Below, piece after piece: positions 1-64,000 of a stretch of DNA of 64,000 bases. The position numbers were made by a program, and so were the translations under genes. Below the pieces are notes generated by a model. It made no database searches. It was not told the origin of the DNA and saw only the letters and a program-made list of their open reading frames with translations. The DNA comes from Bradyrhizobium arachidis (GTDB taxonomy: Bacteria > Pseudomonadota > Alphaproteobacteria > Rhizobiales > Xanthobacteraceae). The stretch spans positions 6,324,001 through 6,388,000 of the forward strand of contig NZ_CP077970.1 in assembly GCF_024758505.1 (NCBI RefSeq), in the 5' to 3' direction. Positions within the stretch are counted from its first letter, which is position 1. Every line of letters begins with the position of its first letter.

Positions 1-2
1 TC

Positions 3-1052
3 CGCGCGCTGCGCCTTTTGTGGGCGCGCATCGAGGCGGCGTGCGGCTTGACGCCAAAGCCGCTGTTCATCGCGGCCGACACCGCCTGGCGCATGCTGAC
101 CCAGCGCGACCCTTATGTGAACATGTTGCGTGCGACCATGGCGACATTCGCCGCAGGCCTCGCCGGCGCCAATGCGATCACCGTGCTGCCGCACACGCTG
201 GCGCTCGGCCTGCCCGATCCTTTTGCGCGGCGCGTGGCGCGCAACACGCAGCTTCTGCTGCTGGAAGAAAGCAATCTTGCAAAGGTCTCGGATCCCGCGG
301 CGGGTGCGGGCGGCATCGAGGCGCTGACGTCGGAACTCTGCAATGCGACCTGGGCGCTGTTCCAGGAGCTAGAGAAAGCCGGCGGCATCTTTGCGAGCCT
401 CCAGCAGGGCCTGATCCAGGGCAAGGTGGCGGCAACGCGCAAGGCGCGCGAAGCCAACATCGCAAAACGCCGCGACGTGCTGACCGGCGCGAGCGAGTTT
501 CCCAACCTGCACGAGAGCGAAGCCTCGGTGCTGTCAGCGACGCCAATCGTGCTTCCGCCCTATGGCGAGCAAAAGTTCAAATTCGATGCTCTTGCGCCGA
601 TGCGTCTTGCCGAGCCGTTCGAGGCCCTGCGCGACAAGTCGGACGCGGCATTGAAATCGCGCGGCGCGCGGCCAAAAGTGTTCTTGGCCAATCTCGGGAC
701 AGCAGCCGATTTCACCGCGCGCGCGACGTTTGCGAAGAGCTTCTTCGAGGCCGGCGGCATCGAGGCCGTCGACAGCGCGGGATTTGCCGATGCGGCGGCG
801 CTTGCGGCCGCGTTCAAGGCCTCCGGCGCCGAACTCGCCTGCCTCTGCTCCAGCGACAAGGTCTATGCGGACCGTGCGAAACCTTCCGCCAAGGCCCTGC
901 AACAGGCCGGCGCAAAACATATCTATCTGGCAGGCCGCCCGGCTGAGGCCGAGGCCGCGCTTCGCTCTGCCGGCGTTGCCGGCTTCGTCTTTGCAGGCGG
1001 CGATGCGCTTGCAGCGCTGCAGGACGCCTATCGACGGATGGAACAGGCATGA
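3..1052 (+). CDS. mutA: methylmalonyl-CoA mutase small (beta) subunit, 5'-truncated by window edge
   Basis: The reading frame is open from base 3, so the true start lies to the left; about 350 codons are visible. The first start-like codon in frame (TTG at 18) is internal. The visible part carries the TIM-barrel half of the mutase family (Thr-Gln-Arg-Asp-Pro-Tyr-Val-Asn, then Ala-Arg-Asn-Thr-Gln) followed by a Rossmann-like C-terminal domain. That domain lacks the Asp-x-His-x-x-Gly cobalamin motif, as expected for the non-catalytic subunit. It pairs with the large subunit at 1549 to isomerise methylmalonyl-CoA and succinyl-CoA in propionate and branched-chain degradation. The stop overlaps the start of the next gene by four bases (ATGA), so the two are probably translationally coupled. 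Confidence 0.9.
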   Translation, partial: RALRLLWARIEAACGLTPKPLFIAADTAWRMLTQRDPYVNMLRATMATFAAGLAGANAITVLPHTLALGLPDPFARRVARNTQLLLLEESNLAKVSDPAAGAGGIEALTSELCNATWALFQELEKAGGIFASLQQGLIQGKVAATRKAREANIAKRRDVLTGASEFPNLHESEASVLSATPIVLPPYGEQKFKFDALAPMRLAEPFEALRDKSDAALKSRGARPKVFLANLGTAADFTARATFAKSFFEAGGIEAVDSAGFADAAALAAAFKASGAELACLCSSDKVYADRAKPSAKALQQAGAKHIYLAGRPAEAEAALRSAGVAGFVFAGGDALAALQDAYRRMEQA

Positions 1053-1513
1053 CCGACACAGCAAAAAACGCTCTCACCGGCGGATGCCAATGCGGCGCCG
1101 TCCGCTTCGCGCTCTCGGCGCCGCCGGCCAAGATCAGCATCTGCCATTGCCGCATGTGCCAGAAAGCGACCGGCGCGCCGTTCGCCTCCTTTGCCGATAT
1201 CGAGCACGGTGACTTCAGGTGGACGAAGGGTACGCCCGCGGCGTTCCAATCCTCCTCCATCGCCATGCGCGATTTCTGCGCGGCCTGCGGCACGCCGCTC
1301 AGCTTCCGCCGCATCGGCGGTCCGCGCATCGAGATCATGACCGGCGCGTTCGATCGCCCTGACAGGATCGTGCCGACGCGGCAGTACGGAACGGAGTCCC
1401 GCCTCGGCTGGGTGGTCGGCATCGCCAATCTGCCGAGCCAGACCACGCTGCAGAATTACGGGCCGGAGAAGATGGCGACCATCGCAAGCCATCAGCACCC
1501 GGATCACGATTAA
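1049..1513 (+). CDS. GFA-family zinc-binding protein
   Basis: A 154-residue protein of the Mss4-like/GFA fold (glutathione-dependent formaldehyde-activating enzyme family). Zinc-ligand pairs are visible: Gly-Gly-Cys-Gln-Cys-Gly near residue 12, Cys-His-Cys-Arg-Met-Cys near 35, and Phe-Cys-Ala-Ala-Cys-Gly near 75. Family members bind structural and catalytic zinc; most have no assigned substrate and few are true formaldehyde-activating enzymes. It overlaps the small mutase subunit by ATGA and ends 35 bases before the large subunit, so it sits inside the mutase operon. Whether it acts with the mutase is not known. Confidence 0.85.
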
Positions 1514-1548
1514 GACCCGACGCGCTCACCTATGATATGGTTGGAACC

Positions 1549-3705
1549 ATGAGCCGCATTCCTGATTTCGCCAACGTCGCTTTCGAGAGAGTAGCCTCGA
1601 CTGCACCTGCAGGCAGTGCCGAGCCGTGGCTGACGCCCGAGGGCATTCCGGTCAAATCCGCCTACGGTGAAGCCGATCTCGCCGGCCTCGATTTCCTCGA
1701 GACATATCCGGGCATCGCGCCCTATCTGCGCGGGCCCTACCCGACCATGTATGTCAACCAGCCCTGGACGGTGCGGCAATATGCCGGCTTCTCCACGGCG
1801 GAGGATTCCAACGCGTTCTACCGCCGCAACCTCGCGGCGGGCCAGAAGGGTCTCTCGGTCGCCTTCGATCTCGCCACCCATCGCGGCTACGATTCCGATC
1901 ATCCGCGCGTCGCCGGCGACGTCGGCATGGCCGGTGTTGCCATCGATTCCATCTACGACATGCGCACGCTGTTTGCGGGCATTCCGCTCGACCAGATGAG
2001 CGTGTCCATGACCATGAACGGCGCGGTGCTGCCGATCCTCGCGCTGTATGTCGCGGCCGCCGGCGAACAGGGCGTGCCGCCGGAAAAGCTCTCGGGCACC
2101 ATTCAGAACGACATTCTGAAAGAGTTCATGGTGCGCAACACCTATATCTATCCGCCTGCGCCCTCGATGCGGATCATCTCCGACATCTTCGCCTACACCT
2201 CGCAGAAGATGCCAAAGTACAACTCGATCTCGATCTCCGGCTATCACATGCAGGAGGCCGGCGCGACGCAGGATCTCGAACTCGCCTACACGCTCGCCGA
2301 CGGCGTCGAATATCTGCGCGCCGGTCTTGCGGCCGGCCTCGACGTCGACCGCTTTGCGCCGCGGCTGTCGTTCTTCTGGGCGATCGGCATGAATTTTTTC
2401 ATGGAAGTCGCCAAGATGCGCGCCGCGCGGCTGCTCTGGGCGAAGCTGCTAAAGCCGTTCAACCCCAGGGACCCGCGCTCGCTGTCGCTGCGCACGCATT
2501 GCCAGACCTCCGGCTGGTCGCTGACCGCGCAGGACGTGTTCAACAACGTCATGCGCACGACCGTGGAAGCGATGGCCGCGACGCAAGGACATACCCAATC
2601 GCTGCACACGAACGCGCTCGACGAGGCGCTGGCGCTGCCGACCGACTTCTCCGCGCGCATCGCCCGCAACACCCAGCTCTTCCTGCAGCAGGAAAGCGGC
2701 ACCACGCGGATCATCGATCCCTGGGGCGGCTCCTACTATGTCGAGCGCCTGACGCGCGACCTCGCGGCAAAAGCCTGGGGCCACATCCAGGAGGTCGAGG
2801 AACTCGGCGGCATGGCAAAAGCCATCGAGGCCGGCGTGCCAAAACTGCGGATCGAAGAAGCCTCCGCCAAGACGCAGGCCCGCATCGATGCCGGTCGGCA
2901 GGCCGTCATTGGCGTCAACAAATACAAGCCGTCAGATGAAGTGCCGATCGAGATTTTGAAGGTCGACAACACCAATGTGCGGCGGCTCCAGATCGACAAG
3001 CTGACCCGGCTGAAGAGCGAGCGCAACCAGGCGGACGTCGATGCAGCGCTCGCCGCGCTGACGCGCTCGGCCGGCGAAGGCAACGGCAATCTCTTGGCGC
3101 TCGCGATTGACGCGGCGCGAGCCAAGGCCACCGTCGGCGAAATTTCGGACGCAATGGAAAAGGTGTTCGGCCGCCACCGCGCCGAGATCAAGTCCATCAC
3201 CGGCGTCTACAAGCGGGAGGCTTCCAGCATGGGCAGCCAGGTGGAAAAGGTTCAGGCGCTGATCGACGCGTTCGAGGAGGCCGAGGGCCGCCGGCCCCGC
3301 ATCCTGGTCGCCAAGATCGGCCAGGACGGCCATGATCGCGGCCAGAAGGTGATCGCATCGGCCTTTGCCGACATAGGCTTCGACGTCGACATCGGGCCGC
3401 TGTTCGCCACCGCCGACGAAGCGGCGCGGCAAGCGGTCGAGAACGACGTCCACATCCTCGGCGTCTCCTCGCTCGCGGCCGCCCACCTCACCGCCGTGCC
3501 CGAACTGAAGGCCGCGCTGAAGAAGCAGGGCCGCGACGACATCATGATCATCGTCGGCGGCGTGGTGCCGCCGCAGGACTATGACGCGCTCTACAAATCC
3601 GGTGCGGAGGCGATCTTCCCGCCCGGCACGGTGATCGCGGAAGCCGCCGAGGAGCTGATCCACAAGCTCAACGTTCGCCTCGGGCACAGCGAGGCGGCGG
3701 AGTAA
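1549..3705 (+). CDS. mutB: methylmalonyl-CoA mutase large (alpha) subunit
   Basis: The catalytic subunit, about 718 residues, which is normal for the family. The N-terminal two thirds is the substrate-binding TIM barrel, with [13 protein letters not shown] and Phe-Asp-Leu-Ala-Thr-His-Arg-Gly-Tyr. The C-terminal domain is the B12 Rossmann domain, with the base-off cobalamin motif Asp-Gly-His-Asp-Arg-Gly in the context Lys-Ile-Gly-Gln-Asp-Gly-His. It converts methylmalonyl-CoA to succinyl-CoA with adenosylcobalamin in the cytoplasm. An in-frame ATG at 1537 would add four residues. I prefer 1549 because the protein then begins Met-Ser-Arg-Ile-Pro, a common start in relatives, and a weak TTGGAA precedes it. 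The chaperone gene meaB lies 4.8 kb downstream. Confidence 0.95.
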
Positions 3706-3910
3706 TCCTGCAAAAGCCGCGCTCTCCGGCATGAACCCGGAGGGCCCGATGCCGCGACCAACGGCGATGAGACCGTTGGCCGGCATTTCCATTGCACCAG
3801 AGCGTTTTGCACCCGTTCATCTTCTGGTGTTTATCCCTTGGCAGACCTTTGGCCACTGTCGCCGCACGGCCGCGCGATCTTTGGCGGTGCATGGAAAGAG
3901 CGTGAGATTC

Positions 3911-4729
3911 ATGAGCATTGAATTGATGGACCATCAAGCAAAGCGTGCCGGATCGGCCCTGCGCGCGCTCGCCGTTCTCGCGGCCATGATGGCGCTCGCC
4001 TCGCCCCTGCGCGCCGCCGAGCCAAAACCCGACGCCATCATCAAGACCCAATCGGTCAGAGCCACCGTCCTGCTGGATGACAAGATCAAGGCCGATCCCG
4101 TGCTGTCAGCCGATTGCCTCGCCGAGGGTAAGAAGTGGATCGAGAAGAACGCGGCTGAAGCCGCCGCCTCCCGCAAGAGCGATCCGCAGTTCTTCAAGGA
4201 TGGCGGCTGGGAGTTCGAACGCAAATATTCGGTCCGCTCGGTCGTCGGCGATCGCTATGTCAGCGTGCTCCGCGACGACTACATGGACACCCATGCCGCG
4301 CATCCCAATTCCGGCGTCAACACGATCCTGTGGGACAAGACGGCCGCCAAGCGCATCTCGATCCGCCCGTTCTTCACCGAAACCGCCGACAACGGCGCGA
4401 CTATGAAGGCGATGCAGAAGGCGATCATCGCTTCGCTCAGAAGCGAAAAGAAGAAGCGCGACGCCGGCGATACCGCGACCAACGAATGGTTCAAGGACGT
4501 CCAGCCCACCCTTCTCAAGATCGGCGCGGTGACGCTCGCGCCCTCGACGGAGGCGGGCAAGAGTTCCGGCCTCACCTTCCACTATCCGCCCTATGCGGTC
4601 GGTCCCTATGCCGAAGGCCAATACGTCGCCTTCGTGCCGTGGGAGGCGCTGAAGCCGTACCTCACGCCCGAAGGCGCACGCATTTTTGGCGGTGCACGGC
4701 CGAAGGGCGACGAAGATAGCGAGCAGTGA
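3911..4729 (+). CDS. exported DUF3298/RsiV-like protein
   Basis: A 272-residue protein with an N-terminal hydrophobic segment (about residues 15-36, ending Leu-Arg-Ala-Ala) that looks like a signal peptide. The mature part resembles the PdaC/SigV-RsiV-like DUF3298 fold: a Tyr-Val-Ser-Val-Leu strand, then Ala-His-Pro-Asn-Ser-Gly with the conserved Ala-His-Pro turn, and a late Tyr-Pro-Pro-Tyr-Ala-Val-Gly-Pro-Tyr-Ala-Glu-Gly segment. The frame is open upstream to 3731, but the ATG at 3911 places the signal peptide properly. The family domain occurs in lysozyme-binding anti-sigma RsiV and in exported proteins of unknown role. No catalytic role can be assigned here. Confidence 0.75.
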   Translation: MSIELMDHQAKRAGSALRALAVLAAMMALASPLRAAEPKPDAIIKTQSVRATVLLDDKIKADPVLSADCLAEGKKWIEKNAAEAAASRKSDPQFFKDGGWEFERKYSVRSVVGDRYVSVLRDDYMDTHAAHPNSGVNTILWDKTAAKRISIRPFFTETADNGATMKAMQKAIIASLRSEKKKRDAGDTATNEWFKDVQPTLLKIGAVTLAPSTEAGKSSGLTFHYPPYAVGPYAEGQYVAFVPWEALKPYLTPEGARIFGGARPKGDEDSEQ

Positions 4730-4736
4730 GCCGTCG

Positions 4737-5204
4737 CTAGCTGGAGCGTGCCAGCGTCCGCGCGAGTGAATCCGTCCAGGCGGGAATCCACGAACCAAAC
4801 AAGGCTTGCCAGCGATCGGCATCCGCTGGCTCGGTATCGAGTGCGACCGACCATTCGATCAGGGTGCGGTCACCCTCGACGATCGGACGCAGATGCATGG
4901 TGCCTTGGTAGCGCGTCGGCGACGGTACCTGGCTCGAGCCGTCCTGCGGATACGGCAGCGCTTCGAGACCGGCATAGGTCAGGGTGTGCTGCCGGTCCGA
5001 ATGATCGACCAGGCGCTGACGGATCCAGTTGCCGAGATAACAGAAGCGCCTGATGGCGCCGACTTCGTCGCCGCGCTTGTCGTCCTCGATCACGCTCTCG
5101 CTGACACCGTCGATATAAGCGGGGTAGTTATTGAAGTCGCGGATCAGCGACCAGACGGTGTCCACCGGATGGTCCAGCACGGCACTGTAATAGGCTTGGG
5201 TCAT
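4737..5204 (-). CDS. SRPBCC-family (START/Bet v1-like) protein
   Basis: A 155-residue single-domain protein of the SRPBCC superfamily. Visible features are the opening Ala-Val-Leu-Asp-His-Pro-Val-Asp-x-Val-Trp-x-Leu-Ile-Arg-Asp-Phe-Asn-Asn-Tyr-Pro, a central Arg-Arg-Phe-Cys-Tyr-Leu-Gly, and a C-terminal helix. The hydrophobic cavity of this fold binds lipids or aromatic ligands; the ligand here is unknown. I used the ATG at 5204. A GTG at 5231 preceded by GGAGG would add nine residues and is a real alternative. It is transcribed away from the tct operon, so the two share the region that holds the GGTAGCGCTACC palindrome. Confidence 0.75.
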   Translation of the reverse strand: MTQAYYSAVLDHPVDTVWSLIRDFNNYPAYIDGVSESVIEDDKRGDEVGAIRRFCYLGNWIRQRLVDHSDRQHTLTYAGLEALPYPQDGSSQVPSPTRYQGTMHLRPIVEGDRTLIEWSVALDTEPADADRWQALFGSWIPAWTDSLARTLARSS

Positions 5205-5328
5205 TGGAGGTTTACCCTTGGCTTTGGTCACATGCCCTCCATTGATCGTGATCCGCGCGGGCAAAACCCACCCGATTTCCGACTGCTCATTGGGCCATCC
5301 GGGTTTCGCATAGCGCGTCGATCACTTT

Positions 5329-5340
5329 GGTAGCGCTACC
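5329..5340. promoter_or_regulatory. LacI/GalR-type operator candidate
   Basis: GGTAGCGCTACC is a perfect 12-bp palindrome with a central CG, the form typical of LacI/GalR-family operators. It lies 81 bp upstream of tctC and 125 bp upstream of the divergent SRPBCC gene. No LacI-family gene is in the window, so the cognate regulator would be elsewhere. Confidence 0.4.
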
Positions 5341-5420
5341 TTGCAGCCGCGCTGCAAAGCTGCCTAAAATGCCACATCGACAAGAGCGCCCGGCGTCACG
5401 GGCGCCGCTGGGAGGCATTC

Positions 5421-6413
5421 ATGTCCAAGCTCACGCGCCGCACCTTTGCGGCCTCGTCCGTTGCAGCTGCGGCCTCTGCCGCCTTTGGTTTCACACCGGC
5501 GCTTGCGCAGGCCTATCCGGCACGTCCCGTCACCGTGATCGTGCCGTGGGGTGCGGGCGGCGGCACGGACGCGACCGCACGCATCGTGGCGGCGCTGCTG
5601 GAAAAGGACCTCGGCCAGCCCTTCAACGTCGTGAACCGCACCGGCGGCTCCGGCGTCGTCGGCCACTCCGCGATCGCGACCGCCGCGCCCGATGGCTACA
5701 CGATCGGCATGCTCACGGTCGAGATCTCGATGATGCACTGGCAGGGCCTCACCGAGCTGACGCCGAAGAGCTACACGCCGCTCGCGCTGATGAACGAGGA
5801 CCCGCCGGGCATCCAGGTCTCGTCCACCTCGCCCTACAAGACGGTCAAGGAATTGGCCGAGGCGATCAAGGCGGCACCTCCCGGCAAGTTCAAGGCGTCG
5901 GGCACCGGCCAGGGCGGCATCTGGCATCTCGCGCTGGTCGGCTGGATGCAGGCAATGGGACTGCCGGCCAACCAGGTCGCCTGGGTGCCGTCGAACGGTG
6001 CGGCGCCTGCGATGCAGGATCTCGCCGCAGGCGGGCTTGACCTGACGACGTGCTCGGTGCCGGAAGCCCGCGCCATCATCGAGGCCGGCAAGGCCAGGAG
6101 CCTCGCCATCATGGCGCCTGCCCGCAACAAGGTCTTCCCTGATGTCCCGACGCTGAAGGAGGCGATGGGGATCAACTATTCGACCGGCGCCTGGCGCGGC
6201 ATCGGCGCGCCAAAGGGCCTGCCGCCGGAGATCGCCACAAAACTCACCGCGGCGCTGAAGAAGGTCTACGACTCCACCGAGTTCAAGGAGTTCATGAGCA
6301 ACCGCGGCTTCGGCACCGTGTGGGGCGATGCCGGCGAGTTCACCTCCTTCATGGACAAGGGCGACGCGCAGATGGGCGAAGCGATGAAGGCGGCTGGTCT
6401 CGCGAAGGCCTGA
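5421..6413 (+). CDS. tctC: tripartite tricarboxylate transporter substrate-binding protein (Bug/TctC family)
   Basis: A 330-residue periplasmic binding protein. It opens with a Tat-like signal (Arg-Arg-Thr-Phe-Ala, then an Ala-rich hydrophobic stretch ending Ala-Leu-Ala-Gln near residue 30). The Bug signature follows at once: Tyr-Pro-x-Arg-Pro-Val-Thr-Val-Ile-Val-Pro-Trp-Gly-Ala-Gly-Gly-Gly-Thr-Asp. A second family mark is Gly-x-Trp-Arg-Gly-Ile-Gly-Ala-Pro-Lys-Gly-Leu-Pro near residue 257. These proteins deliver carboxylates to TctA/TctB, which follow here. The start is preceded by GGGAGGC. Proximity to the methylmalonyl-CoA genes suggests, but does not prove, a small dicarboxylate or propionate-related substrate. 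Confidence 0.9.
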   Translation: MSKLTRRTFAASSVAAAASAAFGFTPALAQAYPARPVTVIVPWGAGGGTDATARIVAALLEKDLGQPFNVVNRTGGSGVVGHSAIATAAPDGYTIGMLTVEISMMHWQGLTELTPKSYTPLALMNEDPPGIQVSSTSPYKTVKELAEAIKAAPPGKFKASGTGQGGIWHLALVGWMQAMGLPANQVAWVPSNGAAPAMQDLAAGGLDLTTCSVPEARAIIEAGKARSLAIMAPARNKVFPDVPTLKEAMGINYSTGAWRGIGAPKGLPPEIATKLTAALKKVYDSTEFKEFMSNRGFGTVWGDAGEFTSFMDKGDAQMGEAMKAAGLAKA

Positions 6414-6448
6414 TCTTTGGGTCAGTTGGCCAAGGGCACTCAGATCAC

Positions 6449-6470
6449 CTCGCCCCGCTTGCGGGGAGAG
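6449..6470. repeat. intercistronic hairpin between tctC and tctB
   Basis: CTCGCCCCGC, a TT loop and GCGGGGAGAG form a near-perfect stem in the 84-bp gap between tctC and tctB. The same CCTCGCCCCGC-type hairpin is common between genes in Rhizobiales. Such stems often protect the upstream transcript from decay, which would fit the need for more binding protein than permease. There is no U-tract, so it is not a simple terminator. Confidence 0.5.
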
Positions 6471-6497
6471 GGAGCGCACCGTTCATAGGACTCGTCC

Positions 6498-6986
6498 ATG
6501 CGTCTTCCCGACTCCGTTACGGGATCGTTTCTCGTCGTGCTCGGTGCCGCCGCGGCCTATGGCGGCTGGCGGCTGCCGCCGGTGCCGGGCCAGCCGGTCG
6601 GCCCCAACGTCTTTCCGCTTGTGATCGGCACGGGGCTCGCGCTCTGCGGCCTCGCGATCGTGTTCGGCATCGGCCATTCGTTCGAGGAAGAAGAGGAACT
6701 CATCCCGGTCGAGGAAGGCCAGGCCAGGGCCGCGCCGACCGGCCGGTTCTACGGCCTGCGCGCGCTGCTGCCGCCGGCACTGCTCTTGTTCTACGTGGTC
6801 GCCGCCGACCGGCTCGGCTTCATCATCACGGCCGCGCTGATCGTGCTGGCGACCTCGACCGCGCTCGGCGCGAAATGGAAGCTCGCGCTGCCGCTCGCGG
6901 CCCTGGCGCCGATCGGCATCCACCTGATCTTCGCAAAACTGCTGCGCGTGCCGCTTCCTGCCGGCCTGTTGCCGATGCCCTGGTGA
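6498..6986 (+). CDS. tctB: tripartite tricarboxylate transporter small membrane subunit (TctB family)
   Basis: A 162-residue integral membrane protein with four predicted hydrophobic segments (roughly residues 10-25, 35-57, 88-105 and 112-150) and an acidic cytoplasmic loop (Glu-Glu-Glu-Glu-Glu around residue 62). Its opening Arg-Leu-Pro-Asp-Ser-Val-Thr-Gly and Gly-Pro-x-Val-Phe-Pro-x-Val-Ile-Gly are typical of TctB. It forms the permease with TctA, whose gene starts four bases after this stop. Confidence 0.9.
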   Translation: MRLPDSVTGSFLVVLGAAAAYGGWRLPPVPGQPVGPNVFPLVIGTGLALCGLAIVFGIGHSFEEEEELIPVEEGQARAAPTGRFYGLRALLPPALLLFYVVAADRLGFIITAALIVLATSTALGAKWKLALPLAALAPIGIHLIFAKLLRVPLPAGLLPMPW

Positions 6987-6989
6987 TCC

Positions 6990-8504
6990 ATGCTCAATAC
7001 CCTGATCGAGGCGTTCCGGCTCATCTCCACGTGGGAGGTCATCGTCGCGATGTTCGCGGCCTCCGTCTACGGCCTCGTTATCGGCTCGTTGCCCGGCCTC
7101 TCCGCGACCATGGCAACCGCCCTGCTCGTCCCTGTCACATTCTATCTCTCGCCGATCGCAGCCATCGCGACCATCGTGGCGGCATCCTCGATGGCGATTT
7201 TTTCCGGCGACATCCCCGGCGCGCTCTTGCGCATTCCCGGCACGCCGGCCTCCGCGGCTTACGCGGACGAGGCCTATGCCATGACGATGAAAGGCGAGGC
7301 TGAACTCGCGCTCGGCGCCGGCGTCTGGTTCTCCGCGGTCGGCGGCATCGCCGGTGTCGTCTCGCTGATGGCGCTGGCGCCGCCGCTCGCCGAGATCGCG
7401 CTGTCGTTCTCGACCTTCGAATATTTCTGGCTCGCGTTGCTCGGCCTGATGTGTGCAACGCTGGTGGCGCGTTCCTCGCCGGTGAAGGCGATTGCCGGCA
7501 TGTTCATTGGCCTGCTCGTCTCCTGCATCGGCATCGAAAACCCCGGCGGCGTGCCGCGCTTCACCTTTGGCCTCACCGATCTGCTCGGCGGCATCGAGCC
7601 GATCCCGGCGCTGGTCGGCGTCTTCGCGGTCGCGCAGGTCATGCGCGCGATGCTGACGCCCGAACCGCCACCGATCCCGCGGCGCAAGTTCGGGAGCATC
7701 ATGGCGGGCCAGTGGACGCTGACGAAGAAATACCATTGGCAGATGACGCGCGGGAACATCATCGGCATCATCATCGGCGTGCTGCCGGGCGCCGGCGCCG
7801 ATATGGCAGCCTGGGTGAGCTACGCGATGTCGAAGCGCTTCTCCAAGGAGCCGGAAAAGTTCGGCACCGGTCATGTCGAGGGCCTGGTCGAGGCCGGCGC
7901 CAGCAACAATGCCAGCATCGCGTCCGGCTGGGTGCCTTCGCTGCTGTTCGGCATACCCGGCGACACCATCGCGGCGATCGCGATCGGCGTGCTCTACATG
8001 AAGGGCCTCAATCCCGGGCCGACGCTGTTCACCGAAAAAGCCTCGAGCATGTACGCCATCTACCTGATGTTCATCATCGCGAACATTTTGATGATCCCGC
8101 TCGGCATCGCCATGATCCGGATCGCGGCCTATGTGCTGCGCGCGCCGCGCTCCACCGTGATGCCCGTCATCATGCTATGCTGCGCGGTCGGTTCGTTCGC
8201 CATCGGCAACAACATGTTCGGCGTCGTCACCGTCGCAGCCTTCGGCGTGATCGGCTATGTGATGGAGGCCAACGGCTATCCCGTCGCCGCCATGGTGCTC
8301 GGCATCGTGATGGGCACGATGGTGGAGCAGGCCTTCGTCACCTCGCTGATCAAGTCCGACGGCAGCATCCTGCCGTTCTTCGAGCGGCCCGTCGCCGCGA
8401 TCCTCGCCGCCATGGCGATCGGCGCGCTGCTCTGGCCGGTGATGCTGTGGATCTGGCGCAAGGTGAAGCCGGCGCAGACGACCTCTGCGGCGGCAGCCCG
8501 CTGA
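6990..8504 (+). CDS. tctA: tripartite tricarboxylate transporter large permease (TctA family)
   Basis: A 504-residue polytopic membrane protein of normal length for TctA, with about 12 hydrophobic segments. The two duplicated family signatures are present: Gly-Ser-Leu-Pro-Gly-Leu-Ser-Ala-Thr-Met-Ala near residue 32 and Gly-Val-Leu-Pro-Gly-Ala-Gly-Ala-Asp-Met-Ala-Ala-Trp near 260. The Gly-x-Pro-Gly-Asp motif (Phe-Gly-Ile-Pro-Gly-Asp-Thr) follows. It imports carboxylates captured by TctC, driven by an ion gradient. It is four bases from tctB and 49 bases upstream of meaB. Confidence 0.93.
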   Translation: MLNTLIEAFRLISTWEVIVAMFAASVYGLVIGSLPGLSATMATALLVPVTFYLSPIAAIATIVAASSMAIFSGDIPGALLRIPGTPASAAYADEAYAMTMKGEAELALGAGVWFSAVGGIAGVVSLMALAPPLAEIALSFSTFEYFWLALLGLMCATLVARSSPVKAIAGMFIGLLVSCIGIENPGGVPRFTFGLTDLLGGIEPIPALVGVFAVAQVMRAMLTPEPPPIPRRKFGSIMAGQWTLTKKYHWQMTRGNIIGIIIGVLPGAGADMAAWVSYAMSKRFSKEPEKFGTGHVEGLVEAGASNNASIASGWVPSLLFGIPGDTIAAIAIGVLYMKGLNPGPTLFTEKASSMYAIYLMFIIANILMIPLGIAMIRIAAYVLRAPRSTVMPVIMLCCAVGSFAIGNNMFGVVTVAAFGVIGYVMEANGYPVAAMVLGIVMGTMVEQAFVTSLIKSDGSILPFFERPVAAILAAMAIGALLWPVMLWIWRKVKPAQTTSAAAAR

Positions 8505-8553
8505 AGCCGGCCCGGCCCCTCGCCTGCGTCATCAGGCCGTTGTAAAGCAGGGT

Positions 8554-9543
8554 ATGATTCAGAAGAAGGCATCCCTCGACATCAAGGTCCTCGCCAAGGA
8601 CCTGCGTGCCGGCAGCCGGGCCGCGCTGGCGCGGGCGATCACACTGGTCGAGAGCCGTCGCGGCGACCATCAGGCCCACGCGCGCGATCTCGTGCAGATG
8701 CTGCTGCCCGACACCGGCAAGGCCGTGCGCGTCGGCATCACCGGCTCACCCGGCGTCGGCAAGTCCACCACCATCGACGCGCTTGGCAGCTATCTCATCG
8801 AGCAGGGCCACAAGGTCGCGGTGCTCGCGGTCGACCCCTCCTCGGCGCGCAGCGGCGGCTCGATCCTCGGCGACAAGACGCGGATGGCGCGCCTCGCGGC
8901 TTCCGACCACGCCTATATTCGCCCCTCGCCGTCGTCGGGCACGCTCGGCGGGGTCGCAGCCAAGACGCGCGAGGCGATGCTGCTCTGCGAGGCGGCGGGG
9001 TTCGACGTCGTGCTGGTGGAGACCGTCGGCATCGGCCAGTCGGAGACGGCGGTCTGCGACATGACCGACTTCTTCCTCGCCTTGATGCTGCCGGGCGGCG
9101 GCGACGAGCTGCAGGGCATCAAGAAGGGCCTGGTCGAGCTCGCCGACATGATCGCGATCAACAAGGCTGATGGCGACAATCTCAAGCGCGCCAACATTAC
9201 CGCGGCCGACTATCGCGGCGCGCTGCATATTCTTAGCCCCCGCTCGGAGCACTGGCATCCGCCCGTCGTCACCTACTCGGCACTGACCGGCAAGGGCATC
9301 GCAGAGCTCTGGCAAAAGATCCTCGATCACCGCAAGGCGATGAACGCATCAGGCGATTTCGCCGCGCGGCGGCGCGAGCAGCAGGTGAAATGGATGTGGT
9401 CGATGCTGGAGCAACGCATGCTGGCAAGGCTGCGCACCGAAGCTGCCGTCCGCGCCAAGGTGAAGAAGATCGAAGCCGAGGTCGCCGACGGTCGGGTCAC
9501 GCCGGCGCTCGCCGCCGAACACATCATGGAGCTGCTGCAATGA
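8554..9543 (+). CDS. meaB: methylmalonyl-CoA mutase-associated GTPase MeaB
   Basis: A 329-residue G3E-family P-loop GTPase. The Walker A motif Gly-Ser-Pro-Gly-Val-Gly-Lys-Ser is at residues 64-71, the G4 motif Asn-Lys-Ala-Asp occurs near residue 203, and Val-Glu-Thr-Val-Gly-Ile-Gly-Gln-Ser-Glu is the conserved switch region. MeaB gates cobalamin loading and protects the mutase from inactivation, so its presence near the mutase genes is functionally coherent. It follows tctA by 49 bases and overlaps pcp by four bases (ATGA), which suggests one transcript for tctCBA-meaB-pcp. Older annotations call this family ArgK. Confidence 0.95.
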   Translation: MIQKKASLDIKVLAKDLRAGSRAALARAITLVESRRGDHQAHARDLVQMLLPDTGKAVRVGITGSPGVGKSTTIDALGSYLIEQGHKVAVLAVDPSSARSGGSILGDKTRMARLAASDHAYIRPSPSSGTLGGVAAKTREAMLLCEAAGFDVVLVETVGIGQSETAVCDMTDFFLALMLPGGGDELQGIKKGLVELADMIAINKADGDNLKRANITAADYRGALHILSPRSEHWHPPVVTYSALTGKGIAELWQKILDHRKAMNASGDFAARRREQQVKWMWSMLEQRMLARLRTEAAVRAKVKKIEAEVADGRVTPALAAEHIMELLQ

Positions 9544-10196
9544 GCGACAAGCTCCGCATCCTCCTCACCGGTTTCGGTCCGTTTCCCGGCGCACCCTATA
9601 ATCCGACCCAGCCGCTGGTCGCGCGGCTGTTGCGGCTGCGCCGTCCCGCTTTCGACGACGTCGAGCTTGCGAGCCACATCTTTCCGGTGACCTACGCCGC
9701 CGTCGACCGGCAACTGCCCGAGGTGCTGGCGAAGGTGAAGCCAGATGCATTGCTGATGTTCGGCCTCGCCGCGCGGACGCCTTACCTGCGCGTCGAGACC
9801 CGCGCGCGCAACGCCGTCACCATGCTCTGGCCCGACGCCGCCAACACCCGCTCAAGCAAGCGCGGCATCGCAGCCAATGCGGACGCGATGTTGTTCGGCC
9901 CGCATACCGCACGGCTGTTGCGCGCTGCGCGCCTCACCGGCATCGACGCGCGAGCTTCGCGCGATGCCGGCGCCTATCTCTGCAACTATCTGAGCTGGCG
10001 CGCGATCGAGAAGGTCAAGGCCGACGGCGGGCCATCGCTTGCGGCGTTCATTCACATTCCGCTGCTGGCGCGCGGCGGTGCGTCGCGGCACAGAGGAACG
10101 GCGCCGCGCATCACGCTGGAAGAGCTGGTCGACGCGGGCGAAGCGATGCTGATGGAGATGGTGCAACTGGCACGGAAGGCGCGCCGCACAGCGTGA
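9540..10196 (+). CDS. pcp: pyroglutamyl-peptidase I (C15)
   Basis: A 218-residue cysteine peptidase that removes N-terminal pyroglutamate. The opening Leu-Leu-Thr-Gly-Phe-Gly-Pro-Phe-Pro-Gly is the C15 family signature. The triad is visible as Glu86 (Arg-Val-Glu-Thr), Cys148 (Tyr-Leu-Cys-Asn-Tyr) and His172 (Phe-Ile-His-Ile-Pro). The ATG at 9540 overlaps the meaB stop; the longer open frame to the left runs inside meaB and is not used. The C-terminal half is a little divergent from enterobacterial Pcp but keeps all catalytic residues. Confidence 0.88.
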   Translation: MSDKLRILLTGFGPFPGAPYNPTQPLVARLLRLRRPAFDDVELASHIFPVTYAAVDRQLPEVLAKVKPDALLMFGLAARTPYLRVETRARNAVTMLWPDAANTRSSKRGIAANADAMLFGPHTARLLRAARLTGIDARASRDAGAYLCNYLSWRAIEKVKADGGPSLAAFIHIPLLARGGASRHRGTAPRITLEELVDAGEAMLMEMVQLARKARRTA

Positions 10197-10197
10197 C

Positions 10198-10319
10198 GTC
10201 GTAGGGTGGGTTAGCCTTGCGACTGCGCGAAGCGCAGTTCGCCGGGCGTAACCCACCTCTTTGCTTTCCGAGCGTTGAGAGCACTGGTGGGTTACGCCTT
10301 CGGCTAACCACCCTACGAC
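10198..10319. repeat. nested palindromic intergenic repeat (GGTGGGTTA type)
   Basis: An outer inverted repeat (GTCGTAGGGTGGGTTAGCC at 10198-10216 against CGGCTAACCACCCTACGAC at 10301-10319, one base of slippage) encloses a perfect inner one (GCGTAACCCACC at 10247-10258 against GGTGGGTTACGC at 10286-10297). The RNA would fold into a long hairpin after pcp. This GGTGGGTTAC-type unit is a widespread dispersed intergenic repeat. No ORF is inside. Confidence 0.75.
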
Positions 10320-10440
10320 ACCTCTCGTGGGGTAAACATTTAACCCTACCTCGAACAATCTTCGCGCCCCCGGCCGCCCTGCCCTATTTCTGCGCTACCT
10401 AACCCGCTGCGGACCTCCCGCGTCCGCGGAAGGACGCACC

Positions 10441-11811
10441 ATGGACGTCAATCGCCGCCATCTCATCGGAGCCACTGCCGCCGGAGTCGCCGGGGCGGTC
10501 GCTATGCCCACTGACGCCGCACGCGCGGCTCCGCTGACATCACTGCTCGGTCGCGATGCGACACAATACGGCGTGCGCCCCGGCAGCAATGAGGATCAGA
10601 CGCGCGTCCTGCAACGCGCCATCGACGAGGCCGCGCGCGCGCAAGTCCCGCTGGCGCTGCCGGCCGGCGTGTACCGCACCGGACTCTTGCGCCTGCCGAG
10701 CGGCGCGCAGCTGATCGGCGTGCGCGGTGCGACCAAATTGGTGTTCACCGGGGGCCCCTCCATCATCCTCAGCGAAGGCGCCGACAGTATCGGTCTCACC
10801 GGGATCACCTTCGATGGCGGTGCCATTCCGCTGCCGACGCGGCGCGGTCTGATCCATTGCCTCAGTGGACGCGACGTCCGCATCGCCGATTGCGAGATCA
10901 AGGGCAGCGGCGGCAGCGGCATCTGGCTCGAGCAGATTTTTGGCGACATCTCCGGCAACATTTTTACCAACATCGCCGTCACCGCCGTCGTCTCCTTCGA
11001 CGCCAAAGGCCTCAACGTCTCGCGCAACACGATTCAAGGCACCAACGACAACGGCATCGAGATCCTGCGGACCGCCATCGGCGACGACGGCACGCTCGTG
11101 GCCGACAACCGCATCGAGGACATCAAGGCTGGCCCCGGCGGCTCCGGCCAGTACGGCAACGCCATCAACGCCTTTCGCGCCGGCAACGTGATCGTGCGCG
11201 GCAATCGCATCAGGAACTGCGATTACTCCGCGGTGCGCGGCAATTCGGCCTCGAACATCCACATATCAGGCAACAGCGTCAGCGACGTGCGCGAGGTCGC
11301 GCTCTATTCGGAGTTCGCCTTCGAGGCCGCAGTGATCGCCAACAACACGGTCGATGGCGCCGCCGTCGGCGTCTCCGTCTGCAATTTCAACGAAGGCGGC
11401 CGCATCGCGGTGGTCCAGGGCAACATCATCCGCAATCTGATCCCGAAGCGGCCGATCGGCACCGCGCCCGACGACGATGCCGGCGTCGGCATTTATGTCG
11501 AGGCGGATAGTTCCGTCACCGGCAACGTGGTCGAGAACGCGCCGTCCTACGGCATCGTCGCCGGCTGGGGCAAATATCTCCGCGATATCGTGATCTCCGG
11601 CAACGTCATCCGAAAGGCGCTGGCAGGCATCGGCGTGTCGGTCGTGTCGGGCGCCGGCACCGCGCTCGTCAACAACAACATGATCTCGGAGACGCCGCTC
11701 GGCGCGGTGGTCGGGCTCGACCACGCCCGCGCCGTGACGACGGATCTCTCCGCCGACGGCGCGCAGCGCTTTGCGCAGGTGGTGGTGAGTGGGAATGCGG
11801 TGCGGCGGTAG
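10441..11811 (+). CDS. Tat-exported right-handed beta-helix protein (TIGR03808-like)
   Basis: A 456-residue protein that starts with a twin-arginine signal (Asn-Arg-Arg-His-Leu-Ile-Gly, then a Gly/Ala-rich core to about residue 28). The rest is built of short parallel beta-helix coils rich in Gly-Asn and Asn-x-Ile, such as Ile-x-Gly-Asn-x-Ile-x-Asn repeated through residues 150-440. The early Tyr-Gly-Val-Arg-Pro-Gly-Ser with Asp-Gln-Thr resembles the pectate-lyase-like superfamily. The whole fits the TIGR03808 family of Tat-translocated repeat proteins, whose function is unknown. A TIGR03809-like protein lies 0.5 kb away. Confidence 0.8.
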   Translation: MDVNRRHLIGATAAGVAGAVAMPTDAARAAPLTSLLGRDATQYGVRPGSNEDQTRVLQRAIDEAARAQVPLALPAGVYRTGLLRLPSGAQLIGVRGATKLVFTGGPSIILSEGADSIGLTGITFDGGAIPLPTRRGLIHCLSGRDVRIADCEIKGSGGSGIWLEQIFGDISGNIFTNIAVTAVVSFDAKGLNVSRNTIQGTNDNGIEILRTAIGDDGTLVADNRIEDIKAGPGGSGQYGNAINAFRAGNVIVRGNRIRNCDYSAVRGNSASNIHISGNSVSDVREVALYSEFAFEAAVIANNTVDGAAVGVSVCNFNEGGRIAVVQGNIIRNLIPKRPIGTAPDDDAGVGIYVEADSSVTGNVVENAPSYGIVAGWGKYLRDIVISGNVIRKALAGIGVSVVSGAGTALVNNNMISETPLGAVVGLDHARAVTTDLSADGAQRFAQVVVSGNAVRR

Positions 11812-11833
11812 GCGTTGACAACACGCAGGCTGC

Positions 11834-11894
11834 CGTCATCCTGAGGTGCGAGCCGTGCGGTGCGCAGCGCCGCGCGGGGAGCCTCGAAGGATGA
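11834..11894 (+). repeat. 61-bp palindromic repeat, left copy flanking GIY-YIG gene
   Basis: It begins CGTCATCCTGAGGTGCGAGC and ends GAGCCTCGAAGGATGA, with TCATCCT and AGGATGA as inverted ends. It matches the inverted copy at 12235-12295 at about 53 of 61 positions and the copy at 44475-44535 over the same length. Its right end (GAAGGA) serves as a Shine-Dalgarno sequence for the next gene. Confidence 0.85.
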
Positions 11895-11898
11895 CGTT

Positions 11899-12207
11899 GT
11901 GGGCATCTACGTCTACATGTTGCGATGCGCGGACGGCTCTTTCTACATTGGAAGCGCTACCGGCGATGACGTTTCCAAACGGGTCGACGAGCACAACGCA
12001 GGGGCTTACCAAGGCTATACCCATTCGAGACGTCCGGTTGTTCTTGTCTGGTCGGAGCACTTCGATCGAATTACCGATGGTATCGCGGCCGAGCGACAGC
12101 TCAAAGGGTGGAGCCGCGCCAAGAAGGAGGCGCTCATTCGCTCGGATTGGAAAGCGGTAAGCCTGCTCGCGCGACGGCGGGCAGGTGCGCCCAGACCGAA
12201 GAAGTAA
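11899..12207 (+). CDS. GIY-YIG nuclease family protein
   Basis: A 102-residue single-domain GIY-YIG protein. The catalytic core is visible as Tyr-Val-Tyr-Met-Leu-Arg-Cys followed by Phe-Tyr-Ile-Gly-Ser-Ala-Thr, then Arg-Val-Asp-Glu-His-Asn and Ala-Ala-Glu-Arg-Gln-Leu-Lys-Gly-Trp. This is the UvrC-N/YhbQ-like small family, whose members cut or nick DNA where tested. I chose the GTG at 11899 because GAAGGA lies seven bases upstream. That places the start five bases after a 61-bp repeat, and the same repeat recurs inverted 27 bases after the stop. A start further left would run through the repeat. Confidence 0.85.
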   Translation: MGIYVYMLRCADGSFYIGSATGDDVSKRVDEHNAGAYQGYTHSRRPVVLVWSEHFDRITDGIAAERQLKGWSRAKKEALIRSDWKAVSLLARRRAGAPRPKK

Positions 12208-12234
12208 TGTTGAGTGCTATTGCCGACGGGCCGT

Positions 12235-12295
12235 TCATCCTTCGAGGCTCGCTCCGCGGTGCCTTGCACCGCAGGGCTCGCACCTCAGGATGACG
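12235..12295 (-). repeat. 61-bp palindromic repeat, right (inverted) copy flanking GIY-YIG gene
   Basis: The reverse complement begins CGTCATCCTGAGGTGCGAGC and ends GCGAGCCTCGAAGGATGA, the same length and ends as the copy at 11834-11894. The two copies form inverted repeats around the GIY-YIG gene, giving a unit of about 460 bp. Confidence 0.85.
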
Positions 12296-12323
12296 GGTCG
12301 GGAGATGCTGCCCTTGAGAAGCC

Positions 12324-12818
12324 CTAGAACGCGTTCCTGAGCAGCGGGTATTTCGCCTCGATGCCGTCGAGGTTGAAGGTGAATTCGACCACGCTCTCCG
12401 GGATCGGCGGCGGCTCGATGGCCGGCACGATCGGTGCCTCGACGATTTCGGCCAGACGATGGGCCATGCTGTCCAGTTCGACCGGCACCGCGGTTTCGGG
12501 CTCGATATGGACGGCCTTGGGCTGCACGGTCTGGGCCTGCTCCAGCGGCGGGGCGCCGCGCGACGGCGCCGCCGGGAACCATCCCAGCGACACCGGCCCG
12601 GGCGGCGGCGGCACGTCCTCGCCGGTGGCCAGGGCCCGCCAGGTCTGCACGGCGCGCTTGGCTTCCTGGATGTTTTCGAGAAAGGCGAGTTCGGAATGGT
12701 AGCGGCGCCAGCGCCCCGTCTCGAACATTTCGGTGAGATGCTCCAGCCGCTGTTCGGCGAGCGCGCACCAGCGCGCGGCAACAGCGCGGCCGCGAGCCAC
12801 GTCTTGGCGATGTGTCAT
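12324..12818 (-). CDS. TIGR03809-like hypothetical protein
   Basis: A 164-residue cytoplasmic protein. The N-terminal third is helical and rich in Arg, Trp and Glu (Trp-Cys-Ala-Leu-Ala-Glu-Gln-Arg-Leu-Glu-His-Leu, then Trp-Arg-Arg-Tyr-His-Ser-Glu). A Pro-rich linker with Pro-Pro-Pro-Pro-Gly-Pro follows, then a C-terminal Phe-Thr-Phe-Asn-Leu-Asp-Gly. The pattern fits the Rhizobiales-restricted TIGR03809 family, of unknown function, often found near TIGR03808 proteins as here. No catalytic motif is visible. Confidence 0.65.
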   Translation of the reverse strand: MTHRQDVARGRAVAARWCALAEQRLEHLTEMFETGRWRRYHSELAFLENIQEAKRAVQTWRALATGEDVPPPPGPVSLGWFPAAPSRGAPPLEQAQTVQPKAVHIEPETAVPVELDSMAHRLAEIVEAPIVPAIEPPPIPESVVEFTFNLDGIEAKYPLLRNAF

Positions 12819-13198
12819 GAACCAGCCCGTCAGGAGAGAACTACGGACGCGAGACGCAACGCAGACGAATCAATTTAGACGTGACGGGATTATTTTGTGG
12901 AAAAGTTTTGACTTGTCCAGCAAGGACACAATTTGCGTCGCCGAAAACCGTAGTCGCGCGGAGTTTTCAGGGCTTTCCGAGTCAAGCCACCCACAGGCAT
13001 GGAAGCGTTGCGGCGCGGCACGCAAGACGGCAGGCAAGGCCTTCGCACGTCCGGATCAACTTGGAGCTGAAAACGACACGAGCCGTTTCCGTTCCGATGG
13101 GATCGGAACGGGGCTCTGGATTCTTTTTTGACGCGTTTTCTCGACGCGAACCGGTGTGCGCTTCGCTCGAAACGCTCTCGTTCTGAAAGGCAGTGCCC
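12819..13198. other. intergenic region without a supported gene
   Basis: About 380 bp with only short overlapping frames of unnatural composition. A TTGACT at 12908-12913 is followed 17 bp later by a poor -10, so no promoter is claimed. Base composition is less GC-rich than the neighbours. Confidence 0.5.
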
Positions 13199-13238
13199 AA
13201 AAAGAAAAGACCCGTCCGGGGGGACAACCGGACGGGTC
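13199..13238 (-). terminator. intrinsic terminator of the sigma/anti-sigma/subtilase operon
   Basis: GACCCGTCCGG at 13209-13219 pairs perfectly with CCGGACGGGTC at 13228-13238 around an 8-base loop. Read on the minus strand the stem is followed by TTTTCTTTTT. The minus-strand gene ending at 13399 is the nearest upstream transcript, so this closes that operon. Confidence 0.85.
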
Positions 13239-13398
13239 GAGCCATATGGGCGCTTGGGGTGGATGGGCGCTCGCGCCTAATATGACCGATGGGGAGGGAT
13301 GACCGCTCCCACATCATTTGGTCGTGGCAGGGAGCTGAACGTTCAACGCGGCCCGCGCGATTTTTTAACCTTCGTTACGCGCGCAGGGTTTCGCGCTG

Positions 13399-15111
13399 CT
13401 ATCGCGTCGCAGGCCTATCCGCCTGAGAAATCGTGGATTTATCGGCGGCCATGGTCGGCGACGGTTGTTCCAGCGCGCGTGTTCCCGGCTCTTCGCGACG
13501 TTCCGACGCATCTTCACGTTTAGTTGTACCGGGTGCTGCCGCCATCGGCGTTGCACCGTCGACCGGAACGGCCATCACGGCGGCGTAAGCATCGGCCTGG
13601 CCGTCGCCAAACAGATCATCGCGGCCCGGCGTTCCCAAATCGCGCGCGGTCTTGGCAAGCGTCATGCGCAGCGCTTCCGGCTTCAGCGCGAAGTTGCGCT
13701 CGAGGAGAAGCGCCGCGACGCCGCTGACATAGGCCGCCGAGAACGAGGTGCCCGAGGTCATCTGGTATTTGCCATCCGGCGCCGGCAGGAAGATATCGAC
13801 GCCGGGCGCCGCCAGCGCGATGTAATTGCCGCGGTTCGAGGCGGTAAACAGCTTGTCCTGCGCGTCGGTCGCGCTCACTGCGATCACGTTCGGGTTGGCG
13901 GCCGGATAGAGCGGCGGCGATTTTGCGCCGGCGTTGCCGGCGGCTGCAATCAGCACCAGACCGCGTGCGGCAGTCGCGGCGATCGCGCGCTCGATCACCG
14001 CATCCTTCGGCCCGGCAAAGCTCATATTGACGATCTGCGCGCCGTGCTCGGCGGCGTAGTTCAGCGATTTCAGGATCACGTAGGAGCTGCTCTCCGCGCC
14101 TCCCGTGGTGCCGCCGAAGGCGCGGATCGCGATGATGCGCGCCTCGGGCGCACTGCCCATCAACCGCGCATGCGCAACGATCGCCCCGGCGATGCCGGTG
14201 CCATGGATATGCGGGCCTTCCTGGCTTCCCAGCGCGTCGAAATTGTCGGAAATCGAATTGGCGAGTTCGGGATGTCTAGCGTCGATGCCGGAATCGATCA
14301 CCGCGACCGTCACATTGGCGCCATGCACCAGTGTGTGCGCCTGCGGCAGGCGGAGTTTTGCCAGCGCATATTGCGCCGGATCGCCCTCGGTCGGGACGCC
14401 CGCCTTCTGGTCCTGCAGCACGTAGCGGAAATTGTCCTGCAGCGATCGCACGCTGCTGTCGGCCACGAGTTCGCGGCGCACGGTGTCGTAAGTGCGGCCG
14501 TCGGCGATGCGGAACAGACCGATGGTCGCGCCGATCAGCGGAAAGTTTTCCAGCGCGAGCCGCGTCAAACCGTGGCGGCGCGCAAACTCGTCGGCGTCGG
14601 TCGGCGACGTCCGCACATCCATCTCGGCGACGAATTCGTTGGCAAAGGTCCTCAGATTGACGACGGCCGGCGTCGAGTTATTGCGGCGCCCGTTGCCCGT
14701 ACTCTTCTTGACGGATTTGCCGGACCCGCCGTCGCCGCTGGCGTTCGGCTTGTCGACGCATTCGCCGTTGGCGTCCCGGTAAGGCGCGGTGCAGGACGGA
14801 TAGAGGTTCGGCGAATAGCGCGCATAGGGCATTGTGGGCCGCGCGGCATTGATCGCGGTGAGCCCGCCCGGTCGCAGCGCAATGCCGGGACCACGGTCAA
14901 CGCTCACCCTCCCCGCAATGTTCGGCGGAACGCGCGGGGCAACGATGGTGTTGACGGTCGGCGTACGGGACGGAACGCTGATCGTGGGTGTGCGCATGAT
15001 CGCCTGCGCATGCGCCACCTCGACACCGAGGCAGGCGCCGAGCAGAAGCGCCGCGCTCACCGACGAAGCGCAGACCCCCGCTCTCAAGCCTCTCTCGGAC
15101 TTCTGCGTCAT
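13399..15111 (-). CDS. secreted subtilisin-like serine peptidase (S8)
   Basis: A 570-residue exported protease. A signal peptide spans about residues 1-36 (ending Ala-His-Ala-Gln). A Pro/Arg-rich linker with a Ser-Gly-rich stretch follows to about 150, then a propeptide-like domain at about 156-232. The catalytic domain has Asp273 (Val-Ile-Asp-Ser-Gly-Ile-Asp), His303 (His-Gly-Thr-Gly-Ile-Ala-Gly), oxyanion Asn393 (Ala-Gly-Asn-Ala-Gly) and Ser456 (Gly-Thr-Ser-Phe-Ser-Ala-Ala). The triad is complete, so it should be active in the periplasm or outside. It starts 14 bases after the anti-sigma gene and is followed by a terminator, so it is the last gene of a three-gene operon. It may process the neighbouring anti-sigma. 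Confidence 0.93.
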   Translation of the reverse strand: MTQKSERGLRAGVCASSVSAALLLGACLGVEVAHAQAIMRTPTISVPSRTPTVNTIVAPRVPPNIAGRVSVDRGPGIALRPGGLTAINAARPTMPYARYSPNLYPSCTAPYRDANGECVDKPNASGDGGSGKSVKKSTGNGRRNNSTPAVVNLRTFANEFVAEMDVRTSPTDADEFARRHGLTRLALENFPLIGATIGLFRIADGRTYDTVRRELVADSSVRSLQDNFRYVLQDQKAGVPTEGDPAQYALAKLRLPQAHTLVHGANVTVAVIDSGIDARHPELANSISDNFDALGSQEGPHIHGTGIAGAIVAHARLMGSAPEARIIAIRAFGGTTGGAESSSYVILKSLNYAAEHGAQIVNMSFAGPKDAVIERAIAATAARGLVLIAAAGNAGAKSPPLYPAANPNVIAVSATDAQDKLFTASNRGNYIALAAPGVDIFLPAPDGKYQMTSGTSFSAAYVSGVAALLLERNFALKPEALRMTLAKTARDLGTPGRDDLFGDGQADAYAAVMAVPVDGATPMAAAPGTTKREDASERREEPGTRALEQPSPTMAADKSTISQADRPATR

Positions 15112-15125
15112 GAGCTCAGGGCGCC

Positions 15126-15833
15126 TCAGGGCGCCGGCACGGCAAGGTCGACGATCTTCTCGCGCTGCATCTTGCCAAGAAGGCCATTCAGTTCGTCCCG
15201 GCTCATCGCCTGGGCGAATTGCAGGCTAAACATACCGCCTTTCATCCCGCCGACGATCGAGGCCTGATAGCCGTCGAGCAACGCGGTGATGTCGGCGACG
15301 CGGGCGTCCGGCGTGAAGCGCACCAGAGCGTGGGCGGCAGCCGGCGCGGCCGCCTGCGGCCCAAGCGCGCGTGTGACGGAGTCGCTCTTGCTCAGCGACG
15401 CGGTCTGGAACGTGGACGACTGGTTCTTCACCAGCACGGCACCGATGATGCCGGCCTGCAACACCAGCGCAAACGCGCCGAGGCTTGCCGACCAGGCGAG
15501 CGTGCGCGGCGACAGGCTGGAGAAGAAGGCCGCGATCCGCTGCGACAGGCCGATGGTGGCGCTTCCCGCGCGGGCCGGCTCGGCGTCGATTGCCGCAAAC
15601 AGCTTCTGCATGGCGCGCCCCGATGGCGCTCCCAGGCTTTCGTTCAAATGGATGGTCTCAGCGAGTTCCTCGCGGATCGCTGCATATTGCTTCGCAAGCC
15701 CCGGATCCCGGGCGAGCGCTTCCTCGACGCGGCGAGCGTCGCGGGCGTTCAGCGTGCCGGCAGCATGCCAAGGCAGCAGAACCTCAATCTCACTGGGCTC
15801 TTGGTCCAGCATTTTCTTGCTCAAAGCCATCAT
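15126..15833 (-). CDS. transmembrane anti-sigma factor with subtilisin-propeptide-like periplasmic tail
   Basis: A 235-residue protein. Residues 15-80 look like the sigma-binding anti-sigma domain (Leu-Leu-Pro-Trp-His-Ala-Ala-Gly-Thr-Leu, then Arg-Arg-Val-Glu-Glu-Ala-Leu) without the zinc His-x3-Cys-x2-Cys motif. A transmembrane helix spans about 111-135. The periplasmic tail at 168-232 reads Leu-Val-Arg-Phe-Thr-Pro-Asp-Ala, Ile-Thr-Ala-Leu-Leu-Asp-Gly-Tyr, Met-Phe-Ser-Leu-Gln-Phe and ends Ile-Val-Asp-Leu-Ala-Val-Pro. That order of strands and helices is the layout of an S8 propeptide (I9/fervidolysin type). It overlaps the sigma gene by ATGA and precedes the subtilase gene by 14 bases. Assignment as anti-sigma rests on domain layout and neighbours. 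Confidence 0.8.
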   Translation of the reverse strand: MMALSKKMLDQEPSEIEVLLPWHAAGTLNARDARRVEEALARDPGLAKQYAAIREELAETIHLNESLGAPSGRAMQKLFAAIDAEPARAGSATIGLSQRIAAFFSSLSPRTLAWSASLGAFALVLQAGIIGAVLVKNQSSTFQTASLSKSDSVTRALGPQAAAPAAAHALVRFTPDARVADITALLDGYQASIVGGMKGGMFSLQFAQAMSRDELNGLLGKMQREKIVDLAVPAP

Positions 15834-16399
15834 GGCCAGCCTCGCTCAACGCCGGCTGCCTTCAGCAGCTCGGCCAGTTTCTTGCGCGCATAGAACAAGC
15901 GCGTCTTCACAGTGTTCTCCGGTATCCCGACGATTTCGGCCACCTCCTCCACGGACTTCTCGTGGTAGTAGACGAGATCGACGATTTCCCTATGTTCCGG
16001 CGAAAGTCCCGTGAGGCACTCCCGCAACGCTTCACTGGTATCCTTCTTCTGAACCGCCGTTTCCGGATTGTCGGACGAATCCTCGATCGCGTTGGCGGCC
16101 TCGTCGTCCAATTCGAGATCCTTCCTGCGCCGGAGCGCAGAGAGGGCCTTGAATCGGGTAATTGCCAGCAGCCAGGTGGAAACCGCGGATCGGCCTTCGA
16201 ACTTGCCGGCCTGACGCCAAACGTCGAGAAACACCTCACTGATGAGGTCTTCCGCCGTCTGCTCGTCCCGCACGAGCCTCAGCCCGAAGCGATACACCCT
16301 GACATGATGCCGCCCGTACAGCACCTGCATAGCGAGCCGGTCGCCTTGGGCGATCCGGGCGATCAGGACCTCGTCCGTAGCCGCCTGTGTCACGCTCAA
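15830..16399 (-). CDS. ECF RNA polymerase sigma factor
   Basis: About 189 residues, the size of a group 4 sigma factor. Region 2 is visible as Ala-Glu-Asp-Leu-Ile-Ser-Glu-Val-Phe-Leu-Asp-Val-Trp with Phe-Lys-Ala-Leu-Ser-Ala-Leu-Arg-Arg-Arg. Region 4 is visible as Leu-Ser-Pro-Glu-His-Arg-Glu-Ile-Val-Asp-Leu-Val-Tyr-Tyr-His-Glu and Ile-Pro-Glu-Asn-Thr-Val-Lys-Thr-Arg-Leu-Phe-Tyr-Ala-Arg-Lys-Lys-Leu. The start is a TTG at 16399 or a GTG at 16393; neither has a strong ribosome-binding site. It is coupled to the anti-sigma by an ATGA overlap, and the pair leads the subtilase gene. Confidence 0.9.
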   Translation of the reverse strand: MSVTQAATDEVLIARIAQGDRLAMQVLYGRHHVRVYRFGLRLVRDEQTAEDLISEVFLDVWRQAGKFEGRSAVSTWLLAITRFKALSALRRRKDLELDDEAANAIEDSSDNPETAVQKKDTSEALRECLTGLSPEHREIVDLVYYHEKSVEEVAEIVGIPENTVKTRLFYARKKLAELLKAAGVERGWP

Positions 16400-16829
16400 A
16401 GGCCGTCTCGCAAAGTTGGTCGGGAGGAAACCGCGGACGGTTCGACGGGTGCCGCAAGATTCTTCAACTTACCGCAAACGTACGGCCGCCTGTGTGACCT
16501 ACCCCACATACGTCCATTTTCTTGCGGTCGTGAAAGGCGCCGGCCGGCGCCCACCCCAAAAATAGGTAACATGATACTGAAACATTTCCCTGCGGCGCGC
16601 CCGGCAAGCGCAGGCGACCTTACCAAGCCTCGATCCATAGCACAGCCTTGTGCAGCGCCTCTGGCAGTGAGGTGCGGCCGGATTGCCGGCCGATGCCTAA
16701 CCGCTCGCTAATTCCCGTTGCCGATCAAGGCCATTGCCGGTGCGGCAGGGCCGGATTCGGCGCCCAAGGATACCAAACCTAAAGGCTTCCCACGTAGATT
16801 TTTGATCTCCGTTCATCAGTAGCGAGACC
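16400..16829. other. divergent promoter region without a supported gene
   Basis: A 430-bp gap between the divergent ECF sigma gene and the diguanylate cyclase gene. It contains the 16-bp perfect palindrome GGCGCCGGCCGGCGCC at 16536-16551 and an AT-richer stretch around 16552-16590. I could not recognise a convincing ECF -35/-10 pair. Short frames here look like noise. Confidence 0.5.
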
Positions 16830-17990
16830 ATGGGCAGCACTCCCGCGTCGTTCTCCCCGGACCGTACGGCCTCCGAGGTCGCCGAGATCGCGCTCGCCGC
16901 GAGCGCTGTGACACCCGAGGTGAGTGCGCGCCGCGTTCGGCAGCGCCGGCAGATGTATCTCACCCAGGTCGTCAGCTACTCGTTCGGCGCCTCAGTCCTG
17001 CTGCTCTATGCCTATGACGGCGCGGTCGCGATGATCGTGCCCTCCCTGTTCTGGATCGGCGGGCTGACGATCATCGGCGCCTTCACCGTGCTGTCCGAGA
17101 GCGGTTTTGAGGACCGGTTCACCGATCACTATCTCACGGTCTACCAGATCACCGCGCACATGGCGCTGCAGCTCGTATTCCTGCTGGCGGTGCCGACGAT
17201 TGGAATCTGCTTCATCAGCGTCCTGTTCCTGATCTTCGCATTCGGCACGCTGCGCATGACGTCGCGCCAGGCGATGACGACATGGGGGCTTGCCACCGCC
17301 GGCCTCGTAACCGTGTTCATGTTCACCGATCTGCCGATCGGACTGCCGGTCGCAACCCGCCTCGAGCGGTTCGCCTCGATGCTGTGCTTCGTCCTGGTGA
17401 TCGGCCAGTGCTCGTTCCTCGGGCTGTTCGGCAGCACGCTGCGCAAGATCCTCTACACGCGCAGCATCGAGCTCCAGGCCGCCTATCAGCGCATCGAGGA
17501 GCTCGCCGAGCTCGACGAGCTGACCGGCTCCTATAACCGCCGCTGCATCATGCGCCTGCTCGACGAGGAGATCGCGCTGGCCCGCAAGGCGGCAAAGCCC
17601 TGCGCGATCGCGCTGATCGACCTCGACTGGTTCAAGCGCATCAACGACGCCCACGGCCATCCGATCGGCGACGAGGTGTTGCGGACCTTCGCCATCACCG
17701 TCTTCGCCAACATCCGCCCGGTCGACCGCTTCGGCCGCTATGGCGGCGAGGAGTTCTTGCTGCTCCTGCCCGAGACGGAAGGCGACGCCGCCGCGCGCAT
17801 CCTCGACCGGCTCCGCATGATCGTCGCCGATCTCGACTGGGGCGCGTTCTCGCCCAGCATGCGCGTGACGATTTCCGCCGGCGTCGCGGCGCTGCGCGAC
17901 AACGATAATGCCGACACATTTCTCGCGCGCGCCGACAGCGCGCTGTATTCCGCCAAGGCGCGAGGACGCAACCGCATTGCCGCTAGTTAA
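16830..17990 (+). CDS. membrane-bound diguanylate cyclase (GGDEF)
   Basis: A 386-residue protein with about six hydrophobic segments in residues 43-205 and a C-terminal GGDEF domain from about 222. The active-site motif is Gly-Gly-Glu-Glu-Phe at 305-309, and the entry motif Leu-Asp-Glu-Leu-Thr lies at 228-232. The product-inhibition site Arg-Pro-Val-Asp is at 296-299, five residues before the active-site motif, as required for an I-site. It should make cyclic di-GMP from two GTP and be feedback-inhibited. There is no EAL domain. Its sensory input is presumably through the membrane part, whose ligand is unknown. Confidence 0.92.
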   Translation: MGSTPASFSPDRTASEVAEIALAASAVTPEVSARRVRQRRQMYLTQVVSYSFGASVLLLYAYDGAVAMIVPSLFWIGGLTIIGAFTVLSESGFEDRFTDHYLTVYQITAHMALQLVFLLAVPTIGICFISVLFLIFAFGTLRMTSRQAMTTWGLATAGLVTVFMFTDLPIGLPVATRLERFASMLCFVLVIGQCSFLGLFGSTLRKILYTRSIELQAAYQRIEELAELDELTGSYNRRCIMRLLDEEIALARKAAKPCAIALIDLDWFKRINDAHGHPIGDEVLRTFAITVFANIRPVDRFGRYGGEEFLLLLPETEGDAAARILDRLRMIVADLDWGAFSPSMRVTISAGVAALRDNDNADTFLARADSALYSAKARGRNRIAAS

Positions 17991-18052
17991 CCGATTGATC
18001 TGTTCCCGGGCGCGGAGGAGCGCGGCCGGATCGAACGCTCCAGGATAGGGCT

Positions 18053-19177
18053 ATGAAATTCAAGTCTGCGACTAAAACTGCCAAGCCGGCCGACAACCTG
18101 CTCGACGAGCTCCAGACCACATTGTCCCACGGCACGGTCGCCCGTCGTGTGGAGACGCTGCGCCGCGTCACCGACCTCTTCATCAACGGTGCGGTGGATT
18201 ATTCCGACGAACAGATCGGCCTGTTCGACGACGTCTTTCAGTGCCTGGTCGAGCACATCGAGACCGAGGCCAAGGCGCTGCTTTCCGGCCGACTGGCGCC
18301 GATGCACATGGCGCCGCCGAAAATCGTCCGCACGCTCGCGCTCGACGATGTCATCGAAGTCGCGGGTCCCGTGCTGACGAAGTCGGAGCGGCTCGACGAA
18401 GCGACGCTGATCGAGATCGCGCGCAGCAAGAGCCAGGCGCACCTGAAGGCGATCTCGATGCGGCGCGTGCTGTCCGACGCGCTCACCGACGTGCTGGTCG
18501 CGCGCGGCAACGATGAGGTCGTCCAGTCCACCGTCAGCAATCCGGGCGCGCACTTCTCCGAAGGCAGCCTCAGCGAACTGATCACGCGCGCCGAACGCGA
18601 CGACGACCTCGCGACCTGCGTGGGCCTGCGCCCCGACCTGCCACGCCATCATTATCTAAAGCTGGTCGCGAAGGCGTCGCTGAGCGTGCGCCGGAAGCTG
18701 GAGGCGGCAAATCCCGGCCAGGCCGACGCGATCTCCAACGCGGTCCAGGAAGCGAGCCAGCGGATCCGCGCGGCAGCCATGACCCGGCAGACCGAGATGG
18801 CGCGCGCGCTGGTGCGGTCGCTGTTCGAGGACGGCCGGCTCAACGAGCATCAGGTCGCGACCTTCGCCGAACAAGGCAAGTTCGATGAGACCAACGCCGC
18901 GCTCGCAGCACTTGCCGGCGTCGCGGTTGGGGTCGCCGAGAACATGATGATCGAGAGCCGCACCGAGGGCGTGATGATCCTCGCCAAGGTCGCCGGCATG
19001 TCGTGGTCAAGCGTGCGTGCGGTCATCGCGATGCGCGACAAGCTGTCCGGCGGCTCGCCGACAGACATGCTGACGGCGCGCGACACCTATGACGCGCTGC
19101 GCAGCTCGACGGCGCAGCAGGTGCTGCGCTTCCACCGCATGCAGCAGAATACGGAAAGCCCGGCGTCGGTCGCTTGA
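18053..19177 (+). CDS. DUF2336 domain-containing protein
   Basis: A 374-residue soluble, mostly helical protein of the alphaproteobacterial DUF2336 family. Family-like stretches are Val-Glu-Thr-Leu-Arg-Arg-Val-Thr-Asp-Leu-Phe, Phe-Asp-Asp-Val-Phe, Leu-Ala-x-Asp-Asp near residue 96 and Arg-Pro-Asp-Leu-Pro-Arg-His-His-Tyr near 195. The domain is HEAT-like and of unknown function. It starts 62 bases after the diguanylate cyclase gene on the same strand and could be co-transcribed with it. Confidence 0.8.
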   Translation: MKFKSATKTAKPADNLLDELQTTLSHGTVARRVETLRRVTDLFINGAVDYSDEQIGLFDDVFQCLVEHIETEAKALLSGRLAPMHMAPPKIVRTLALDDVIEVAGPVLTKSERLDEATLIEIARSKSQAHLKAISMRRVLSDALTDVLVARGNDEVVQSTVSNPGAHFSEGSLSELITRAERDDDLATCVGLRPDLPRHHYLKLVAKASLSVRRKLEAANPGQADAISNAVQEASQRIRAAAMTRQTEMARALVRSLFEDGRLNEHQVATFAEQGKFDETNAALAALAGVAVGVAENMMIESRTEGVMILAKVAGMSWSSVRAVIAMRDKLSGGSPTDMLTARDTYDALRSSTAQQVLRFHRMQQNTESPASVA

Positions 19178-19184
19178 GCGGCGC

Positions 19185-19823
19185 CTAGTATCTAAGAGCC
19201 CGCGAGCCAGCGAGCGCTCCGATCGCCGCGACGAGCGCGGTGGCGAGCGTGTACCAGGTCGCCACGAACAACGGCGAGTCGTCGGTGCAGTGCGAGGCAT
19301 AGAGCGTCGCCGCCAGTCCCGCCGACAGCAGTCCGGCGAGCGCGCCGGCAAGTACAGGTCGCGACGGCGCACCGTGGCGCAGCCCGAACAGCGCGCCGGC
19401 CAGCAGCGGCAGCGACATCGCCGGGATCGCCAGCAGGCAGACCCTGGAATTCTTGCCCATCAACCGCATCGACATCGGCATGGCCGGTGCCATCATCATC
19501 TCGCCGCCGATCGCAACCGCGAGCAGCCCCACGGGCAGCAACAGCAGCCAGCCCCAGCCGCGCATCAGCGCCTCGGGCCGCGACAGATGCAGACTGACGA
19601 TGATCGCGGGGATCGCCAACGACAGTGTGACCGCGAACTTCATATCGAAGAACGGATTGCGCATCGCGCTCATGACGTCCGCCCGCACGCCGAGGAAGGT
19701 CGCGAAGATCAAAATCGACAGCGGCGCGGCGACCAGCAACGCCAGCGTCAACACGGCGCCGACGCGCGGCGCGCGATGGGCGTTGTCGGCAGCAAGCGTG
19801 CGGATGAGTTGATCGGTATCCAT
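19185..19823 (-). CDS. NrsF-type (DUF1109) transmembrane anti-sigma factor
   Basis: A 212-residue protein with six hydrophobic segments and a short cytoplasmic N-terminus (Met-Asp-Thr-Asp-Gln-Leu-Ile-Arg-Thr-Leu-Ala), the usual form of NrsF. Two cysteines in the membrane part (in Arg-Val-Cys-Leu-Leu and Ser-His-Cys-Thr-Asp) match the conserved pair thought to sense metals or oxidants in this family. In Caulobacter and Bradyrhizobium, NrsF/OsrA-type proteins hold the cognate sigma factor inactive until stress. Its start is two bases after the stop of the sigma gene, so the pair is one operon. Confidence 0.87.
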   Translation of the reverse strand: MDTDQLIRTLAADNAHRAPRVGAVLTLALLVAAPLSILIFATFLGVRADVMSAMRNPFFDMKFAVTLSLAIPAIIVSLHLSRPEALMRGWGWLLLLPVGLLAVAIGGEMMMAPAMPMSMRLMGKNSRVCLLAIPAMSLPLLAGALFGLRHGAPSRPVLAGALAGLLSAGLAATLYASHCTDDSPLFVATWYTLATALVAAIGALAGSRALRY

Positions 19824-19825
19824 AG

Positions 19826-20371
19826 CTAATGGTCCCGCAGTTTGGCGGTAAGCGCAGCGAGACCCCGGTGCAGGGCCACCCGCACCGCGCCTTCGCTCAT
19901 CGAGAATTTGGCGGCCGTGTCCTTGATCGAGGCGCTGTCGACCGCGATCGACTGCAGCACGTCGCGCTGGCGCTGCGGCAGCGCGCCGAGCTGGGCCGCG
20001 ACCTCGCTCGCGGATGCCGTCTCCTCCGGCGCTTCGCCCGGCAGGGTCTCGGTGAAATCGTCGATGTTGACGAAGACGCGTCTGCCGCGCCGGCGCAGCG
20101 CATCGATCAGCTTGTTGCGGGCAATCGCGAACAGCCACGGCGCGAAGGGCGCTTCGCTGTCCCAGGTGTGCCGCTTCAGATGGACCGCCAAGAGAATGTC
20201 CTGCACGATATCCTCGGATTGATCGACCGGCTGCCCGGCACGCGCCAGACCGCGCCTGGCGGCAGCCCGCAGCACCGGCGTGACCGCCTTCAGCAGGCGA
20301 TGATACGCCGCATCATCCCCCGCCATGGCCGACCGCATCAGGCCGGTCCATTCGTCTTCACGTCCGCGCAC
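19826..20371 (-). CDS. ECF sigma factor, sigmaF/EcfF-like
   Basis: About 181 residues. Region 2 reads Gln-Ser-Glu-Asp-Ile-Val-Gln-Asp-Ile-Leu-Leu-Ala-Val-His-Leu-Lys-Arg-His-Thr-Trp with Pro-Trp-Leu-Phe-Ala-Ile-Ala-Arg-Asn-Lys-Leu. The His-Leu-Lys-Arg-His-Thr-Trp string is typical of the sigmaF (ECF16) group that works with NrsF. Region 4 reads Leu-Pro-Gln-Arg-Gln-Arg-Asp-Val-Leu. A GTG at 20383 is in frame, but a predicted sigmaF promoter ends about 20391. Transcription from it would leave that codon without a leader, while the GTG at 20371 has GGGAG six bases upstream, so I prefer 20371. Likely role: oxidative or heavy-metal stress response. Confidence 0.88.
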   Translation of the reverse strand: MRGREDEWTGLMRSAMAGDDAAYHRLLKAVTPVLRAAARRGLARAGQPVDQSEDIVQDILLAVHLKRHTWDSEAPFAPWLFAIARNKLIDALRRRGRRVFVNIDDFTETLPGEAPEETASASEVAAQLGALPQRQRDVLQSIAVDSASIKDTAAKFSMSEGAVRVALHRGLAALTAKLRDH

Positions 20372-20390
20372 GCGCGCTCCCACCTAGCAA

Positions 20391-20415
20391 TTCGGCCGCT
20401 TGATCAATTTGTTAC
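20391..20415 (-). promoter_or_regulatory. predicted sigmaF-type promoter (GTAAC-N16-CGAA)
   Basis: On the minus strand GTAAC (20415-20411) is followed after exactly 16 bases by CGAA (20394-20391). This matches, but for one base of the -35, the GTAACC-N16-CGAA consensus I recall for Caulobacter sigmaF. It lies directly upstream of the sigmaF-like gene, which implies positive autoregulation of the sigma-nrsF operon. Confidence 0.65.
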
Positions 20416-20658
20416 GCCGGGCTCCGACGATCACGAACTCGTGATCAGCGGTCCGGACCAAGCCGGCCCGGCCGAAAGGTCGGCAGGCTCATAACACCGA
20501 TCCGTTCCCCTGACACCCGTCGCGCAGTGCATGCGGGAGGCGATTGCCCCGCTTTTGCCCCCTCAAGCCCGAAGATTCCCTTTTTCTGCCCCGCTGCCGT
20601 CACGCCCCGGGGTCTCTGTTCGCAACCGGGACGGGCGGAATTTGGGGAGAACATCAAA

Positions 20659-21309
20659 ATGAGCCTAACCAGTGGGCGTGCGGCGTTGATCCTACTCACC
20701 GGGCTTTTCGTGGCTCTCGGGGGCAGCCTGCAGGCGGCCCCGGCCACGCCAGCCAGCACGCAGCAGGACAGCGCCGGCAAGTCGACCGACGCCGTCAGAT
20801 ACACCAAGCACCGGCGTCACTACGCCCGCACCCGGACCAGCAAGTCGGCCCAGAAATCGGATGACGACAAGGCCGGCAAGACCGACAAGAAGGACGCCCC
20901 CATCACGGCGGCCAACGATGCCATCCCGGCATCGAGCACGATGCCTGCATCCATCGCCAACGCGAATGCGCAGTTGGCCGCCGCCGATACGCCGCTTGCA
21001 GCCAGCGCGACGGCGATGACGGCGCAGGCCAATGACAACGTCCAGGCTGCAGCCGCCGACAAGGCCGCCGGCCAGCCCGTTGCATCCGACCAGCTCAGCG
21101 AGACCGACCGCGCCCTGCTCCAGGACAATCCGCCGGCGCAGAAGACGGTGGTTGCCGCCGTCGAGGCGCAGCCGCGCCCCGCACCGGTCATGGCATCGGC
21201 CAGCAGCGAAAGCTCGACCTGGGACCAGACCTCCCTGATCGGCAAGATCTTCATCGGTTTCGGCGCACTTCTGACGCTGGCCTCTGCCGCGCGCATGTTC
21301 ATGGCCTGA
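20659..21309 (+). CDS. Ala-rich exported protein with C-terminal membrane anchor, unknown function
   Basis: A 216-residue protein I do not recognise. A signal-like hydrophobic segment spans residues 8-25. A basic stretch follows ([10 protein letters not shown]), then a long low-complexity region rich in Ala, Asp, Lys and Thr, and a C-terminal hydrophobic helix (about 192-214). The ATG at 20659 has GGGGAGA eight bases upstream; the frame continues leftward to 20527 but without such a site. The architecture suggests a periplasm-spanning or envelope-tethered protein. Confidence 0.65.
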
Positions 21310-21379
21310 CAGCCATTTCCGGGGCGCGCGGCTCGCGCGTCCCGCGGCGACATCCGGCCTCTTGAAGCCCACCGCGCCA

Positions 21380-21396
21380 GCGGGCAAATTGCCCGC
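21380..21396. promoter_or_regulatory. 17-bp palindrome upstream of the enoyl-CoA hydratase gene
   Basis: GCGGGCAA-A-TTGCCCGC is a perfect inverted repeat around one base, ending 22 bp before the ATG at 21419. Its position and form suit an operator for a dimeric repressor. No regulator gene is adjacent, so this is tentative. Confidence 0.3.
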
Positions 21397-21418
21397 CCAA
21401 TCAAAGCGTGGGTGGAAC

Positions 21419-22198
21419 ATGAGCACATTCGAACACATCATCGTCGAAAGCAAAGGCGCGGTCGGCATCGTCAAGCTGAACCGTCCGAAAATGCTCAATG
21501 CCCTGTCGTTCGGCGTGTTCCGCGAGATCGCGGCAGCCGTCGACGATCTCGAGGCCGATGACGCCATCGGCTGCATCGTCATCACCGGCAGTGACAAGGC
21601 GTTTGCCGCCGGCGCCGACATCAAGGAGATGCAGCCAAAAGCCTTCATCGACATGTTCTCCGAGGATTTTGCCGCGATCGGCGGCGACCGCGTCGCGCAC
21701 TGCCGCAAGCCGACCATTGCGGCGGTCGCCGGCTACGCGCTCGGCGGCGGCTGCGAGCTGGCGATGATGTGCGACATCATCATCGCCGCCGACACCGCCA
21801 AGTTCGGCCAGCCCGAGATCACGCTCGGCACCATTCCCGGCATCGGCGGCACCCAGCGCCTGACGCGCGCGATCGGCAAATCCAAGGCGATGGACCTCTG
21901 CCTCACCGGCCGCATGATGGATGCGGCGGAAGCCGAGCGCAGCGGCCTCGTCAGCCGCATCGTGCCGGCGGACAAGCTGATGGACGAGGTGTTGGCGGCG
22001 GCCGAGAAGATCGCATCGATGTCGCGCCCGGCGACCGCGATGGCGAAGGAAGCCGTCAACCGCGCCTTCGAGACCACGCTTGCCGAAGGCATGAGCGTCG
22101 AGCGCAACCTCTTCCACGCGACCTTCGCGCTGGAAGACCGCTCCGAGGGCATGGCGGCCTTCATCGAGAAGCGCAAGCCGGTGAACAAGAACCGGTAG
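21419..22198 (+). CDS. enoyl-CoA hydratase (crotonase family)
   Basis: A 259-residue crotonase-fold enzyme, the normal length. The oxyanion-hole segments are [10 protein letters not shown] (about 61-70) and Ala-Leu-Gly-Gly-Gly-Cys-Glu-Leu (107-114). Both catalytic glutamates are present: Glu113 in Gly-Cys-Glu-Leu and Glu133 in Gln-Pro-Glu-Ile-Thr-Leu-Gly. It hydrates short-chain 2-enoyl-CoA in beta-oxidation. The ATG at 21419 follows GGTGGA; the open frame upstream lacks such a site. A convergent CoA-transferase gene ends six bases after it. Confidence 0.93.
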
Positions 22199-22203
22199 GA
22201 CGG

Positions 22204-24141
22204 CTACATACCCCGGATGCGCACCAAAGCCGCGCTCACCAGCGCGCGGTAGCCGCGCTCGGGCCACGTCTTGGGGCGATCGAGGCCAAGGCGTGCGAGG
22301 GCCTCGTGGTCGGCCGCATCAGGCGTGTGCGTCAGTCCCCGCCACAACAGGACAGCGAGTTCGCGCGGCGAGCGCTGCGCGGCCTGCAAGACTTGCAGCG
22401 CCGGGATCAGGCGCTGCTCGACATCCGTGAAGTCGGAGCCGAAGGGGAACGACGGCAGCAGGCCTGACTCACGCGCAGGCTTCAGCGCACGCGCGATCCG
22501 CTCCGGATTGTTGTCGCGATGTTGGGGCGGAATTTCGTAAGCCCGCGGCAGCTTGCCGGCGTCCTTCGCGGTCCGCATCAGTTCGTCCTGGAAGCGCGAG
22601 TCGGCGATAGCAAGCATCGCCGCGATCACATCGGCGTCCGATTGTCCCCTGACATCGGCGACGCCGTATTCGGTGACGAAGACGTCGCGCAGATGCCGCG
22701 GGATGGTCTGATGGCCATAGCGCAAGAGGATATTGGACTGCACGCTTCGACCGGCCCAGTGCGTCGCTTCGAGCGTCAGCACGGAGCGTGCATCCCGCAG
22801 CGCAAAGGCCTGCGCCACGAAATTGTACTGCCCGCCGACGCCGCTCACCACCTCGCCGTCCTCGAGCCCGTCGGACACGGCCGCGCCAAGGAGCGTCGCC
22901 ATCATCGCATTGTTGATGAAGCGCGCATCGAGGCGCGCGCGGCGCTTGTCCTCTTCATCGCCATAGAGCGCGTTGGTGAACGACACCGGCATCATCTGGA
23001 TGCGCGCGATCTGGTCCGGCGGCATCTCGCGCAATGCGCGATAGAAGGATTTTGGGCCGAGGAAGAAGGCGCCGTGCAGCACGACACCATCGACCGCGCG
23101 CTTGAGAATGCCACCATCGAGCAGGCCGATGAACGCCTCGGTCAGCATTTCGCTGACGCCATAGAGACCGGTGTCGAAGGCGCCGGTTTCCCGTGCAACG
23201 ATCGGGCGCGCAGGTGAAAGCCGCGTCAGGATCTCGTGAAAGGCAGCTCCCTCGCGGTGACGCAGGATCAGGCCCTGCGCCAGCGCGTCGCCGATCTGCC
23301 CGATGCCGATCTGCAGCGTGCCGCCATCGCGCACCAGCGAAGCCGCGTTCAGGCCGATGGCGTATTTGGTGTCCGAGATCGGCTCGGACGGCGGCGCGAA
23401 CAAGGGGAAATCGGTTGCGGGACTGTCGAGCACCGCACTGAACTCGTCCGCCGAAAGATCGCCTGCTCCCGGCATGAACGGCAACTCGGAATTCACCTGC
23501 GCGATCAGCCGGAACGAGGCGCGGCCGGCATGGCGTTCGCGCAGCACGTCCAGCGTGGTGTCGGTGTTGCAGGACAGGCTGTAGCGCGGCACGCCGTCGA
23601 CGACGCGCTTGGCCACGAGTTGCGTCACGACATTCATCCCGCGCGCCAGCAGATAGGACGCGGCGTGGGTGTAGTTGGCCGAGATGTAGTTCTGCTGTGC
23701 CGCCGCAACGTGCAGCCAGCGCCCGGCGAGGAAGAAGAACTCGATGACGGAGATATTGGGCGGCAGGCTGCCGTTGCGCATCGCTTCGGCATAGGCGAGA
23801 TCGGGATAGCCACCGAACAGGCGGTCGATCACGGGCGCAATGAAGCGGCGCTCGATCAGGCCTTTCGGTTTCGGCTTTTCCAGCGTCAGCGCCGAAAGCA
23901 GTGTCAGCTTGATGTAAGGATCCGCAACTGCCCGTGCGTAGAGCGCGTTGACGACGTGATTGGCCTTGCCGAGGCCGAGCGGCAGCCCGACCACGAGATC
24001 CGTCCCGACATCGCGAATGATGTCCTCCGCGAGAGCGTCGGCGTCGGAGAACAGCTTTGGCATCATCCGCAGGGCCCGGACCAAAGTGGCAGGACGGCGC
24101 CCCTCGGAATCGGGAGGCACCGGCGGCCTGCTATAACGCAT
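22204..24141 (-). CDS. acetyl-CoA hydrolase/transferase family protein
   Basis: A 645-residue member of the acetyl-CoA hydrolase/CoA-transferase family, with both the N- and C-terminal halves of the duplicated fold. Recognisable pieces are Gly-Val-Gly-Gly-Gln-Tyr-Asn-Phe-Val, Ala-Thr-His-Trp-Ala-Gly-Arg-Ser and Val-Thr-Glu-Tyr-Gly-Val-Ala-Asp-Val-Arg-Gly in the C-terminal half. It is longer than the 430-500 residues of 4-hydroxybutyrate or acetate CoA-transferases because of extra N-terminal and C-terminal segments. Substrate cannot be read from sequence. Convergent with the enoyl-CoA hydratase. Confidence 0.85.
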   Translation of the reverse strand: MRYSRPPVPPDSEGRRPATLVRALRMMPKLFSDADALAEDIIRDVGTDLVVGLPLGLGKANHVVNALYARAVADPYIKLTLLSALTLEKPKPKGLIERRFIAPVIDRLFGGYPDLAYAEAMRNGSLPPNISVIEFFFLAGRWLHVAAAQQNYISANYTHAASYLLARGMNVVTQLVAKRVVDGVPRYSLSCNTDTTLDVLRERHAGRASFRLIAQVNSELPFMPGAGDLSADEFSAVLDSPATDFPLFAPPSEPISDTKYAIGLNAASLVRDGGTLQIGIGQIGDALAQGLILRHREGAAFHEILTRLSPARPIVARETGAFDTGLYGVSEMLTEAFIGLLDGGILKRAVDGVVLHGAFFLGPKSFYRALREMPPDQIARIQMMPVSFTNALYGDEEDKRRARLDARFINNAMMATLLGAAVSDGLEDGEVVSGVGGQYNFVAQAFALRDARSVLTLEATHWAGRSVQSNILLRYGHQTIPRHLRDVFVTEYGVADVRGQSDADVIAAMLAIADSRFQDELMRTAKDAGKLPRAYEIPPQHRDNNPERIARALKPARESGLLPSFPFGSDFTDVEQRLIPALQVLQAAQRSPRELAVLLWRGLTHTPDAADHEALARLGLDRPKTWPERGYRALVSAALVRIRGM

Positions 24142-24294
24142 TTGCCTGATAGATTCGTCTGTGACGAACCTGCAACAAGCACGGATTTCATGGGGGTTTC
24201 ATCTGCGGCAGTTTGCCTGCGGGACCGGTGGCCGCTAAACAGGTAACAGGGCCGCCATCGGCGGGGGCGGACAGCCGGGGTTTTGCGGGATTTG

Positions 24295-25737
24295 ATGAAC
24301 AGGCATGCCGCCAGAACTGGTCGCGCGGCGACGCGACGTCGATCAGGCGCGGGTCCTGTCCTCGTTGCATGGGCCGCGCTTGCGATGCCGCTTGCGATGT
24401 CCTGCGCCCTGCCCGCCACTGCCTTCGCGGAGGCGCTGCCCGAGGCCCTGGCCAAGGCCTATCAGACCAACCCGGCGCTCAACGCCGAGCGGGCGCGCCA
24501 GCGCGCGACCGACGAGAACGTGCCGCAGGCGCTCGCCGGCTACCGGCCGCAGATCGTCGCGAGCCTGAGCGCCGGCCTCCAGGCGGTGCGCAACCTGCTT
24601 CCCGACAACACCATCCAGACCTCGACGCTAAAGCCCTGGGTGATCGGCGTCACCGTGACGCAGAACCTGTTCAACGGCTTCCGGACCGCCAACAGCGTGC
24701 GGGTGGCGGAACTCCAGGTGCAGTCCGGCCGCGAGGCGCTGCGCAATGTCGGCCAGGGCGTGCTGCTCGATGCAGTGACCGCCTACACCAACGTGCTGGC
24801 CAACCAGTCGCTGGTCGAAGCCCAACGCTCCAACGTCGCATTCCTGCGGGAGACGCTCGCCGTGACCCAGCGCCGGCTGAACGCCGGCGACGTCACGCCG
24901 ACCGACAGCGCACAGGCCGAGGCGCGCCTCAACCGCGGCCTTGCCGATCTCAACGCCGCCGAGGTCGCGCTCGCCGTCAGCCAGGCGACCTACGCGCAAG
25001 TGATCGGCAACGCGCCGTCGCAGCTCCGGCCCGCCGAGGTCGTCGACCGCTATCTGCCGCGCAGCCGGGAAGATGCGCTGGCGATGTCGATCCGCGAACA
25101 TCCGGCCGTCATGGCGGCAGGCTTCGACGTCGACGTTGCCGCCACCAACATCCGCGTCGCCGAAGGCGCCCTGCTGCCGAGCGCCGGCGTGCAAGGCAGC
25201 GTCAGCAAGAGCCGCGACAACGACCCGACGCTCGGCACCTTCGGCACCGACCAGGCCTCCATCGTCGCCAACGTCACCGCGCCGATCTATGACGGCGGCC
25301 AGGCCGCCTCGCAGACCCGGCAAGCCAAGGAAACCGCCGCGCAAAGCCGCCTGGTGCTCGACCAGGTGCGCAACCAGGCGCGCACGGCGGCGACCAGCGC
25401 GTGGGTCGCCAATGAAGGCGCCAAGGTCGCTGTCCAGGCATCCGAATCCGAGGTCAAGGCCGCCACCGTCGCATTGCAGGGCGTCCAGCGCGAGGCCGCG
25501 GGCGGCCAGCGCACTACCGTCGATGTCCTCAACTCGCAAGCCGATCTGATCCAGGCCAAGGCGCGGCTGATCGGTGCGCTGCGCGACCGCGTCATCGCGT
25601 CCTACACGCTGCTCAGCGCCGTCGGCCATCTCGACGTCAAGACGCTGAACCTGAACACGCCGGACTATCTGCCCGAAGTGCACTATCATCAGGTGCGCGA
25701 CGCCTGGCACGGCCTGCGCACGCCGTCGGGGCAGTGA
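24295..25737 (+). CDS. TolC-family outer-membrane efflux protein
   Basis: A 480-residue outer-membrane factor. A basic N-terminus and hydrophobic signal end near residue 46 (Ala-Thr-Ala-Phe-Ala-Glu-Ala). The mature part has the two internally repeated coiled-coil halves of TolC: Leu-Pro-Glu-Ala-Leu-Ala-Lys-Ala-Tyr-Gln-Thr-Asn-Pro early on, and Gln-Leu-Arg-Pro-Ala-Glu-Val marking the end of the first half. Gly-Gly-Gln-Arg-Thr-Thr-Val-Asp-Val-Leu-Asn follows near 420. It would form the exit duct for RND pumps or type I secretion. It is not in an operon with either, so it may be a shared TolC. A TTG at 24283 is an alternative start. Confidence 0.92.
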   Translation: MNRHAARTGRAATRRRSGAGPVLVAWAALAMPLAMSCALPATAFAEALPEALAKAYQTNPALNAERARQRATDENVPQALAGYRPQIVASLSAGLQAVRNLLPDNTIQTSTLKPWVIGVTVTQNLFNGFRTANSVRVAELQVQSGREALRNVGQGVLLDAVTAYTNVLANQSLVEAQRSNVAFLRETLAVTQRRLNAGDVTPTDSAQAEARLNRGLADLNAAEVALAVSQATYAQVIGNAPSQLRPAEVVDRYLPRSREDALAMSIREHPAVMAAGFDVDVAATNIRVAEGALLPSAGVQGSVSKSRDNDPTLGTFGTDQASIVANVTAPIYDGGQAASQTRQAKETAAQSRLVLDQVRNQARTAATSAWVANEGAKVAVQASESEVKAATVALQGVQREAAGGQRTTVDVLNSQADLIQAKARLIGALRDRVIASYTLLSAVGHLDVKTLNLNTPDYLPEVHYHQVRDAWHGLRTPSGQ

Positions 25738-26022
25738 TCAGATCGGCTTCGGTCCGAGGTTTTGGCGGCCGTCGACAAAAGTGTCGAAACAACCCCATGC
25801 ACAGTAGCCCGTGACGGCCGGCACGACGAACTACTGATTTTACGAATTTCGCTTGACGCGTCGGGCAAATCGGGTGCATAATGCCAATGTTGCAAGACTT
25901 GACCGGTTGCGTTCCAGACCGACCCATCGCTGGGGCGACCGAGCTTCTGCTTCGTCGAGCAAGCTCCCTGCCGCATCCGAAAGTGCAAATGATGCAGCGG
26001 CTGTCCAGACCGTGTTGATGGT
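25738..26022. other. intergenic region without a supported gene
   Basis: About 285 bp between the TolC-family gene and a palindromic repeat. Its composition drops in GC relative to the neighbours. I see no gene, hairpin with a U-tract or convincing promoter in it. Confidence 0.5.
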
Positions 26023-26126
26023 CCTAAAGCGCGATGGCTTTAGGTTGAAACGTCATCGCGCTTTAGGTCTTTGTTTGAGCATGATCTTTTCGGAAAACCG
26101 CTGCGCACTTTTCCGGATCATGCTCT
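26023..26126. repeat. double palindromic repeat (CTTTAG unit plus GAGCATGATC unit)
   Basis: Two hairpins in tandem. CCTAAAGCGCGATG at 26023-26036 pairs with CATCGCGCTTTAGG at 26054-26067, a perfect 14-bp stem. GAGCATGATC at 26077-26086 pairs with GATCATGCTC at 26116-26125. The right end carries the CTA that is the stop codon of the minus-strand hydrolase gene. Relatives lie at 40279-40326 and 43141-43249. Confidence 0.8.
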
Positions 26127-27078
26127 AGGGGAAATACCGCTGAGCAAACTTCTGGAAATTTTCCATAAGAAACTGGTTTGCTCGCCGACTGATTGGAGCG
26201 TCCGGCACCATCAAGTCGAAACCATGAAAGGCGCCCTCGAACACCTCGAACTCAACCGGAACATTGGCCCGACGAAGGTTCTCAACGTAGATTTTCGTTT
26301 CATCCCGAAATGGCTCGAGACTGCCGACAAATGTGATCGTCGGCGGCAATTTCGTATAGTCTGTGCAGCGTGACGCAGCCGCGTAAGGCGTAACGGTCTC
26401 CACGCCATCGAGATAACGGGACCACGCCAGCCTGTTGGCTTCTTCATCCCATACGGGTGCGTCGTTTTCGACGGCGGAGGCGCTATTCTGCCGGTCATCG
26501 ATCATTGGATAGAGCGGCATTTGAAAGGCTATTTTTGCAGCGTCGTCATCGGTCGCCTTGAGCGAGACGGCCGCCGCAAGCCCTCCGCCCGCGCTATGGC
26601 CTGACACGATGAATCCATCGGTTCTTCCGCCGAGAGAGGCCGCATTGTCCCTTATCCATAGCAGGGTGTCGTAGCAGTCGTTGAATGCAGCCGGGTACGG
26701 CGATTCAACGGCCTTTCGATAGTCCGGCGCGACGATGATGCACGGTTCTGTCTCGATGAAGTCCCTGATGATTGAGCCGAATTGCTCAGGGACTCCGTAA
26801 ACGTAACCGCCGCCATGCAGGTAGAGCATGACCGGTAGTGGTCCAGCTGCCGTGGTCGGCCGATAGATTCTCACACGAATAGGCGCCCCGCCATTTCTGC
26901 TCGGAATATGTCGCTCTCGGCAGACAAGCCCTCTCATGTCTTTTCCCCGCAGGATGTCCGCACTGAAACGGAACACGAGCAGAGAGAACCATCGCGTGTG
27001 AAAGAAGCTTGCGATAATCCGCCCAACGGCATAGCTGCCGCGCAAGTCTTCATCCACCATGTCCCTGGTGACCTTCAT
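26125..27078 (-). CDS. alpha/beta hydrolase, hormone-sensitive-lipase-like
   Basis: A 317-residue esterase of the HSL (bacterial family IV) type. The oxyanion motif is His-Gly-Gly-Gly at 88-91. The nucleophile is Ser162 in Gly-His-Ser-Ala-Gly-Gly, where most relatives have Gly-Asp-Ser-Ala-Gly. The catalytic His lies in Ala-Phe-His-Gly-Phe-Asp near 297. It should hydrolyse short-chain carboxyl esters. A good site (AAGGAGCGA) precedes the ATG. Third-position GC is visibly lower than in flanking genes, as it is in the next gene, which hints at acquisition. Confidence 0.88.
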   Translation of the reverse strand: MKVTRDMVDEDLRGSYAVGRIIASFFHTRWFSLLVFRFSADILRGKDMRGLVCRERHIPSRNGGAPIRVRIYRPTTAAGPLPVMLYLHGGGYVYGVPEQFGSIIRDFIETEPCIIVAPDYRKAVESPYPAAFNDCYDTLLWIRDNAASLGGRTDGFIVSGHSAGGGLAAAVSLKATDDDAAKIAFQMPLYPMIDDRQNSASAVENDAPVWDEEANRLAWSRYLDGVETVTPYAAASRCTDYTKLPPTITFVGSLEPFRDETKIYVENLRRANVPVEFEVFEGAFHGFDLMVPDAPISRRANQFLMENFQKFAQRYFP

Positions 27079-27153
27079 TCGCTCCTTCCTGCCTTAACTC
27101 GCAAAACTTCTCCGTCCGATGTGTGTCAGGAAGCCAGTCTAGCGGGGCGCCGG

Positions 27154-28446
27154 TTATCGCAAATTGGCGATCATCTTTGCCGGCACGTGCGGCCGAAGGC
27201 CCAGCCCCCGAGAGAACCTCGGGCGCTTCGACGCTGGCAGTCTTTCCGGAAGCTGTCCGAAATATGCAATGGCTTGCGTCATCACGCCTCTGATGGCGGG
27301 CTCGATCTTCGCACAAATGAACCAGCAGATCAGGACAAGCATGCCCAGCTGGATCCACACGGCCGAGGTGGCATCCAGGCCAGCATCGACCAGGAACCGA
27401 ATAATCGCTGTGCCGACAACGTTGTGGGTGAGATAGAGCGGATAGGTAATCAGCCCGAGCGTTCTCCAGTAAGCCGGCGCTTCAGCCGAAGCGGTGGCCG
27501 TAGAGCGCCTGTTCCTGTTCGCGCACCAGGCAATGAGGCCCACCGCAGCCGCCCAGACCATGATCGGCACGAGGGCTGATTGATCCGCGATGGCGGGTAT
27601 GGACGTCAAAAAGAAAGAGGCAAAAAAGTAGATTTCTGCGGCCCCCGAAAGAACCGTGACGGCGACGGCGACCCGTTCGAGCACGGACAGTTCTCGGTTT
27701 GCAGAAATGAAGAGCCAGATGCCCAGCGCAAAGAAGCAGCCATGGGTCAACAGGAATGCTGCGCACGGCACCCGGAACATCAGAATAACGAGATATGGCA
27801 GGTCGGATGGAGTCGTGCAGGACAGCACCAGCAACGCCACAGCGTTGAAGATAGCGCTGTAGATGGTGAGGCCGAAAGCCAGGTGCCGCAGGGTGATTTT
27901 CTTCGTCAGCATCGCGCAAAACACGAGCCCATAAAACGCCACCTCGGCGGCCAGTGTCCAATAGACGCCGTCGAGCCATTGATGCGTGACTCCCTTGGGA
28001 ACGAGCGTCATGGCGTGGATGTAGGGGAGGATGAATTCGGAGGCTGGTCCGCTGCCAAACAGAACCAGGACGAGGAGGGTCGCGGTGGCGCAAACCCAGA
28101 CCGCCGGATAAAGCCGGAGCACGCGGCCAAGAAGAAACTCTGTCGGGGAAGACTTGCTGGCGGAATTCGCGATGACGAAACCGGAAATGACGAAGAAGAC
28201 TTCAACGCCGACCCAGCCGAACCATGTGAAGGGTGCGGCGGACGGGTACAGAACGTCGGCGGCGACATAGCGCTCGAAACCTGGAACGCCAATCGAAACC
28301 CAGGCCCAGGACCAGAACATCTGATGAAAAATGGCGACGCCGAGGGCAGTCCCGAAGCGCAGCGGATCCAGCAGGGGAAAATGGTTTTTCACGGGAGTGC
28401 TTCCAATCCAGGAAACGGTCCCATTGCAGATATTGGATCCCCTCAT
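27154..28446 (-). CDS. acyltransferase family 3 membrane protein
   Basis: A 430-residue polytopic protein with about ten hydrophobic segments. It starts with the acyltransferase-3 pattern Leu-Asp-Pro-Leu-Arg-Phe-Gly-Thr-Ala-Leu-Gly-Val-Ala-Ile-Phe-His, whose His is the family's conserved catalytic residue. Val-Phe-Phe-Val-Ile-Ser-Gly-Phe-Val-Ile follows near residue 85. Members O-acylate surface sugars such as lipopolysaccharide, Nod factor (NodX) or exopolysaccharide. No polysaccharide gene is adjacent, so the acceptor is unknown. The start is uncertain: a GTG at 28392 just before the conserved start of the domain is possible. Base composition is again less GC-rich. Confidence 0.85.
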   Translation of the reverse strand: MRGSNICNGTVSWIGSTPVKNHFPLLDPLRFGTALGVAIFHQMFWSWAWVSIGVPGFERYVAADVLYPSAAPFTWFGWVGVEVFFVISGFVIANSASKSSPTEFLLGRVLRLYPAVWVCATATLLVLVLFGSGPASEFILPYIHAMTLVPKGVTHQWLDGVYWTLAAEVAFYGLVFCAMLTKKITLRHLAFGLTIYSAIFNAVALLVLSCTTPSDLPYLVILMFRVPCAAFLLTHGCFFALGIWLFISANRELSVLERVAVAVTVLSGAAEIYFFASFFLTSIPAIADQSALVPIMVWAAAVGLIAWCANRNRRSTATASAEAPAYWRTLGLITYPLYLTHNVVGTAIIRFLVDAGLDATSAVWIQLGMLVLICWFICAKIEPAIRGVMTQAIAYFGQLPERLPASKRPRFSRGLGLRPHVPAKMIANLR

Positions 28447-28662
28447 CGGGCTCTGCGAGGTAGGTCACACTTCCTCCGCCCACGGTTCAAACGCCCAGGT
28501 CGTCGCAGGGATTAGCGAGCGCCCTGTCGCCCCCGAGGGATATGCCAGTTCTGATCCTGGCATCCACAGGAGGTCATTAACCGCGCAATCAGCACGCTCG
28601 CATTTTGCGGCTGGCCCGCTGCTCTACCTTGGCTAGAGTAGCGGCCGATTCTTCGCGTCGAT

Positions 28663-29646
28663 TTGCCCGAGGGCCATTTGATTTCAAAAATACTCCGCAT
28701 CGCCCTCAAGGCCTGCCTGGCACTGCTCGTGCTGGCCGTTGTCACGGTCGTCGGATTTCGGCTGGCCGCATCGGCGCGCGAGACCGCCGGGCGCGGCGAT
28801 CTGGCGCCGGCGACCGGGCAATGGGTGAAGACACGCTCGGGCGAAGTCTTCATTCAGGAAAAGGGGCCGGCCACCGGCACGCCGGTCGTGCTGTTCCACG
28901 GCACGGCGGCCTGGAGCGAATTGTGGCGGCGAACGACCGACGCGCTCGCAGATGCCGGCTATCGCGTCATCGCGCTCGACCTGCCGCCGTTTGGGTTCTC
29001 CGACCGGCCCGGCAGCTACACGCGACCTGATCAGGCCCAGCGCGTCAACGATGTGCTGGAGCGGCTCAATGCTCCGCCGGCGATCATCGTCGGTCATTCC
29101 TTCGGCGCGGGCGCCGCGACCGAGCTGGTGATGCGTTACCCGGCGCGGGCGCGAAGCCTCGTGCTGGTCGACGCGGCGCTGGGGCTGACCGCTGAGCCCT
29201 CGGATCCGCCGTCGGTCCTGAAGCCAAAATGGCTGCGCGAGATGCTGGTGTCGCTCACCGTCACCAATCCGCTGGCGACCAAGACGCTGCTGAAATCGCT
29301 GATCGCCAAGAAGGATCGCGCGCTGCCGGAATATGTCGAGATCCTGCAGCGGCCGCTGACGCGGCAGAACAGCACGTCCGACATCGCCGACTGGATGTAC
29401 TATTTCGTCGGCTCCGACCGCGGCGCCGCGAGCGCGGACCGCGCCGCCTATGCCCGGCTCAAGCAGCCCGTCGCCATGCTCTGGGGCGACATGGACGACG
29501 TGACGCCGCTGGCGCAGGCGCGCGATCTGAACGTCCTCCTGCCACAAGCGCACCTCACTGTTTTACCCGGCCTCGGTCACATTCCGCAGATCGAGTCGCC
29601 GGACCAATTCAACGACGCCCTGCTCAAGGCGCTCGCAAACCTTTAA
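28663..29646 (+). CDS. membrane-anchored alpha/beta hydrolase
   Basis: A 327-residue hydrolase with an N-terminal transmembrane helix (about residues 12-32) and a classic alpha/beta fold. The oxyanion region is Leu-Phe-His-Gly-Thr-Ala-Ala-Trp, the nucleophile elbow is Gly-His-Ser-Phe-Gly-Ala near residue 147, the acid lies in Trp-Gly-Asp-Met-Asp-Asp, and the His in Gly-Leu-Gly-His-Ile-Pro. The start is a TTG at 28663; another TTG at 28678 has GAGGG upstream and is equally plausible. It leads a run of same-strand membrane-associated genes. Confidence 0.85.
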   Translation: MPEGHLISKILRIALKACLALLVLAVVTVVGFRLAASARETAGRGDLAPATGQWVKTRSGEVFIQEKGPATGTPVVLFHGTAAWSELWRRTTDALADAGYRVIALDLPPFGFSDRPGSYTRPDQAQRVNDVLERLNAPPAIIVGHSFGAGAATELVMRYPARARSLVLVDAALGLTAEPSDPPSVLKPKWLREMLVSLTVTNPLATKTLLKSLIAKKDRALPEYVEILQRPLTRQNSTSDIADWMYYFVGSDRGAASADRAAYARLKQPVAMLWGDMDDVTPLAQARDLNVLLPQAHLTVLPGLGHIPQIESPDQFNDALLKALANL

Positions 29647-29680
29647 GCTAAACCAGGATTCGAGCTTCACCGGAGGAACG

Positions 29681-30100
29681 ATGGACATCATCAGACTATG
29701 CGCCTGGGGCTACGCCGCGCTGCTCGGGTTCGTGATCCTCACCGGCTATATCCCTGCCTTTATCGACCAGAACGACATGATCTTCGGCCTGTTCCGCCGC
29801 ACCTGGTACGCCGACGGGCTGCACCTCGTCTCCGCACTATGGGCATTGAGCGCGGCGCTGACGTCCCGCCGCGCCTCCGAACTGTTCTTCCAGCTCTTTG
29901 GCGTGTTCTATTTCGCCGACGGCGTGCTCGGGCTTCTCACCGGCAGCGGCTATCTCGACTTCGGCATCCTCATCAACGGCGTGCTCAACCTGCCGCTCCA
30001 GACCCGCATCTTCGCCAACGCCCCGCATCTTGGCCTCGGTGGAGTAGCCATCCTGATCGGCTATGTCCTGGCCCCGCGAACGCGGCCTGCCCATGCTTAG
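29681..30100 (+). CDS. four-helix membrane protein, unknown function
   Basis: A 139-residue protein that is nearly all membrane: hydrophobic segments at about 8-27, 46-60, 67-90 and 112-131. I do not recognise a family with certainty; the layout resembles small DUF4383-like or DoxX-like proteins. GGAGGAACG precedes the ATG. It starts 34 bases after the hydrolase gene and overlaps the next gene by eight bases, so the three are likely one transcript. Confidence 0.75.
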   Translation: MDIIRLCAWGYAALLGFVILTGYIPAFIDQNDMIFGLFRRTWYADGLHLVSALWALSAALTSRRASELFFQLFGVFYFADGVLGLLTGSGYLDFGILINGVLNLPLQTRIFANAPHLGLGGVAILIGYVLAPRTRPAHA

Positions 30101-31193
30101 GCGCCTGCGTCGCATCCTGCTTGCGCTGCTCGTCCTGATCGCACTCGCGATCCTGGTGCCGCTCGCCTACATCGAAGGGACCTGCCAGCCGGCGTCGCAA
30201 GCAGCCGCATCGACGACATCAGCGATCGCCCTGCCCACGATCGACGAGATGGGCTACCGTCGCCCCCTGGACAACACCTATTTCACCTTCCCGGAATGGT
30301 ACATCGTCTATTCCTTCGAGGATTTTGGCCGCTTCCTCGATCACTCCAGCGAAAGCCAGTTCGGCTATCTCGGCCACATCTTCGGCTTCTGGAAAAGTTT
30401 TTGCACCATCAACCGCGCAGTGCCGCCTGCCATGCAGTCGCGCTTCGACGTCAAGATGATGATCTACGTCATCGGCATCAGCTATTCGGCCGAATATGCG
30501 ATCAAGGGTCTTTACGAGAACACGATCGGCCGTATCTTCGAATGGATCAGGGGACCAAAGCTCACGCCGCAGGACGAGTTTGCGCGCGCGGTGCTGCAGG
30601 ACTACGCCGCGTTCCTCTACACCATCCCCTGGTACAAATATCCGTTCCGCGACACGCTGAACGGCCTGATGGCGATCTCCGCACCGACACCGAGCAGCTT
30701 GCGCAGCTGGGAGCGCGATTTTGCGCTCGGCACCGAATATTTCCTCAAGATCGGCTACGCCAAGGCGATCCAGAAGGCGCTGGATGCCTCCAGCGACGAC
30801 GAGCCGCGCGACATCATGTTCGTGGTCGCGGCGCTGCCGCCGGACGTGCTGGCTGCCGAGCCGCGCATCAAGCCGATCCGTGCGCTATCGCCGGATTGGC
30901 AGCTCGTGCAGGCGCCGCGCTACAAGGCGCTGACCGAGATCCTGAGCGGGCTTTTGGACCGCGGACATCGCCTGGCAGAGATCGCCGGCAATCACGACAT
31001 CCTCATCACGGTGATTGCACCGGCGTCGGCGAAGCTTGACGTCGCGGACACGACGGAGCTGTTTTCGCTCGATCTCGATGCCAAGCCCGGCTTCCGCCGT
31101 GCGGGTTTAAAGGCTAGGATCGACAGACTGGTCGAGATCAAGCGCGAGCTGACGGCGCGGGGTGCGAGCCTTGAGCATTTTTATGATTATTGA
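30093..31193 (+). CDS. single-pass membrane protein with large soluble domain, unknown function
   Basis: A 366-residue protein. A basic N-terminus and a transmembrane helix (about residues 8-26) are followed by a soluble, aromatic-rich domain with Tyr-Phe-Thr-Phe-Pro-Glu-Trp-Tyr-Ile-Val-Tyr near 70 and Trp-Tyr-Lys-Tyr-Pro-Phe-Arg near 180. The Phe-Pro-Glu-Trp-Tyr string is striking and probably a family signature, but I cannot name the family. The ATG at 30093 overlaps the end of the preceding gene (ATGCTTAG), which suggests translational coupling. Confidence 0.8.
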   Translation: MLRRLRRILLALLVLIALAILVPLAYIEGTCQPASQAAASTTSAIALPTIDEMGYRRPLDNTYFTFPEWYIVYSFEDFGRFLDHSSESQFGYLGHIFGFWKSFCTINRAVPPAMQSRFDVKMMIYVIGISYSAEYAIKGLYENTIGRIFEWIRGPKLTPQDEFARAVLQDYAAFLYTIPWYKYPFRDTLNGLMAISAPTPSSLRSWERDFALGTEYFLKIGYAKAIQKALDASSDDEPRDIMFVVAALPPDVLAAEPRIKPIRALSPDWQLVQAPRYKALTEILSGLLDRGHRLAEIAGNHDILITVIAPASAKLDVADTTELFSLDLDAKPGFRRAGLKARIDRLVEIKRELTARGASLEHFYDY

Positions 31194-31521
31194 CGGACGA
31201 GGAACGCGGCTGCGCGCGATCGGCAAGATCGCCGCGGCTGTTGCGCTCGTGGTCGCCGGCTGGCTCGCCCTCGTCATCGTGCTCACCTTCGGAACATCGC
31301 CGGGCCGTTCGATGGCCGTGATCGGCCCGCAAGCGCAGGCGCTTGCGGCTATCGCGAGGGCCGATGGTCGCGTGCTGTCCTCGAACGCCTATGTGACCAT
31401 TGCGCGCTCGAACGTGGCCGACTTCGTCAGCCGGCTTTATGCCTCAGGTGCCCTGCTCGTGCTCGACGCCGAGCAGGCCGGCGGCTGCAATGGTCTTGCG
31501 CCGAAGCGCGAGCAAATCTGA
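31183..31521 (+). CDS. small membrane-anchored protein, unknown function
   Basis: About 112 residues with an N-terminal transmembrane helix (about 12-35) and a short soluble tail containing Ala-Tyr-Val-Thr-Ile-Ala-Arg-Ser and a Gly-Gly-Cys-Asn-Gly near the end. The ATG at 31183 overlaps the 3' end of the preceding gene by 11 bases. A GTG at 31162 would extend it further into that gene. No homology is recognised; coupling to the upstream genes suggests a shared envelope role. Confidence 0.6.
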   Translation: MIIDGRGTRLRAIGKIAAAVALVVAGWLALVIVLTFGTSPGRSMAVIGPQAQALAAIARADGRVLSSNAYVTIARSNVADFVSRLYASGALLVLDAEQAGGCNGLAPKREQI

Positions 31522-31588
31522 GCACGCTTGGGAGCGTTTCCCATCGAAGACTGCGTGTTGGCAGTCAGCAGGCATCCGCCTGACGCTT

Positions 31589-33214
31589 TTACTGGGCTAT
31601 TGCTGAGGTCTTGATCTTGCGAAGCCGGTCGAGGTCCTCGTCAACCGATAGAGCCATCGGCGTGTTTCGCGGCGTCATCCGATACGTCCGCAAAGAGGGT
31701 GTGGCTTCGACCAAAGCGGGCCACGCCGCTTCCGCCTCGGCGGCACGACCGGTACGAATGAGAGACGACAGCCAGATCGCCTTGCAGAAGCCCATCGCCG
31801 GTGTTCGATCCATGCATTCGCGGGCAGAACGCAGCGCATTTTCGTAATCCTGCACGGAATAGCGCAGCCGCGTCGCGACGTGAACGTATTGCGGTGGGCG
31901 TAACGGACTCCATGAGGCCGCCTTCTCAAAGGCTTCAATCGCGGCCTCGTTCCGACCGGCATGATGCAAGGCACTGGCGAGGGCGACCCAATTATCCGGA
32001 TTGCCGGGGCCGAGTTCGACCGCCCGCTCGGCCGCGCCCACTGCCGCCTCGGGGTTCTGACCCGCCTCGATTGTCAGGGACAGCGCGCGCCACGAGCTGG
32101 CACGAAGTGGATCCAGCGCAATGGCGCGTTCGACGTCGGCGATCGCCTGCGGCAGATCCTGACGACTGAGACCAGGATCGTGCTGGCCAAAGATCAGCAT
32201 TTTCTTCACCAGTCCGAGGCCGGCCCATGTCGGGGCGTAGTTCGGATCGAGGCGAGCCGCCAGTTCGAGCTCCTGCCGCGCCTGGCGGAGGCCCTCGGGA
32301 GTCGGCGCCGCCGTCAACGCCAAGGTGCGCAGGACGTGCGCGTGCACATCGAGCGAGGCTGGCGCGCGGCTCCGTAACGCCGCCCGGTCCGACTCGCGCA
32401 CGGTTGAACCAAGTGAGGCGCTGATCCGTGAGAACAGCGCATCGGTGACGTCGGGCAAGTCTTGCGCCGTCGGCTCGAACCGGCCGCTCCAGACGATGCG
32501 GCCGTTACCGGAGGCGATCAGTTGCACGTCGAGCTGGAGCCGGTCGCCGCGCCTCTCCGCGCTGCCATCCACGAGGTAGCGAGCACCGGTCATCGCGGCG
32601 ATCCGTTCCGGCGACAGGTTCTTGCCGCCAAGATCAGCTGTGGCGAGGGTCGACACGATGCGCAGATCGGGATTGCGCGCGAGCTCGCCGGCAATCGTGT
32701 AGGCCAATCCGTTGCCGTCCGGGCTGCCTTCGCCAGCGGCGTTGAGCACGCGAAATGGCAGAACTGCAACATCCGCCACCATCCTGTCGGGCGCTTTGGA
32801 GCTGCCGGCGTCGAAGAATGGATATTGCCAGACCAGTCCGATCGCGGCTGCCACCACCGCAAGGGCGGCGGCCATACGATAGAACCGCCGCAGATCACGC
32901 GGCGCCGTGTCGGCCGCGTCGACGATCAGAAGGTAACCACGTCGGGGCATCGTCCGCACGACTTGCTGCCTGACGTCACCGAGCGCGCGCCGGATCTCGA
33001 CCACGCATTGCACCAGCGAGTCATCGGTCACCGAAACGCCCGGCCAGACTCGCGCGCTGAGATCGGGTTTTGTAACCAGCTCTCCGTGATGGCGCCCCAA
33101 TTCAAGCAGGACTGCCAGAGCCTGAGGCCGGAGCTCAACGATCTGGCCGCGCCGGTCCAACAACTGAGCCTGATCCAGATCGAGCGTGTATCCATTCAGC
33201 CGCAGGCTGGTCAT
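31589..33214 (-). CDS. CadC-like winged-helix regulator with membrane helix and TPR domain
   Basis: A 541-residue protein. Residues 1-100 are an OmpR-type winged helix (Leu-Arg-Pro-Gln-Ala-Leu-Ala-Val-Leu-Leu-Glu-Leu, Arg-Val-Trp-Pro-Gly-Val-Ser-Val-Thr-Asp-Asp-Ser-Leu, Pro-Arg-Arg-Gly-Tyr). A transmembrane helix lies at about 113-131. A FlgO-like adenylate-cyclase-associated domain (Val-Ala-Val-Leu-Pro-Phe) follows at about 145-260, then TPR-like repeats from about 290 to the end. It would be a membrane-embedded transcription factor that senses the periplasm. The ATG at 33214 has GGAAGG seven bases upstream and is preferred over the GTG at 33220. Confidence 0.88.
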   Translation of the reverse strand: MTSLRLNGYTLDLDQAQLLDRRGQIVELRPQALAVLLELGRHHGELVTKPDLSARVWPGVSVTDDSLVQCVVEIRRALGDVRQQVVRTMPRRGYLLIVDAADTAPRDLRRFYRMAAALAVVAAAIGLVWQYPFFDAGSSKAPDRMVADVAVLPFRVLNAAGEGSPDGNGLAYTIAGELARNPDLRIVSTLATADLGGKNLSPERIAAMTGARYLVDGSAERRGDRLQLDVQLIASGNGRIVWSGRFEPTAQDLPDVTDALFSRISASLGSTVRESDRAALRSRAPASLDVHAHVLRTLALTAAPTPEGLRQARQELELAARLDPNYAPTWAGLGLVKKMLIFGQHDPGLSRQDLPQAIADVERAIALDPLRASSWRALSLTIEAGQNPEAAVGAAERAVELGPGNPDNWVALASALHHAGRNEAAIEAFEKAASWSPLRPPQYVHVATRLRYSVQDYENALRSARECMDRTPAMGFCKAIWLSSLIRTGRAAEAEAAWPALVEATPSLRTYRMTPRNTPMALSVDEDLDRLRKIKTSAIAQ

Positions 33215-33479
33215 GAGCACACCTTCCGCCGTCGATCATAGCCGACCGAGATATGCGTCTCAAGGCATCCGCAGAGCCCGATTTCGTCCTTTATCGTGCC
33301 ATTTCGTGCGGTCTCACCACGGACCCGCGCTACGCTGACCGTTGAAGCGCCGCTGTCCTGAACCAGCGACTATCCGAGTAACGCGAGAAGCAGAAGCTGC
33401 CACGGCCGCTCACGCGACACCGAGTGTGTCCGGAGCGCAACAGCAGCGCTGCGCTCTCTTTCCTGTGAGGAGATTGCAA

Positions 33480-34160
33480 ATGCGGAAGATGTTTTCGATC
33501 CTGTGCGCGGCTTGCATCGTCCAGTTCGCAGGCAATGCGGCGCAGGCTCAATGCACAGCCCGCGATGTCTTGCAGAAACGGCTGACGCTCAAGACACGCC
33601 TGGTCGAAACGCCTCAACAACCAATTAAGTCCGACCGCGATCTGGCGACATGGAAGACGATCACGCTCGGTACCTTCGCTGACCCGCTCAGACTGCGCAG
33701 CAAGTTGAATGACATGGGTTGCAGTGTCGGTGGGCAGGCCGCCGAAATCCTCGCGCGACCGACATTCATCCTTGGCTCTCGCAAGACAGACGTTGAGCTT
33801 GTCCTCGTATCGCCAATCCAGCTTGGGTTCACCTCCGATGTCGTGACCCTGACCGACGTCTACGCGCGCGCGCGACAGCTCGGCTTCGAACTTGCGGCGG
33901 CCGAAGTCGGCCCGCAATTGCGCATGCAATACCTCGACCAACCCATCGGTGAATTCCTCATCATCGGAATGGAACCAATCAAGAGCTGGAGCGGTGAGCC
34001 AATCATTCTCAACGTGGCAAACGGCGGCGCCGGATTGATCCTGATCGGCCAAGACGGCAGAGCCGAGGCCGAGATACCCGCGACATCCCGGTTCGTCCTC
34101 GCGCGCTCGCAACAGTCGGCAACCAGCACTGAGCTCACCGAGGTCACTGGCCGTCCGTAG
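33480..34160 (+). CDS. exported protein of unknown function
   Basis: A 226-residue protein with a clear signal peptide (Met-Arg-Lys-Met-Phe-Ser-Ile-Leu-Cys, cleaved after Ala-Gln-Ala near residue 22). The mature part has a mixed alpha/beta composition and ends in Ser/Thr-rich sequence; no family is recognised. A strong GAGGAG precedes the ATG at 33480, and the open frame upstream of it is not needed. GC is lower than in the neighbours. Asp-Pro-Leu-Arg-Leu-Arg-Ser-Lys-Leu-Asn-Asp-Met-Gly-Cys is its most distinctive stretch. Confidence 0.7.
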   Translation: MRKMFSILCAACIVQFAGNAAQAQCTARDVLQKRLTLKTRLVETPQQPIKSDRDLATWKTITLGTFADPLRLRSKLNDMGCSVGGQAAEILARPTFILGSRKTDVELVLVSPIQLGFTSDVVTLTDVYARARQLGFELAAAEVGPQLRMQYLDQPIGEFLIIGMEPIKSWSGEPIILNVANGGAGLILIGQDGRAEAEIPATSRFVLARSQQSATSTELTEVTGRP

Positions 34161-34168
34161 GCCCCTCG

Positions 34169-34381
34169 TCACAAGGGAGCGCCAAAGCCTATCTTGCGAC
34201 AAGCCATCCACAACCGATGCAGCTCATCGTCGGATGGTGCATCCGAATGATCCATTCCGGTTTCGATGCATTCAGCCTTCAGCTTTCTGTATTGCGGCGA
34301 TCCGTAGAAGTAGAGACCTACAAGCGTCATTAGCGCCAGGACTACACCCGCAATGACGCGTCGTCCCGTACCGCGTCTCAC
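34169..34381 (-). CDS. small single-pass membrane protein coupled to the FAD oxidase
   Basis: A 70-residue protein with a transmembrane helix at about 9-27 (Val-Ile-Ala-Gly-Val-Val-Leu-Ala-Leu-Met) and a soluble tail with two cysteines (Ala-Glu-Cys-Ile-Glu, Met-Ala-Cys-Arg). It starts with GTG overlapping the stop of the upstream FAD oxidase (GTGA), which argues that it is translated with it. It could be a small partner of that membrane-anchored oxidase. No family is recognised. Confidence 0.55.
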   Translation of the reverse strand: MRRGTGRRVIAGVVLALMTLVGLYFYGSPQYRKLKAECIETGMDHSDAPSDDELHRLWMACRKIGFGAPL

Positions 34382-35973
34382 GACGCATACTTCTGATACA
34401 TCGTATTCGTGAACAGCCCGGCCGGATCGTACTTCCGCTTGGCGGCGAAGAAGTCGTCGATTTGCGGATAGGATTTCTTGAGCTGGTCGCGCGAGTAATA
34501 GAGCTGGTACGGCAGGAAGAAACGGCCCTGATTGGCTGTCGTGAGGTCGATCAGCTCTTCCGTCACCTTCTTCATGCGTGCGTTGCCCTCGTCGTCCGTG
34601 GGCTGGTTGATGTAGAGCACCAGCGAGAACGCCGGCTCCGGCGAATAGGTCAGGAAATTGTCTTCCTTGTGGACGACGCGGACCGAGGCGTTGAGCAGGT
34701 TGGTCTTGTTGACGAGCATGATCTTGCGCATGCCGTCGACGAAGGCGACGAAGTTTTTGCGCGGGATGAAGTACTCGTGCAGGATATCCGTCTCCTCCTG
34801 CAACGCGTTGCGCAAGTAAGGCACGGAATCGTGCATGGGATCGTTACGGCTGACGAGACAGGCTTCGCCCGAGGCAATCGCCTGCGCCCGCGTCACCGTG
34901 CAGTTTTCCATGCGGTGTTCGATGTGCTTTTCGGAGAGCCATTTCAGCTCCTGGAAGAACGGCCCCTGCTTCGACAGGTTGATGGTGAGCCGCCGCAGCT
35001 TCGTGCTGCTGACTTCGCCTAATGGCTGGCGCTGGAAGTCGGTGCCGTCCGCCTTGGTGTAGGTGTAGAGCAGCATCTCCTGGAGGAAGGTCGACGGCGC
35101 GGTCGAGAGATGGCCGTACATCAGGCCGATATTGGTGTCCTTCTCGATCTCACCGGAGAACAGCGCCGGGAACGCCTTGTAATCGAGCACACGCCGCCCG
35201 GTCTGGTAGACCGCGTTGTCGGCGATATCGAGCTCGGCCTCGACGATGACGCCGAACAGGCCGTAGCCGCCGACCACGAGGTTGAACAATTCCGGGTTCT
35301 CGGTTGCTGACACGTTACGGATCGAACCATCCGCCAGCATCACCTTCATCAATTTGATCGAGCGCGCCAGCGCGCCGGCCTGATGGTCCATGCCGTGAGC
35401 ATTGACCGAGATCGAGCCGCCGACGCTGAAGATATCGGTCGACTGCATGGCGCGGACGGCGAAGCGCGGATGCAGCGCGATCTGGATGTCGTGCCATGTC
35501 GCGCCCGGCTGTACCGTCACGGTGCGCGCAGTGTCGTTCAAGGTGATGCGGTTGAAGGTCCGCATGTCCAGCACAATACCGCCCTTGCGAAAAGCCTGGC
35601 CGCCCATGGAGTGGCGCACGCCGGCCGTCGTCACCGGCAGCTTGTTGTCGCGCGCGAACGCCAGCGTCTTCGCGATGTCGTCGACGCTGCGGATCTCGAC
35701 GACGCCATAGATTTCGGTGCGATTGAGGCAGCTCGCATCATTGATGCTGCCGCCAAGCTGCGACCACTTTACCCCTTGGAGCGGCGCAATCGCCCTCACC
35801 TTGTCCAGATCGATCTTGCCCTGCTCGCCAAGGTCGGCGGCGGGCCGGCAATCCTTTGGCCCGGTCGGATCGGCCGCCAGCGCCTGCAATTTGCGGAAGC
35901 CGTAGACGCCAAACAGCGCGACCAGCACCGCGACGGCCGAAACGCCCGCTTTGAACTTTCCAAAGTTTTTCAT
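34378..35973 (-). CDS. membrane-anchored FAD-linked oxidase (PCMH/VAO type)
   Basis: A 531-residue oxidoreductase. A short N-terminal hydrophobic helix (about residues 8-28) suggests an inner-membrane anchor. The PCMH-type FAD domain is visible as Thr-Ala-Gly-Val-Arg-His-Ser-Met-Gly-Gly-Gln-Ala-Phe, Val-Gln-Pro-Gly-Ala-Thr-Trp, and Ser-Val-Gly-Gly-Ser-Ile-Ser-Val-Asn-Ala-His-Gly. The layout resembles aldonolactone oxidases and related FAD_binding_4 enzymes. The substrate is unknown. The His in Arg-His-Ser could be the flavin-linked residue, but this cannot be decided by eye. Confidence 0.85.
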   Translation of the reverse strand: MKNFGKFKAGVSAVAVLVALFGVYGFRKLQALAADPTGPKDCRPAADLGEQGKIDLDKVRAIAPLQGVKWSQLGGSINDASCLNRTEIYGVVEIRSVDDIAKTLAFARDNKLPVTTAGVRHSMGGQAFRKGGIVLDMRTFNRITLNDTARTVTVQPGATWHDIQIALHPRFAVRAMQSTDIFSVGGSISVNAHGMDHQAGALARSIKLMKVMLADGSIRNVSATENPELFNLVVGGYGLFGVIVEAELDIADNAVYQTGRRVLDYKAFPALFSGEIEKDTNIGLMYGHLSTAPSTFLQEMLLYTYTKADGTDFQRQPLGEVSSTKLRRLTINLSKQGPFFQELKWLSEKHIEHRMENCTVTRAQAIASGEACLVSRNDPMHDSVPYLRNALQEETDILHEYFIPRKNFVAFVDGMRKIMLVNKTNLLNASVRVVHKEDNFLTYSPEPAFSLVLYINQPTDDEGNARMKKVTEELIDLTTANQGRFFLPYQLYYSRDQLKKSYPQIDDFFAAKRKYDPAGLFTNTMYQKYAS

Positions 35974-36132
35974 GAAGTGATTCCGGTGGGAGGTCGATGA
36001 TCCCTAAGCGTGGAACATTAGTCAAACCGGCGCGCGGCCGGTTCAATTCAACGTTGAATTTGCGCGGCGGTCCCTGAAAAATGTGCTAATGAAACCGCCC
36101 AACCAAGAACAACCATACCGGGAGGATACTCC

Positions 36133-37098
36133 ATGCTCAGCCGACGCAGCGTCCTGCTTGCCTCCCTCGCAGCCGGAGTAGCGATGAACAGCAAAGATGC
36201 CCAAGCGGCGGCGGCGCAGCCGGCGACGCCGGTCAATTTCGACGTCCCCGCCAACGCCTGCGATTGCCACACCCATATCCACGGCGATGTCGAGAAATTC
36301 CCATTCTTTGCCGGCCGCGTCTACACACCCGAGCCGGCAAGCCCGGACGAGCAGGCCGCACTGCACAAGGCGCTACGCATGGAGCGCGTGGTGGTGGTGA
36401 CGCCGAGCGTCTACGGCACCGACAATTCCTCCAGCCTGTTCGGCATGAAGGCCCGCGGCGCCAATGCGCGCGGCGTTGCCGTGATCGACGACAAGACGTC
36501 GGAGAGCACGCTCGACACGATGCACCAGGACGGTTTCCGCGGCGTCCGCCTCAATCTCGCGACCGGCGGCGTCAACGATCCCAATGTCGGCCGTCCCCGC
36601 TTCAGCGCCGCGGTCGAGCGCATGAAGGCGCGCGGCTGGCATGTGCAGCTCTACACCACGCTTGCGATGATCTCGGCGATCAAGGATCTCGTCGAGACGG
36701 CGCCGGTGCCTGTCGTGTTCGACCACTTTGGCGGCGCGCAGGCGACGCTCGGCCTGGAGCAACCGGGCTTCTCCGATCTCGTCGCACTGGTGAAATCCGG
36801 CAAGGCCTATGTCAAGATCTCCGGCGCCTACCGCTCGTCGAAGCTTGCGCCCGATTATCAGGACATGGCGCCGTTCGCGCAGGCTCTGATCGCGGCCAAT
36901 CCCGAGCGCATCGTCTGGGGTACCGACTGGCCGCATCCGGATTCGAGCCAGGTGCCGGGACGGAAGGCCACCGACATCGCGCCGCTGTTCCAGATCGATG
37001 ACGGCCGCCTGCTCAACCAGCTTCCGGTGTGGGCACCCGACGCCGCGATCCGCCAGAAGATTTTGGTCGACAATCCCGCCCGGCTCTACGGTTTCTGA
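36133..37098 (+). CDS. exported amidohydrolase (PDC-hydrolase-like)
   Basis: A 321-residue TIM-barrel amidohydrolase_2 with a Tat-like leader (Ser-Arg-Arg-Ser-Val-Leu-Leu-Ala). Metal ligands are visible in Cys-Asp-Cys-His-Thr-His-Ile-His-Gly near residue 50, Phe-Asp-His-Phe-Gly-Gly near 200 and Trp-Gly-Thr-Asp-Trp-Pro-His-Pro near 260. The arrangement resembles 2-pyrone-4,6-dicarboxylate hydrolase and similar lactonases of aromatic degradation, but those are cytoplasmic, so an exported member is of interest. GGGAGGA precedes the ATG. It is divergent from the FAD oxidase gene; a lactone-forming oxidase beside a lactonase would make chemical sense. Confidence 0.87.
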   Translation: MLSRRSVLLASLAAGVAMNSKDAQAAAAQPATPVNFDVPANACDCHTHIHGDVEKFPFFAGRVYTPEPASPDEQAALHKALRMERVVVVTPSVYGTDNSSSLFGMKARGANARGVAVIDDKTSESTLDTMHQDGFRGVRLNLATGGVNDPNVGRPRFSAAVERMKARGWHVQLYTTLAMISAIKDLVETAPVPVVFDHFGGAQATLGLEQPGFSDLVALVKSGKAYVKISGAYRSSKLAPDYQDMAPFAQALIAANPERIVWGTDWPHPDSSQVPGRKATDIAPLFQIDDGRLLNQLPVWAPDAAIRQKILVDNPARLYGF

Positions 37099-37120
37099 GA
37101 CCGCACGCCGCGCGCCGGAA

Positions 37121-40100
37121 TCAGCGGGCGCGGCGCGAGAAGAAGGAGATCAGGACCGGCAGGGTCACGAGGATCACGACCGGCGCCAGCATCATGCCGG
37201 TGACGACCACGACCGCGAGCGGCTTCTGCACCTGGGACCCGATGCCTTCCGAGAGCGCAGCCGGCAGAAGGCCGACGCCGGCGACCACGCAGGTCATCAG
37301 CACGGGCCGGAGCTGCAATTCCCCGGTCCGCACCACCGCGGTCATGCGGTCCATCCCCTCCTCGATCAGCTGGTTGAACTGCGAGATGATGATGATGCCG
37401 TCCATCACGGCGATGCCAAACAGCGCGATGAAGCCGATCGCCGCGGAGACGCTGAAGGCAGTGCCTGTGATGACGAGCCCGAGCACGCCGCCGAAGATCG
37501 CCATCGGAATCACGCTCATGGCGAGCAGCGTATCGGTCATCGAGCCGAAATTGAGCCAGAGCAGGATTCCGATCAGCGCCAGCGAGATCGGCACCACGAT
37601 CGACAGACGGCGGATCGCGTCCTGGAGATTGCCGAATTCGCCGACCCACTCCATGTGCGAGCCGGGTGGCAACTGCACCTGCTCGGCGATCTTGGCCTGC
37701 GCCTCGCGGATCGCGCTGCCGAGGTCGCGCTCGCGCACCGAGAACTTGATCGGCAGATAGCGCTCCTGCTGCTCGCGATAGATATAGGCCGCGCCTGAGA
37801 CCAGGCTGATGGACGCGACCTCGCTGAGGGGGATCTGCGTGATGGTGCCGTTCGGACCGGGCGCGCCGATGCGCAGGTTCTGAATCGCTTCGGCGCTCTT
37901 GCGGTATTCCGGCGCGAGACGAACGATGATCGGGAAGTGGCGGTCGCTTCCGGGCTCGTAAAGGTCGCCCGCGCTGTCGCCGCCGATTGCGACCTTGATG
38001 GTGGCGTTGATATCGCCGGGTGCAAGCCCGTAGCGCGCAGCCTTGGCGCGGTTGATGTCGATCTGGATGGTCGGCTGGCCGAGCGAGGTGAACACCGCAA
38101 GATCGGTGACGCCCTGCACGGTCGACAGCACCGACTTGATCTTGGCGGCGGTGTCGGTGAGCGCCTGGAGATCGCCGCCGAACAGTTTTATCGAGTTCTC
38201 GCCCTTCACGCCCGAGACGGCTTCCGAGACGTTGTCCTGGAGATATTGCGAGAAGTTGAACTCGACGCCGGGGAAGCGGTCGTCGAGCGCCTTCAACAGT
38301 TGCGCGGTCAGCTCTTCCTTGCTGCGGGTATTCGGCCAGGTGCTCGCGGGCTTCAGCGGCGCGAAGAACTCGGCATTGAAGAAACCGGCAGCATCGGTGC
38401 CGTCGTCGGGACGGCCGTGCTGCGACACCACGGACTCGACCTCGGGCCGCGCGGCGATCACCTTGCGCATCTCGTTGACGTAGGTGTTGCCCTCCTGCAG
38501 CGAGATCGTCGGCGGCAGCGTGGCGCGGATCCAGAGATTGCCTTCTTCCAGCTTGGGCAGGAATTCGAGGCCGAGCAGCCGGCCGATCGCGATCGTCATC
38601 AGCACGAGACCGATCGCACCACCGAGAACGATGTTGCGGTTGGTGACCGCCCAATTCAGCACCGGCATGTAGATCCGGTGCAGGAACATCATGATCCGGG
38701 TCTCGGTCTCCTCGACATGCGCGGGCAGGATGATCGCGGATAGCGCCGGCGTCACCGTGAAGGTCGCCAGCAATCCGCCCGCGAGCGCATAGGCGTAGGT
38801 GCGCGCCATCGGGCCAAAGATGTTGCCCTCCACGCCCGAGAGCGTGAACAGCGGCAGGAACGCCGCGATGATGATGGCGGCGGCAAAGAAGATCGAGCGC
38901 GACACGTCGGCGGCCGCGCTCAGGATGGCATGGCTCTTCATGCCCATGATGGTTTCGGGGGAGATGTGCTCGTATTCGTGGAGCGGCGTCGTCTGCGTCA
39001 GGCGGCGGAAGATCGCCTCCACCATGATGACGGTGGCGTCCACGATCAGGCCGAAGTCGATGGCGCCGACCGACAGCAGGTTCGCCGATTCCCCGCGCAG
39101 CACCAGGATGATGACAGCGAAGAACAGCGCGAACGGAATCGTGGCGCCGACGATCAACGCGCTGCGCATGTTCCCCAGGAACAACCACTGCAGCAGCACG
39201 ATCAGGATAATGCCGACCACCATATTGTGCAGCACGGTGTGGGTGGTCAGGTCGATCAGGTCCTTGCGGTCGTAGATGCGCTCGATGCGCACGCCCGGCG
39301 GCAGGATGGACGAGTTGTTGATGGTGTGGACGAGTTGCTCGACGCGTTTGATGGTCGGCGTGCTCTGCTCGCCGCGCCGCATCAGCACGATGCCCTGCAC
39401 GATGTCGTCGTCGTCGTCGAGGCCGGCGATGCCGAGCCGCGGCTTCTCGCCGACGGTCACGGTCGCGACGTCCTTCACCAGCACCGGGTTGCCACCGGTT
39501 TGCGCGACCATGGTGTTGGCGAGATCGTCGATCGAGCGGATCAGGCCGACGCCGCGCACCACGGCCGATTGCGAGCCGATATTGACGGTGTTGCCGCCGA
39601 CATTGACGTTTGAATTGCTCACGGCCTGCAGCATCTGCGGCAGCGTCAGCCCGTTGGCGATCAGCTTGTTGAAATCGACCTGGAGCTCATAGGTCTTGGT
39701 CTTGCCGCCCCAGCCGGTGACGTCGATCACGCCGGGCACGGCGCGGAATCGGCGCTGCAGGATCCAGTCCTGGATCGTCTTGAGATCGAGCACGCTGTAG
39801 TTCGGCGGACCAACGAGCCGGTAGCGGAAGATTTCGCCGATGGGGCTCAGCGGTGAGATCTGCGGCTGCACGTTGCCGGGCAAGGGCGCGAGCTGCGCCA
39901 GGCGGTTCAACACCTGCTGCAGCGCCTCATCATAGGTGTAGGCGAAGGAGAACTGCAGCTTGATGTCGGAGAGGCCGTAGAGCGAGATGGTGCGGATGGT
40001 CGTGAGGTTCTTCAGCCCCGCGACCTGGGTCTCGATCGGAATGGTGATGTAGCGTTCGATCTCTTCGGCCGAGAGGCCCGGGCTTTGCGTCACCACGTCC

Positions 40101-40237
40101 ACCATCGGCGGCGTCGGATCGGGATAGGCCTCGATGTTGAGCTGGTTGAACGCGATCAGGCCACCGATCAGCACGGCGACGAACATGCCGACCATGAGGT
40201 AACGGCGATTGACGGCAAGGGCGACGAGGCGGTCCAT
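37121..40237 (-). CDS. RND efflux pump inner-membrane transporter, heavy-metal (CusA/CzcA) type
   Basis: A 1038-residue RND transporter of full length, with the duplicated layout of six-helix bundles and large periplasmic loops. It opens Ala-Leu-Ala-Val-Asn-Arg-Arg-Tyr-Leu-Met-Val. The transmembrane-4 motif Ile-Asp-Phe-Gly-Leu-Ile-Val-Asp-Ala-Thr-Val-Ile-Met-Val-Glu keeps the two Asp and the Glu that mark the metal (HME) subfamily; most HME pumps have Gly-Ala where this has Ala-Thr. The adaptor gene is 87 bases upstream on the same strand. No outer-membrane factor lies beside them. The exported cation cannot be told from sequence. Confidence 0.92.
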   Translation of the reverse strand: MDRLVALAVNRRYLMVGMFVAVLIGGLIAFNQLNIEAYPDPTPPMVDVVTQSPGLSAEEIERYITIPIETQVAGLKNLTTIRTISLYGLSDIKLQFSFAYTYDEALQQVLNRLAQLAPLPGNVQPQISPLSPIGEIFRYRLVGPPNYSVLDLKTIQDWILQRRFRAVPGVIDVTGWGGKTKTYELQVDFNKLIANGLTLPQMLQAVSNSNVNVGGNTVNIGSQSAVVRGVGLIRSIDDLANTMVAQTGGNPVLVKDVATVTVGEKPRLGIAGLDDDDDIVQGIVLMRRGEQSTPTIKRVEQLVHTINNSSILPPGVRIERIYDRKDLIDLTTHTVLHNMVVGIILIVLLQWLFLGNMRSALIVGATIPFALFFAVIILVLRGESANLLSVGAIDFGLIVDATVIMVEAIFRRLTQTTPLHEYEHISPETIMGMKSHAILSAAADVSRSIFFAAAIIIAAFLPLFTLSGVEGNIFGPMARTYAYALAGGLLATFTVTPALSAIILPAHVEETETRIMMFLHRIYMPVLNWAVTNRNIVLGGAIGLVLMTIAIGRLLGLEFLPKLEEGNLWIRATLPPTISLQEGNTYVNEMRKVIAARPEVESVVSQHGRPDDGTDAAGFFNAEFFAPLKPASTWPNTRSKEELTAQLLKALDDRFPGVEFNFSQYLQDNVSEAVSGVKGENSIKLFGGDLQALTDTAAKIKSVLSTVQGVTDLAVFTSLGQPTIQIDINRAKAARYGLAPGDINATIKVAIGGDSAGDLYEPGSDRHFPIIVRLAPEYRKSAEAIQNLRIGAPGPNGTITQIPLSEVASISLVSGAAYIYREQQERYLPIKFSVRERDLGSAIREAQAKIAEQVQLPPGSHMEWVGEFGNLQDAIRRLSIVVPISLALIGILLWLNFGSMTDTLLAMSVIPMAIFGGVLGLVITGTAFSVSAAIGFIALFGIAVMDGIIIISQFNQLIEEGMDRMTAVVRTGELQLRPVLMTCVVAGVGLLPAALSEGIGSQVQKPLAVVVVTGMMLAPVVILVTLPVLISFFSRRAR

Positions 40238-40278
40238 TCAGCTCAGTTTTTTCTTTGCGCGCGCGGCAGTCCTGACGG

Positions 40279-40326
40279 CGCATAATCTTGTCGAAAACCG
40301 CTACTCGCCTTCCCGGATCATGCGTT
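40279..40326. repeat. degenerate GAGCATGATC-type palindrome between RND adaptor and pump genes
   Basis: GCATAATC near 40280 opposes GATCATGC at 40317-40324, with the GAAAACCGC and CCGGATCATG segments of the family also present at 26077-26126 and 43173-43249. Its right end overlaps the TAA stop of the adaptor gene. It is the only sequence of note in the 87-bp gap. Confidence 0.6.
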
Positions 40327-41572
40327 AGCTGCCGGAGGCCGCGCGGTCGATGAACAGGCTGCCCTTGGTTACAATCTGTTCGCCCGGTTTCAGATTGCTT
40401 GTGACTTCGACGAGGTCGCCGTTGACGAGGCCGATCTTGATGTGGCGCAGCTCGACCGACTTGTCCTCGCGCGCGACCCAGATGCGGACCTGGTCGCCTT
40501 CGTAGATCAAGGCCTGCTTCGGCACGGCGGGCGCTGCGCGGTCGCCGGCGGAATAGATCGTCACATTGGCGAACATTTCCGGCTTGAGCAGGCCTTCCTT
40601 GTTGTCGATGGTGGCGCGCACCAGAAGGCGGCGGGTGTTGGGATCGATCGCAGCGGCGACGTAGTTGATCTTGGCGGTAAGCGGATGGCCGGGCAGCGCC
40701 ATGACGTTGACGGTGATGTCCTGGCCGATGCAGACCGAGGCGGCATCGCTCTCGCGCACGAAGGCCGTCAGCCAAACGGTGGAGAGGTCGCCGATCACGA
40801 AGACCGGATCGCTGGCGCCGGAATTGACGTACTGGCCGGGGCCGATCTTGCGCTGCACGACCGTGCCCGCGATCGGCGAATAGATCGTGATCTCGGGATT
40901 GATGGCGCCCTTGTCGCCGAAAGCCTTGATCGCCTCGTCGGTGAAGCCGAGGATGCGCAGCTTGTTGCGCGAAGCTTCCAGCGCCGTCATCGACGAGCGC
41001 ATGTCGTTCTGGGCCTGGACCTGGGTGGTCTCGGCCTGCTGATAGTCCTTCAGCGGAATGGCGCGGCCTTCGTAGAGGTCCTTGGCGCGCTTGAACTGGA
41101 TGTCGGCGAGCTCCATCGCCGACTTCGCCTTGTTCTGCGCGGTCATCGCCGCGATGAAATCGTTCTGGGCCTGCACCGTGTCGGCGGCCTCGATCGTGAA
41201 CAGCGGTTGGGCTTGGCGGAGGCTCTCGCCGGGCTTGGCGAGCAGCTTGGTCACCCGGCCGGCATAGGGCGAGAACACCGGGGTCGAGCGATCCTCGTCG
41301 ACAGCCACCTTGCCTTCGGTGACATACTCGGCCCGGAAGGCCTTCTTCTTCACGGGCTCGATGGTCAGCGTCGCCCATTCGGAGGCGGTCGGCGTGAAGT
41401 TCTGCGCGTTCTTGCGCGACTGGCTGGAGATCTCGGAGTGGTTCTTCTCCTTGGCTCCGCCGGCAAAGAGGAAGCCATAGGCAGCGCCACCGGCAAGCGC
41501 CAGTAGAACTACGGATGCGATCATCCGCTGCTTGGTAAATACCTGCAATTGCTTGGTATTTTCAGCTACCAT
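40325..41572 (-). CDS. RND efflux pump periplasmic adaptor subunit
   Basis: A 415-residue membrane-fusion protein. An N-terminal transmembrane helix (about 17-37) is followed by a beta-barrel/lipoyl/hairpin arrangement. The lipoyl halves read Val-Phe-Ser-Pro-Tyr-Ala-Gly-Arg-Val and Ile-Tyr-Ser-Pro-Ile-Ala-Gly-Thr-Val-Val around a coiled coil rich in Ala, Gln and Lys. This is the CusB/CzcB layout, although the Met- or His-rich metal-binding N-terminus of CusB is absent. It acts with the downstream RND pump to join it to an outer-membrane duct, perhaps the TolC-type protein encoded at 24.3 kb. Confidence 0.9.
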   Translation of the reverse strand: MVAENTKQLQVFTKQRMIASVVLLALAGGAAYGFLFAGGAKEKNHSEISSQSRKNAQNFTPTASEWATLTIEPVKKKAFRAEYVTEGKVAVDEDRSTPVFSPYAGRVTKLLAKPGESLRQAQPLFTIEAADTVQAQNDFIAAMTAQNKAKSAMELADIQFKRAKDLYEGRAIPLKDYQQAETTQVQAQNDMRSSMTALEASRNKLRILGFTDEAIKAFGDKGAINPEITIYSPIAGTVVQRKIGPGQYVNSGASDPVFVIGDLSTVWLTAFVRESDAASVCIGQDITVNVMALPGHPLTAKINYVAAAIDPNTRRLLVRATIDNKEGLLKPEMFANVTIYSAGDRAAPAVPKQALIYEGDQVRIWVAREDKSVELRHIKIGLVNGDLVEVTSNLKPGEQIVTKGSLFIDRAASGS

Positions 41573-41726
41573 GGGCCCCGGTCATGTCTGCGATGATTGC
41601 GGCAAAATGACTGCCTCATCGGTCGCGCTAATAGTGCTGAATTGTTAGTTCAAACAACCCTTAAAACGCGAGCCCCTTCTCGCTTTGTGTTAAAATTTTG
41701 ACATATGCCGCACTGCACGCGCGACC

Positions 41727-43130
41727 TTAACGCGCAGGCCATTGCGGCGGGTGACTGCCGAGCGGCATCGCCGGATGCGCCCATCGCGCCGGCGTCTTCG
41801 ACAGAACAGCTGAATGCGTAACCGCCCTCAACGCCCCGAAGCCTGATGGCATGGGCTCGATGAACGAGAGATGTACAGCCTCGCTGGTCAGCTCTTCAGC
41901 CTTCAACCCGTCAGCGAGACGGCCGAGACTCCACAACCACCGGCCTGTCTGCGCAAGTGATACACGCACATGCCAGCTGCCGCCTTCGCGAGCCTGGCGC
42001 GCCTTCGCGATCATGGCGCCGAACGCCATCAGATAGCCGGTAGCGTGGTCGAGCATCTGCGCAGGCAACTCCTTGGGACCGTCGATGCCGGCGGCCTCTC
42101 CCTCGGCGTGATTGAAACCGGTCGCGGTCTGCACCAGCGAGTCGAAGCCGCGCCGCTCCGCCCACGGGCCGGCATGGCCATACGCCGAGAGCGTGACGTA
42201 GACGATGCCGGGATTGAGCTTCGCCGCGTCCTCCGGCGCGAAGCCGAGGGCGGCAAGTGAGCGCGGACGATAGCCCTGTGAGAAGATGTCGGCGTCGGCG
42301 AGCAGGTCGCGCAATTGCTTGCGCCCCTCCTCGCGCTTGAGCTCGATGAAGGTCGTGAGCTTGCCGCGCCCGGTGTCGATGGTGAGCCAGGGAATGGCGG
42401 GAAGATTTGGGCCCGAGACGAGCAGCACATCCGCGCCGTGGACCGCGAGCGTGCGTCCGGCGACGGGGCCGGCGATCACACGGGAGAGATCGAGCACGCG
42501 GACGCCGGAGAGCGGACGATCACCTCTAGGCCACGGTTTTGGCGGGGCGTCGCCGATCTTTTTGATCGAGATCAGCGGCAGCTTTGCGAGCGCCTGCGCT
42601 TGCGGCAATTCCGACCATTCGTCATGCGAGCGCATCAACGCAACGACGCCGCCGGCCGCATAGGCCGCGGTCTCGAAATCCTCGCCCTTCCACTGCATCA
42701 GCGCAGCCTGCACCTGCTCGCGCTCCGGCTTGCAGTTGAGCACGTTGCAGACGGCGTCACGATGATGGGGAAAGTTGGTGTGACAGCGCACGAAGCGGTT
42801 GTCGCCGGTCTTGTAGACGCCGGCGATCGCATCCCACGCCGGTGGCGGCGGCTTGTCGTCGACGCGTAGGTAACGTTCCGAGCGGCACTCGGCCACGGCG
42901 TGACGCATGTTGACGGCGATATCCTGCACCTGCCCGCTGCGCAGCTTCCAGATTTCGGCGGCGGCCAGTCCCGCAGCCGCGACACTGACCTGGGCGGCCA
43001 CGGCGACGCGAAACGACGACGGCAGTTGCGGCTCCTCGCCGGTGAGCGCCACGCGCTCGAGCGCGGCCGGCTCGCCGCCCGCGGCCGTCCAGATCGCCTT
43101 CAGGATCGCGGCGGCGCTTTGCATTGCCAT
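41727..43130 (-). CDS. CaiB/BaiF-family CoA transferase
   Basis: A 467-residue class III CoA transferase. Visible motifs are Gly-Val-Arg-Val-Leu-Asp-Leu-Ser-Arg-Val-Ile-Ala-Gly-Pro near residue 230, the start of the core domain, and Phe-Ser-Gln-Gly-Tyr-Arg-Pro-Arg-Ser-Leu. The first 220 residues are an extra, partly duplicated CaiB-like domain, as in longer rhizobial members. The usual catalytic Asp would lie downstream of the core start; it is not secure by eye. The ATG at 43130 sits just after CGGGAGGAAA. Extending further left would run into a palindromic repeat, so the longer frame is rejected. Confidence 0.85.
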   Translation of the reverse strand: MAMQSAAAILKAIWTAAGGEPAALERVALTGEEPQLPSSFRVAVAAQVSVAAAGLAAAEIWKLRSGQVQDIAVNMRHAVAECRSERYLRVDDKPPPPAWDAIAGVYKTGDNRFVRCHTNFPHHRDAVCNVLNCKPEREQVQAALMQWKGEDFETAAYAAGGVVALMRSHDEWSELPQAQALAKLPLISIKKIGDAPPKPWPRGDRPLSGVRVLDLSRVIAGPVAGRTLAVHGADVLLVSGPNLPAIPWLTIDTGRGKLTTFIELKREEGRKQLRDLLADADIFSQGYRPRSLAALGFAPEDAAKLNPGIVYVTLSAYGHAGPWAERRGFDSLVQTATGFNHAEGEAAGIDGPKELPAQMLDHATGYLMAFGAMIAKARQAREGGSWHVRVSLAQTGRWLWSLGRLADGLKAEELTSEAVHLSFIEPMPSGFGALRAVTHSAVLSKTPARWAHPAMPLGSHPPQWPAR

Positions 43131-43140
43131 TTTCCTCCCG

Positions 43141-43249
43141 CTAAAGCGCCATCGTGCTTTAGCTTTTTGTTTGAGCATGATCTCCGCGCAAACGCGTTCC
43201 GCGTTTGTCGCGAGGGAAAACCGCTTCACACTTTTCCGGATCATGCTCT
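43141..43249. repeat. double palindromic repeat filling a divergent promoter region
   Basis: A CTAAAGC/GCTTTAG hairpin (43141-43162) is followed by a larger one with GAGCATGATC at 43173-43182 against GATCATGCTC at 43239-43248. The larger one contains an extra inner GCAAACGCG/CGCGTTTG stem not present in the copy at 26077. It takes up about 109 of the 154 bp between two divergent genes. Confidence 0.8.
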
Positions 43250-43284
43250 AGCCTGCCGCGTCTCATAGCATGGAAAGGAAGGCA

Positions 43285-43572
43285 ATGGCTGCCATCGATC
43301 CCCTCACCGCGGGTGGCGTGCTGCTCGCAACCGCGCTGACCGACGCCGTCTACGTCATGTTCACCTCGGCCGTGGTGGCACGAAAGCGCGTGCCGGCGGC
43401 GACCTGGAGCAGCATCTGGTATGTGCTGTCATCCTATGCAGTGATCAGCTACACCGAGAACTGGATGTACGTGGCGTTTGCCGCGCTCGGCTCGTGGCTC
43501 GGCGCCTATTTCACCATCACCTTCCTGCACCGCCCACCCGGCGGCCCGCCGGTGGGTGCGGCGCCGGAGTGA
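43285..43572 (+). CDS. small membrane protein, unknown function
   Basis: A 95-residue protein with about three hydrophobic segments (roughly 8-30, 41-58 and 60-82) and a Pro/Gly-rich tail. AAGGAAGG lies directly before the ATG at 43285, so that start is preferred over the ATG at 43270. I recognise no family. Its promoter must lie in or beside the palindromic repeat just upstream. Confidence 0.65.
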   Translation: MAAIDPLTAGGVLLATALTDAVYVMFTSAVVARKRVPAATWSSIWYVLSSYAVISYTENWMYVAFAALGSWLGAYFTITFLHRPPGGPPVGAAPE

Positions 43573-43591
43573 GGGTCAATACACATCCCGT

Positions 43592-43617
43592 GTCGTCCTG
43601 GCGAAAGCCGGGACGAC
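43592..43617. repeat. short palindrome (GTCGTCCTGGC type)
   Basis: GTCGTCC and GGACGAC, extended by TGGC/GCCG, form a hairpin with a GAAA loop between two same-strand genes. This unit is a common short intergenic repeat in Bradyrhizobium. It has no U-tract. Confidence 0.6.
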
Positions 43618-43682
43618 GTTGTGGAAGCATGGTGCCGACAACAACCGTAGTCATTGCGACAAACAAAAAGGGAAAATCAAAA

Positions 43683-44453
43683 ATGGATCTCGGTCTCAAG
43701 GGACGAAACGCAGTCATCCTGGGCGGCACGCGTGGCATCGGGCGGGCTATTGCGGCGACGCTGGCGGGCGAAGGCGCCAATGTCGCGGTCTGCGCGCGCA
43801 ATGCGGATCAGGTGGCGGCCACGGTGGCCGAGTTGAAGGCGAGTGGTATCAGCGCAACGGGCGCCTCGGTCGACATCACCGACGGCGCCGCGCTAAAATC
43901 CTGGATCGACGGCGTCGCCAAGGAATTGGGCAGCGTCGACATGCTGTTCTCCAATGCCGGCGCGATGGCGCAAGGCGGCGATCCCGCATCGTGGGAGCAG
44001 AACTTTCGGCTCGACGTGCTCGGCGCCGTGCATGCGTTCGAGGCTGCGCGCCCCTTCCTTGAAGCCAGCGGCGAAAAGACCGGCGATGCCGCCTTCGTCA
44101 TCATCTCGTCGATATCAGCCGCGCAAGCCGACGCGGCCAGCTCCTACGGTCCGATCAAGGCAGCGCTGATCCACATGGCCAAGGGACTGGCGCGGCAATA
44201 TGCGGCCAAGAAGATCCGCGTCAACGTGGTGTCGCCGGGCACGGTCTATTTCAAGGGTGGCGTCTGGAACATGGTCGAGCAGAACATGCCCAAGCGCTAC
44301 GAGGATGCAATGCGCCGCAATCCATTGGGCCGGATGGCGACGCCGCAAGAGATCGCGAACGCGGCGGTGTTTCTGGCGAGCCCGGTGTCGTCGTTCACGA
44401 CGGGGTCGAATCTCGTCGTGGATGGCGCGATCTCGAACCGGGTGAATTTTTAG
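43683..44453 (+). CDS. SDR-family NAD(P)-dependent oxidoreductase
   Basis: A 256-residue classical short-chain dehydrogenase. The cofactor motif is Gly-Gly-Thr-Arg-Gly-Ile-Gly near residues 14-20, and Asn-Ala-Gly-Ala lies near 91. The usual catalytic Tyr-x-x-x-Lys appears as Ser-Ser-Tyr-Gly-Pro-Ile-Lys at about 153-159, after the Ser-Ser-Ile-Ser of the active-site strand. The cofactor-specificity strand has Cys-Ala-Arg-Asn, which favours NADP. The ATG at 43683 is chosen because the Rossmann fold starts right after it. Substrate unknown. Confidence 0.9.
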   Translation: MDLGLKGRNAVILGGTRGIGRAIAATLAGEGANVAVCARNADQVAATVAELKASGISATGASVDITDGAALKSWIDGVAKELGSVDMLFSNAGAMAQGGDPASWEQNFRLDVLGAVHAFEAARPFLEASGEKTGDAAFVIISSISAAQADAASSYGPIKAALIHMAKGLARQYAAKKIRVNVVSPGTVYFKGGVWNMVEQNMPKRYEDAMRRNPLGRMATPQEIANAAVFLASPVSSFTTGSNLVVDGAISNRVNF

Positions 44454-44474
44454 ACACTCGCGTCATCGTCGATC

Positions 44475-44535
44475 CGTCATCCTGAGGCGCGAGCCGTGCG
44501 ACGCGACGCGTCGCATGGGGAGCCTCGAAGGATGA
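44475..44535 (+). repeat. 61-bp palindromic repeat, gene-free copy (left)
   Basis: Begins CGTCATCCTGAGGCGCGAGC and ends GAGCCTCGAAGGATGA; it is the same 61-bp length and has the same ends as the two copies flanking the GIY-YIG gene. It is followed after 25 bp by an inverted partner. Confidence 0.82.
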
Positions 44536-44560
44536 ACGGCTCGGATGCAGCCGGGCCGTC

Positions 44561-44604
44561 GCCCTTCGAGGGCCGCTGAAGAAGCGGCCACCTCAGGGTG
44601 ACGG
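44561..44604 (-). repeat. shortened inverted partner of the 61-bp repeat
   Basis: Read on the minus strand it begins CCGTCACCCTGAGGTGGCCG and ends GGCCCTCGAAGGGC, a shorter and diverged member of the same family. With 44475-44535 it forms an inverted pair like that around the GIY-YIG gene but with no gene between. Confidence 0.65.
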
Positions 44605-44630
44605 TGATAGATCTGTCGTCGTGGCAAGCC

Positions 44631-47600
44631 TCAATGAAAATCCCGTGACGGCGGCAGGATGCGGACGTTGCGGGGGTGGCGGATTTTCTGCGCGGGCGTA
44701 TCGGCGTGGTCGCGGCGGTCGTCGTTGAGCGGCTCGATCAGCGCGGGACCGGCCGGCACCGGCGGCTTGCGGGTGAGCGCGTCATTGGCAAGGCCGATCA
44801 GATCGTGCGAGCGGTCGATCATGCGCTGGGCCACCAGATGCGTGACCTCTTCGGGGCTGCTCTGGATATAGCCCTCGACCAGGACGAGGCGCGCGCCCAT
44901 CACCTCTTTACGGTACTGCTCCATCACTTTCGGCCACACCACGATATTGGCGATGCCGGTTTCGTCCTCCAGCGTCATGAACACGACGCCATTGGCGCTG
45001 CCCGGCCGCTGCCGCACCAGCACCACGCCGGCGCAGCGGACGCGGCGACGGTCGTTCCTGTGCGAGACGTCCGTGCAGGGGATCACGCGCTCCTTCGTGA
45101 ACATCTCCCGCAAAAATTCCATCGGATGCCCCTTCAGCGACAGGCGGATGGTCTGATAATCGGCGACCACCTGCTCGGGCCGCGGCATCACCGGCAGCGG
45201 CTTTGCATGCTCGTCCGGCTGCTCGCGGGCTGTGGCGGCCTCGAACAGCGGCAGCGGCACATCGTCGGGCAAGCGCCGCACCTGCCACAGCGCCTCGCGG
45301 TGGTCGAGCCCGAGCGAGCGGAACGCATCGGCGTCCGCAAGCAGGATCAACGCGCGCTTGGGCAGGCCGGTGTCGCGGGCGAAGTCTTCGAGCGAGGTGA
45401 AGGGACGGCGGTTGCGGGCGGCGACGATGCGGTCGGCCCAGTCTTCCCGGTCATTCCGGGGCGACGCGTCAGCGTCGAACCCGGAATCCATTCCGCCAGG
45501 CGTATGCGGCCCGATGGATTCCGGGTTCGCGCTTCGCGCGCCCCGGAATGACAGTTGAGAGAGTTTCAGTCTCTCCTCGTCTTCATCCAGCCAGTGAAAG
45601 CCGTCGATCTGGCGGAACCCCAGGCGCACAGCGCAGTATTTGCCGCTCCCCTCCTCCAGCGTGTTCTGCGCAAAGCTGTGGGAGACGTCGATCTGGCGCA
45701 CCTCGACGCCGTTCTTGCGGGCATCGCCGACGATCTGCGCCGGGGCGTAAAAGCCCATCGGCTGCGAATTGAGCAGCCCGCAGCAGAACGCATCGGGATG
45801 ATAATGCTTCAGCCAGGACGAGATATAGACGAGCTGGGCAAAGCTCGCGGCATGGCTCTCCGGGAAGCCGTAGGAGCCAAACCCCTTGATCTGCTCAAAA
45901 CAGTTTTTGGCAAACTCCGGGTCGTAACCGCGCCGGATCATGTTGCCGATCATCTTTTCCTCGAACTTGCCGATGGTGCCGACATTGCGAAACGTCGCCA
46001 TTGAGCGGCGCAGGCCGTTGGCCTCCTCCGAGGTGAACTTTGCCGCCTCGATCGCGATCCGCATCGCCTGTTCCTGGAACAGGGGCACGCCGAGCGTCTT
46101 GTGCAGGACCTTGTAGAGCTCGTCCGGCTCGCCGTGATCGGGCGACGGTGACGGATAATTCTCCTTCTCGACCCCGTTCCGCCGCCGCAAATAAGGATGC
46201 ACCATGTCGCCCTGGATCGGTCCGGGACGCACGATCGCGACCTCGATGACGAGGTCGTAGAAAGTTTGCGGCTTCAGGCGCGGCAGCATGTTCATCTGCG
46301 CACGGCTCTCGACCTGGAACACGCCGAGCGATTCTCCGCGGCACAGCATGTCGTAGACGTTCTTGTCATCCTGCGGGACGCTGGCCAGCACGTAGCGCTC
46401 ACCCTTGTGATCGGCGATCAGGTCAAAGCATTTGCGGATGCAGGTCAGCATGCCCAGCGCCAGCACGTCGACCTTCATCATGTTGAGCGCGTCGACGTCG
46501 TCCTTGTCCCATTCGATGAAGGTGCGGTCGTCCATTGCGGCATTACCGATCGGCACATAGGTGTCGAGCCGGTCCTGCGTCAGCACATAGCCGCCGACAT
46601 GCTGCGAGAGGTGACGCGGAAATTCGATCAATTCGGTCGCAAGGTCGACCGCGAGGCTGATCATGGGATTTTTGGGATCGAGTCCGGCCTGCTTGACCTG
46701 CATGTCGTTGAGGCCCTTGCCCCAGCTTCCCCAGACGGTGTCGGCGAGCGCGGCAGTGACGTCCTCCGTCAGCCCGAGTGCCTTGCCAACGTCGCGGATG
46801 GCACTACGCGGGCGATAATGGATGATGGTGGCAATGATCGCGGCACGATGACGGCCGTAGCGGCGATAGACATATTGCATCACCTCCTCGCGCCGCGAAT
46901 GCTCGAAATCGACGTCGATGTCCGGCGGCTCCAGCCGCTCCTTGGAGATGAAGCGCTCGAACAGCAGATCGACCTTGGTCGGATCGACCGAGGTGATGCC
47001 GAGCACGTAGCATACGGCGGAATTCGCCGCCGAGCCGCGGCCCTGGCACAAAATGTTCTGGCTGCGCGCATAGTGCACGATGTCGTGCACGGTGAGGAAG
47101 TAATGCGCGTATTTCAGCTCTGATATCAGCGCGAGCTCTTTCTTCAACGTGGCGCGCAGCGTGTCCGATATCTTGCCGCCAAAATATTTTTGCACACCCG
47201 CCCAGGTCAGATCTTCCAGATGCCCTTGCGCGGTCTTGCCCGGCGGCACTGGCTCGTCCGGATACTGGTATTTGAGCTGATCGAGCGAGAAGACGATTTT
47301 ATCGGCGAAGCGCATGGTCTCCGCGATCGCCTCCGGGAGGTCGCGGAACAGGCGCGCCATTTCCTGCGGAGGTTTGAGAAAGCGCTCGGCATTGGCTTGG
47401 AGCTTTTTGCCGACCGCCTCGATCGTGGTCTTTTCCCGGATGCAGGTCAGCACGTCCTGCAACGGGCGGCGCGCAGGGTGGTGATAGAGCACCTCGTTGG
47501 TTGCCAGCAGCGGCACACCGGCCTTGGCTGCGAGCGCATGAAGCAGGGCCAGGCGGCGCTTGTCGTCGCCACGATAGACGAGGCTTGCGGCCAGCCACAC

Positions 47601-48080
47601 GCCTTCGGCGCGGCTCGTCTTCAGCCTTGAGAGAACGTCCAGCGCTCTCCCAGCTTCAAAGCGATGCGGCAGCGTCAGGATCAGAAGCTGGCCTTCGGCA
47701 AACTCCAGGAGATCATCGAAGCGGAGATGGCACTCGCCCTTCTCAATGCGTTCGATATTGTCGCCGCGCTTGCCTTTCGTGAGCAACTGGCACAGCCGGC
47801 CATAGGCGGCGCGATCGCAGGGATAGACGAGGATGTCGGGCGTGCCGTCGATGAAGACGATGCGCGCGCCGATCAGGAGCTTTGGTTTGTAGGGCAGCTC
47901 GGAATTATCGAGCTCCTTGTAGGCGCGCACGATTCCGGCGAGCGTGTTGTGATCGGCAATGCCGATCGCAGGCAGCCCCAAGACGGCGGCCTGGTGCACA
48001 TAGGCGCGCGGATCCGAGCCGCCGCGCAGGAACGAGAAGTTTGTGGTGACGCCGATCTCGGCATAGGCAGGCGCACTCAT
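44631..48080 (-). CDS. dnaE2: error-prone DNA polymerase DnaE2 (ImuC)
   Basis: About 1149 residues of a C-family polymerase alpha subunit. The PHP domain starts the protein (Tyr-Ala-Glu-Ile-Gly-Val-Thr-Thr-Asn-Phe-Ser-Phe-Leu-Arg-Gly-Gly-Ser). The palm has Pro-Asp-Ile-Asp-Val-Asp-Phe-Glu, with the catalytic Asp pair. The C-terminus has the OB domain typical of DnaE2 and lacks the DnaE1 clamp tail. It performs translesion synthesis with ImuA and ImuB. The ATG at 48080 overlaps the imuB stop (ATGA). Residues about 843-877 are encoded by a palindromic repeat inserted in frame, just before Trp-Ala-Asp-Arg-Ile-Val-Ala-Ala-Arg of the helix-hairpin-helix region. Confidence 0.95.
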   Translation of the reverse strand: MSAPAYAEIGVTTNFSFLRGGSDPRAYVHQAAVLGLPAIGIADHNTLAGIVRAYKELDNSELPYKPKLLIGARIVFIDGTPDILVYPCDRAAYGRLCQLLTKGKRGDNIERIEKGECHLRFDDLLEFAEGQLLILTLPHRFEAGRALDVLSRLKTSRAEGVWLAASLVYRGDDKRRLALLHALAAKAGVPLLATNEVLYHHPARRPLQDVLTCIREKTTIEAVGKKLQANAERFLKPPQEMARLFRDLPEAIAETMRFADKIVFSLDQLKYQYPDEPVPPGKTAQGHLEDLTWAGVQKYFGGKISDTLRATLKKELALISELKYAHYFLTVHDIVHYARSQNILCQGRGSAANSAVCYVLGITSVDPTKVDLLFERFISKERLEPPDIDVDFEHSRREEVMQYVYRRYGRHRAAIIATIIHYRPRSAIRDVGKALGLTEDVTAALADTVWGSWGKGLNDMQVKQAGLDPKNPMISLAVDLATELIEFPRHLSQHVGGYVLTQDRLDTYVPIGNAAMDDRTFIEWDKDDVDALNMMKVDVLALGMLTCIRKCFDLIADHKGERYVLASVPQDDKNVYDMLCRGESLGVFQVESRAQMNMLPRLKPQTFYDLVIEVAIVRPGPIQGDMVHPYLRRRNGVEKENYPSPSPDHGEPDELYKVLHKTLGVPLFQEQAMRIAIEAAKFTSEEANGLRRSMATFRNVGTIGKFEEKMIGNMIRRGYDPEFAKNCFEQIKGFGSYGFPESHAASFAQLVYISSWLKHYHPDAFCCGLLNSQPMGFYAPAQIVGDARKNGVEVRQIDVSHSFAQNTLEEGSGKYCAVRLGFRQIDGFHWLDEDEERLKLSQLSFRGARSANPESIGPHTPGGMDSGFDADASPRNDREDWADRIVAARNRRPFTSLEDFARDTGLPKRALILLADADAFRSLGLDHREALWQVRRLPDDVPLPLFEAATAREQPDEHAKPLPVMPRPEQVVADYQTIRLSLKGHPMEFLREMFTKERVIPCTDVSHRNDRRRVRCAGVVLVRQRPGSANGVVFMTLEDETGIANIVVWPKVMEQYRKEVMGARLVLVEGYIQSSPEEVTHLVAQRMIDRSHDLIGLANDALTRKPPVPAGPALIEPLNDDRRDHADTPAQKIRHPRNVRILPPSRDFH
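45450..45552. repeat. palindromic repeat inserted in frame within dnaE2
   Basis: GTCATTCCGGGGCG at 45450-45463 pairs with CGCCCCGGAATGAC at 45539-45552, and CGAACCCGGAATCCA at 45476-45490 pairs with TGGATTCCGGGTTCG at 45515-45529, both perfect. The same terminal sequences bound the intergenic copy at 53686-53786. On the coding strand it is read through as about 35 codons (Phe-Arg-Gly-Ala-Arg-Ser-Ala-Asn-Pro-Glu-Ser and onward). Confidence 0.92.
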
Positions 48081-49672
48081 GCGAACAGCCCATGTACATA
48101 CCAACCGGGAGACATCGGCTTGCCTTCGTCGTCGAACACCTCACCCTCGTAAAGGCCGTCGCGAAAAATCCAGAACCGCAGGCCTTCGGCATCCTCGACG
48201 CGGAAATAATCCCGCGTGAACTGTTTGCCATCCTGCTTCCACCATTCCATGGCGATGCGCTCGGGCCCTTCCACCCGCACCACGGCATGCAGTGCGCGCC
48301 GCCAGGTGAACTGGTGCGGCGGCCCGTCCGGCACGGTCGCGAACGGCACCTTGATCGGCTCGGGCCGCTCGAACAGCCGCAAAGGGCGCAGCGGCGGCTC
48401 GCTCTCGGTGCGCGCGGGCCACTCGGCCTGGGTCGCGGCGGCGAGATGATGCTGCGCCGATACGGCCAGCACCGCGCGCTCCGGAATATGCGTATCCTGC
48501 GGCAGGTGCATGACGACGCGCTTTCCGCCGATGCGCGCGGCGATGCGGTCGATCAGCGCGGCGAGCTCGTCATTGTCATGGACATGGGAATCGAGATCGC
48601 GCTGCTCCTGCACCACGATCTCGGTGCGGCTCGCCGACAGGCGGACCATGTCGAAACCGAAACCGGGATCGAGGGGATCGGCGAGCGCATCGAGGCGCTC
48701 GCGGAACAGACGATCGATGATCGCGCTTTTCGTGACGGGCCGCCCGGTCTCGACCATGATCGACCGCACCGCGCCGTCAGTGCGGAAGAACGAGGCCTCC
48801 AGCCGCCGCGCGCCCTTGCCCTGCTTCTCCATGGAGGTAACAAGCGTGTCGGCAAGCCGCGACAGCGTCATCGCGATCATGGTGTCGGTCGCGATCGGTT
48901 CGGCAAAGCGCTTCTCCACGATGTAATCGGGCAGCGGCTTTCGCGGATTGATCGGTGCATCGCCCTGCCCCAGCGCATGCGTGAGCAACGTGGAAAACCG
49001 CGCGCCGAAACGCGCGGTGATCTCATGCGGCGCGCGCGAGGCGACATCGCCGATTGTTTTGAGCCCGGCGCGACGCAGCCCCGTCGTGATGGCCTCGTCG
49101 GCGCCGAGCATGGATACGGGCAATGCGCCGATCGCCTCCGCTTCCGCGCCGTCGGCGACGATGGTGCCGGAGGCCTGACGCGTCAGCGTACGCGCGCACA
49201 CCGAGGTGCTGGCAATCGCCGCGCTGACGGCAAAGCCCTGCCGCGCCAACGCACGAACGAGTGCCTGCAACAGCGCAGCTTCGCCGCCGAACAGATGCGC
49301 GCAGCCGGTGATGTCCAAAAACAGCCCGTGCGGCGGATCGAGCGCCACCAGCGGCGTGAAGCGATCGCACCAGTCGGCGATATCCCCTAACGTCTTGGCA
49401 TCCGCCACGACATCGGCGTCGAACACTTTTAATTCAGGACAGATGGCGCGGGCATTGGCCAGCGGCAGGCCGATATGCAGGCCGAGGCGCGAGGCCGCCT
49501 CGTCGAGCGCATAGATCGAGAGCGCGTTGCTTTCCTTTGCAACAACGATGCTCGCTTCATCGCTAGCTGGCGCGGCGCTGCTCCCCGACAAAACCCGCTT
49601 GATGCGGTCGATGGGCAGGCGCGGCAGCCACAGGCTGAGGATACGCCGACGGTTCACTGAATTGGCACTCAT
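48077..49672 (-). CDS. imuB: Y-family-like polymerase subunit ImuB
   Basis: A 531-residue ImuB. The N-terminal Y-family fold is visible as Leu-Ser-Leu-Trp-Leu-Pro-Arg-Leu-Pro-Ile-Asp-Arg and Leu-Asp-Ile-Thr-Gly-Cys-Ala-His-Leu-Phe-Gly-Gly. ImuB proteins lack the full set of catalytic acids and act as the hub that joins ImuA, DnaE2 and the sliding clamp. A long C-terminal region (about 390-531) is typical. The ATG at 49672 has GGAAG just upstream, and the conserved fold begins ten residues later. The start lies 110 bases inside imuA, and the end overlaps dnaE2 by four bases. Confidence 0.92.
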   Translation of the reverse strand: MSANSVNRRRILSLWLPRLPIDRIKRVLSGSSAAPASDEASIVVAKESNALSIYALDEAASRLGLHIGLPLANARAICPELKVFDADVVADAKTLGDIADWCDRFTPLVALDPPHGLFLDITGCAHLFGGEAALLQALVRALARQGFAVSAAIASTSVCARTLTRQASGTIVADGAEAEAIGALPVSMLGADEAITTGLRRAGLKTIGDVASRAPHEITARFGARFSTLLTHALGQGDAPINPRKPLPDYIVEKRFAEPIATDTMIAMTLSRLADTLVTSMEKQGKGARRLEASFFRTDGAVRSIMVETGRPVTKSAIIDRLFRERLDALADPLDPGFGFDMVRLSASRTEIVVQEQRDLDSHVHDNDELAALIDRIAARIGGKRVVMHLPQDTHIPERAVLAVSAQHHLAAATQAEWPARTESEPPLRPLRLFERPEPIKVPFATVPDGPPHQFTWRRALHAVVRVEGPERIAMEWWKQDGKQFTRDYFRVEDAEGLRFWIFRDGLYEGEVFDDEGKPMSPGWYVHGLFA

Positions 49673-50357
49673 CACACTTCCATTCCATGATCCACCGCCC
49701 GACCGGGCCATGACGATTGCGCACGAGCTCGGCATCGAACATCGGCGCGCCCCAGGCACTCCAGACTGAGCCCGGCGGCGAATGCGCCGCGCGCAGCATC
49801 CATCTTGTCTCGGCCGTCGATGGCGACGGGTTTGCCGCCATCCGCAGCAGCAGCCCGGTTGCGCCTGAAGCCTGTGCGGCAAGCGTCAGCTTGCGGCTCG
49901 CCACGAGATCGAACTGCCTCGCCTCACCCCAGAGCTCGAGCACGACGGCGCCGAGCGCATCGCAGGCGAGCGCGTCGGCCGTTGTCCGCAGGGCGGCCTC
50001 CGCATCGGCGGCACGCACCATCACCACACGGCGCGGATCGAGGCCGAGCTCGGCGAGCCCGCTCATCGACAACGCGCCCGCTTCCAATTCAGAAAAGTCC
50101 TGACGCACCCACAGCAGCGGCCGGCGCGCCGACACGCGGCCCGCAAGCCCCGTCACGAACCCCGTTGCGGCCGTGCCCTGGCGTCCTTCGCAAAACACCT
50201 CGTGGATCGCCGCGCGGGCAAGCCCGCCCTGCAGCACGCGATCGGCTTCCGGGTGGCCGAGCGCGACGCGATCGTGATGATGCGCGGCATCCGACGTCTC
50301 GATGCGCTCGATCTGGCCGCGCAAAGCCGCAAGCGCGCTTCCACGTGCGCCGCTCAT
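49563..50357 (-). CDS. imuA: SOS mutasome protein ImuA (RecA/SulA-like)
   Basis: A 264-residue RecA-fold protein. The ImuA pattern Leu-Arg-Gly-Gln-Ile-Glu-Arg-Ile-Glu is followed by Ala-Ala-Ile-His-Glu-Val-Phe and Arg-Pro-Leu-Leu-Trp-Val, with Val-Val-Leu-Glu-Leu-Trp-Gly later. It binds RecA/ImuB and is needed for DnaE2-dependent mutagenesis. I use the ATG at 50357, which has GAAGGAG about eight bases upstream. An ATG at 50420 is three bases from the LexA box and would leave no room for a leader. The last 36 codons overlap imuB in another frame and encode a Pro/Ala-rich tail. Confidence 0.9.
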   Translation of the reverse strand: MSGARGSALAALRGQIERIETSDAAHHHDRVALGHPEADRVLQGGLARAAIHEVFCEGRQGTAATGFVTGLAGRVSARRPLLWVRQDFSELEAGALSMSGLAELGLDPRRVVMVRAADAEAALRTTADALACDALGAVVLELWGEARQFDLVASRKLTLAAQASGATGLLLRMAANPSPSTAETRWMLRAAHSPPGSVWSAWGAPMFDAELVRNRHGPVGRWIMEWKCDECQFSEPSAYPQPVAAAPAHRPHQAGFVGEQRRAS

Positions 50358-50422
50358 GCTCGCCGCTCCTTCAGGGATGGGTCGCCGGGGCTCAAAAAGC
50401 AGAACCACCGGCTGGTTCATTT

Positions 50423-50437
50423 GTTCATGATATGTTC
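50423..50437 (-). promoter_or_regulatory. LexA box (alphaproteobacterial type)
   Basis: On the minus strand GAACATATCATGAAC is a perfect GAAC-N7-GAAC direct repeat, the known LexA site of alphaproteobacteria. A third GAAC follows four bases later. It sits just downstream of the predicted -10 of imuA, where LexA would block transcription of imuA-imuB-dnaE2 until DNA damage. Confidence 0.88.
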
Positions 50438-50440
50438 TAA

Positions 50441-50469
50441 TATAAAGCTAACAGGCCCATGAGAGTCAA
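50441..50469 (-). promoter_or_regulatory. predicted sigma70 promoter of imuA-imuB-dnaE2
   Basis: On the minus strand TTGACT (50469-50464) is separated by 17 bases from TTTATA (50446-50441), a good housekeeping promoter for this GC-rich genome. The LexA box begins four bases after the -10. Confidence 0.6.
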
Positions 50470-50521
50470 TCGAATTGGCGCCTCTGCGGATTCATGAGCG
50501 GAATCAAAGGGATTCAACGCC

Positions 50522-51910
50522 ATGCAGCTCATCATTCTGACCAGCGAGACGGATTTCGACGGCTGGCGCACGGCCGCGCGGTCGCTAGCGCTTCATCGGA
50601 TCGATCCGGCGGACGTGACCTGGACGGTAAGGGGTCAAAACCAGGTGCCATCAGGCCTGTCCGAAGCATCAAATCTTCCACCGGTCGAGACTGAAACCAC
50701 GTTCAGCGTGCCGGCCAATTTCATCGAGCTCGCGCGGATCGCGATCCTGCATCGCGACGACGAACGTTTCGCGTTGCTCTATCGCCTGCTGTGGCGATTG
50801 AAGGCCGACCATGATCTGCTCGCGGCGATGACCGATCCCGACGTGGCGCAGGCGAGCGCGATGGTCAATGCCGTGCGGCGCGATGCGCAGCGGATGCGCG
50901 AAATCGTCCGCTTCCGCGAGATCGGACGCGAGCACAAGGCGCATTACGCCGCCTGGTTCGCGCCGGAGCATCACATCGTCGAATTCACCGCACCGTTTTT
51001 CGCGCGGCGCTTTGCCGACATGCCCTGGTCGATCCTCACGCCTGATGTCTGCGCCCATTGGGATGGTCACGCTGTTACCTTCACGCCGGGCATCAACCAG
51101 ATGGAGATGCCGGCCCCGAGCAAATTGGAGGAAACCTGGCGCCGCCATTTTCAGGCAAAGCCATCATCGGTGGACGCGCCCGGAAAGCGACGGAGGAACC
51201 TGCCGGAGGCTTCGATACTTGAACCTCTGCTTTCCGACGCCGAGCGCTGGACCGGCGGACGGATGATCCCGCGCGCGGAGACATCAATGGCACGCAAGCC
51301 CGCCGCCGATAATCTGGAAACACTCCGCGAGGAGGCCGCCCATTGCCGCGCCTGCCCGCTGTGGAAGGACGCCACGCAAACCGTATTCGGCGAGGGGCCG
51401 AAGAACGCCACCATCATGCTGGTCGGCGAGCAGCCCGGCGACAAGGAAGACCTTGCCGGCCATCCCTTCGTCGGACCGGCCGGCCAGATGCTCGACCGCG
51501 CGCTGGAAGAGGCCGGGGTCGATCGCAAGAAGGTCTACGTCACCAACGCGGTGAAGCATTTCAAATTCTTAGCCCGCGGAAAGATCCGTCTGCACCAGAG
51601 GCCGAATACGCCGGAGATCAGGGCTTGCCGGCAATGGTATGAACGGGAAATCTCAGTAATCGATCCCGCCCTCGTCGTCGCGATGGGCGCGACCGCCGCA
51701 CAAAGCGTGTTCGGCAAGATCATGCCGATCGGCAAGAATCGCGGCCGGCTGATCGACCTTGCCGACGGCCGCAAGGCGCTGGTCACCGTGCACCCGTCCT
51801 ATCTGCTGCGGCTGCCGGACGAGGAAGCCAAGAAGCTGGAATATCAACGCTTCGTCGATGACCTCAGGATCGCCGCCGGCTTGCAGGCGAAAACCCCGCG
51901 CGCGGCCTGA
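50522..51910 (+). CDS. udgX: DUF4130-UdgX fusion, uracil-DNA-binding repair protein
   Basis: A 462-residue two-domain protein. Residues 1-230 match the DUF4130/TIGR03915 putative repair domain (Phe-Asp-Gly-Trp-Arg, Arg-Phe-Arg-Glu, Tyr-Ala-Ala-Trp-Phe-Ala-Pro-Glu-His, Phe-Phe-Ala-Arg-Arg-Phe). Residues 262-452 are UdgX: Cys275 and Cys278, the uracil pocket Gly-Glu-Gln-Pro-Gly-Asp at 302-307, Val-Lys-His346, Cys369 and His-Pro-Ser-Tyr-Leu-Leu-Arg from 424. UdgX proteins form a covalent adduct with uracil-DNA through a His in a Lys-Arg-Arg-Ile-His loop. Here the loop reads Lys-Ile-Arg-Leu-His with the key His358 kept. It is divergent from the SOS operon. Confidence 0.9.
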   Translation: MQLIILTSETDFDGWRTAARSLALHRIDPADVTWTVRGQNQVPSGLSEASNLPPVETETTFSVPANFIELARIAILHRDDERFALLYRLLWRLKADHDLLAAMTDPDVAQASAMVNAVRRDAQRMREIVRFREIGREHKAHYAAWFAPEHHIVEFTAPFFARRFADMPWSILTPDVCAHWDGHAVTFTPGINQMEMPAPSKLEETWRRHFQAKPSSVDAPGKRRRNLPEASILEPLLSDAERWTGGRMIPRAETSMARKPAADNLETLREEAAHCRACPLWKDATQTVFGEGPKNATIMLVGEQPGDKEDLAGHPFVGPAGQMLDRALEEAGVDRKKVYVTNAVKHFKFLARGKIRLHQRPNTPEIRACRQWYEREISVIDPALVVAMGATAAQSVFGKIMPIGKNRGRLIDLADGRKALVTVHPSYLLRLPDEEAKKLEYQRFVDDLRIAAGLQAKTPRAA

Positions 51911-52006
51911 AGACAGGGGGAAACCGCCCCTCGGGCGCCCCCTGTCATCCCACCTTCAAATCCGTCGGTGAAAATGGCCCCATCAGAAAAGTAGGGGGCG
52001 TTTCGC

Positions 52007-53635
52007 ATGACCGACATCACATTGAATCCAGGCATGGTCGATCCGGCACCGGTACAGCCGGCCTCGCGACCCAATCTCGACAAGGGTTTCAACCCGCTCA
52101 CGCTCATCCTGTTCATGGGCATCCTCGCCGCGGGACTGCTGTTCGTCGCCTACAGCATCTATGCGGACGTCGATGCGACCGGCGTGCGGGTGACGACCTA
52201 CCTGCCCTACATCCTCCTGTTCGTCGCGCTGCTGATCGCGCTCGGCTTCGAGTTCGTCAATGGCTTCCATGACACCGCCAATGCGGTCGCGACCGTGATC
52301 TACACCCATTCGCTGCCGGCCGAAGTTGCCGTGATGTGGTCGGGCTTCTTCAACTTCCTCGGCGTGCTGCTGTCCTCCGGCGCGGTCGCCTTCGGCATCG
52401 TCTCGCTGCTGCCGGTCGAGCTGATCCTCCAGGTCGGCTCCAGCGCGGGCTTCGCCATGGTGTTCGCGCTCTTGATCGCCGCGATCGTGTGGAATCTCGG
52501 CACCTGGTTCTTCGGCCTGCCGGCCTCCTCCTCGCACACGCTGATCGGCTCGATCATCGGTGTCGGCATCGCCAACGCCGTCATGCGCGGCCGCGACGGC
52601 ACCTCGGGCGTGGACTGGACCAAGGCGACCGAGATCGGCTACGCGCTGCTGCTCTCGCCGCTGTTCGGCTTCATCTGCGCCGCCACGCTGCTGCTGCTGC
52701 TCAAGTTCATCGTGCGCAACCCGTCGCTCTATGCAGCCCCCGAGGGCAACAAGGCGCCGCCGCTCTGGATCCGCGGTCTGCTGATCGCGACCTGCACCGG
52801 CGTCAGCTTCGCGCACGGTTCGAACGACGGCCAGAAGGGCATGGGCCTGATCATGCTGATCCTGATCGGCACCGTGCCGACCGCCTATGCGCTGAACCGC
52901 GCACTTCCGGAATCCCAGATCGCCCAGTTCCAGAAGACCTCGGAGGCCGCTTCCAAGGTGATCGCGGCAAAAGGCGCCGGCCACAGCATCATCGGCGATC
53001 CCCGCCCGGCCGTGACGCAATACATCGCGCTCCGCCACATCAACGAGGGCACCTATCCCTCGCTCGCGGTGCTGGTGAAGGACGTCGGCGAGCAGGTCGC
53101 AAAGTTCGGCTCGCTGAACAAGGTGCCGGCTGAAGCCGTCGGCAACACCCGCAACGACATGTACCTGACCTCGGAAGCGATCCGCTTCCTGATGAAGGAC
53201 AAGGAGAACGACCTTAGCAAGGACGAGGTCGCGACCCTCAACGCCTACAAGGGCTCGCTCGACAGCGCCACAAAATTCATCCCGACCTGGGTGAAGATTG
53301 CGGTCGCAATCGCGCTCGGCCTCGGCACCATGATCGGCTGGAAGCGCATCGTCATCACCGTCGGCGAGAAGATCGGCAAGAGCCACCTCACCTACGCGCA
53401 AGGCGCCTCCGCCGAGCTCGTCGCCGCCGCCACGATCGGCGCCGCCGACGTGTTCGGCCTGCCGGTCTCGACCACGCATGTGCTGTCGTCGGGTGTCGCC
53501 GGCACCATGGCGGCCAACGGCTCGGGCCTGCAATGGTCGACCATCCGCAACCTGCTGATGGCCTGGGTGCTGACGCTGCCCTGCGCGATCATGCTGTCGG
53601 CCAGCCTCTACGTGCTGTTCTCGCGGATCTTCTGA
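52007..53635 (+). CDS. PiT-family inorganic phosphate transporter
   Basis: A 542-residue polytopic protein of the PiT (PHO4) family. Both duplicated signatures are visible: Gly-Phe-His-Asp-Thr-Ala-Asn-Ala-Val-Ala-Thr near residue 85 and Gly-Ser-Asn-Asp-Gly-Gln-Lys-Gly-Met-Gly near 270. Ala-Ser-Ser-Ser-His-Thr and Val-Ser-Thr-Thr-His-Val lie in the matching re-entrant regions. It imports phosphate, probably as a metal-phosphate complex, with protons or sodium. A hydrophilic loop at about 300-425 splits the membrane part, usual for the long subfamily. No PitA-accessory (DUF47) gene is adjacent. Confidence 0.93.
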   Translation: MTDITLNPGMVDPAPVQPASRPNLDKGFNPLTLILFMGILAAGLLFVAYSIYADVDATGVRVTTYLPYILLFVALLIALGFEFVNGFHDTANAVATVIYTHSLPAEVAVMWSGFFNFLGVLLSSGAVAFGIVSLLPVELILQVGSSAGFAMVFALLIAAIVWNLGTWFFGLPASSSHTLIGSIIGVGIANAVMRGRDGTSGVDWTKATEIGYALLLSPLFGFICAATLLLLLKFIVRNPSLYAAPEGNKAPPLWIRGLLIATCTGVSFAHGSNDGQKGMGLIMLILIGTVPTAYALNRALPESQIAQFQKTSEAASKVIAAKGAGHSIIGDPRPAVTQYIALRHINEGTYPSLAVLVKDVGEQVAKFGSLNKVPAEAVGNTRNDMYLTSEAIRFLMKDKENDLSKDEVATLNAYKGSLDSATKFIPTWVKIAVAIALGLGTMIGWKRIVITVGEKIGKSHLTYAQGASAELVAAATIGAADVFGLPVSTTHVLSSGVAGTMAANGSGLQWSTIRNLLMAWVLTLPCAIMLSASLYVLFSRIF

Positions 53636-53645
53636 TCGATTATCG

Positions 53646-53674
53646 TCATGGCCGGGCTTGTCCCGGCCATCCAC
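53646..53674 (+). repeat. GGCCATCCACG-type repeat, left arm of nested element
   Basis: TCATGGCCGGGCTTGTCCCG followed by GCCATCCACG. It is inverted relative to 53803-53835, and the two enclose the CCGGAATGAC-type palindrome at 53686-53786. Confidence 0.75.
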
Positions 53675-53685
53675 GTTCTTGAAAC

Positions 53686-53786
53686 GTCATTCCGGGGCGA
53701 TGCGCAGCATCGAGCTATGGTGCGCAGTTGCGCACCTGAGAATCTCGAGATTCCGGGTCTGGTCCTTCGGACCATCCCGGAATGAC
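53686..53786. repeat. GTCATTCCGGGG/CCCGGAATGAC palindrome, intergenic copy
   Basis: Begins GTCATTCCGGGGCGATGCGC and ends ACCATCCCGGAATGAC. Ends and length match the element inside dnaE2 (45450-45552), while the middle differs, with its own TGGTGCGCAGTTGCGCACC and GGTCCTTCGGACC stems. Confidence 0.82.
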
Positions 53787-53802
53787 GGTGCTAGAGTTGA
53801 CA

Positions 53803-53835
53803 CGTGGATGCCCGGGACAAGCCCGGGCATGACGG
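53803..53835 (-). repeat. GGCCATCCACG-type repeat, right arm of nested element
   Basis: CGTGGATGCCCGGGACAAGC followed by CCGGGCATGACGG, the inverted counterpart of 53646-53674. It is itself a hairpin (CCCGGGACAAGCCCGGG). Confidence 0.75.
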
Positions 53836-53857
53836 AGGCATAGAGAATCGAACGGCC

Positions 53858-55030
53858 TTACGACGCCGCCAGCGACGTCTCCACCAGCTTGATCCAGTAG
53901 GACGTGCCGTAGACGATCGCCTCGTCGTTGAAATTGTAGGCGGGGTGATGCAGGCCGGCGCTGTCGCCATTGCCGCAGAAGATGAAGGCGCCGGGGCGCG
54001 CTTCCAGCATGTAGGCAAAGTCCTCGCCGCCCATCAGCGGCGGCATCTCGTGGACGTTGGTATCGCCCGCGACCTGCTTTGCGATGCGCCGCGCGACTTC
54101 GGTCTGGGCGGCGTGGTTGTTGGTCACGGGATAGTTGTTGTGATAGTGCAGGTCGATCTTGGCGCCGGTGATCTGGGCCACGCCCGCCACCACCTCGCGC
54201 ACGCGCTTCTCGACGAGCTTGCGCACCTCGGGCGTCAGCGTCCGGATCGTGCCCTTCAACTCCGCGGTCTGCGGAATGACGTTGCGGGCATTGCCGGCGT
54301 GGAATTCGCAGATCGAGATAACGGCGGACTCCAGGGGATCGACGCTGCGCGCGACGATCGACTGCAGCGCCGTGATGAGCTGCGCGCCGACCATGACTGA
54401 ATCGATGCATTTGTGCGGACGCGCGGCGTGGCCGCCGAGGCCCTCGATCTTGATGTCGACCTCGTCGGTCGCCGCCATGATCGGCCCCTGCCGGATCGCG
54501 AAGGCGCCGATCGGAATGCCCGGACCGTTGTGCATGCCGTAGACCTGGTCGATGCCAAAACGCTCCATCAGCCCGTCCTTGACCATGGCTGCACCACCGG
54601 CGCCGCCCTCCTCGGCCGGCTGGAAGATCACGACCGCATCGCCGGCGAAATTGCGGGTCTCGGCGAGGTAACGCGCCGCGCCGAGCAACATCGCGGTATG
54701 GCCGTCATGGCCGCAGGCGTGCATCTTGCCCGGCGTCTTGGACGCGTAAGGCAAATTGGTCTGTTCCTCGATCGGCAGCGCGTCCATGTCGGCACGCAGG
54801 CCGATGACCTTGAGGTCGCCGCCCGCCGGCTGCTTGCCCTTGATCACGCCGACCACGCCGGTCTGACCGAGACCGGTCACCACCTGGTCGCAACCGAACT
54901 CGCGCAGCCTGTCAGCCACGAATGCTGCGGTGCGGTGCACATCGTAGAGCAATTCCGGGTGCTGATGGATGTCCCGCCGCCAGGCCTGGATGTCGGGCTG
55001 AAGGTCGGCGACGCGGTTCACGATGGGCAT
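53858..55030 (-). CDS. M20-family amidohydrolase (hippurate hydrolase-like)
   Basis: A 390-residue M20D peptidase. Metal-site motifs are visible: Ala-Asp-Met-Asp-Ala-Leu-Pro-Ile near residue 74, Cys-Gly-His-Asp-Gly-His-Thr-Ala-Met near 98, and Pro-Ala-Glu-Glu-Gly-Gly-Ala-Gly-Gly near 132. Met-Gly-Gly-Glu-Asp-Phe-Ala-Tyr lies near the end. It should deacylate N-acyl amino acids such as hippurate or IAA conjugates. The ATG at 55030 begins Met-Pro-Ile-Val-Asn-Arg, a common start in relatives. Palindromic repeats lie on both sides. Confidence 0.9.
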   Translation of the reverse strand: MPIVNRVADLQPDIQAWRRDIHQHPELLYDVHRTAAFVADRLREFGCDQVVTGLGQTGVVGVIKGKQPAGGDLKVIGLRADMDALPIEEQTNLPYASKTPGKMHACGHDGHTAMLLGAARYLAETRNFAGDAVVIFQPAEEGGAGGAAMVKDGLMERFGIDQVYGMHNGPGIPIGAFAIRQGPIMAATDEVDIKIEGLGGHAARPHKCIDSVMVGAQLITALQSIVARSVDPLESAVISICEFHAGNARNVIPQTAELKGTIRTLTPEVRKLVEKRVREVVAGVAQITGAKIDLHYHNNYPVTNNHAAQTEVARRIAKQVAGDTNVHEMPPLMGGEDFAYMLEARPGAFIFCGNGDSAGLHHPAYNFNDEAIVYGTSYWIKLVETSLAAS

Positions 55031-55128
55031 GGAGGGTCTCAAGCTTTCGGTTGGATTTGTGCCGGACTGTCTACCATGCAAGCAGCAGTCCACCTAACTC
55101 CTGCGGGCCGGGGGTGGCTCTGCCCTCT

Positions 55129-55171
55129 CGTCATGGCCGGGCTTGCCACCAGCTTGTCTTGGCCATCCACG
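55129..55171 (+). repeat. GGCCATCCACG-type repeat, left arm of a second inverted pair
   Basis: CGTCATGGCCGGGCTTG, then about 11 extra bases, then TCTTGGCCATCCACG. It is related to 53646-53674 and pairs with the inverted copy at 55195-55238. Confidence 0.65.
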
Positions 55172-55194
55172 TCTGACTATTAGGACAGAAAATG

Positions 55195-55238
55195 CGTGGA
55201 TGCCCGGGAAAAGCCAAAGGCTTATTCTCGGCATGACG
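55195..55238 (-). repeat. GGCCATCCACG-type repeat, right arm of a second inverted pair
   Basis: CGTGGATGCCCGGGAAAAGC, extra bases, then CTCGGCATGACG. It is inverted to 55129-55171 with 23 bp between, and ends 20 bp before the GMC oxidoreductase start. Confidence 0.65.
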
Positions 55239-55258
55239 CCTGTTTGGGTGGAAGCAGA

Positions 55259-56878
55259 ATGCCAAAGCGGCTTGAGGGTGAGTTTGACTATATCGTGGTC
55301 GGAGCCGGCACGGCCGGCTGCATCCTCGCCAACCGGCTGTCGGCCGATCCGAAGAACCGCGTGCTGATCCTGGAAGCCGGCGGCGACGACAACTGGATCT
55401 GGTTCCACATCCCCGTCGGCTATCTCTTCGCCATCGGCAATCCGCGCTCGGACTGGATGTTCAAGACCGAGGCCGAGCCCGGCTTGAACGGCCGATCGCT
55501 CGCCTATCCCCGCGGCAAGGTGATCGGCGGCTGCTCCGCGATCAACGCCATGATCTCGATGCGCGGACAGGCCGCCGACTACGACCATTGGCGCCAGCTC
55601 GGCATGACCGGCTGGGGCTATGACGACGTGCTTCCGGTGTTCAAGCGGCTGGAGGATCATTTCCTCGGGGCCAGCGAGCATCACGGCGTCGGCGGCGGCT
55701 GGCGCATCGAGGCGCCGCGGCTGTCCTGGACCGTGCTCGATGCCGTCGGCGACGCCGCCGAGGAGATGGGCATCAAGCGCATTCCCGATTTCAACACCGG
55801 CGATAACGAAGGCACCAGCTATTTTCACGTCAACCAGAAGCGCGGCCGGCGCTGGTCGTCGGCGCGCGGTTTTCTCAAGCCGGTGCTCAACCGGCCAAAC
55901 CTGCGGCTCGAAAAGAACGTGCTGGTCGATCGTCTTATCATCGAGCAGGGCCGCGCCGTCGGCGTGCGCTTCAAGCAAGGGGCTGAAACCATCGAGGCCC
56001 GCACCAAGGGCGAGGTGATCCTGTCAGCCGGCGCGATCGGCTCAGTGCAGGTGCTGCATCGCTCCGGCATCGGCCCCGCCGAATGGCTCACCCAGCTCGG
56101 CATCGACCTCGTGATGGACAAGCCCGGTATCGGCCGCAACTTGCAGGACCATCTCCAGCAGCGCGCGATCTACAAGGTCGAGGGCGTGCGGACGCTGAAC
56201 GAGACCTATTACAACCTGTTCCGCCGCGGGTTGATGGGTCTCGACTACGCCTTCCGCCGCCGCGGTCCCCTGACCATGGCGCCCTCGCAGCTCGGCATCT
56301 TCACGCGCTCCGATGCGACGCGATCGCGCGCGAACATCCAGTTCCACGTGCAGCCGCTCTCGCTCGACAAGTTCGGCGATCCCCTGCACCGCTTCCCCGC
56401 CATCACCGTCAGCGCCTGCAATCTGCAACCTACCTCGCGTGGCGCCGTGCGCCTGCGCTCGGCCGCGCCTGACGAGAAGCCGATCATCGCGCCGAATTAT
56501 CTGTCGACAGATGACGACCGCCAGGTCGCAGCCGACGCGATCCGCACCACGCGCCGCCTGATGCAGCAGAAGGCGCTGGCAAAGTATCGGCCGAGCGAAT
56601 ATCTGCCCGGCCCTTCCGTCGGCGACGATGACGCTTCGCTCGCCAAGGCCGCCGGCGATATCGGCACCACCATCTTCCATCCCGTCGGCACCGCGAAGAT
56701 GGGCGCGGTGAACGATCCCATGGCGGTCGTGGACGAACGCCTGCGCTTCTACGACCTCGGCGGCCTGCGCATCGTCGACGCCTCGATCATGCCGACCATC
56801 ACATCGGGCAATACCAACACACCGACCGCGATGATCGCCGAGAAGGGCGCGGCGATGATCTTGGATGATGCGAAGTAG
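55259..56878 (+). CDS. GMC-family FAD oxidoreductase (choline/alcohol dehydrogenase-like)
   Basis: A 539-residue GMC flavoenzyme. The FAD motif Val-Val-Gly-Ala-Gly-Thr-Ala-Gly-Cys is at about 13-21. The GMC signature Arg-Gly-Lys-Val-Ile-Gly-Gly-Cys-Ser-Ala-Ile-Asn-Ala-Met lies near 85, and the second signature Gly-Ala-Ile-Gly-Ser near 260. The C-terminal catalytic His is in Thr-Ile-Phe-His-Pro-Val-Gly-Thr near 475, with Asn in Gly-Asn-Thr-Asn-Thr-Pro near 520. It oxidises an alcohol of unknown identity; choline is only one possibility. GGTGGAAG precedes the ATG at 55259. Confidence 0.92.
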   Translation: MPKRLEGEFDYIVVGAGTAGCILANRLSADPKNRVLILEAGGDDNWIWFHIPVGYLFAIGNPRSDWMFKTEAEPGLNGRSLAYPRGKVIGGCSAINAMISMRGQAADYDHWRQLGMTGWGYDDVLPVFKRLEDHFLGASEHHGVGGGWRIEAPRLSWTVLDAVGDAAEEMGIKRIPDFNTGDNEGTSYFHVNQKRGRRWSSARGFLKPVLNRPNLRLEKNVLVDRLIIEQGRAVGVRFKQGAETIEARTKGEVILSAGAIGSVQVLHRSGIGPAEWLTQLGIDLVMDKPGIGRNLQDHLQQRAIYKVEGVRTLNETYYNLFRRGLMGLDYAFRRRGPLTMAPSQLGIFTRSDATRSRANIQFHVQPLSLDKFGDPLHRFPAITVSACNLQPTSRGAVRLRSAAPDEKPIIAPNYLSTDDDRQVAADAIRTTRRLMQQKALAKYRPSEYLPGPSVGDDDASLAKAAGDIGTTIFHPVGTAKMGAVNDPMAVVDERLRFYDLGGLRIVDASIMPTITSGNTNTPTAMIAEKGAAMILDDAK

Positions 56879-56950
56879 CGAAGTAGTAGGCCGGCTCGAT
56901 AGTGCGGGAGATCAACATGTTGAGACTTCGGCTACTCGCGGGAGAATGAA

Positions 56951-57562
56951 GTGACGCGTCGGTCCGTATCGATACTGTTCTTGCTCATCCTGGCCGGGAT
57001 ATCACTATGCGTGTCGACCGCAACCACGCTCGGAGAGGATGGAGATCCTCTCCGAGACGCACGCCGGGAATGGTTCAACCTCGCTAACGGACGAACGGAA
57101 TTTGACGTCTCAGACTCGGCTTTGCTGCCAAAGCCGCTCAGGCTCGCAGTCGAGCAATCCGGCTGCCCTTACCAAGATGCCATTAAGCACGAACCGGTTC
57201 GTTTCATAAGCGTTGAAAGACGCCGTCTCGCCCTTGTGTTTTGCTCCGGAATCGTGGGCTGGCACCAGGTCTTCGACCTTGAGAATCTGCTACGGCCAAG
57301 GCTGGTGGAGTTTCCGTATCGCGCGCAGGACTACGGTTTCGGCACGACATCCAGGCCGGGCTATATCACCTTGCAGAAGGGAACCGGAATCTTTGAGGCC
57401 GAAACAACATCTGACATCATTTGCAGCGGTCGGCTCCGCCATAGCTATCGACTTGCCTGGACGAACGGACGTTCGAGCTTCGTCATAGTCCGCATTGACA
57501 AGAAGGACGACAGCTGCAGGCAGGACGGGTGGACCACCATATGGGACGCGCCAAGATGGTGA
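56951..57562 (+). CDS. exported protein of unknown function
   Basis: A 203-residue protein with a signal peptide (Arg-Arg-Ser-Val-Ser-Ile-Leu-Phe-Leu-Leu-Ile-Leu-Ala-Gly, cleavage near residue 27). It starts with GTG, with GGAGA five bases upstream. The mature part is acidic-to-neutral with three cysteines (in Ser-Gly-Cys-Pro-Tyr, Ile-Ile-Cys-Ser-Gly and Asp-Ser-Cys-Arg-Gln) and many aromatic residues; no family is recognised. GC content is lower than in the flanking genes. Confidence 0.65.
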   Translation: MTRRSVSILFLLILAGISLCVSTATTLGEDGDPLRDARREWFNLANGRTEFDVSDSALLPKPLRLAVEQSGCPYQDAIKHEPVRFISVERRRLALVFCSGIVGWHQVFDLENLLRPRLVEFPYRAQDYGFGTTSRPGYITLQKGTGIFEAETTSDIICSGRLRHSYRLAWTNGRSSFVIVRIDKKDDSCRQDGWTTIWDAPRW

Positions 57563-57698
57563 AACCGGCCATTCGCCAAAGAAACCACTCACAAAAACGT
57601 CACCACCGCTCGCGAAGAGACCGATCTCCCCGGGAATAAACCCGTCCCTCCCCCGATCACCTCCCCGAAGCCCAATTCCGGGCGAGAGGAGACGTGCA

Positions 57699-58637
57699 AT
57701 GAGCGGACACGATCATGGTGACGACGGCCTGAGCCGTCGCAAGGTGCTGGAATGCATGACCTGGGCCGGCACCGGCGTGCTCTGGACCGTCACGGGCGGC
57801 GTGCCGCGCTCGCTCGGCATCATCGATTCCGCGCAGGCCGCAACCGCGCCCGGCATGACCTTCCTCCAGATCAGCGACAGCCATGTCGGCTTTGACAAGC
57901 CGGCCAATCCCAACGCACTCGGCACGCTGGAAGAAGCGGTCAACAAGATCAACGCCATGCCGGAAAAACCTTCCTTCATGATCCACACCGGCGACATCAC
58001 CCATCTGTCGAAGGCTGCCGAGTTCGACAATGCCGAGCGCATCATCTCGCAGACCAAGCTCGACGTGCATTACGTGCCCGGCGAGCACGATTTCATCGAC
58101 GAAGAGGTGAAGCTTTATCGCGAGCGCTACGGCCGCGGCACCAAGGGCCATGGCTGGTACTCCTTCGATGCCGGCGGCGTGCACTTCATCGGCCTCGTCA
58201 ACGTCGTCGACCTCAAGGGCGGCGGGCTCGGCAATCTCGGAGCCGAGCAGCTCGCCTGGCTGGAGGACGATCTCCGCGGGAAGTCGAAATCGACGCCAGT
58301 CGTGCTGTTTGCGCACATCCCGCTCTGGACGGTCTATCCGCAATGGGGCTGGGGCACCGAGGACGGCGCGCGTGCGCTCGACTACGTGAAGGGTTTCGGC
58401 TCGGTCACCGTGCTGAACGGCCACATCCACCAGGTCATGCAGAAGGTCGAAGGTAACGTCACCTTCCACACCGCGCGCTCGACCGCGTTCCCGCAGCCGG
58501 CGCCGGGAGCAGCTCCCTCGCCCGGTCCGATGAAGGTTGAGGACGCAAAACTCCGCGCCATGCTCGGCGTTGCCAGCATCAACTTCAAGCAGGGCGACCA
58601 GCGGCTGGCGATCATCGACACGCCGCTTCAGGGTTGA
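57699..58637 (+). CDS. Tat-exported metallophosphoesterase
   Basis: A 312-residue calcineurin-like phosphoesterase. A twin-arginine leader (Ser-Arg-Arg-Lys-Val-Leu-Glu-Cys) precedes a hydrophobic segment to about residue 48. Metal-site motifs follow: Asp-Ser-His in Gln-Ile-Ser-Asp-Ser-His-Val-Gly, Gly-Asp-Ile-Thr-His, Gly-Glu-His-Asp where most relatives have Gly-Asn-His-Asp, Phe-Ala-His-Ile-Pro, and Asn-Gly-His-Ile-His. The Asn-to-Glu change touches a residue that usually binds metal and phosphate, so specificity may differ. GAGAGGAGA lies upstream of the ATG. The cupredoxin gene follows 16 bases later. Confidence 0.88.
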   Translation: MSGHDHGDDGLSRRKVLECMTWAGTGVLWTVTGGVPRSLGIIDSAQAATAPGMTFLQISDSHVGFDKPANPNALGTLEEAVNKINAMPEKPSFMIHTGDITHLSKAAEFDNAERIISQTKLDVHYVPGEHDFIDEEVKLYRERYGRGTKGHGWYSFDAGGVHFIGLVNVVDLKGGGLGNLGAEQLAWLEDDLRGKSKSTPVVLFAHIPLWTVYPQWGWGTEDGARALDYVKGFGSVTVLNGHIHQVMQKVEGNVTFHTARSTAFPQPAPGAAPSPGPMKVEDAKLRAMLGVASINFKQGDQRLAIIDTPLQG

Positions 58638-58653
58638 ACGGGAATTCTTGCAC

Positions 58654-58980
58654 ATGACAAAAATCAATCGCCGCGACTTCGGTCTCGTTGTGGCCGCGGC
58701 CGTTCTGCTTCCGGTCGCCACCGCCCGCGCCGACAACGACATGGAGGTGCATATCGACAATTTCGTCTTCGCGCCGGCCGAGCTCAAGGTGAAGGTCGGC
58801 ACCACCGTAACCTGGACCAACCGGGACGACATCCCCCACACCATCGTCTCGGCGGGCAAGTTCCGGTCCAAGACGCTCGATACCGACGACAAATTCTCGT
58901 TCACTTTCACGAGCGCCGGCGACTACAAATATTTTTGTTCGCTGCACCCGCACATGACGGGGATGATCAAGGTTGAGTAG
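58654..58980 (+). CDS. exported cupredoxin (amicyanin/plastocyanin-like)
   Basis: A 108-residue blue-copper protein. The N-terminus is a Tat-like signal (Asn-Arg-Arg-Asp-Phe-Gly) ending Ala-Arg-Ala near residue 26. All four type I copper ligands can be placed: His62 in Pro-His-Thr-Ile-Val, Cys95 in Phe-Cys-Ser-Leu-His, His98 and Met101. The short Cys-x2-His-x2-Met spacing is that of amicyanins. It carries single electrons or binds copper in the periplasm. The frame is open upstream within the phosphoesterase gene, but the ATG at 58654 gives the proper signal. Confidence 0.9.
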   Translation: MTKINRRDFGLVVAAAVLLPVATARADNDMEVHIDNFVFAPAELKVKVGTTVTWTNRDDIPHTIVSAGKFRSKTLDTDDKFSFTFTSAGDYKYFCSLHPHMTGMIKVE

Positions 58981-59080
58981 CGGCTCGAACCAAGGCATCA
59001 CCATTCCGCCTGGCCGGTGGCTCGCCCCCGGCCGGGCGCGCACGTCTTCAACGGTCGGCCAAACGGCAAAGCGAGCGGCG

Positions 59081-59632
59081 ATGTCCCCGACGAGCGAGGA
59101 TCCGGACAAGGCACGGCGCTTCCGCGAGGCGGCACTGCCGCATCTCGACGACGTCTATACGCTGGCGCGCTATCTGCTCCGCGACGCCTCCGATGCCGAG
59201 GACGCGGTGCAGGAATGCTATCTGCGCGCGCTCCGGCATTTCGACACGTTTCGCGGCGAGGCGATCAAGCCGTGGCTGTTCGCGATCCTGCGCAACGTCT
59301 GCAACGCCGAATACGCGCGCCGTGCCAACCGGCCGTCGGCGATCGAGGACGCGCCGGAGGCCGCCGAACAGACTCCATTGTGGCGCGAGAGCGAAGCAGG
59401 TCCGGAAGCGGAAGTGCTGCGTCGCCGCGATGCTACGGCAATCAGAAAGCTCATCGACGCGCTGGCCGAGCCGTTTAAGGAAACTTTTGTGCTGCGGGAG
59501 ATCAACAACCTGTCCTATCGCGAAATCGCAGACGCCGTCGGTGCGCCCGTCGGCACCGTGATGTCCCGCCTCGCCCGCGCCCGCGCCATGCTGCGCGCGG
59601 CCTGGACGGCGGAAGAGGAGCAATCGAAATGA
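59081..59632 (+). CDS. ECF RNA polymerase sigma factor
   Basis: A 183-residue group 4 sigma factor. Region 2: Ala-Glu-Asp-Ala-Val-Gln-Glu-Cys-Tyr-Leu-Arg-Ala-Leu-Arg-His-Phe with Ile-Lys-Pro-Trp-Leu-Phe-Ala-Ile-Leu-Arg-Asn. Region 4: Phe-Lys-Glu-Thr-Phe-Val-Leu-Arg-Glu-Ile with Pro-Val-Gly-Thr-Val-Met-Ser-Arg-Leu-Ala-Arg-Ala-Arg. The ATG at 59081 starts the usual fold; a TTG at 58973 inside the preceding gene would add 36 residues of unlikely sequence. The stop overlaps the anti-sigma start (ATGA). It lies 100 bases downstream of the cupredoxin gene. Confidence 0.9.
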   Translation: MSPTSEDPDKARRFREAALPHLDDVYTLARYLLRDASDAEDAVQECYLRALRHFDTFRGEAIKPWLFAILRNVCNAEYARRANRPSAIEDAPEAAEQTPLWRESEAGPEAEVLRRRDATAIRKLIDALAEPFKETFVLREINNLSYREIADAVGAPVGTVMSRLARARAMLRAAWTAEEEQSK

Positions 59633-60393
59633 CCTGCGACGAAGCAAAAATCCTGCTTCACGCGCTGATCGACGGCGAGCTCGACGCCGGCCACGCGCGC
59701 GAGGTCGAGGCCCATGTCGCGACTTGCGCGAGCTGCGCGTCCGAGCTTGCGGCCTATCGCGACATGAAGCGGGTGCTCGCCGACACCAATTTGCGCTACA
59801 CGGCGCCCGCGCAACTGCGCGCGCGCATCGAGGCGTCGCTGCCGCCGCAGGCGCAGCAACCCAATCGCCGTGCCGTGCTGCGCGGCTTTGCCATGGGATC
59901 GGCGGTCTCGGCCCTGGCCGCCACCGGTCTCGTCGCGATCGTGCTGCGCCAGGACGACCAGCAACGCATCCTGTCGGAAATGGTGTCGGCGCATCTGCGC
60001 TCGCTCCAGGCCGGCCACCTTACCGACGTGATCTCCACCGACCAGCACACCGTCAAACCGTGGTTCAACGGCAAGCTCGACGTCGCCCCGCCTGTCATCG
60101 ACCTCACCGCGCAGGGCTTTACGCTGGTCGGCGGCCGGCTCGACTACATCGACGCCCGCGCACTAGGCGCGGTGGTCTATCGCCGCCGGCAACATGTCAT
60201 CAACCTGTTCGTGGCGCAGACCGCGAACACCGCGCTTCGCCCGCCGAAGACCGAAACGATGCAAGGCTTCAATTGCCGCCACTGGACCAATCGCGGTCTG
60301 AACTTCTGGGCCGTCAGCGATCTCGGCGCCGACGAACTCGTGGAGTTCACGGACAAGTTCGAGGCGGCGATGAAGGCGAATGTGGAGGGGTAG
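59629..60393 (+). CDS. zinc-finger transmembrane anti-sigma factor
   Basis: A 254-residue protein. The N-terminal zf-HC2/ZAS domain has His29-x3-Cys33-x2-Cys36, the anti-sigma zinc motif. A transmembrane helix lies at about 86-107 after Asn-Arg-Arg-Ala-Val-Leu-Arg. The periplasmic domain (about 110-254) includes Asp-Gln-His-Thr-Val-Lys-Pro-Trp-Phe and a C-terminal Met-Gln-Gly-Phe-Asn-Cys-Arg-His-Trp. The layout matches the ChrR/RsrA-like membrane anti-sigmas of rhizobia. It overlaps the sigma gene by four bases. Confidence 0.88.
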   Translation: MTCDEAKILLHALIDGELDAGHAREVEAHVATCASCASELAAYRDMKRVLADTNLRYTAPAQLRARIEASLPPQAQQPNRRAVLRGFAMGSAVSALAATGLVAIVLRQDDQQRILSEMVSAHLRSLQAGHLTDVISTDQHTVKPWFNGKLDVAPPVIDLTAQGFTLVGGRLDYIDARALGAVVYRRRQHVINLFVAQTANTALRPPKTETMQGFNCRHWTNRGLNFWAVSDLGADELVEFTDKFEAAMKANVEG

Positions 60394-60416
60394 TTGTGGG
60401 GCGCCTGCGCACGCCA

Positions 60417-60821
60417 CTATTCCTGCGGCGGGTAGCGCTCGAAAACGGGCAATTCGTGGGCCCGCTCCATCCAGCTGAGGCGCTCGGCGACCTGGATGTG
60501 CATCATGGGCGGGGCAGCATCGGGGTCATCGTGGGTGCCGCTCTGGATGTCGATGACGCCGGGCATCATGTTTTCGTTGACGTAGAAAAGTCCGGTGCCG
60601 CAATCCGCGCAGAAATGCCGCCGTCCATGCTCGGAGGATCGATAAATCTTCGGCTCGCCACGGACCACCTTGACGGCTTCCTGCGGATACATCGCCCAGC
60701 CGACCATCGGTGCCCCGGCATGGCGACGGCAATCGGTGCAATGGCACAGCGCGTGCACCATCATATCGCCGTTCACCTCATAGCGGATCGCACCGCAATG
60801 ACAGCCACCAGTGACAGGCAT
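60417..60821 (-). CDS. GFA-family zinc-binding protein
   Basis: A 134-residue GFA/Mss4-like protein. Zinc-ligand groups: Gly-Gly-Cys-His-Cys-Gly near residue 6, Leu-Cys-His-Cys-Thr-Asp-Cys near 27, and Phe-Cys-Ala-Asp-Cys-Gly near 72. It is the second GFA protein in the window, related only at family level to the one at 1049. The ATG at 60821 has GGAG six bases upstream; the TTG two codons earlier is less likely. Function unknown; it is convergent with the sigma/anti-sigma operon. Confidence 0.87.
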   Translation of the reverse strand: MPVTGGCHCGAIRYEVNGDMMVHALCHCTDCRRHAGAPMVGWAMYPQEAVKVVRGEPKIYRSSEHGRRHFCADCGTGLFYVNENMMPGVIDIQSGTHDDPDAAPPMMHIQVAERLSWMERAHELPVFERYPPQE

Positions 60822-60935
60822 AGGCAACTCCTCTCCCGGTCAGATCAACGCCGGGAAAGTAAGTGCTGCTTCGGGGTTTTGTAGGCGGACTGCTTCAGCA
60901 GGTCGCACATCGCGACACCAGGCCGCGGCCGGAAC

Positions 60936-62327
60936 TTACGCCGACCGCCGCACCGCGTTATCAACCAGCGTCTTGCCGAGCGACCAGATCGCACCGGGGA
61001 CCTTGTGACTGCCGGCGATGACGTCGTCGAACGCCTTTTCGATCCAGTTGCAGTCTTCTTCGGTGATGGTGAGCGGCGGCAGCAGCTTGATAGTGTGGCT
61101 GCCGTGACCGGCCACTTGGGTGAGGATCTTGTGATCCTTGAACAGCGGCACGGTGATGAGCTGGCAGAACAGGCCCTTGTTGGCGGTCTCGAGCACGTTC
61201 CAGGACGCCTTCAGGCGCAGCGATTTCGGCGGCCCGAACTCGACGCCGATCATCAGGCCCTTGCCGCGAACCTCTTTCAGGAGCTCGTAGCCCGGCACCA
61301 TGCGCGTCAGCGCGAGGCGCAATTCGGCGCCGCGCTTCGCGGCCGACTCGATCAGCTTCTCCGACTCCATGATGTCGAGCGTGGCAATGCCGGCGGCCAT
61401 CGCGAGATCGTTCTTGGAGAAGGTCGAACCGTGCACGACGGCACGGTCCATCTGGTTAAAGATCTTGTCGAAGATGGCCTTGCGCGTCAGCAGCGCGCCG
61501 ACCGGCACGTGACCGCCCGACAGCGACTTCGACAACAGGACCATGTCGGGCTCAACGTTCCAGTGCTCGACCGCGAGGAAGCGGCCGGTGCGGCCCATGC
61601 CGGTCTGGATCTCGTCGGCGACGAACAGCGTGCCGTACTTCTTGCAGAGCGCGGCCGCGCCCGGCAAAAATTCGTCGGTGGGCATGTTGACGCCCTTGCC
61701 CTGGATCGGCTCGACGACGAAGGCCGCGACCTCGCGTGAGGACAGCGCCTTCTCGAGCGCGGCAAGATCGTTGAACGGGATCGAGGTGCAGCCCGGCAGC
61801 AGCGGCTCGAAGCCGGTGCGGAAATTCGAATCGCCAGTGAGCGACAGCGCGCCATAGGTCAGGCCGTGATAGCCATGCGCGCAATAGACGATGCCGGGAC
61901 GCCCGGTGGCGCCGCGCGCAAACTTGATGGCGGCCTCGACCGTCTCCGCGCCGGAATTCGCAAAGAACACCTTGTCGAGATACGGCGCATATTTCAGCAG
62001 CCGCTCGGCGAGCACGCCGGCGAGCGTCGAGACGTCGAACTGGACGAGATTGGGCAGGTCGGCATCAATGACGCTCTTGAGTGCCTCGCGCATGACCGGA
62101 TGATTGCGTCCGATCCCGAACACGCCAAAGCCGGACAACAGGTCGAGATAGCGCGCGCCGTCGCGGTCGTAGAGGTACTGCCCCTGGCCTTTCTGGAAGC
62201 CGACGTCATACCCGATCGTCTTGAGAACGCGAACGAACTGCTCGTTCAGGTATCGCGTATGCAGAGCACTGCGCTGCGTCTGGCGGTCCGCAAATAGCTG
62301 GGCTAAGTCTGGATTTGGACTGTGCAT
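60936..62327 (-). CDS. hpnO: class III aminotransferase, likely hopanoid HpnO
   Basis: A 463-residue PLP enzyme of the acetylornithine/4-aminobutyrate aminotransferase class. The PLP lysine is Lys267 in Leu-Leu-Ser-Lys-Ser-Leu-Ser-Gly-Gly, and the pyridine-binding Asp is Asp238 in Val-Ala-Asp-Glu-Ile-Gln-Thr-Gly. Ser-Gly-Ala-Glu-Thr-Val-Glu-Ala-Ala lies at 125-133. HpnO makes aminobacteriohopanetriol from a hopanoid aldehyde. The HpnO call rests on the N-terminal form (Val-Leu-Lys-Thr-Ile-Gly-Tyr-Asp) and on the hpnN gene less than 1 kb away; the aminotransferase call itself is firm. Confidence 0.85.
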   Translation of the reverse strand: MHSPNPDLAQLFADRQTQRSALHTRYLNEQFVRVLKTIGYDVGFQKGQGQYLYDRDGARYLDLLSGFGVFGIGRNHPVMREALKSVIDADLPNLVQFDVSTLAGVLAERLLKYAPYLDKVFFANSGAETVEAAIKFARGATGRPGIVYCAHGYHGLTYGALSLTGDSNFRTGFEPLLPGCTSIPFNDLAALEKALSSREVAAFVVEPIQGKGVNMPTDEFLPGAAALCKKYGTLFVADEIQTGMGRTGRFLAVEHWNVEPDMVLLSKSLSGGHVPVGALLTRKAIFDKIFNQMDRAVVHGSTFSKNDLAMAAGIATLDIMESEKLIESAAKRGAELRLALTRMVPGYELLKEVRGKGLMIGVEFGPPKSLRLKASWNVLETANKGLFCQLITVPLFKDHKILTQVAGHGSHTIKLLPPLTITEEDCNWIEKAFDDVIAGSHKVPGAIWSLGKTLVDNAVRRSA

Positions 62328-62451
62328 CCGCTACATACTTCGGTTGATGGCTGTTTCGTCAACAGAAAACGATGGTTGCGGCCTTTTGCCCTTTTTCGGA
62401 CCATCTTCGCAAGCACAGCTTTAGACCATGTTGCACTGCCGAGGAACTATC

Positions 62452-63093
62452 ATGCGTTTATCCCTTTACTCCGGAATAATACTGGCTTGTGGTTACACCT
62501 GCCTGACACCGGCGCTCGCTGCCGATCCCACCGGCGACTGGCGGGTCGCCGACGGCGTCGCCAACATTCGCGTGGCGCAATGCAACGGCAGCATGTGGGG
62601 CGCAGTGTCCTGGGAAAAGACCCCGGGCGGCCGCGACGAGCACAATCCTGATGTCTCGAAAAGGAGCAGGCCTAGCCTGGGCATGGCGATCCTGATCGAC
62701 ATGAAGAAGAAGGCCGGCGTCGATCAATGGGAAGGCCAAGTCTATAACGCCCAGGACGGCCAGCTCTACTCCTCGACCATCACGCCCGTCGGCACCGATC
62801 AGCTCGAGATCAAGGGCTGCGTGCTCGGCTTCCTGTGCGGCGGCGAGACCTGGACCCGTGTCGCCCCGCCGATCCCCTCGAGCCCCGCCAACAGCATGGC
62901 CAAGGGCGCGCCGAAGACCACAGGCGCCGCGCCCAAGATGGCCGCGCCTGCTGCTCCGCCCGCCACCGGCGCCCAGAAGAGCACCGGCGCGGTTGCGAAG
63001 CCCGGCCAGAAGGGAGCCGCCGACACCGTCGGCGACATCTGCCTACTCCCTGAGATTGCGGGGTTTGCCCATGAGGGCCGGCTGAAACAATAG
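62452..63093 (+). CDS. exported DUF2147 protein with Ala/Pro-rich tail
   Basis: A 213-residue protein with a signal peptide (Leu-Ser-Leu-Tyr-Ser-Gly-Ile-Ile-Leu, cleavage after Ala-Leu-Ala near residue 23). The DUF2147 domain spans about 24-120: Asp-Pro-Thr-Gly-Asp-Trp-Arg, Leu-Glu-Ile-Lys-Gly-Cys-Val and Gly-Gly-Glu-Thr-Trp-Thr-Arg-Val are family-like. A low-complexity Ala/Pro/Lys tail follows. The ATG at 62452 has GAGGAA upstream. The 3' end overlaps the convergent hpnN gene by 51 bases. Function is unknown. Confidence 0.85.
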   Translation: MRLSLYSGIILACGYTCLTPALAADPTGDWRVADGVANIRVAQCNGSMWGAVSWEKTPGGRDEHNPDVSKRSRPSLGMAILIDMKKKAGVDQWEGQVYNAQDGQLYSSTITPVGTDQLEIKGCVLGFLCGGETWTRVAPPIPSSPANSMAKGAPKTTGAAPKMAAPAAPPATGAQKSTGAVAKPGQKGAADTVGDICLLPEIAGFAHEGRLKQ

Positions 63094-64000
63094 CACTGCC
63101 GCGAGCGTGGTCACGAGCGACAGCGCAAGCAGCTTGCCCATGCTCGACGTGCCGGGATGGCTCGACAGCCACAGGCTGCCGAATGCGGTCGCCGTCGTCA
63201 GCGCGCTGAAAAAGATCGCCCGCGTCAGGCTGGTTTGCAGCAGGTTTGTCCTGCCGGAGCGCCAGGCCACGACATAGTAGATCTTGAACGCGACGCCGAT
63301 GCCGAGCAGCAGCGGGAACGCGACGATGTTGGCGAAGTTGAGCGGCAGCCCGATCAACACGCAGATTTCGAGCGTGACCGCGCCTGCAACCAGAAGCGGC
63401 ACCAATGTCATCAGCACGTCGGTGATCCGCCGCAGCGTGATCCACAGCAAGAGGCCGATCACGAGGAGCGCGTAGACGCCGGCGTGGATGAACGCCTTCA
63501 CGACGGTGTCGCCGGACTTCAGGATCGACACAGGCCCGCCGATCGCGGTCGGCTCGGCGGCGAGCACGGCAGCGGCAAATTTGCGCAGCGTATCGTTGTC
63601 GTTGGGGTCGCCGCGCGGCAGCGCCTCGACGCGGATGATGCCGTCCTTGCTCTTCCACGCCGAGACGAGATCGGGCGGCAGACTGTCCAGCGTCACCGGT
63701 CCGGCCTGCATCGCATTGCGAAGCTGGTCGAACACGATCTTCATCGGCGTGACGAACACGGCTTGCGCCTTGTTGCGGGTCGCCTCGTCGGACTCGGCGA
63801 GCTTTTGCAGCGCGTCCGCAAGCCGCCGTGAAGCGACCGCGCCCGGCCCCTTGTCGCCGCCGGCGGTCCGGCGCAGGCTTTCGACCGACGACTTCAGCGC
63901 GTCGACATTCTCCTGGTCGGTCGGCTCGGCGTCGATCTGGTCCGGATTGAGCGCGGGGTTGAGCACCTTGGCTCCTTGCGCGATCAGCTTCAGCTTCGGC
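63043..64000 (-). CDS. hpnN: hopanoid transporter HpnN (RND/MMPL family), 5'-truncated by window edge
   Basis: The C-terminal 319 residues of an RND/MMPL-type transporter; the frame is open through base 64000, so the start lies to the right and the GTG at 63966 is internal. Six hydrophobic segments close the protein, with Leu-Leu-Gly-Ile-Gly-Val-Ala-Phe-Lys-Ile-Tyr-Tyr-Val and Thr-Ala-Phe-Gly-Ser-Leu-Trp-Leu-Ser-Ser-His-Pro-Gly, both typical of HpnN. The periplasmic part includes Leu-Pro-Arg-Gly-Asp-Pro-Asn-Asp-Asn. HpnN moves hopanoids to the outer membrane. It fits with the hpnO-like gene nearby. Confidence 0.88.
   Translation of the reverse strand, partial: PKLKLIAQGAKVLNPALNPDQIDAEPTDQENVDALKSSVESLRRTAGGDKGPGAVASRRLADALQKLAESDEATRNKAQAVFVTPMKIVFDQLRNAMQAGPVTLDSLPPDLVSAWKSKDGIIRVEALPRGDPNDNDTLRKFAAAVLAAEPTAIGGPVSILKSGDTVVKAFIHAGVYALLVIGLLLWITLRRITDVLMTLVPLLVAGAVTLEICVLIGLPLNFANIVAFPLLLGIGVAFKIYYVVAWRSGRTNLLQTSLTRAIFFSALTTATAFGSLWLSSHPGTSSMGKLLALSLVTTLAAVLLFQPALMGKPRNLRE

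Follow-up and report, generated by a model that had tools for sequence, protein, structure and literature searches.

An ECF sigma factor operon of Bradyrhizobium arachidis encodes an S8 subtilase and an anti-sigma factor with a subtilase-prodomain-like tail

The sigma factor, anti-sigma factor and subtilase genes

The window analysed here is a stretch of 64,000 nucleotides of the Bradyrhizobium arachidis genome (contig NZ_CP077970.1), in which a preliminary reading of the sequence alone had placed an operon of an ECF sigma factor, an anti-sigma factor and a subtilase at positions 13399-16399. The three genes were found there on the minus strand (Table 1). The stop codon of the sigma factor gene overlaps the start codon of the anti-sigma gene (ATGA), and the subtilase gene starts 14 bases past the anti-sigma stop codon. 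The sigma factor contains regions 2 and 4, since both Sigma70_r2 and Sigma70_r4 score above the Pfam cut-off. Conserved blocks are seen in the alignment of upstream regions, from which neither a promoter nor a regulon was identified. The same genome also codes for an M50 protease (216.9 bits in a profile search).

Table 1. Positions in the window of the genes, domains and motifs of the operon
Feature	Positions	Strand	Evidence
ECF sigma factor, 189 aa	15830-16399	minus	ORF, Pfam, NCBIfam PRK12515 (351.7 bits)
Single-pass anti-sigma factor, 235 aa	15126-15833	minus	ORF; Pfam matches sub-threshold only
Cytoplasmic domain of the anti-sigma factor, about residues 1-109, with a weak likeness to zf-HC2 and no cysteines in this protein	15507-15833	minus	zf-HC2 E 0.017, below cut-off
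Anti-sigma transmembrane helix, about residues 110-135	15429-15506	minus	Hydropathy and alignment
Juxtamembrane motif F142-Q-T-A-S146, proposed site-1 cleavage motif	15396-15410	minus	Pattern [YF]xTA[STG]; cleavage inferred
S8-prodomain-like tail of the anti-sigma factor, residues 166-235	15129-15338	minus	Profiles, AlphaFold fold, alignment
S8 subtilase, 570 aa, apparently secreted	13399-15111	minus	ORF, Pfam; signal peptide judged by eye
Own prodomain of the S8, about residues 155-233, with Y230-V-L-Q233 segment	14413-14649	minus	Model and alignment
S8 catalytic domain, residues 264-504	13600-14322	minus	Pfam; Asp273, His303, Asn393, Ser456

The subtilase had been described as a complete, secreted subtilisin with a propeptide-like segment of its own at residues 156-232. 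It matches Peptidase_S8 of Pfam (154.2 bits), and its four catalytic residues, which form the Asp-His-Ser triad and the oxyanion Asn, are in place and occupy invariant columns among the 63 S8 sequences of alignment A2 (the window protein and 62 of the 74 listed S8 stretches). The description thus holds for the catalytic residues and for the prodomain, which was modelled at about residues 155-231, and the protein is apparently secreted. The putative site at which the S8 would process itself carries Tyr or Phe at P4 in 62 of the 63 sequences. The S8s of two further loci, L195 and L196, are too divergent for their own prodomains to be judged. Lipoprotein anchoring was considered and rejected: the window S8 has a lipobox-like LLGAC sequence, but those of L022 and L048 have no cysteine there, and the N-terminus was treated, by eye, as a Sec signal peptide. 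A lipobox pattern fitted the S8s of 67 out of 80 loci, these being the best-ranking ones among 199 relatives, and it fitted 12 in a set of 77 diverse S8s; these counts are rough because the pattern missed the GAC form.

Pfam gives the anti-sigma factor sub-threshold matches only, to zf-HC2 and to a cytochrome model (E 0.17). A CPLC pair is present in a distant member of the family (L301). Against the RskA-type model NF052375, whose matches we take to be RskA-like, the window protein scores 33.2 bits, under the curated cut-off of 100, and the match stops at residue 162, before the tail. Hydropathy points to one membrane helix. Between the membrane and the tail, the pattern [YF]xTA[STG] occurs in strict form in 51 of 81 anti-sigma factors and in loose form in 69, compared with 0 and 4, respectively, of 30 RskA-type controls; in shuffled sequences the strict form was met 0.8 times on average and at most 5 times. 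The loose form is absent from 12 of the 81 proteins, and some of its matches sit elsewhere in the linker. The motif echoes the aromatic P4 residue of the putative S8 processing site, and it fits cleavage of the anti-sigma factor better than plugging of the protease active site.

The tail and its relation to subtilase prodomains

The sequence-only reading had likened the periplasmic region of the anti-sigma factor to an S8 propeptide, quoting three signatures (VRFTP, LLDGY and IVDLAVP), all of which are present in the tail. The likeness is backed by sequence profiles, and the fold agrees with it. The tail was compared across the 82 sequences of alignment A1, from which L136, L186 and L196 were omitted. 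The fervidolysin prodomain family of Pfam (PF22148) matches 31 of the 82 at E<=1 (best, 1.4e-6), including the tail of L137 above the cut-off of 21 (22.7 bits), and at the same threshold also matches 32 of the 63 partner S8s; no Pfam family, PF22148 included, matched the tail of the window itself. The SPOR family (PF05036) matches 14 of the 82 at E<=1, with L162 above its cut-off (23.1 bits). In a profile-profile comparison of tails and prodomains (the prodomain profile being built without L148, L150, L168, L195, L196 and the loci that lack a usable S8), the score was 36.6 over 63 collinear columns; 100 column-shuffled controls reached no more than 15.5 and the reversed profile scored 13.1, so the resemblance exceeds chance. 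Used alone, the tail profile picked out another S8, that of L226, by its prodomain (aa 317-375), within a stretch that also has a sub-threshold PF22148 match (302-381). A search of PDB sequences with the tail profile gave nothing credible (best E 0.45). By the profile evidence the tail is related by descent to the prodomains of subtilases, and in the model it has kept their fold.

AlphaFold models residues 166-235 as a ferredoxin-like domain (pLDDT 85.6), in which strands 168-173, 191-197, 201-206 and 228-233 and helices 179-189 and 212-223 follow the beta-alpha-beta-beta-alpha-beta order of S8 prodomains. The fold is a common one: a Foldseek search with the tail found no solved structure at E 0.001 or lower, ACT, Lrp and NikR domains scored on a par with prodomains, and fervidolysin (1r6v) was not among the matches listed. 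The predicted structure sustains the ferredoxin-like part of the earlier proposal, and the fold search does not single out prodomains from unrelated domains of that fold.

The tail differs from a prodomain mainly at its end. The window chain stops two residues beyond the last strand, and its last residue (74 of the model) aligns up to residue 72 in 1spb_P (a 77-residue prosegment), 3cnq_P and 3whi_B, and up to residue 372 in 1scj_B, so that it has no C-terminal strand reaching the protease active site. Exactly two residues follow the last strand in 51 of the 82 tails, which is also the median, whereas 9 have seven or more, enough to reach P1; these counts hold for A1 only, because the omitted L186 extends further at its C-terminus than all the tails included. 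By a rough estimate, about 8 of 19 more distant tails are likewise long enough. The two-residue ends fall approximately five residues before P1 of a real prodomain, and most aligned tails are missing the aromatic-containing segment that 62 of the 63 aligned S8s carry after the last strand. Judging from alignment and model, most tails have lost the strand that would fill the active site, and a product-like plug is therefore unlikely in them; the longer ends of distant members could still act in that way.

Association and covariation of the tail with the S8 gene

The survey of whether the tail and an adjacent S8 gene always occur together, which had been suggested as a check, shows that they nearly always do. 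An S8 gene adjoins the sigma/anti-sigma pair in 173 of the 181 tail-bearing loci, which cover 33 family-level groups (counting L135 and L234, in which a contig edge truncates the S8 gene, and L168, in which its reading frame is broken); four of the other eight loci stop at a contig edge and four are truly without a neighbouring S8. In one genome of the latter kind (G760) no S8 was matched anywhere, and in L225 the tail-bearing anti-sigma gene adjoins a gene for a caspase-domain protein. There are at least three gene orders, the S8 gene being upstream of the sigma gene in 5 of 80 loci and divergent in L230-L232. The reverse association is looser, as 80 of 96 strong S8 homologues have the anti-sigma factor and 16 do not; in the 12 of these 16 places that were examined, no sigma factor, anti-sigma factor or tail was found in the stretches covered, several of which end at contig edges. 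The S8 thus has a life of its own.

In a mirror-tree comparison (L133 being dropped in addition to the loci omitted from the prodomain profile), tail distances follow those of the catalytic domain of the S8 (partial r 0.37) and hardly those of the sigma factor (0.055). The link with the S8 is stronger for the cytoplasmic domain of the anti-sigma factor (0.55) than for the tail (0.37), with the tail higher in 0.4% of bootstraps; the comparison thus gives the tail no special place and was rejected as proof of contact. With the sigma factor and anti-sigma domain accounted for, tail and own-prodomain distances are uncorrelated (partial r -0.001). The idea that the prodomain had recently been duplicated in each operon was also rejected: 81 tails and 72 prodomains form two groups without misplacement (support 0.66), and a tail is hardly closer to the prodomain of its own locus than to those of others (mean rank fraction 0.44).

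A proposed docking site and its alternatives

Because the tail is a relative of prodomains and the S8 gene is nearly always next door, we favour, at slightly under even odds (about 0.48), a reading in which the anti-sigma factor is the receptor of the S8 of its own operon. In this reading, whose trigger and sequence of steps we infer, the S8 would be exported with its own prodomain and stay off until this is removed. The mature enzyme would then dock on the tail as an exosite, through the surface that its prodomain normally covers, and would make the site-1 cut in the segment next to the membrane, at [YF]xTA|S, where the S4 pocket would hold the aromatic residue; RseP-like intramembrane proteolysis may then release the ECF sigma factor. 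Of the two mechanisms offered by the sequence-only reading, cleavage of the anti-sigma factor suits the juxtamembrane motif, and inhibition of the protease is weakened by the short ends, though not everywhere.

Prodomains are tight inhibitors of their proteases, and the tail might accordingly keep the S8 from acting or anchor it to the inner membrane, with the S8 as the output of the system and not its trigger. The S8s that occur without the anti-sigma factor (16/96) and the tails that reach P1 (9/82 and about 8/19) speak for this, but 51/82 tails stop some five residues short and the aligned S8s already have a full prodomain of their own, and we consider it rather unlikely. Sensing of something else, for example peptidoglycan by a SPOR-like domain, with the S8 as a merely co-regulated effector, would agree with the SPOR matches and with the tails kept in G760 and L225; PF22148, however, matches more tails and does so more strongly, and tails without an adjacent S8 are rare (4/181 beyond contig ends), which makes this explanation unlikely. 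Prodomains also act as folding chaperones, so that the S8 might cut the anti-sigma factor while the tail mainly folds or stabilizes it in trans, or binds the released prodomain, instead of serving as a docking site. Against this stand the prodomains that the aligned S8s possess (L195 and L196 being too divergent to tell) and the lack of correlation between tail and own-prodomain distances, and it appears quite improbable.

The docking reading can be extended, more tentatively, to a widespread class of anti-sigma factors, in which a decoy prodomain, mostly without the inhibitory strand, would dock only the mature subtilase of its own operon, which would make that subtilase a bacterial site-1 protease. 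In one lineage at least (L225), the partner may have been exchanged for a secreted caspase and the tail kept.

The canonical activation of ECF/anti-sigma pairs by regulated intramembrane proteolysis is of the RseA-DegS-RseP type. Like these systems, the present one has a sigma factor and a single-pass anti-sigma factor in one operon, an M50 protease in the genome and, immediately outside the membrane, a region that is likely to be site 1; unlike them, its proposed site-1 protease is the operon-encoded subtilase and its periplasmic domain is a prodomain homologue. The tail shares detectable sequence homology and the same kind of fold with fervidolysin/I9-type prodomains (PF22148; 1r6v, 1spb, 3whi), but it forms the C-terminal end of a membrane-bound anti-sigma factor, in trans to the protease and not before the catalytic domain in one chain, and mostly has no active-site strand. 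POIA1 is a soluble, stand-alone, propeptide-like subtilisin inhibitor (1v5i is, by its title, a complex of this type) with a prodomain-like fold that acts in trans, as the tail would; unlike POIA1, the tail is membrane-tethered and mostly short at its C-terminus. The eukaryotic site-1 protease is itself a subtilase, whose first cut on SREBP triggers intramembrane proteolysis of the latter. The proposed first cut on a membrane-held regulator is alike, in other organisms and on other substrates; we know of no prodomain-like docking domain in SREBP. In the portions of the literature covered by our search, we found neither an operon-encoded subtilase as site-1 protease nor a prodomain-like domain in an anti-sigma factor. 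The available part of PMC8999054 describes the general scheme of regulated intramembrane proteolysis for ECF sigma factors and membrane anti-sigma factors, and also group ECF54, near which subtilases and CHAT proteins are encoded and which, according to that text, functions with no anti-sigma factor, the sigma factor itself being put forward as the target of control by proteases. As described there, ECF54 likewise has subtilase genes near the sigma gene, but lacks the anti-sigma factor.

The anti-sigma factor was matched in 87 of the 297 genomes of the order searched, Bradyrhizobium included, and the idea is therefore directly testable. For many ECF systems, to our knowledge, neither the protease that starts the cascade nor its way of recognizing the anti-sigma factor is known; this operon may encode the answer to both, in the form of a protease dedicated to the system and of a dock, derived from a prodomain, that matches it. 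If true, the subtilase would be a bacterial site-1 protease, in parallel to the eukaryotic SREBP pathway, and the protease's own brake would have been turned into a signalling receptor.

Linkage of the anti-sigma tail and the S8 gene

The S8 (subtilase) gene of the window provides the only Peptidase_S8 match in the 9.43-Mb, one-contig genome, and the closest named relatives of its anti-sigma come from Bradyrhizobium. A CRP-like palindrome (TGTG...TCACA) upstream of the sigma gene is kept across the best-80 relative loci, whose alignment shows other conserved blocks as well. According to the ORF list, the divergent neighbour carries a GGEEF motif and is apparently a diguanylate cyclase.

Features of the window and of relative loci (numbered L)
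Location	Feature	Coordinates	Strand	Remark
Window	sigma gene	15830-16399	minus	ATGA overlap with anti-sigma
Window	anti-sigma gene	15126-15833	minus	between sigma and S8
Window	S8 gene	13399-15111	minus	14-base gap after anti-sigma
Window	CRP-like palindrome	16493-16508	minus	5' of sigma
Window	GGEEF-motif gene	16830-17990	plus	divergent neighbour
L223	two tail-like proteins	3390-5210	opposite	genome G760
L225	caspase-domain gene	4159-5013	minus	at the usual place of S8
L225	CHAT-domain gene	6826-9936	minus	upstream of sigma
L226	S8 frame	4053-7160		1036 aa, with cadherin repeats
L284	more distant S8	3156-6050		beside a different ECF/anti-sigma pair
L285	more distant S8	3166-5972		beside a different ECF/anti-sigma pair

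Among the best 80 of 199 relatives, nearly all labelled Bradyrhizobium (L029 is labelled Bradyrhizobiaceae and L018 Frankia), sigma, anti-sigma and S8 follow one another in all 80 loci. The anti-sigma search gave a match in 87 of 297 genomes of the surrounding order and in 7 of 289 of the class (own genome included). At 80 order and class places examined, the tail (the C-terminal periplasmic domain of the anti-sigma, residues 166-235) is visible in the alignment throughout, and S8 adjoins the pair in 77, the other three (L134, L155, L174) being contig ends; S8 lies upstream of sigma in five of the 80 (L131, L136, L140, L141, L146). Scans with a tail profile gave matches in 89 of the 297 genomes from the order and in 36 of 299 from the phylum; 10 of the 36 are partial matches within frames of 429-447 aa that belong to one family, and were taken as chance and left out. 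The 20 further places thus obtained comprise one S8 protease (L226) and 19 anti-sigmas, 15 of them with S8 alongside, which is divergent in L230-L232. With L281 (an operon split by a contig break) and L301 taken in, S8 adjoins the pair in 173 of 181 tail loci, the remainder being four contig ends and four real exceptions; some of these loci share a genome (e.g., L221 and L222), and species may recur across both collections. The S8-positive loci fall into 33 family-level groups by a hand count of kinship labels. The survey of tail and S8 co-occurrence called for in the sequence-only reading speaks for that reading.

The reverse linkage is looser. The 297 order genomes contain 96 S8 places that score 183 bits or more. 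For 79 of them a tail is present on the same contig at a distance of at most 2.4 kb; one further place (genome G014) adjoins a sigma/anti-sigma pair truncated where its contig ends, and the other 16 have no tail nearby. In 12 of these 16, neither sigma, anti-sigma nor tail was seen in the stretch examined. L274, L275, L278, L279 and L282 hold same-family paralogous S8s with no sigma/anti-sigma in the stretch examined, and their genomes, of one genus, also carry an operon copy. No prodomain-like tail was seen in the L284 and L285 anti-sigmas.

The real exceptions are L223, L225, L229 and L233. The gene directly 3' of the L225 anti-sigma encodes a Peptidase_C14 protein (E 2.2e-39) that appears to carry a signal peptide, possibly an exchange of protease partner; S8s are present elsewhere in this genome, as they are in the exception genome G100. 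Of the two tail-like proteins of L223, both containing cysteines, one is clear and the other weak (E 1e-3); no S8 was found in that genome at E<=1e-10. Genome G262 carries the L233 tail as a second copy and encodes two S8s, both on contigs other than that of L233.

Relationship of the tail to subtilase prodomains

By sequence comparison, the anti-sigma tail is a homologue of the subtilase prodomain. The propeptide likeness noticed earlier is upheld by matches to PF22148, the fervidolysin-type prodomain family, among relatives and by the profile-profile score; the window's own tail matched no Pfam family. At E<=1, PF22148 was matched by 31 of 82 aligned tails (best 1.4e-6), followed by SPOR in 14 (best 9.3e-5) and by 30 further families, those listed with one member each. 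Ten tails inspected singly gave PF22148 in five and SPOR in four (E<=1), and the family cut-off was exceeded by L137 for PF22148 and by L162 for SPOR. The partner S8s' own prodomains matched PF22148 in 32 of 63 cases (best 1.1e-6). Comparison of the tail and prodomain profiles gave a probability of 93.2 and a score of 36.6 over 63 collinear columns, against at most 15.5 for 100 column-shuffled prodomain profiles and 13.1 for the reversed profile. The scan of 299 phylum genomes also struck the prodomain of the different S8 in L226 (aa 317-375), within a weak PF22148 match (aa 302-381, E 0.0036); this is the one S8 prodomain seen among the hits of the tail profile in that scan.

Tails and prodomains form two separate groups (support 0.66), with no sequence misplaced, which suggests one old origin rather than repeated duplication. 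Titles and abstract openings in the literature listings, together with passages of PMC8999054 and PMC7406223, yielded no report of a subtilase prodomain in an anti-sigma or of a subtilase as bacterial site-1 protease; the co-occurrence may already be tabulated in the main ECF classification paper (NAR 2021).

Tail end, juxtamembrane motif and possible mechanism

The last residue of the tail aligns up to residue 72 of 1spb_P (titled a 77-residue prosegment), 72 of 3cnq_P and 3whi_B, and 372 of 1scj_B. The 82 aligned tails have a median of two residues past the last strand (51 have exactly two, 16 have five to eight and 9 have at least seven). In the 63 aligned S8s, at least 13 residues separate the last prodomain strand from the mature-domain QYA; position +4 after that strand is Y/F in 62, +6 is L/P in 44 and +7 is Q/S in 36, and by alignment to prosegment numbering +4 to +7 would correspond to P4-P1, the prodomain end at the active site. 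The last strand is 6 residues long in the tail model and 11 in the prodomain of the S8 model. Most aligned tails, which end short of P1, have thus kept the fold and lost the plug. By rough estimate, eight of the 19 further anti-sigmas (L221, L222, L224, L225, L227, L230, L234, L237) have at least seven residues past the strand, about 17 in L224, and the L186 C-terminus is also long; such members may possess a plug.

Between membrane helix and tail, [YF]xTA[STG] occurs in strict form in 51 of 81 anti-sigmas and in loose form in 69, compared with a mean of 0.8 and a maximum of 5 strict matches in shuffled linkers. A few loose matches (YTILS in two, YRSGA in one) fall at linker positions away from the aligned motif, and distant members carry YRTLS, YRTLA, FQTLT or YETLT. 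As controls, 30 more distantly related anti-sigma loci retrieved with NF052375 (match in 27 of 120 genomes) gave no strict and four loose matches; neither tail nor S8 was seen in their approximately 1.5-kb flanks. The motif is a plausible candidate cut site, because an aromatic P4 is common to it and the inferred site of S8 itself.

By distance correlations across 71 operons, the tail tracks the S8 catalytic domain (partial r 0.37 after removal of sigma and anti-sigma-domain distances), with partial r of 0.055 for sigma (S8 and anti-sigma domain removed) and -0.001 for its partner's own prodomain. The cytoplasmic anti-sigma domain tracks S8 more closely (0.55; the value for the tail was the larger in 0.4% of bootstraps), and the correlations therefore support linkage of the whole operon over tail contact. 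That the tail holds S8 inactive is possible, most readily in members with long C-terminal ends. The best fit is docking followed by cleavage: mature S8, its own prodomain removed, would dock on the tail and cut the motif beside the membrane. In a ferredoxin-like fold the first strand starts close to where the last one finishes, and the linker would therefore emerge from the tail in the vicinity of the S8 substrate cleft. An M50 protease is present in the genome, and the cut would start intramembrane proteolysis, which would free sigma.
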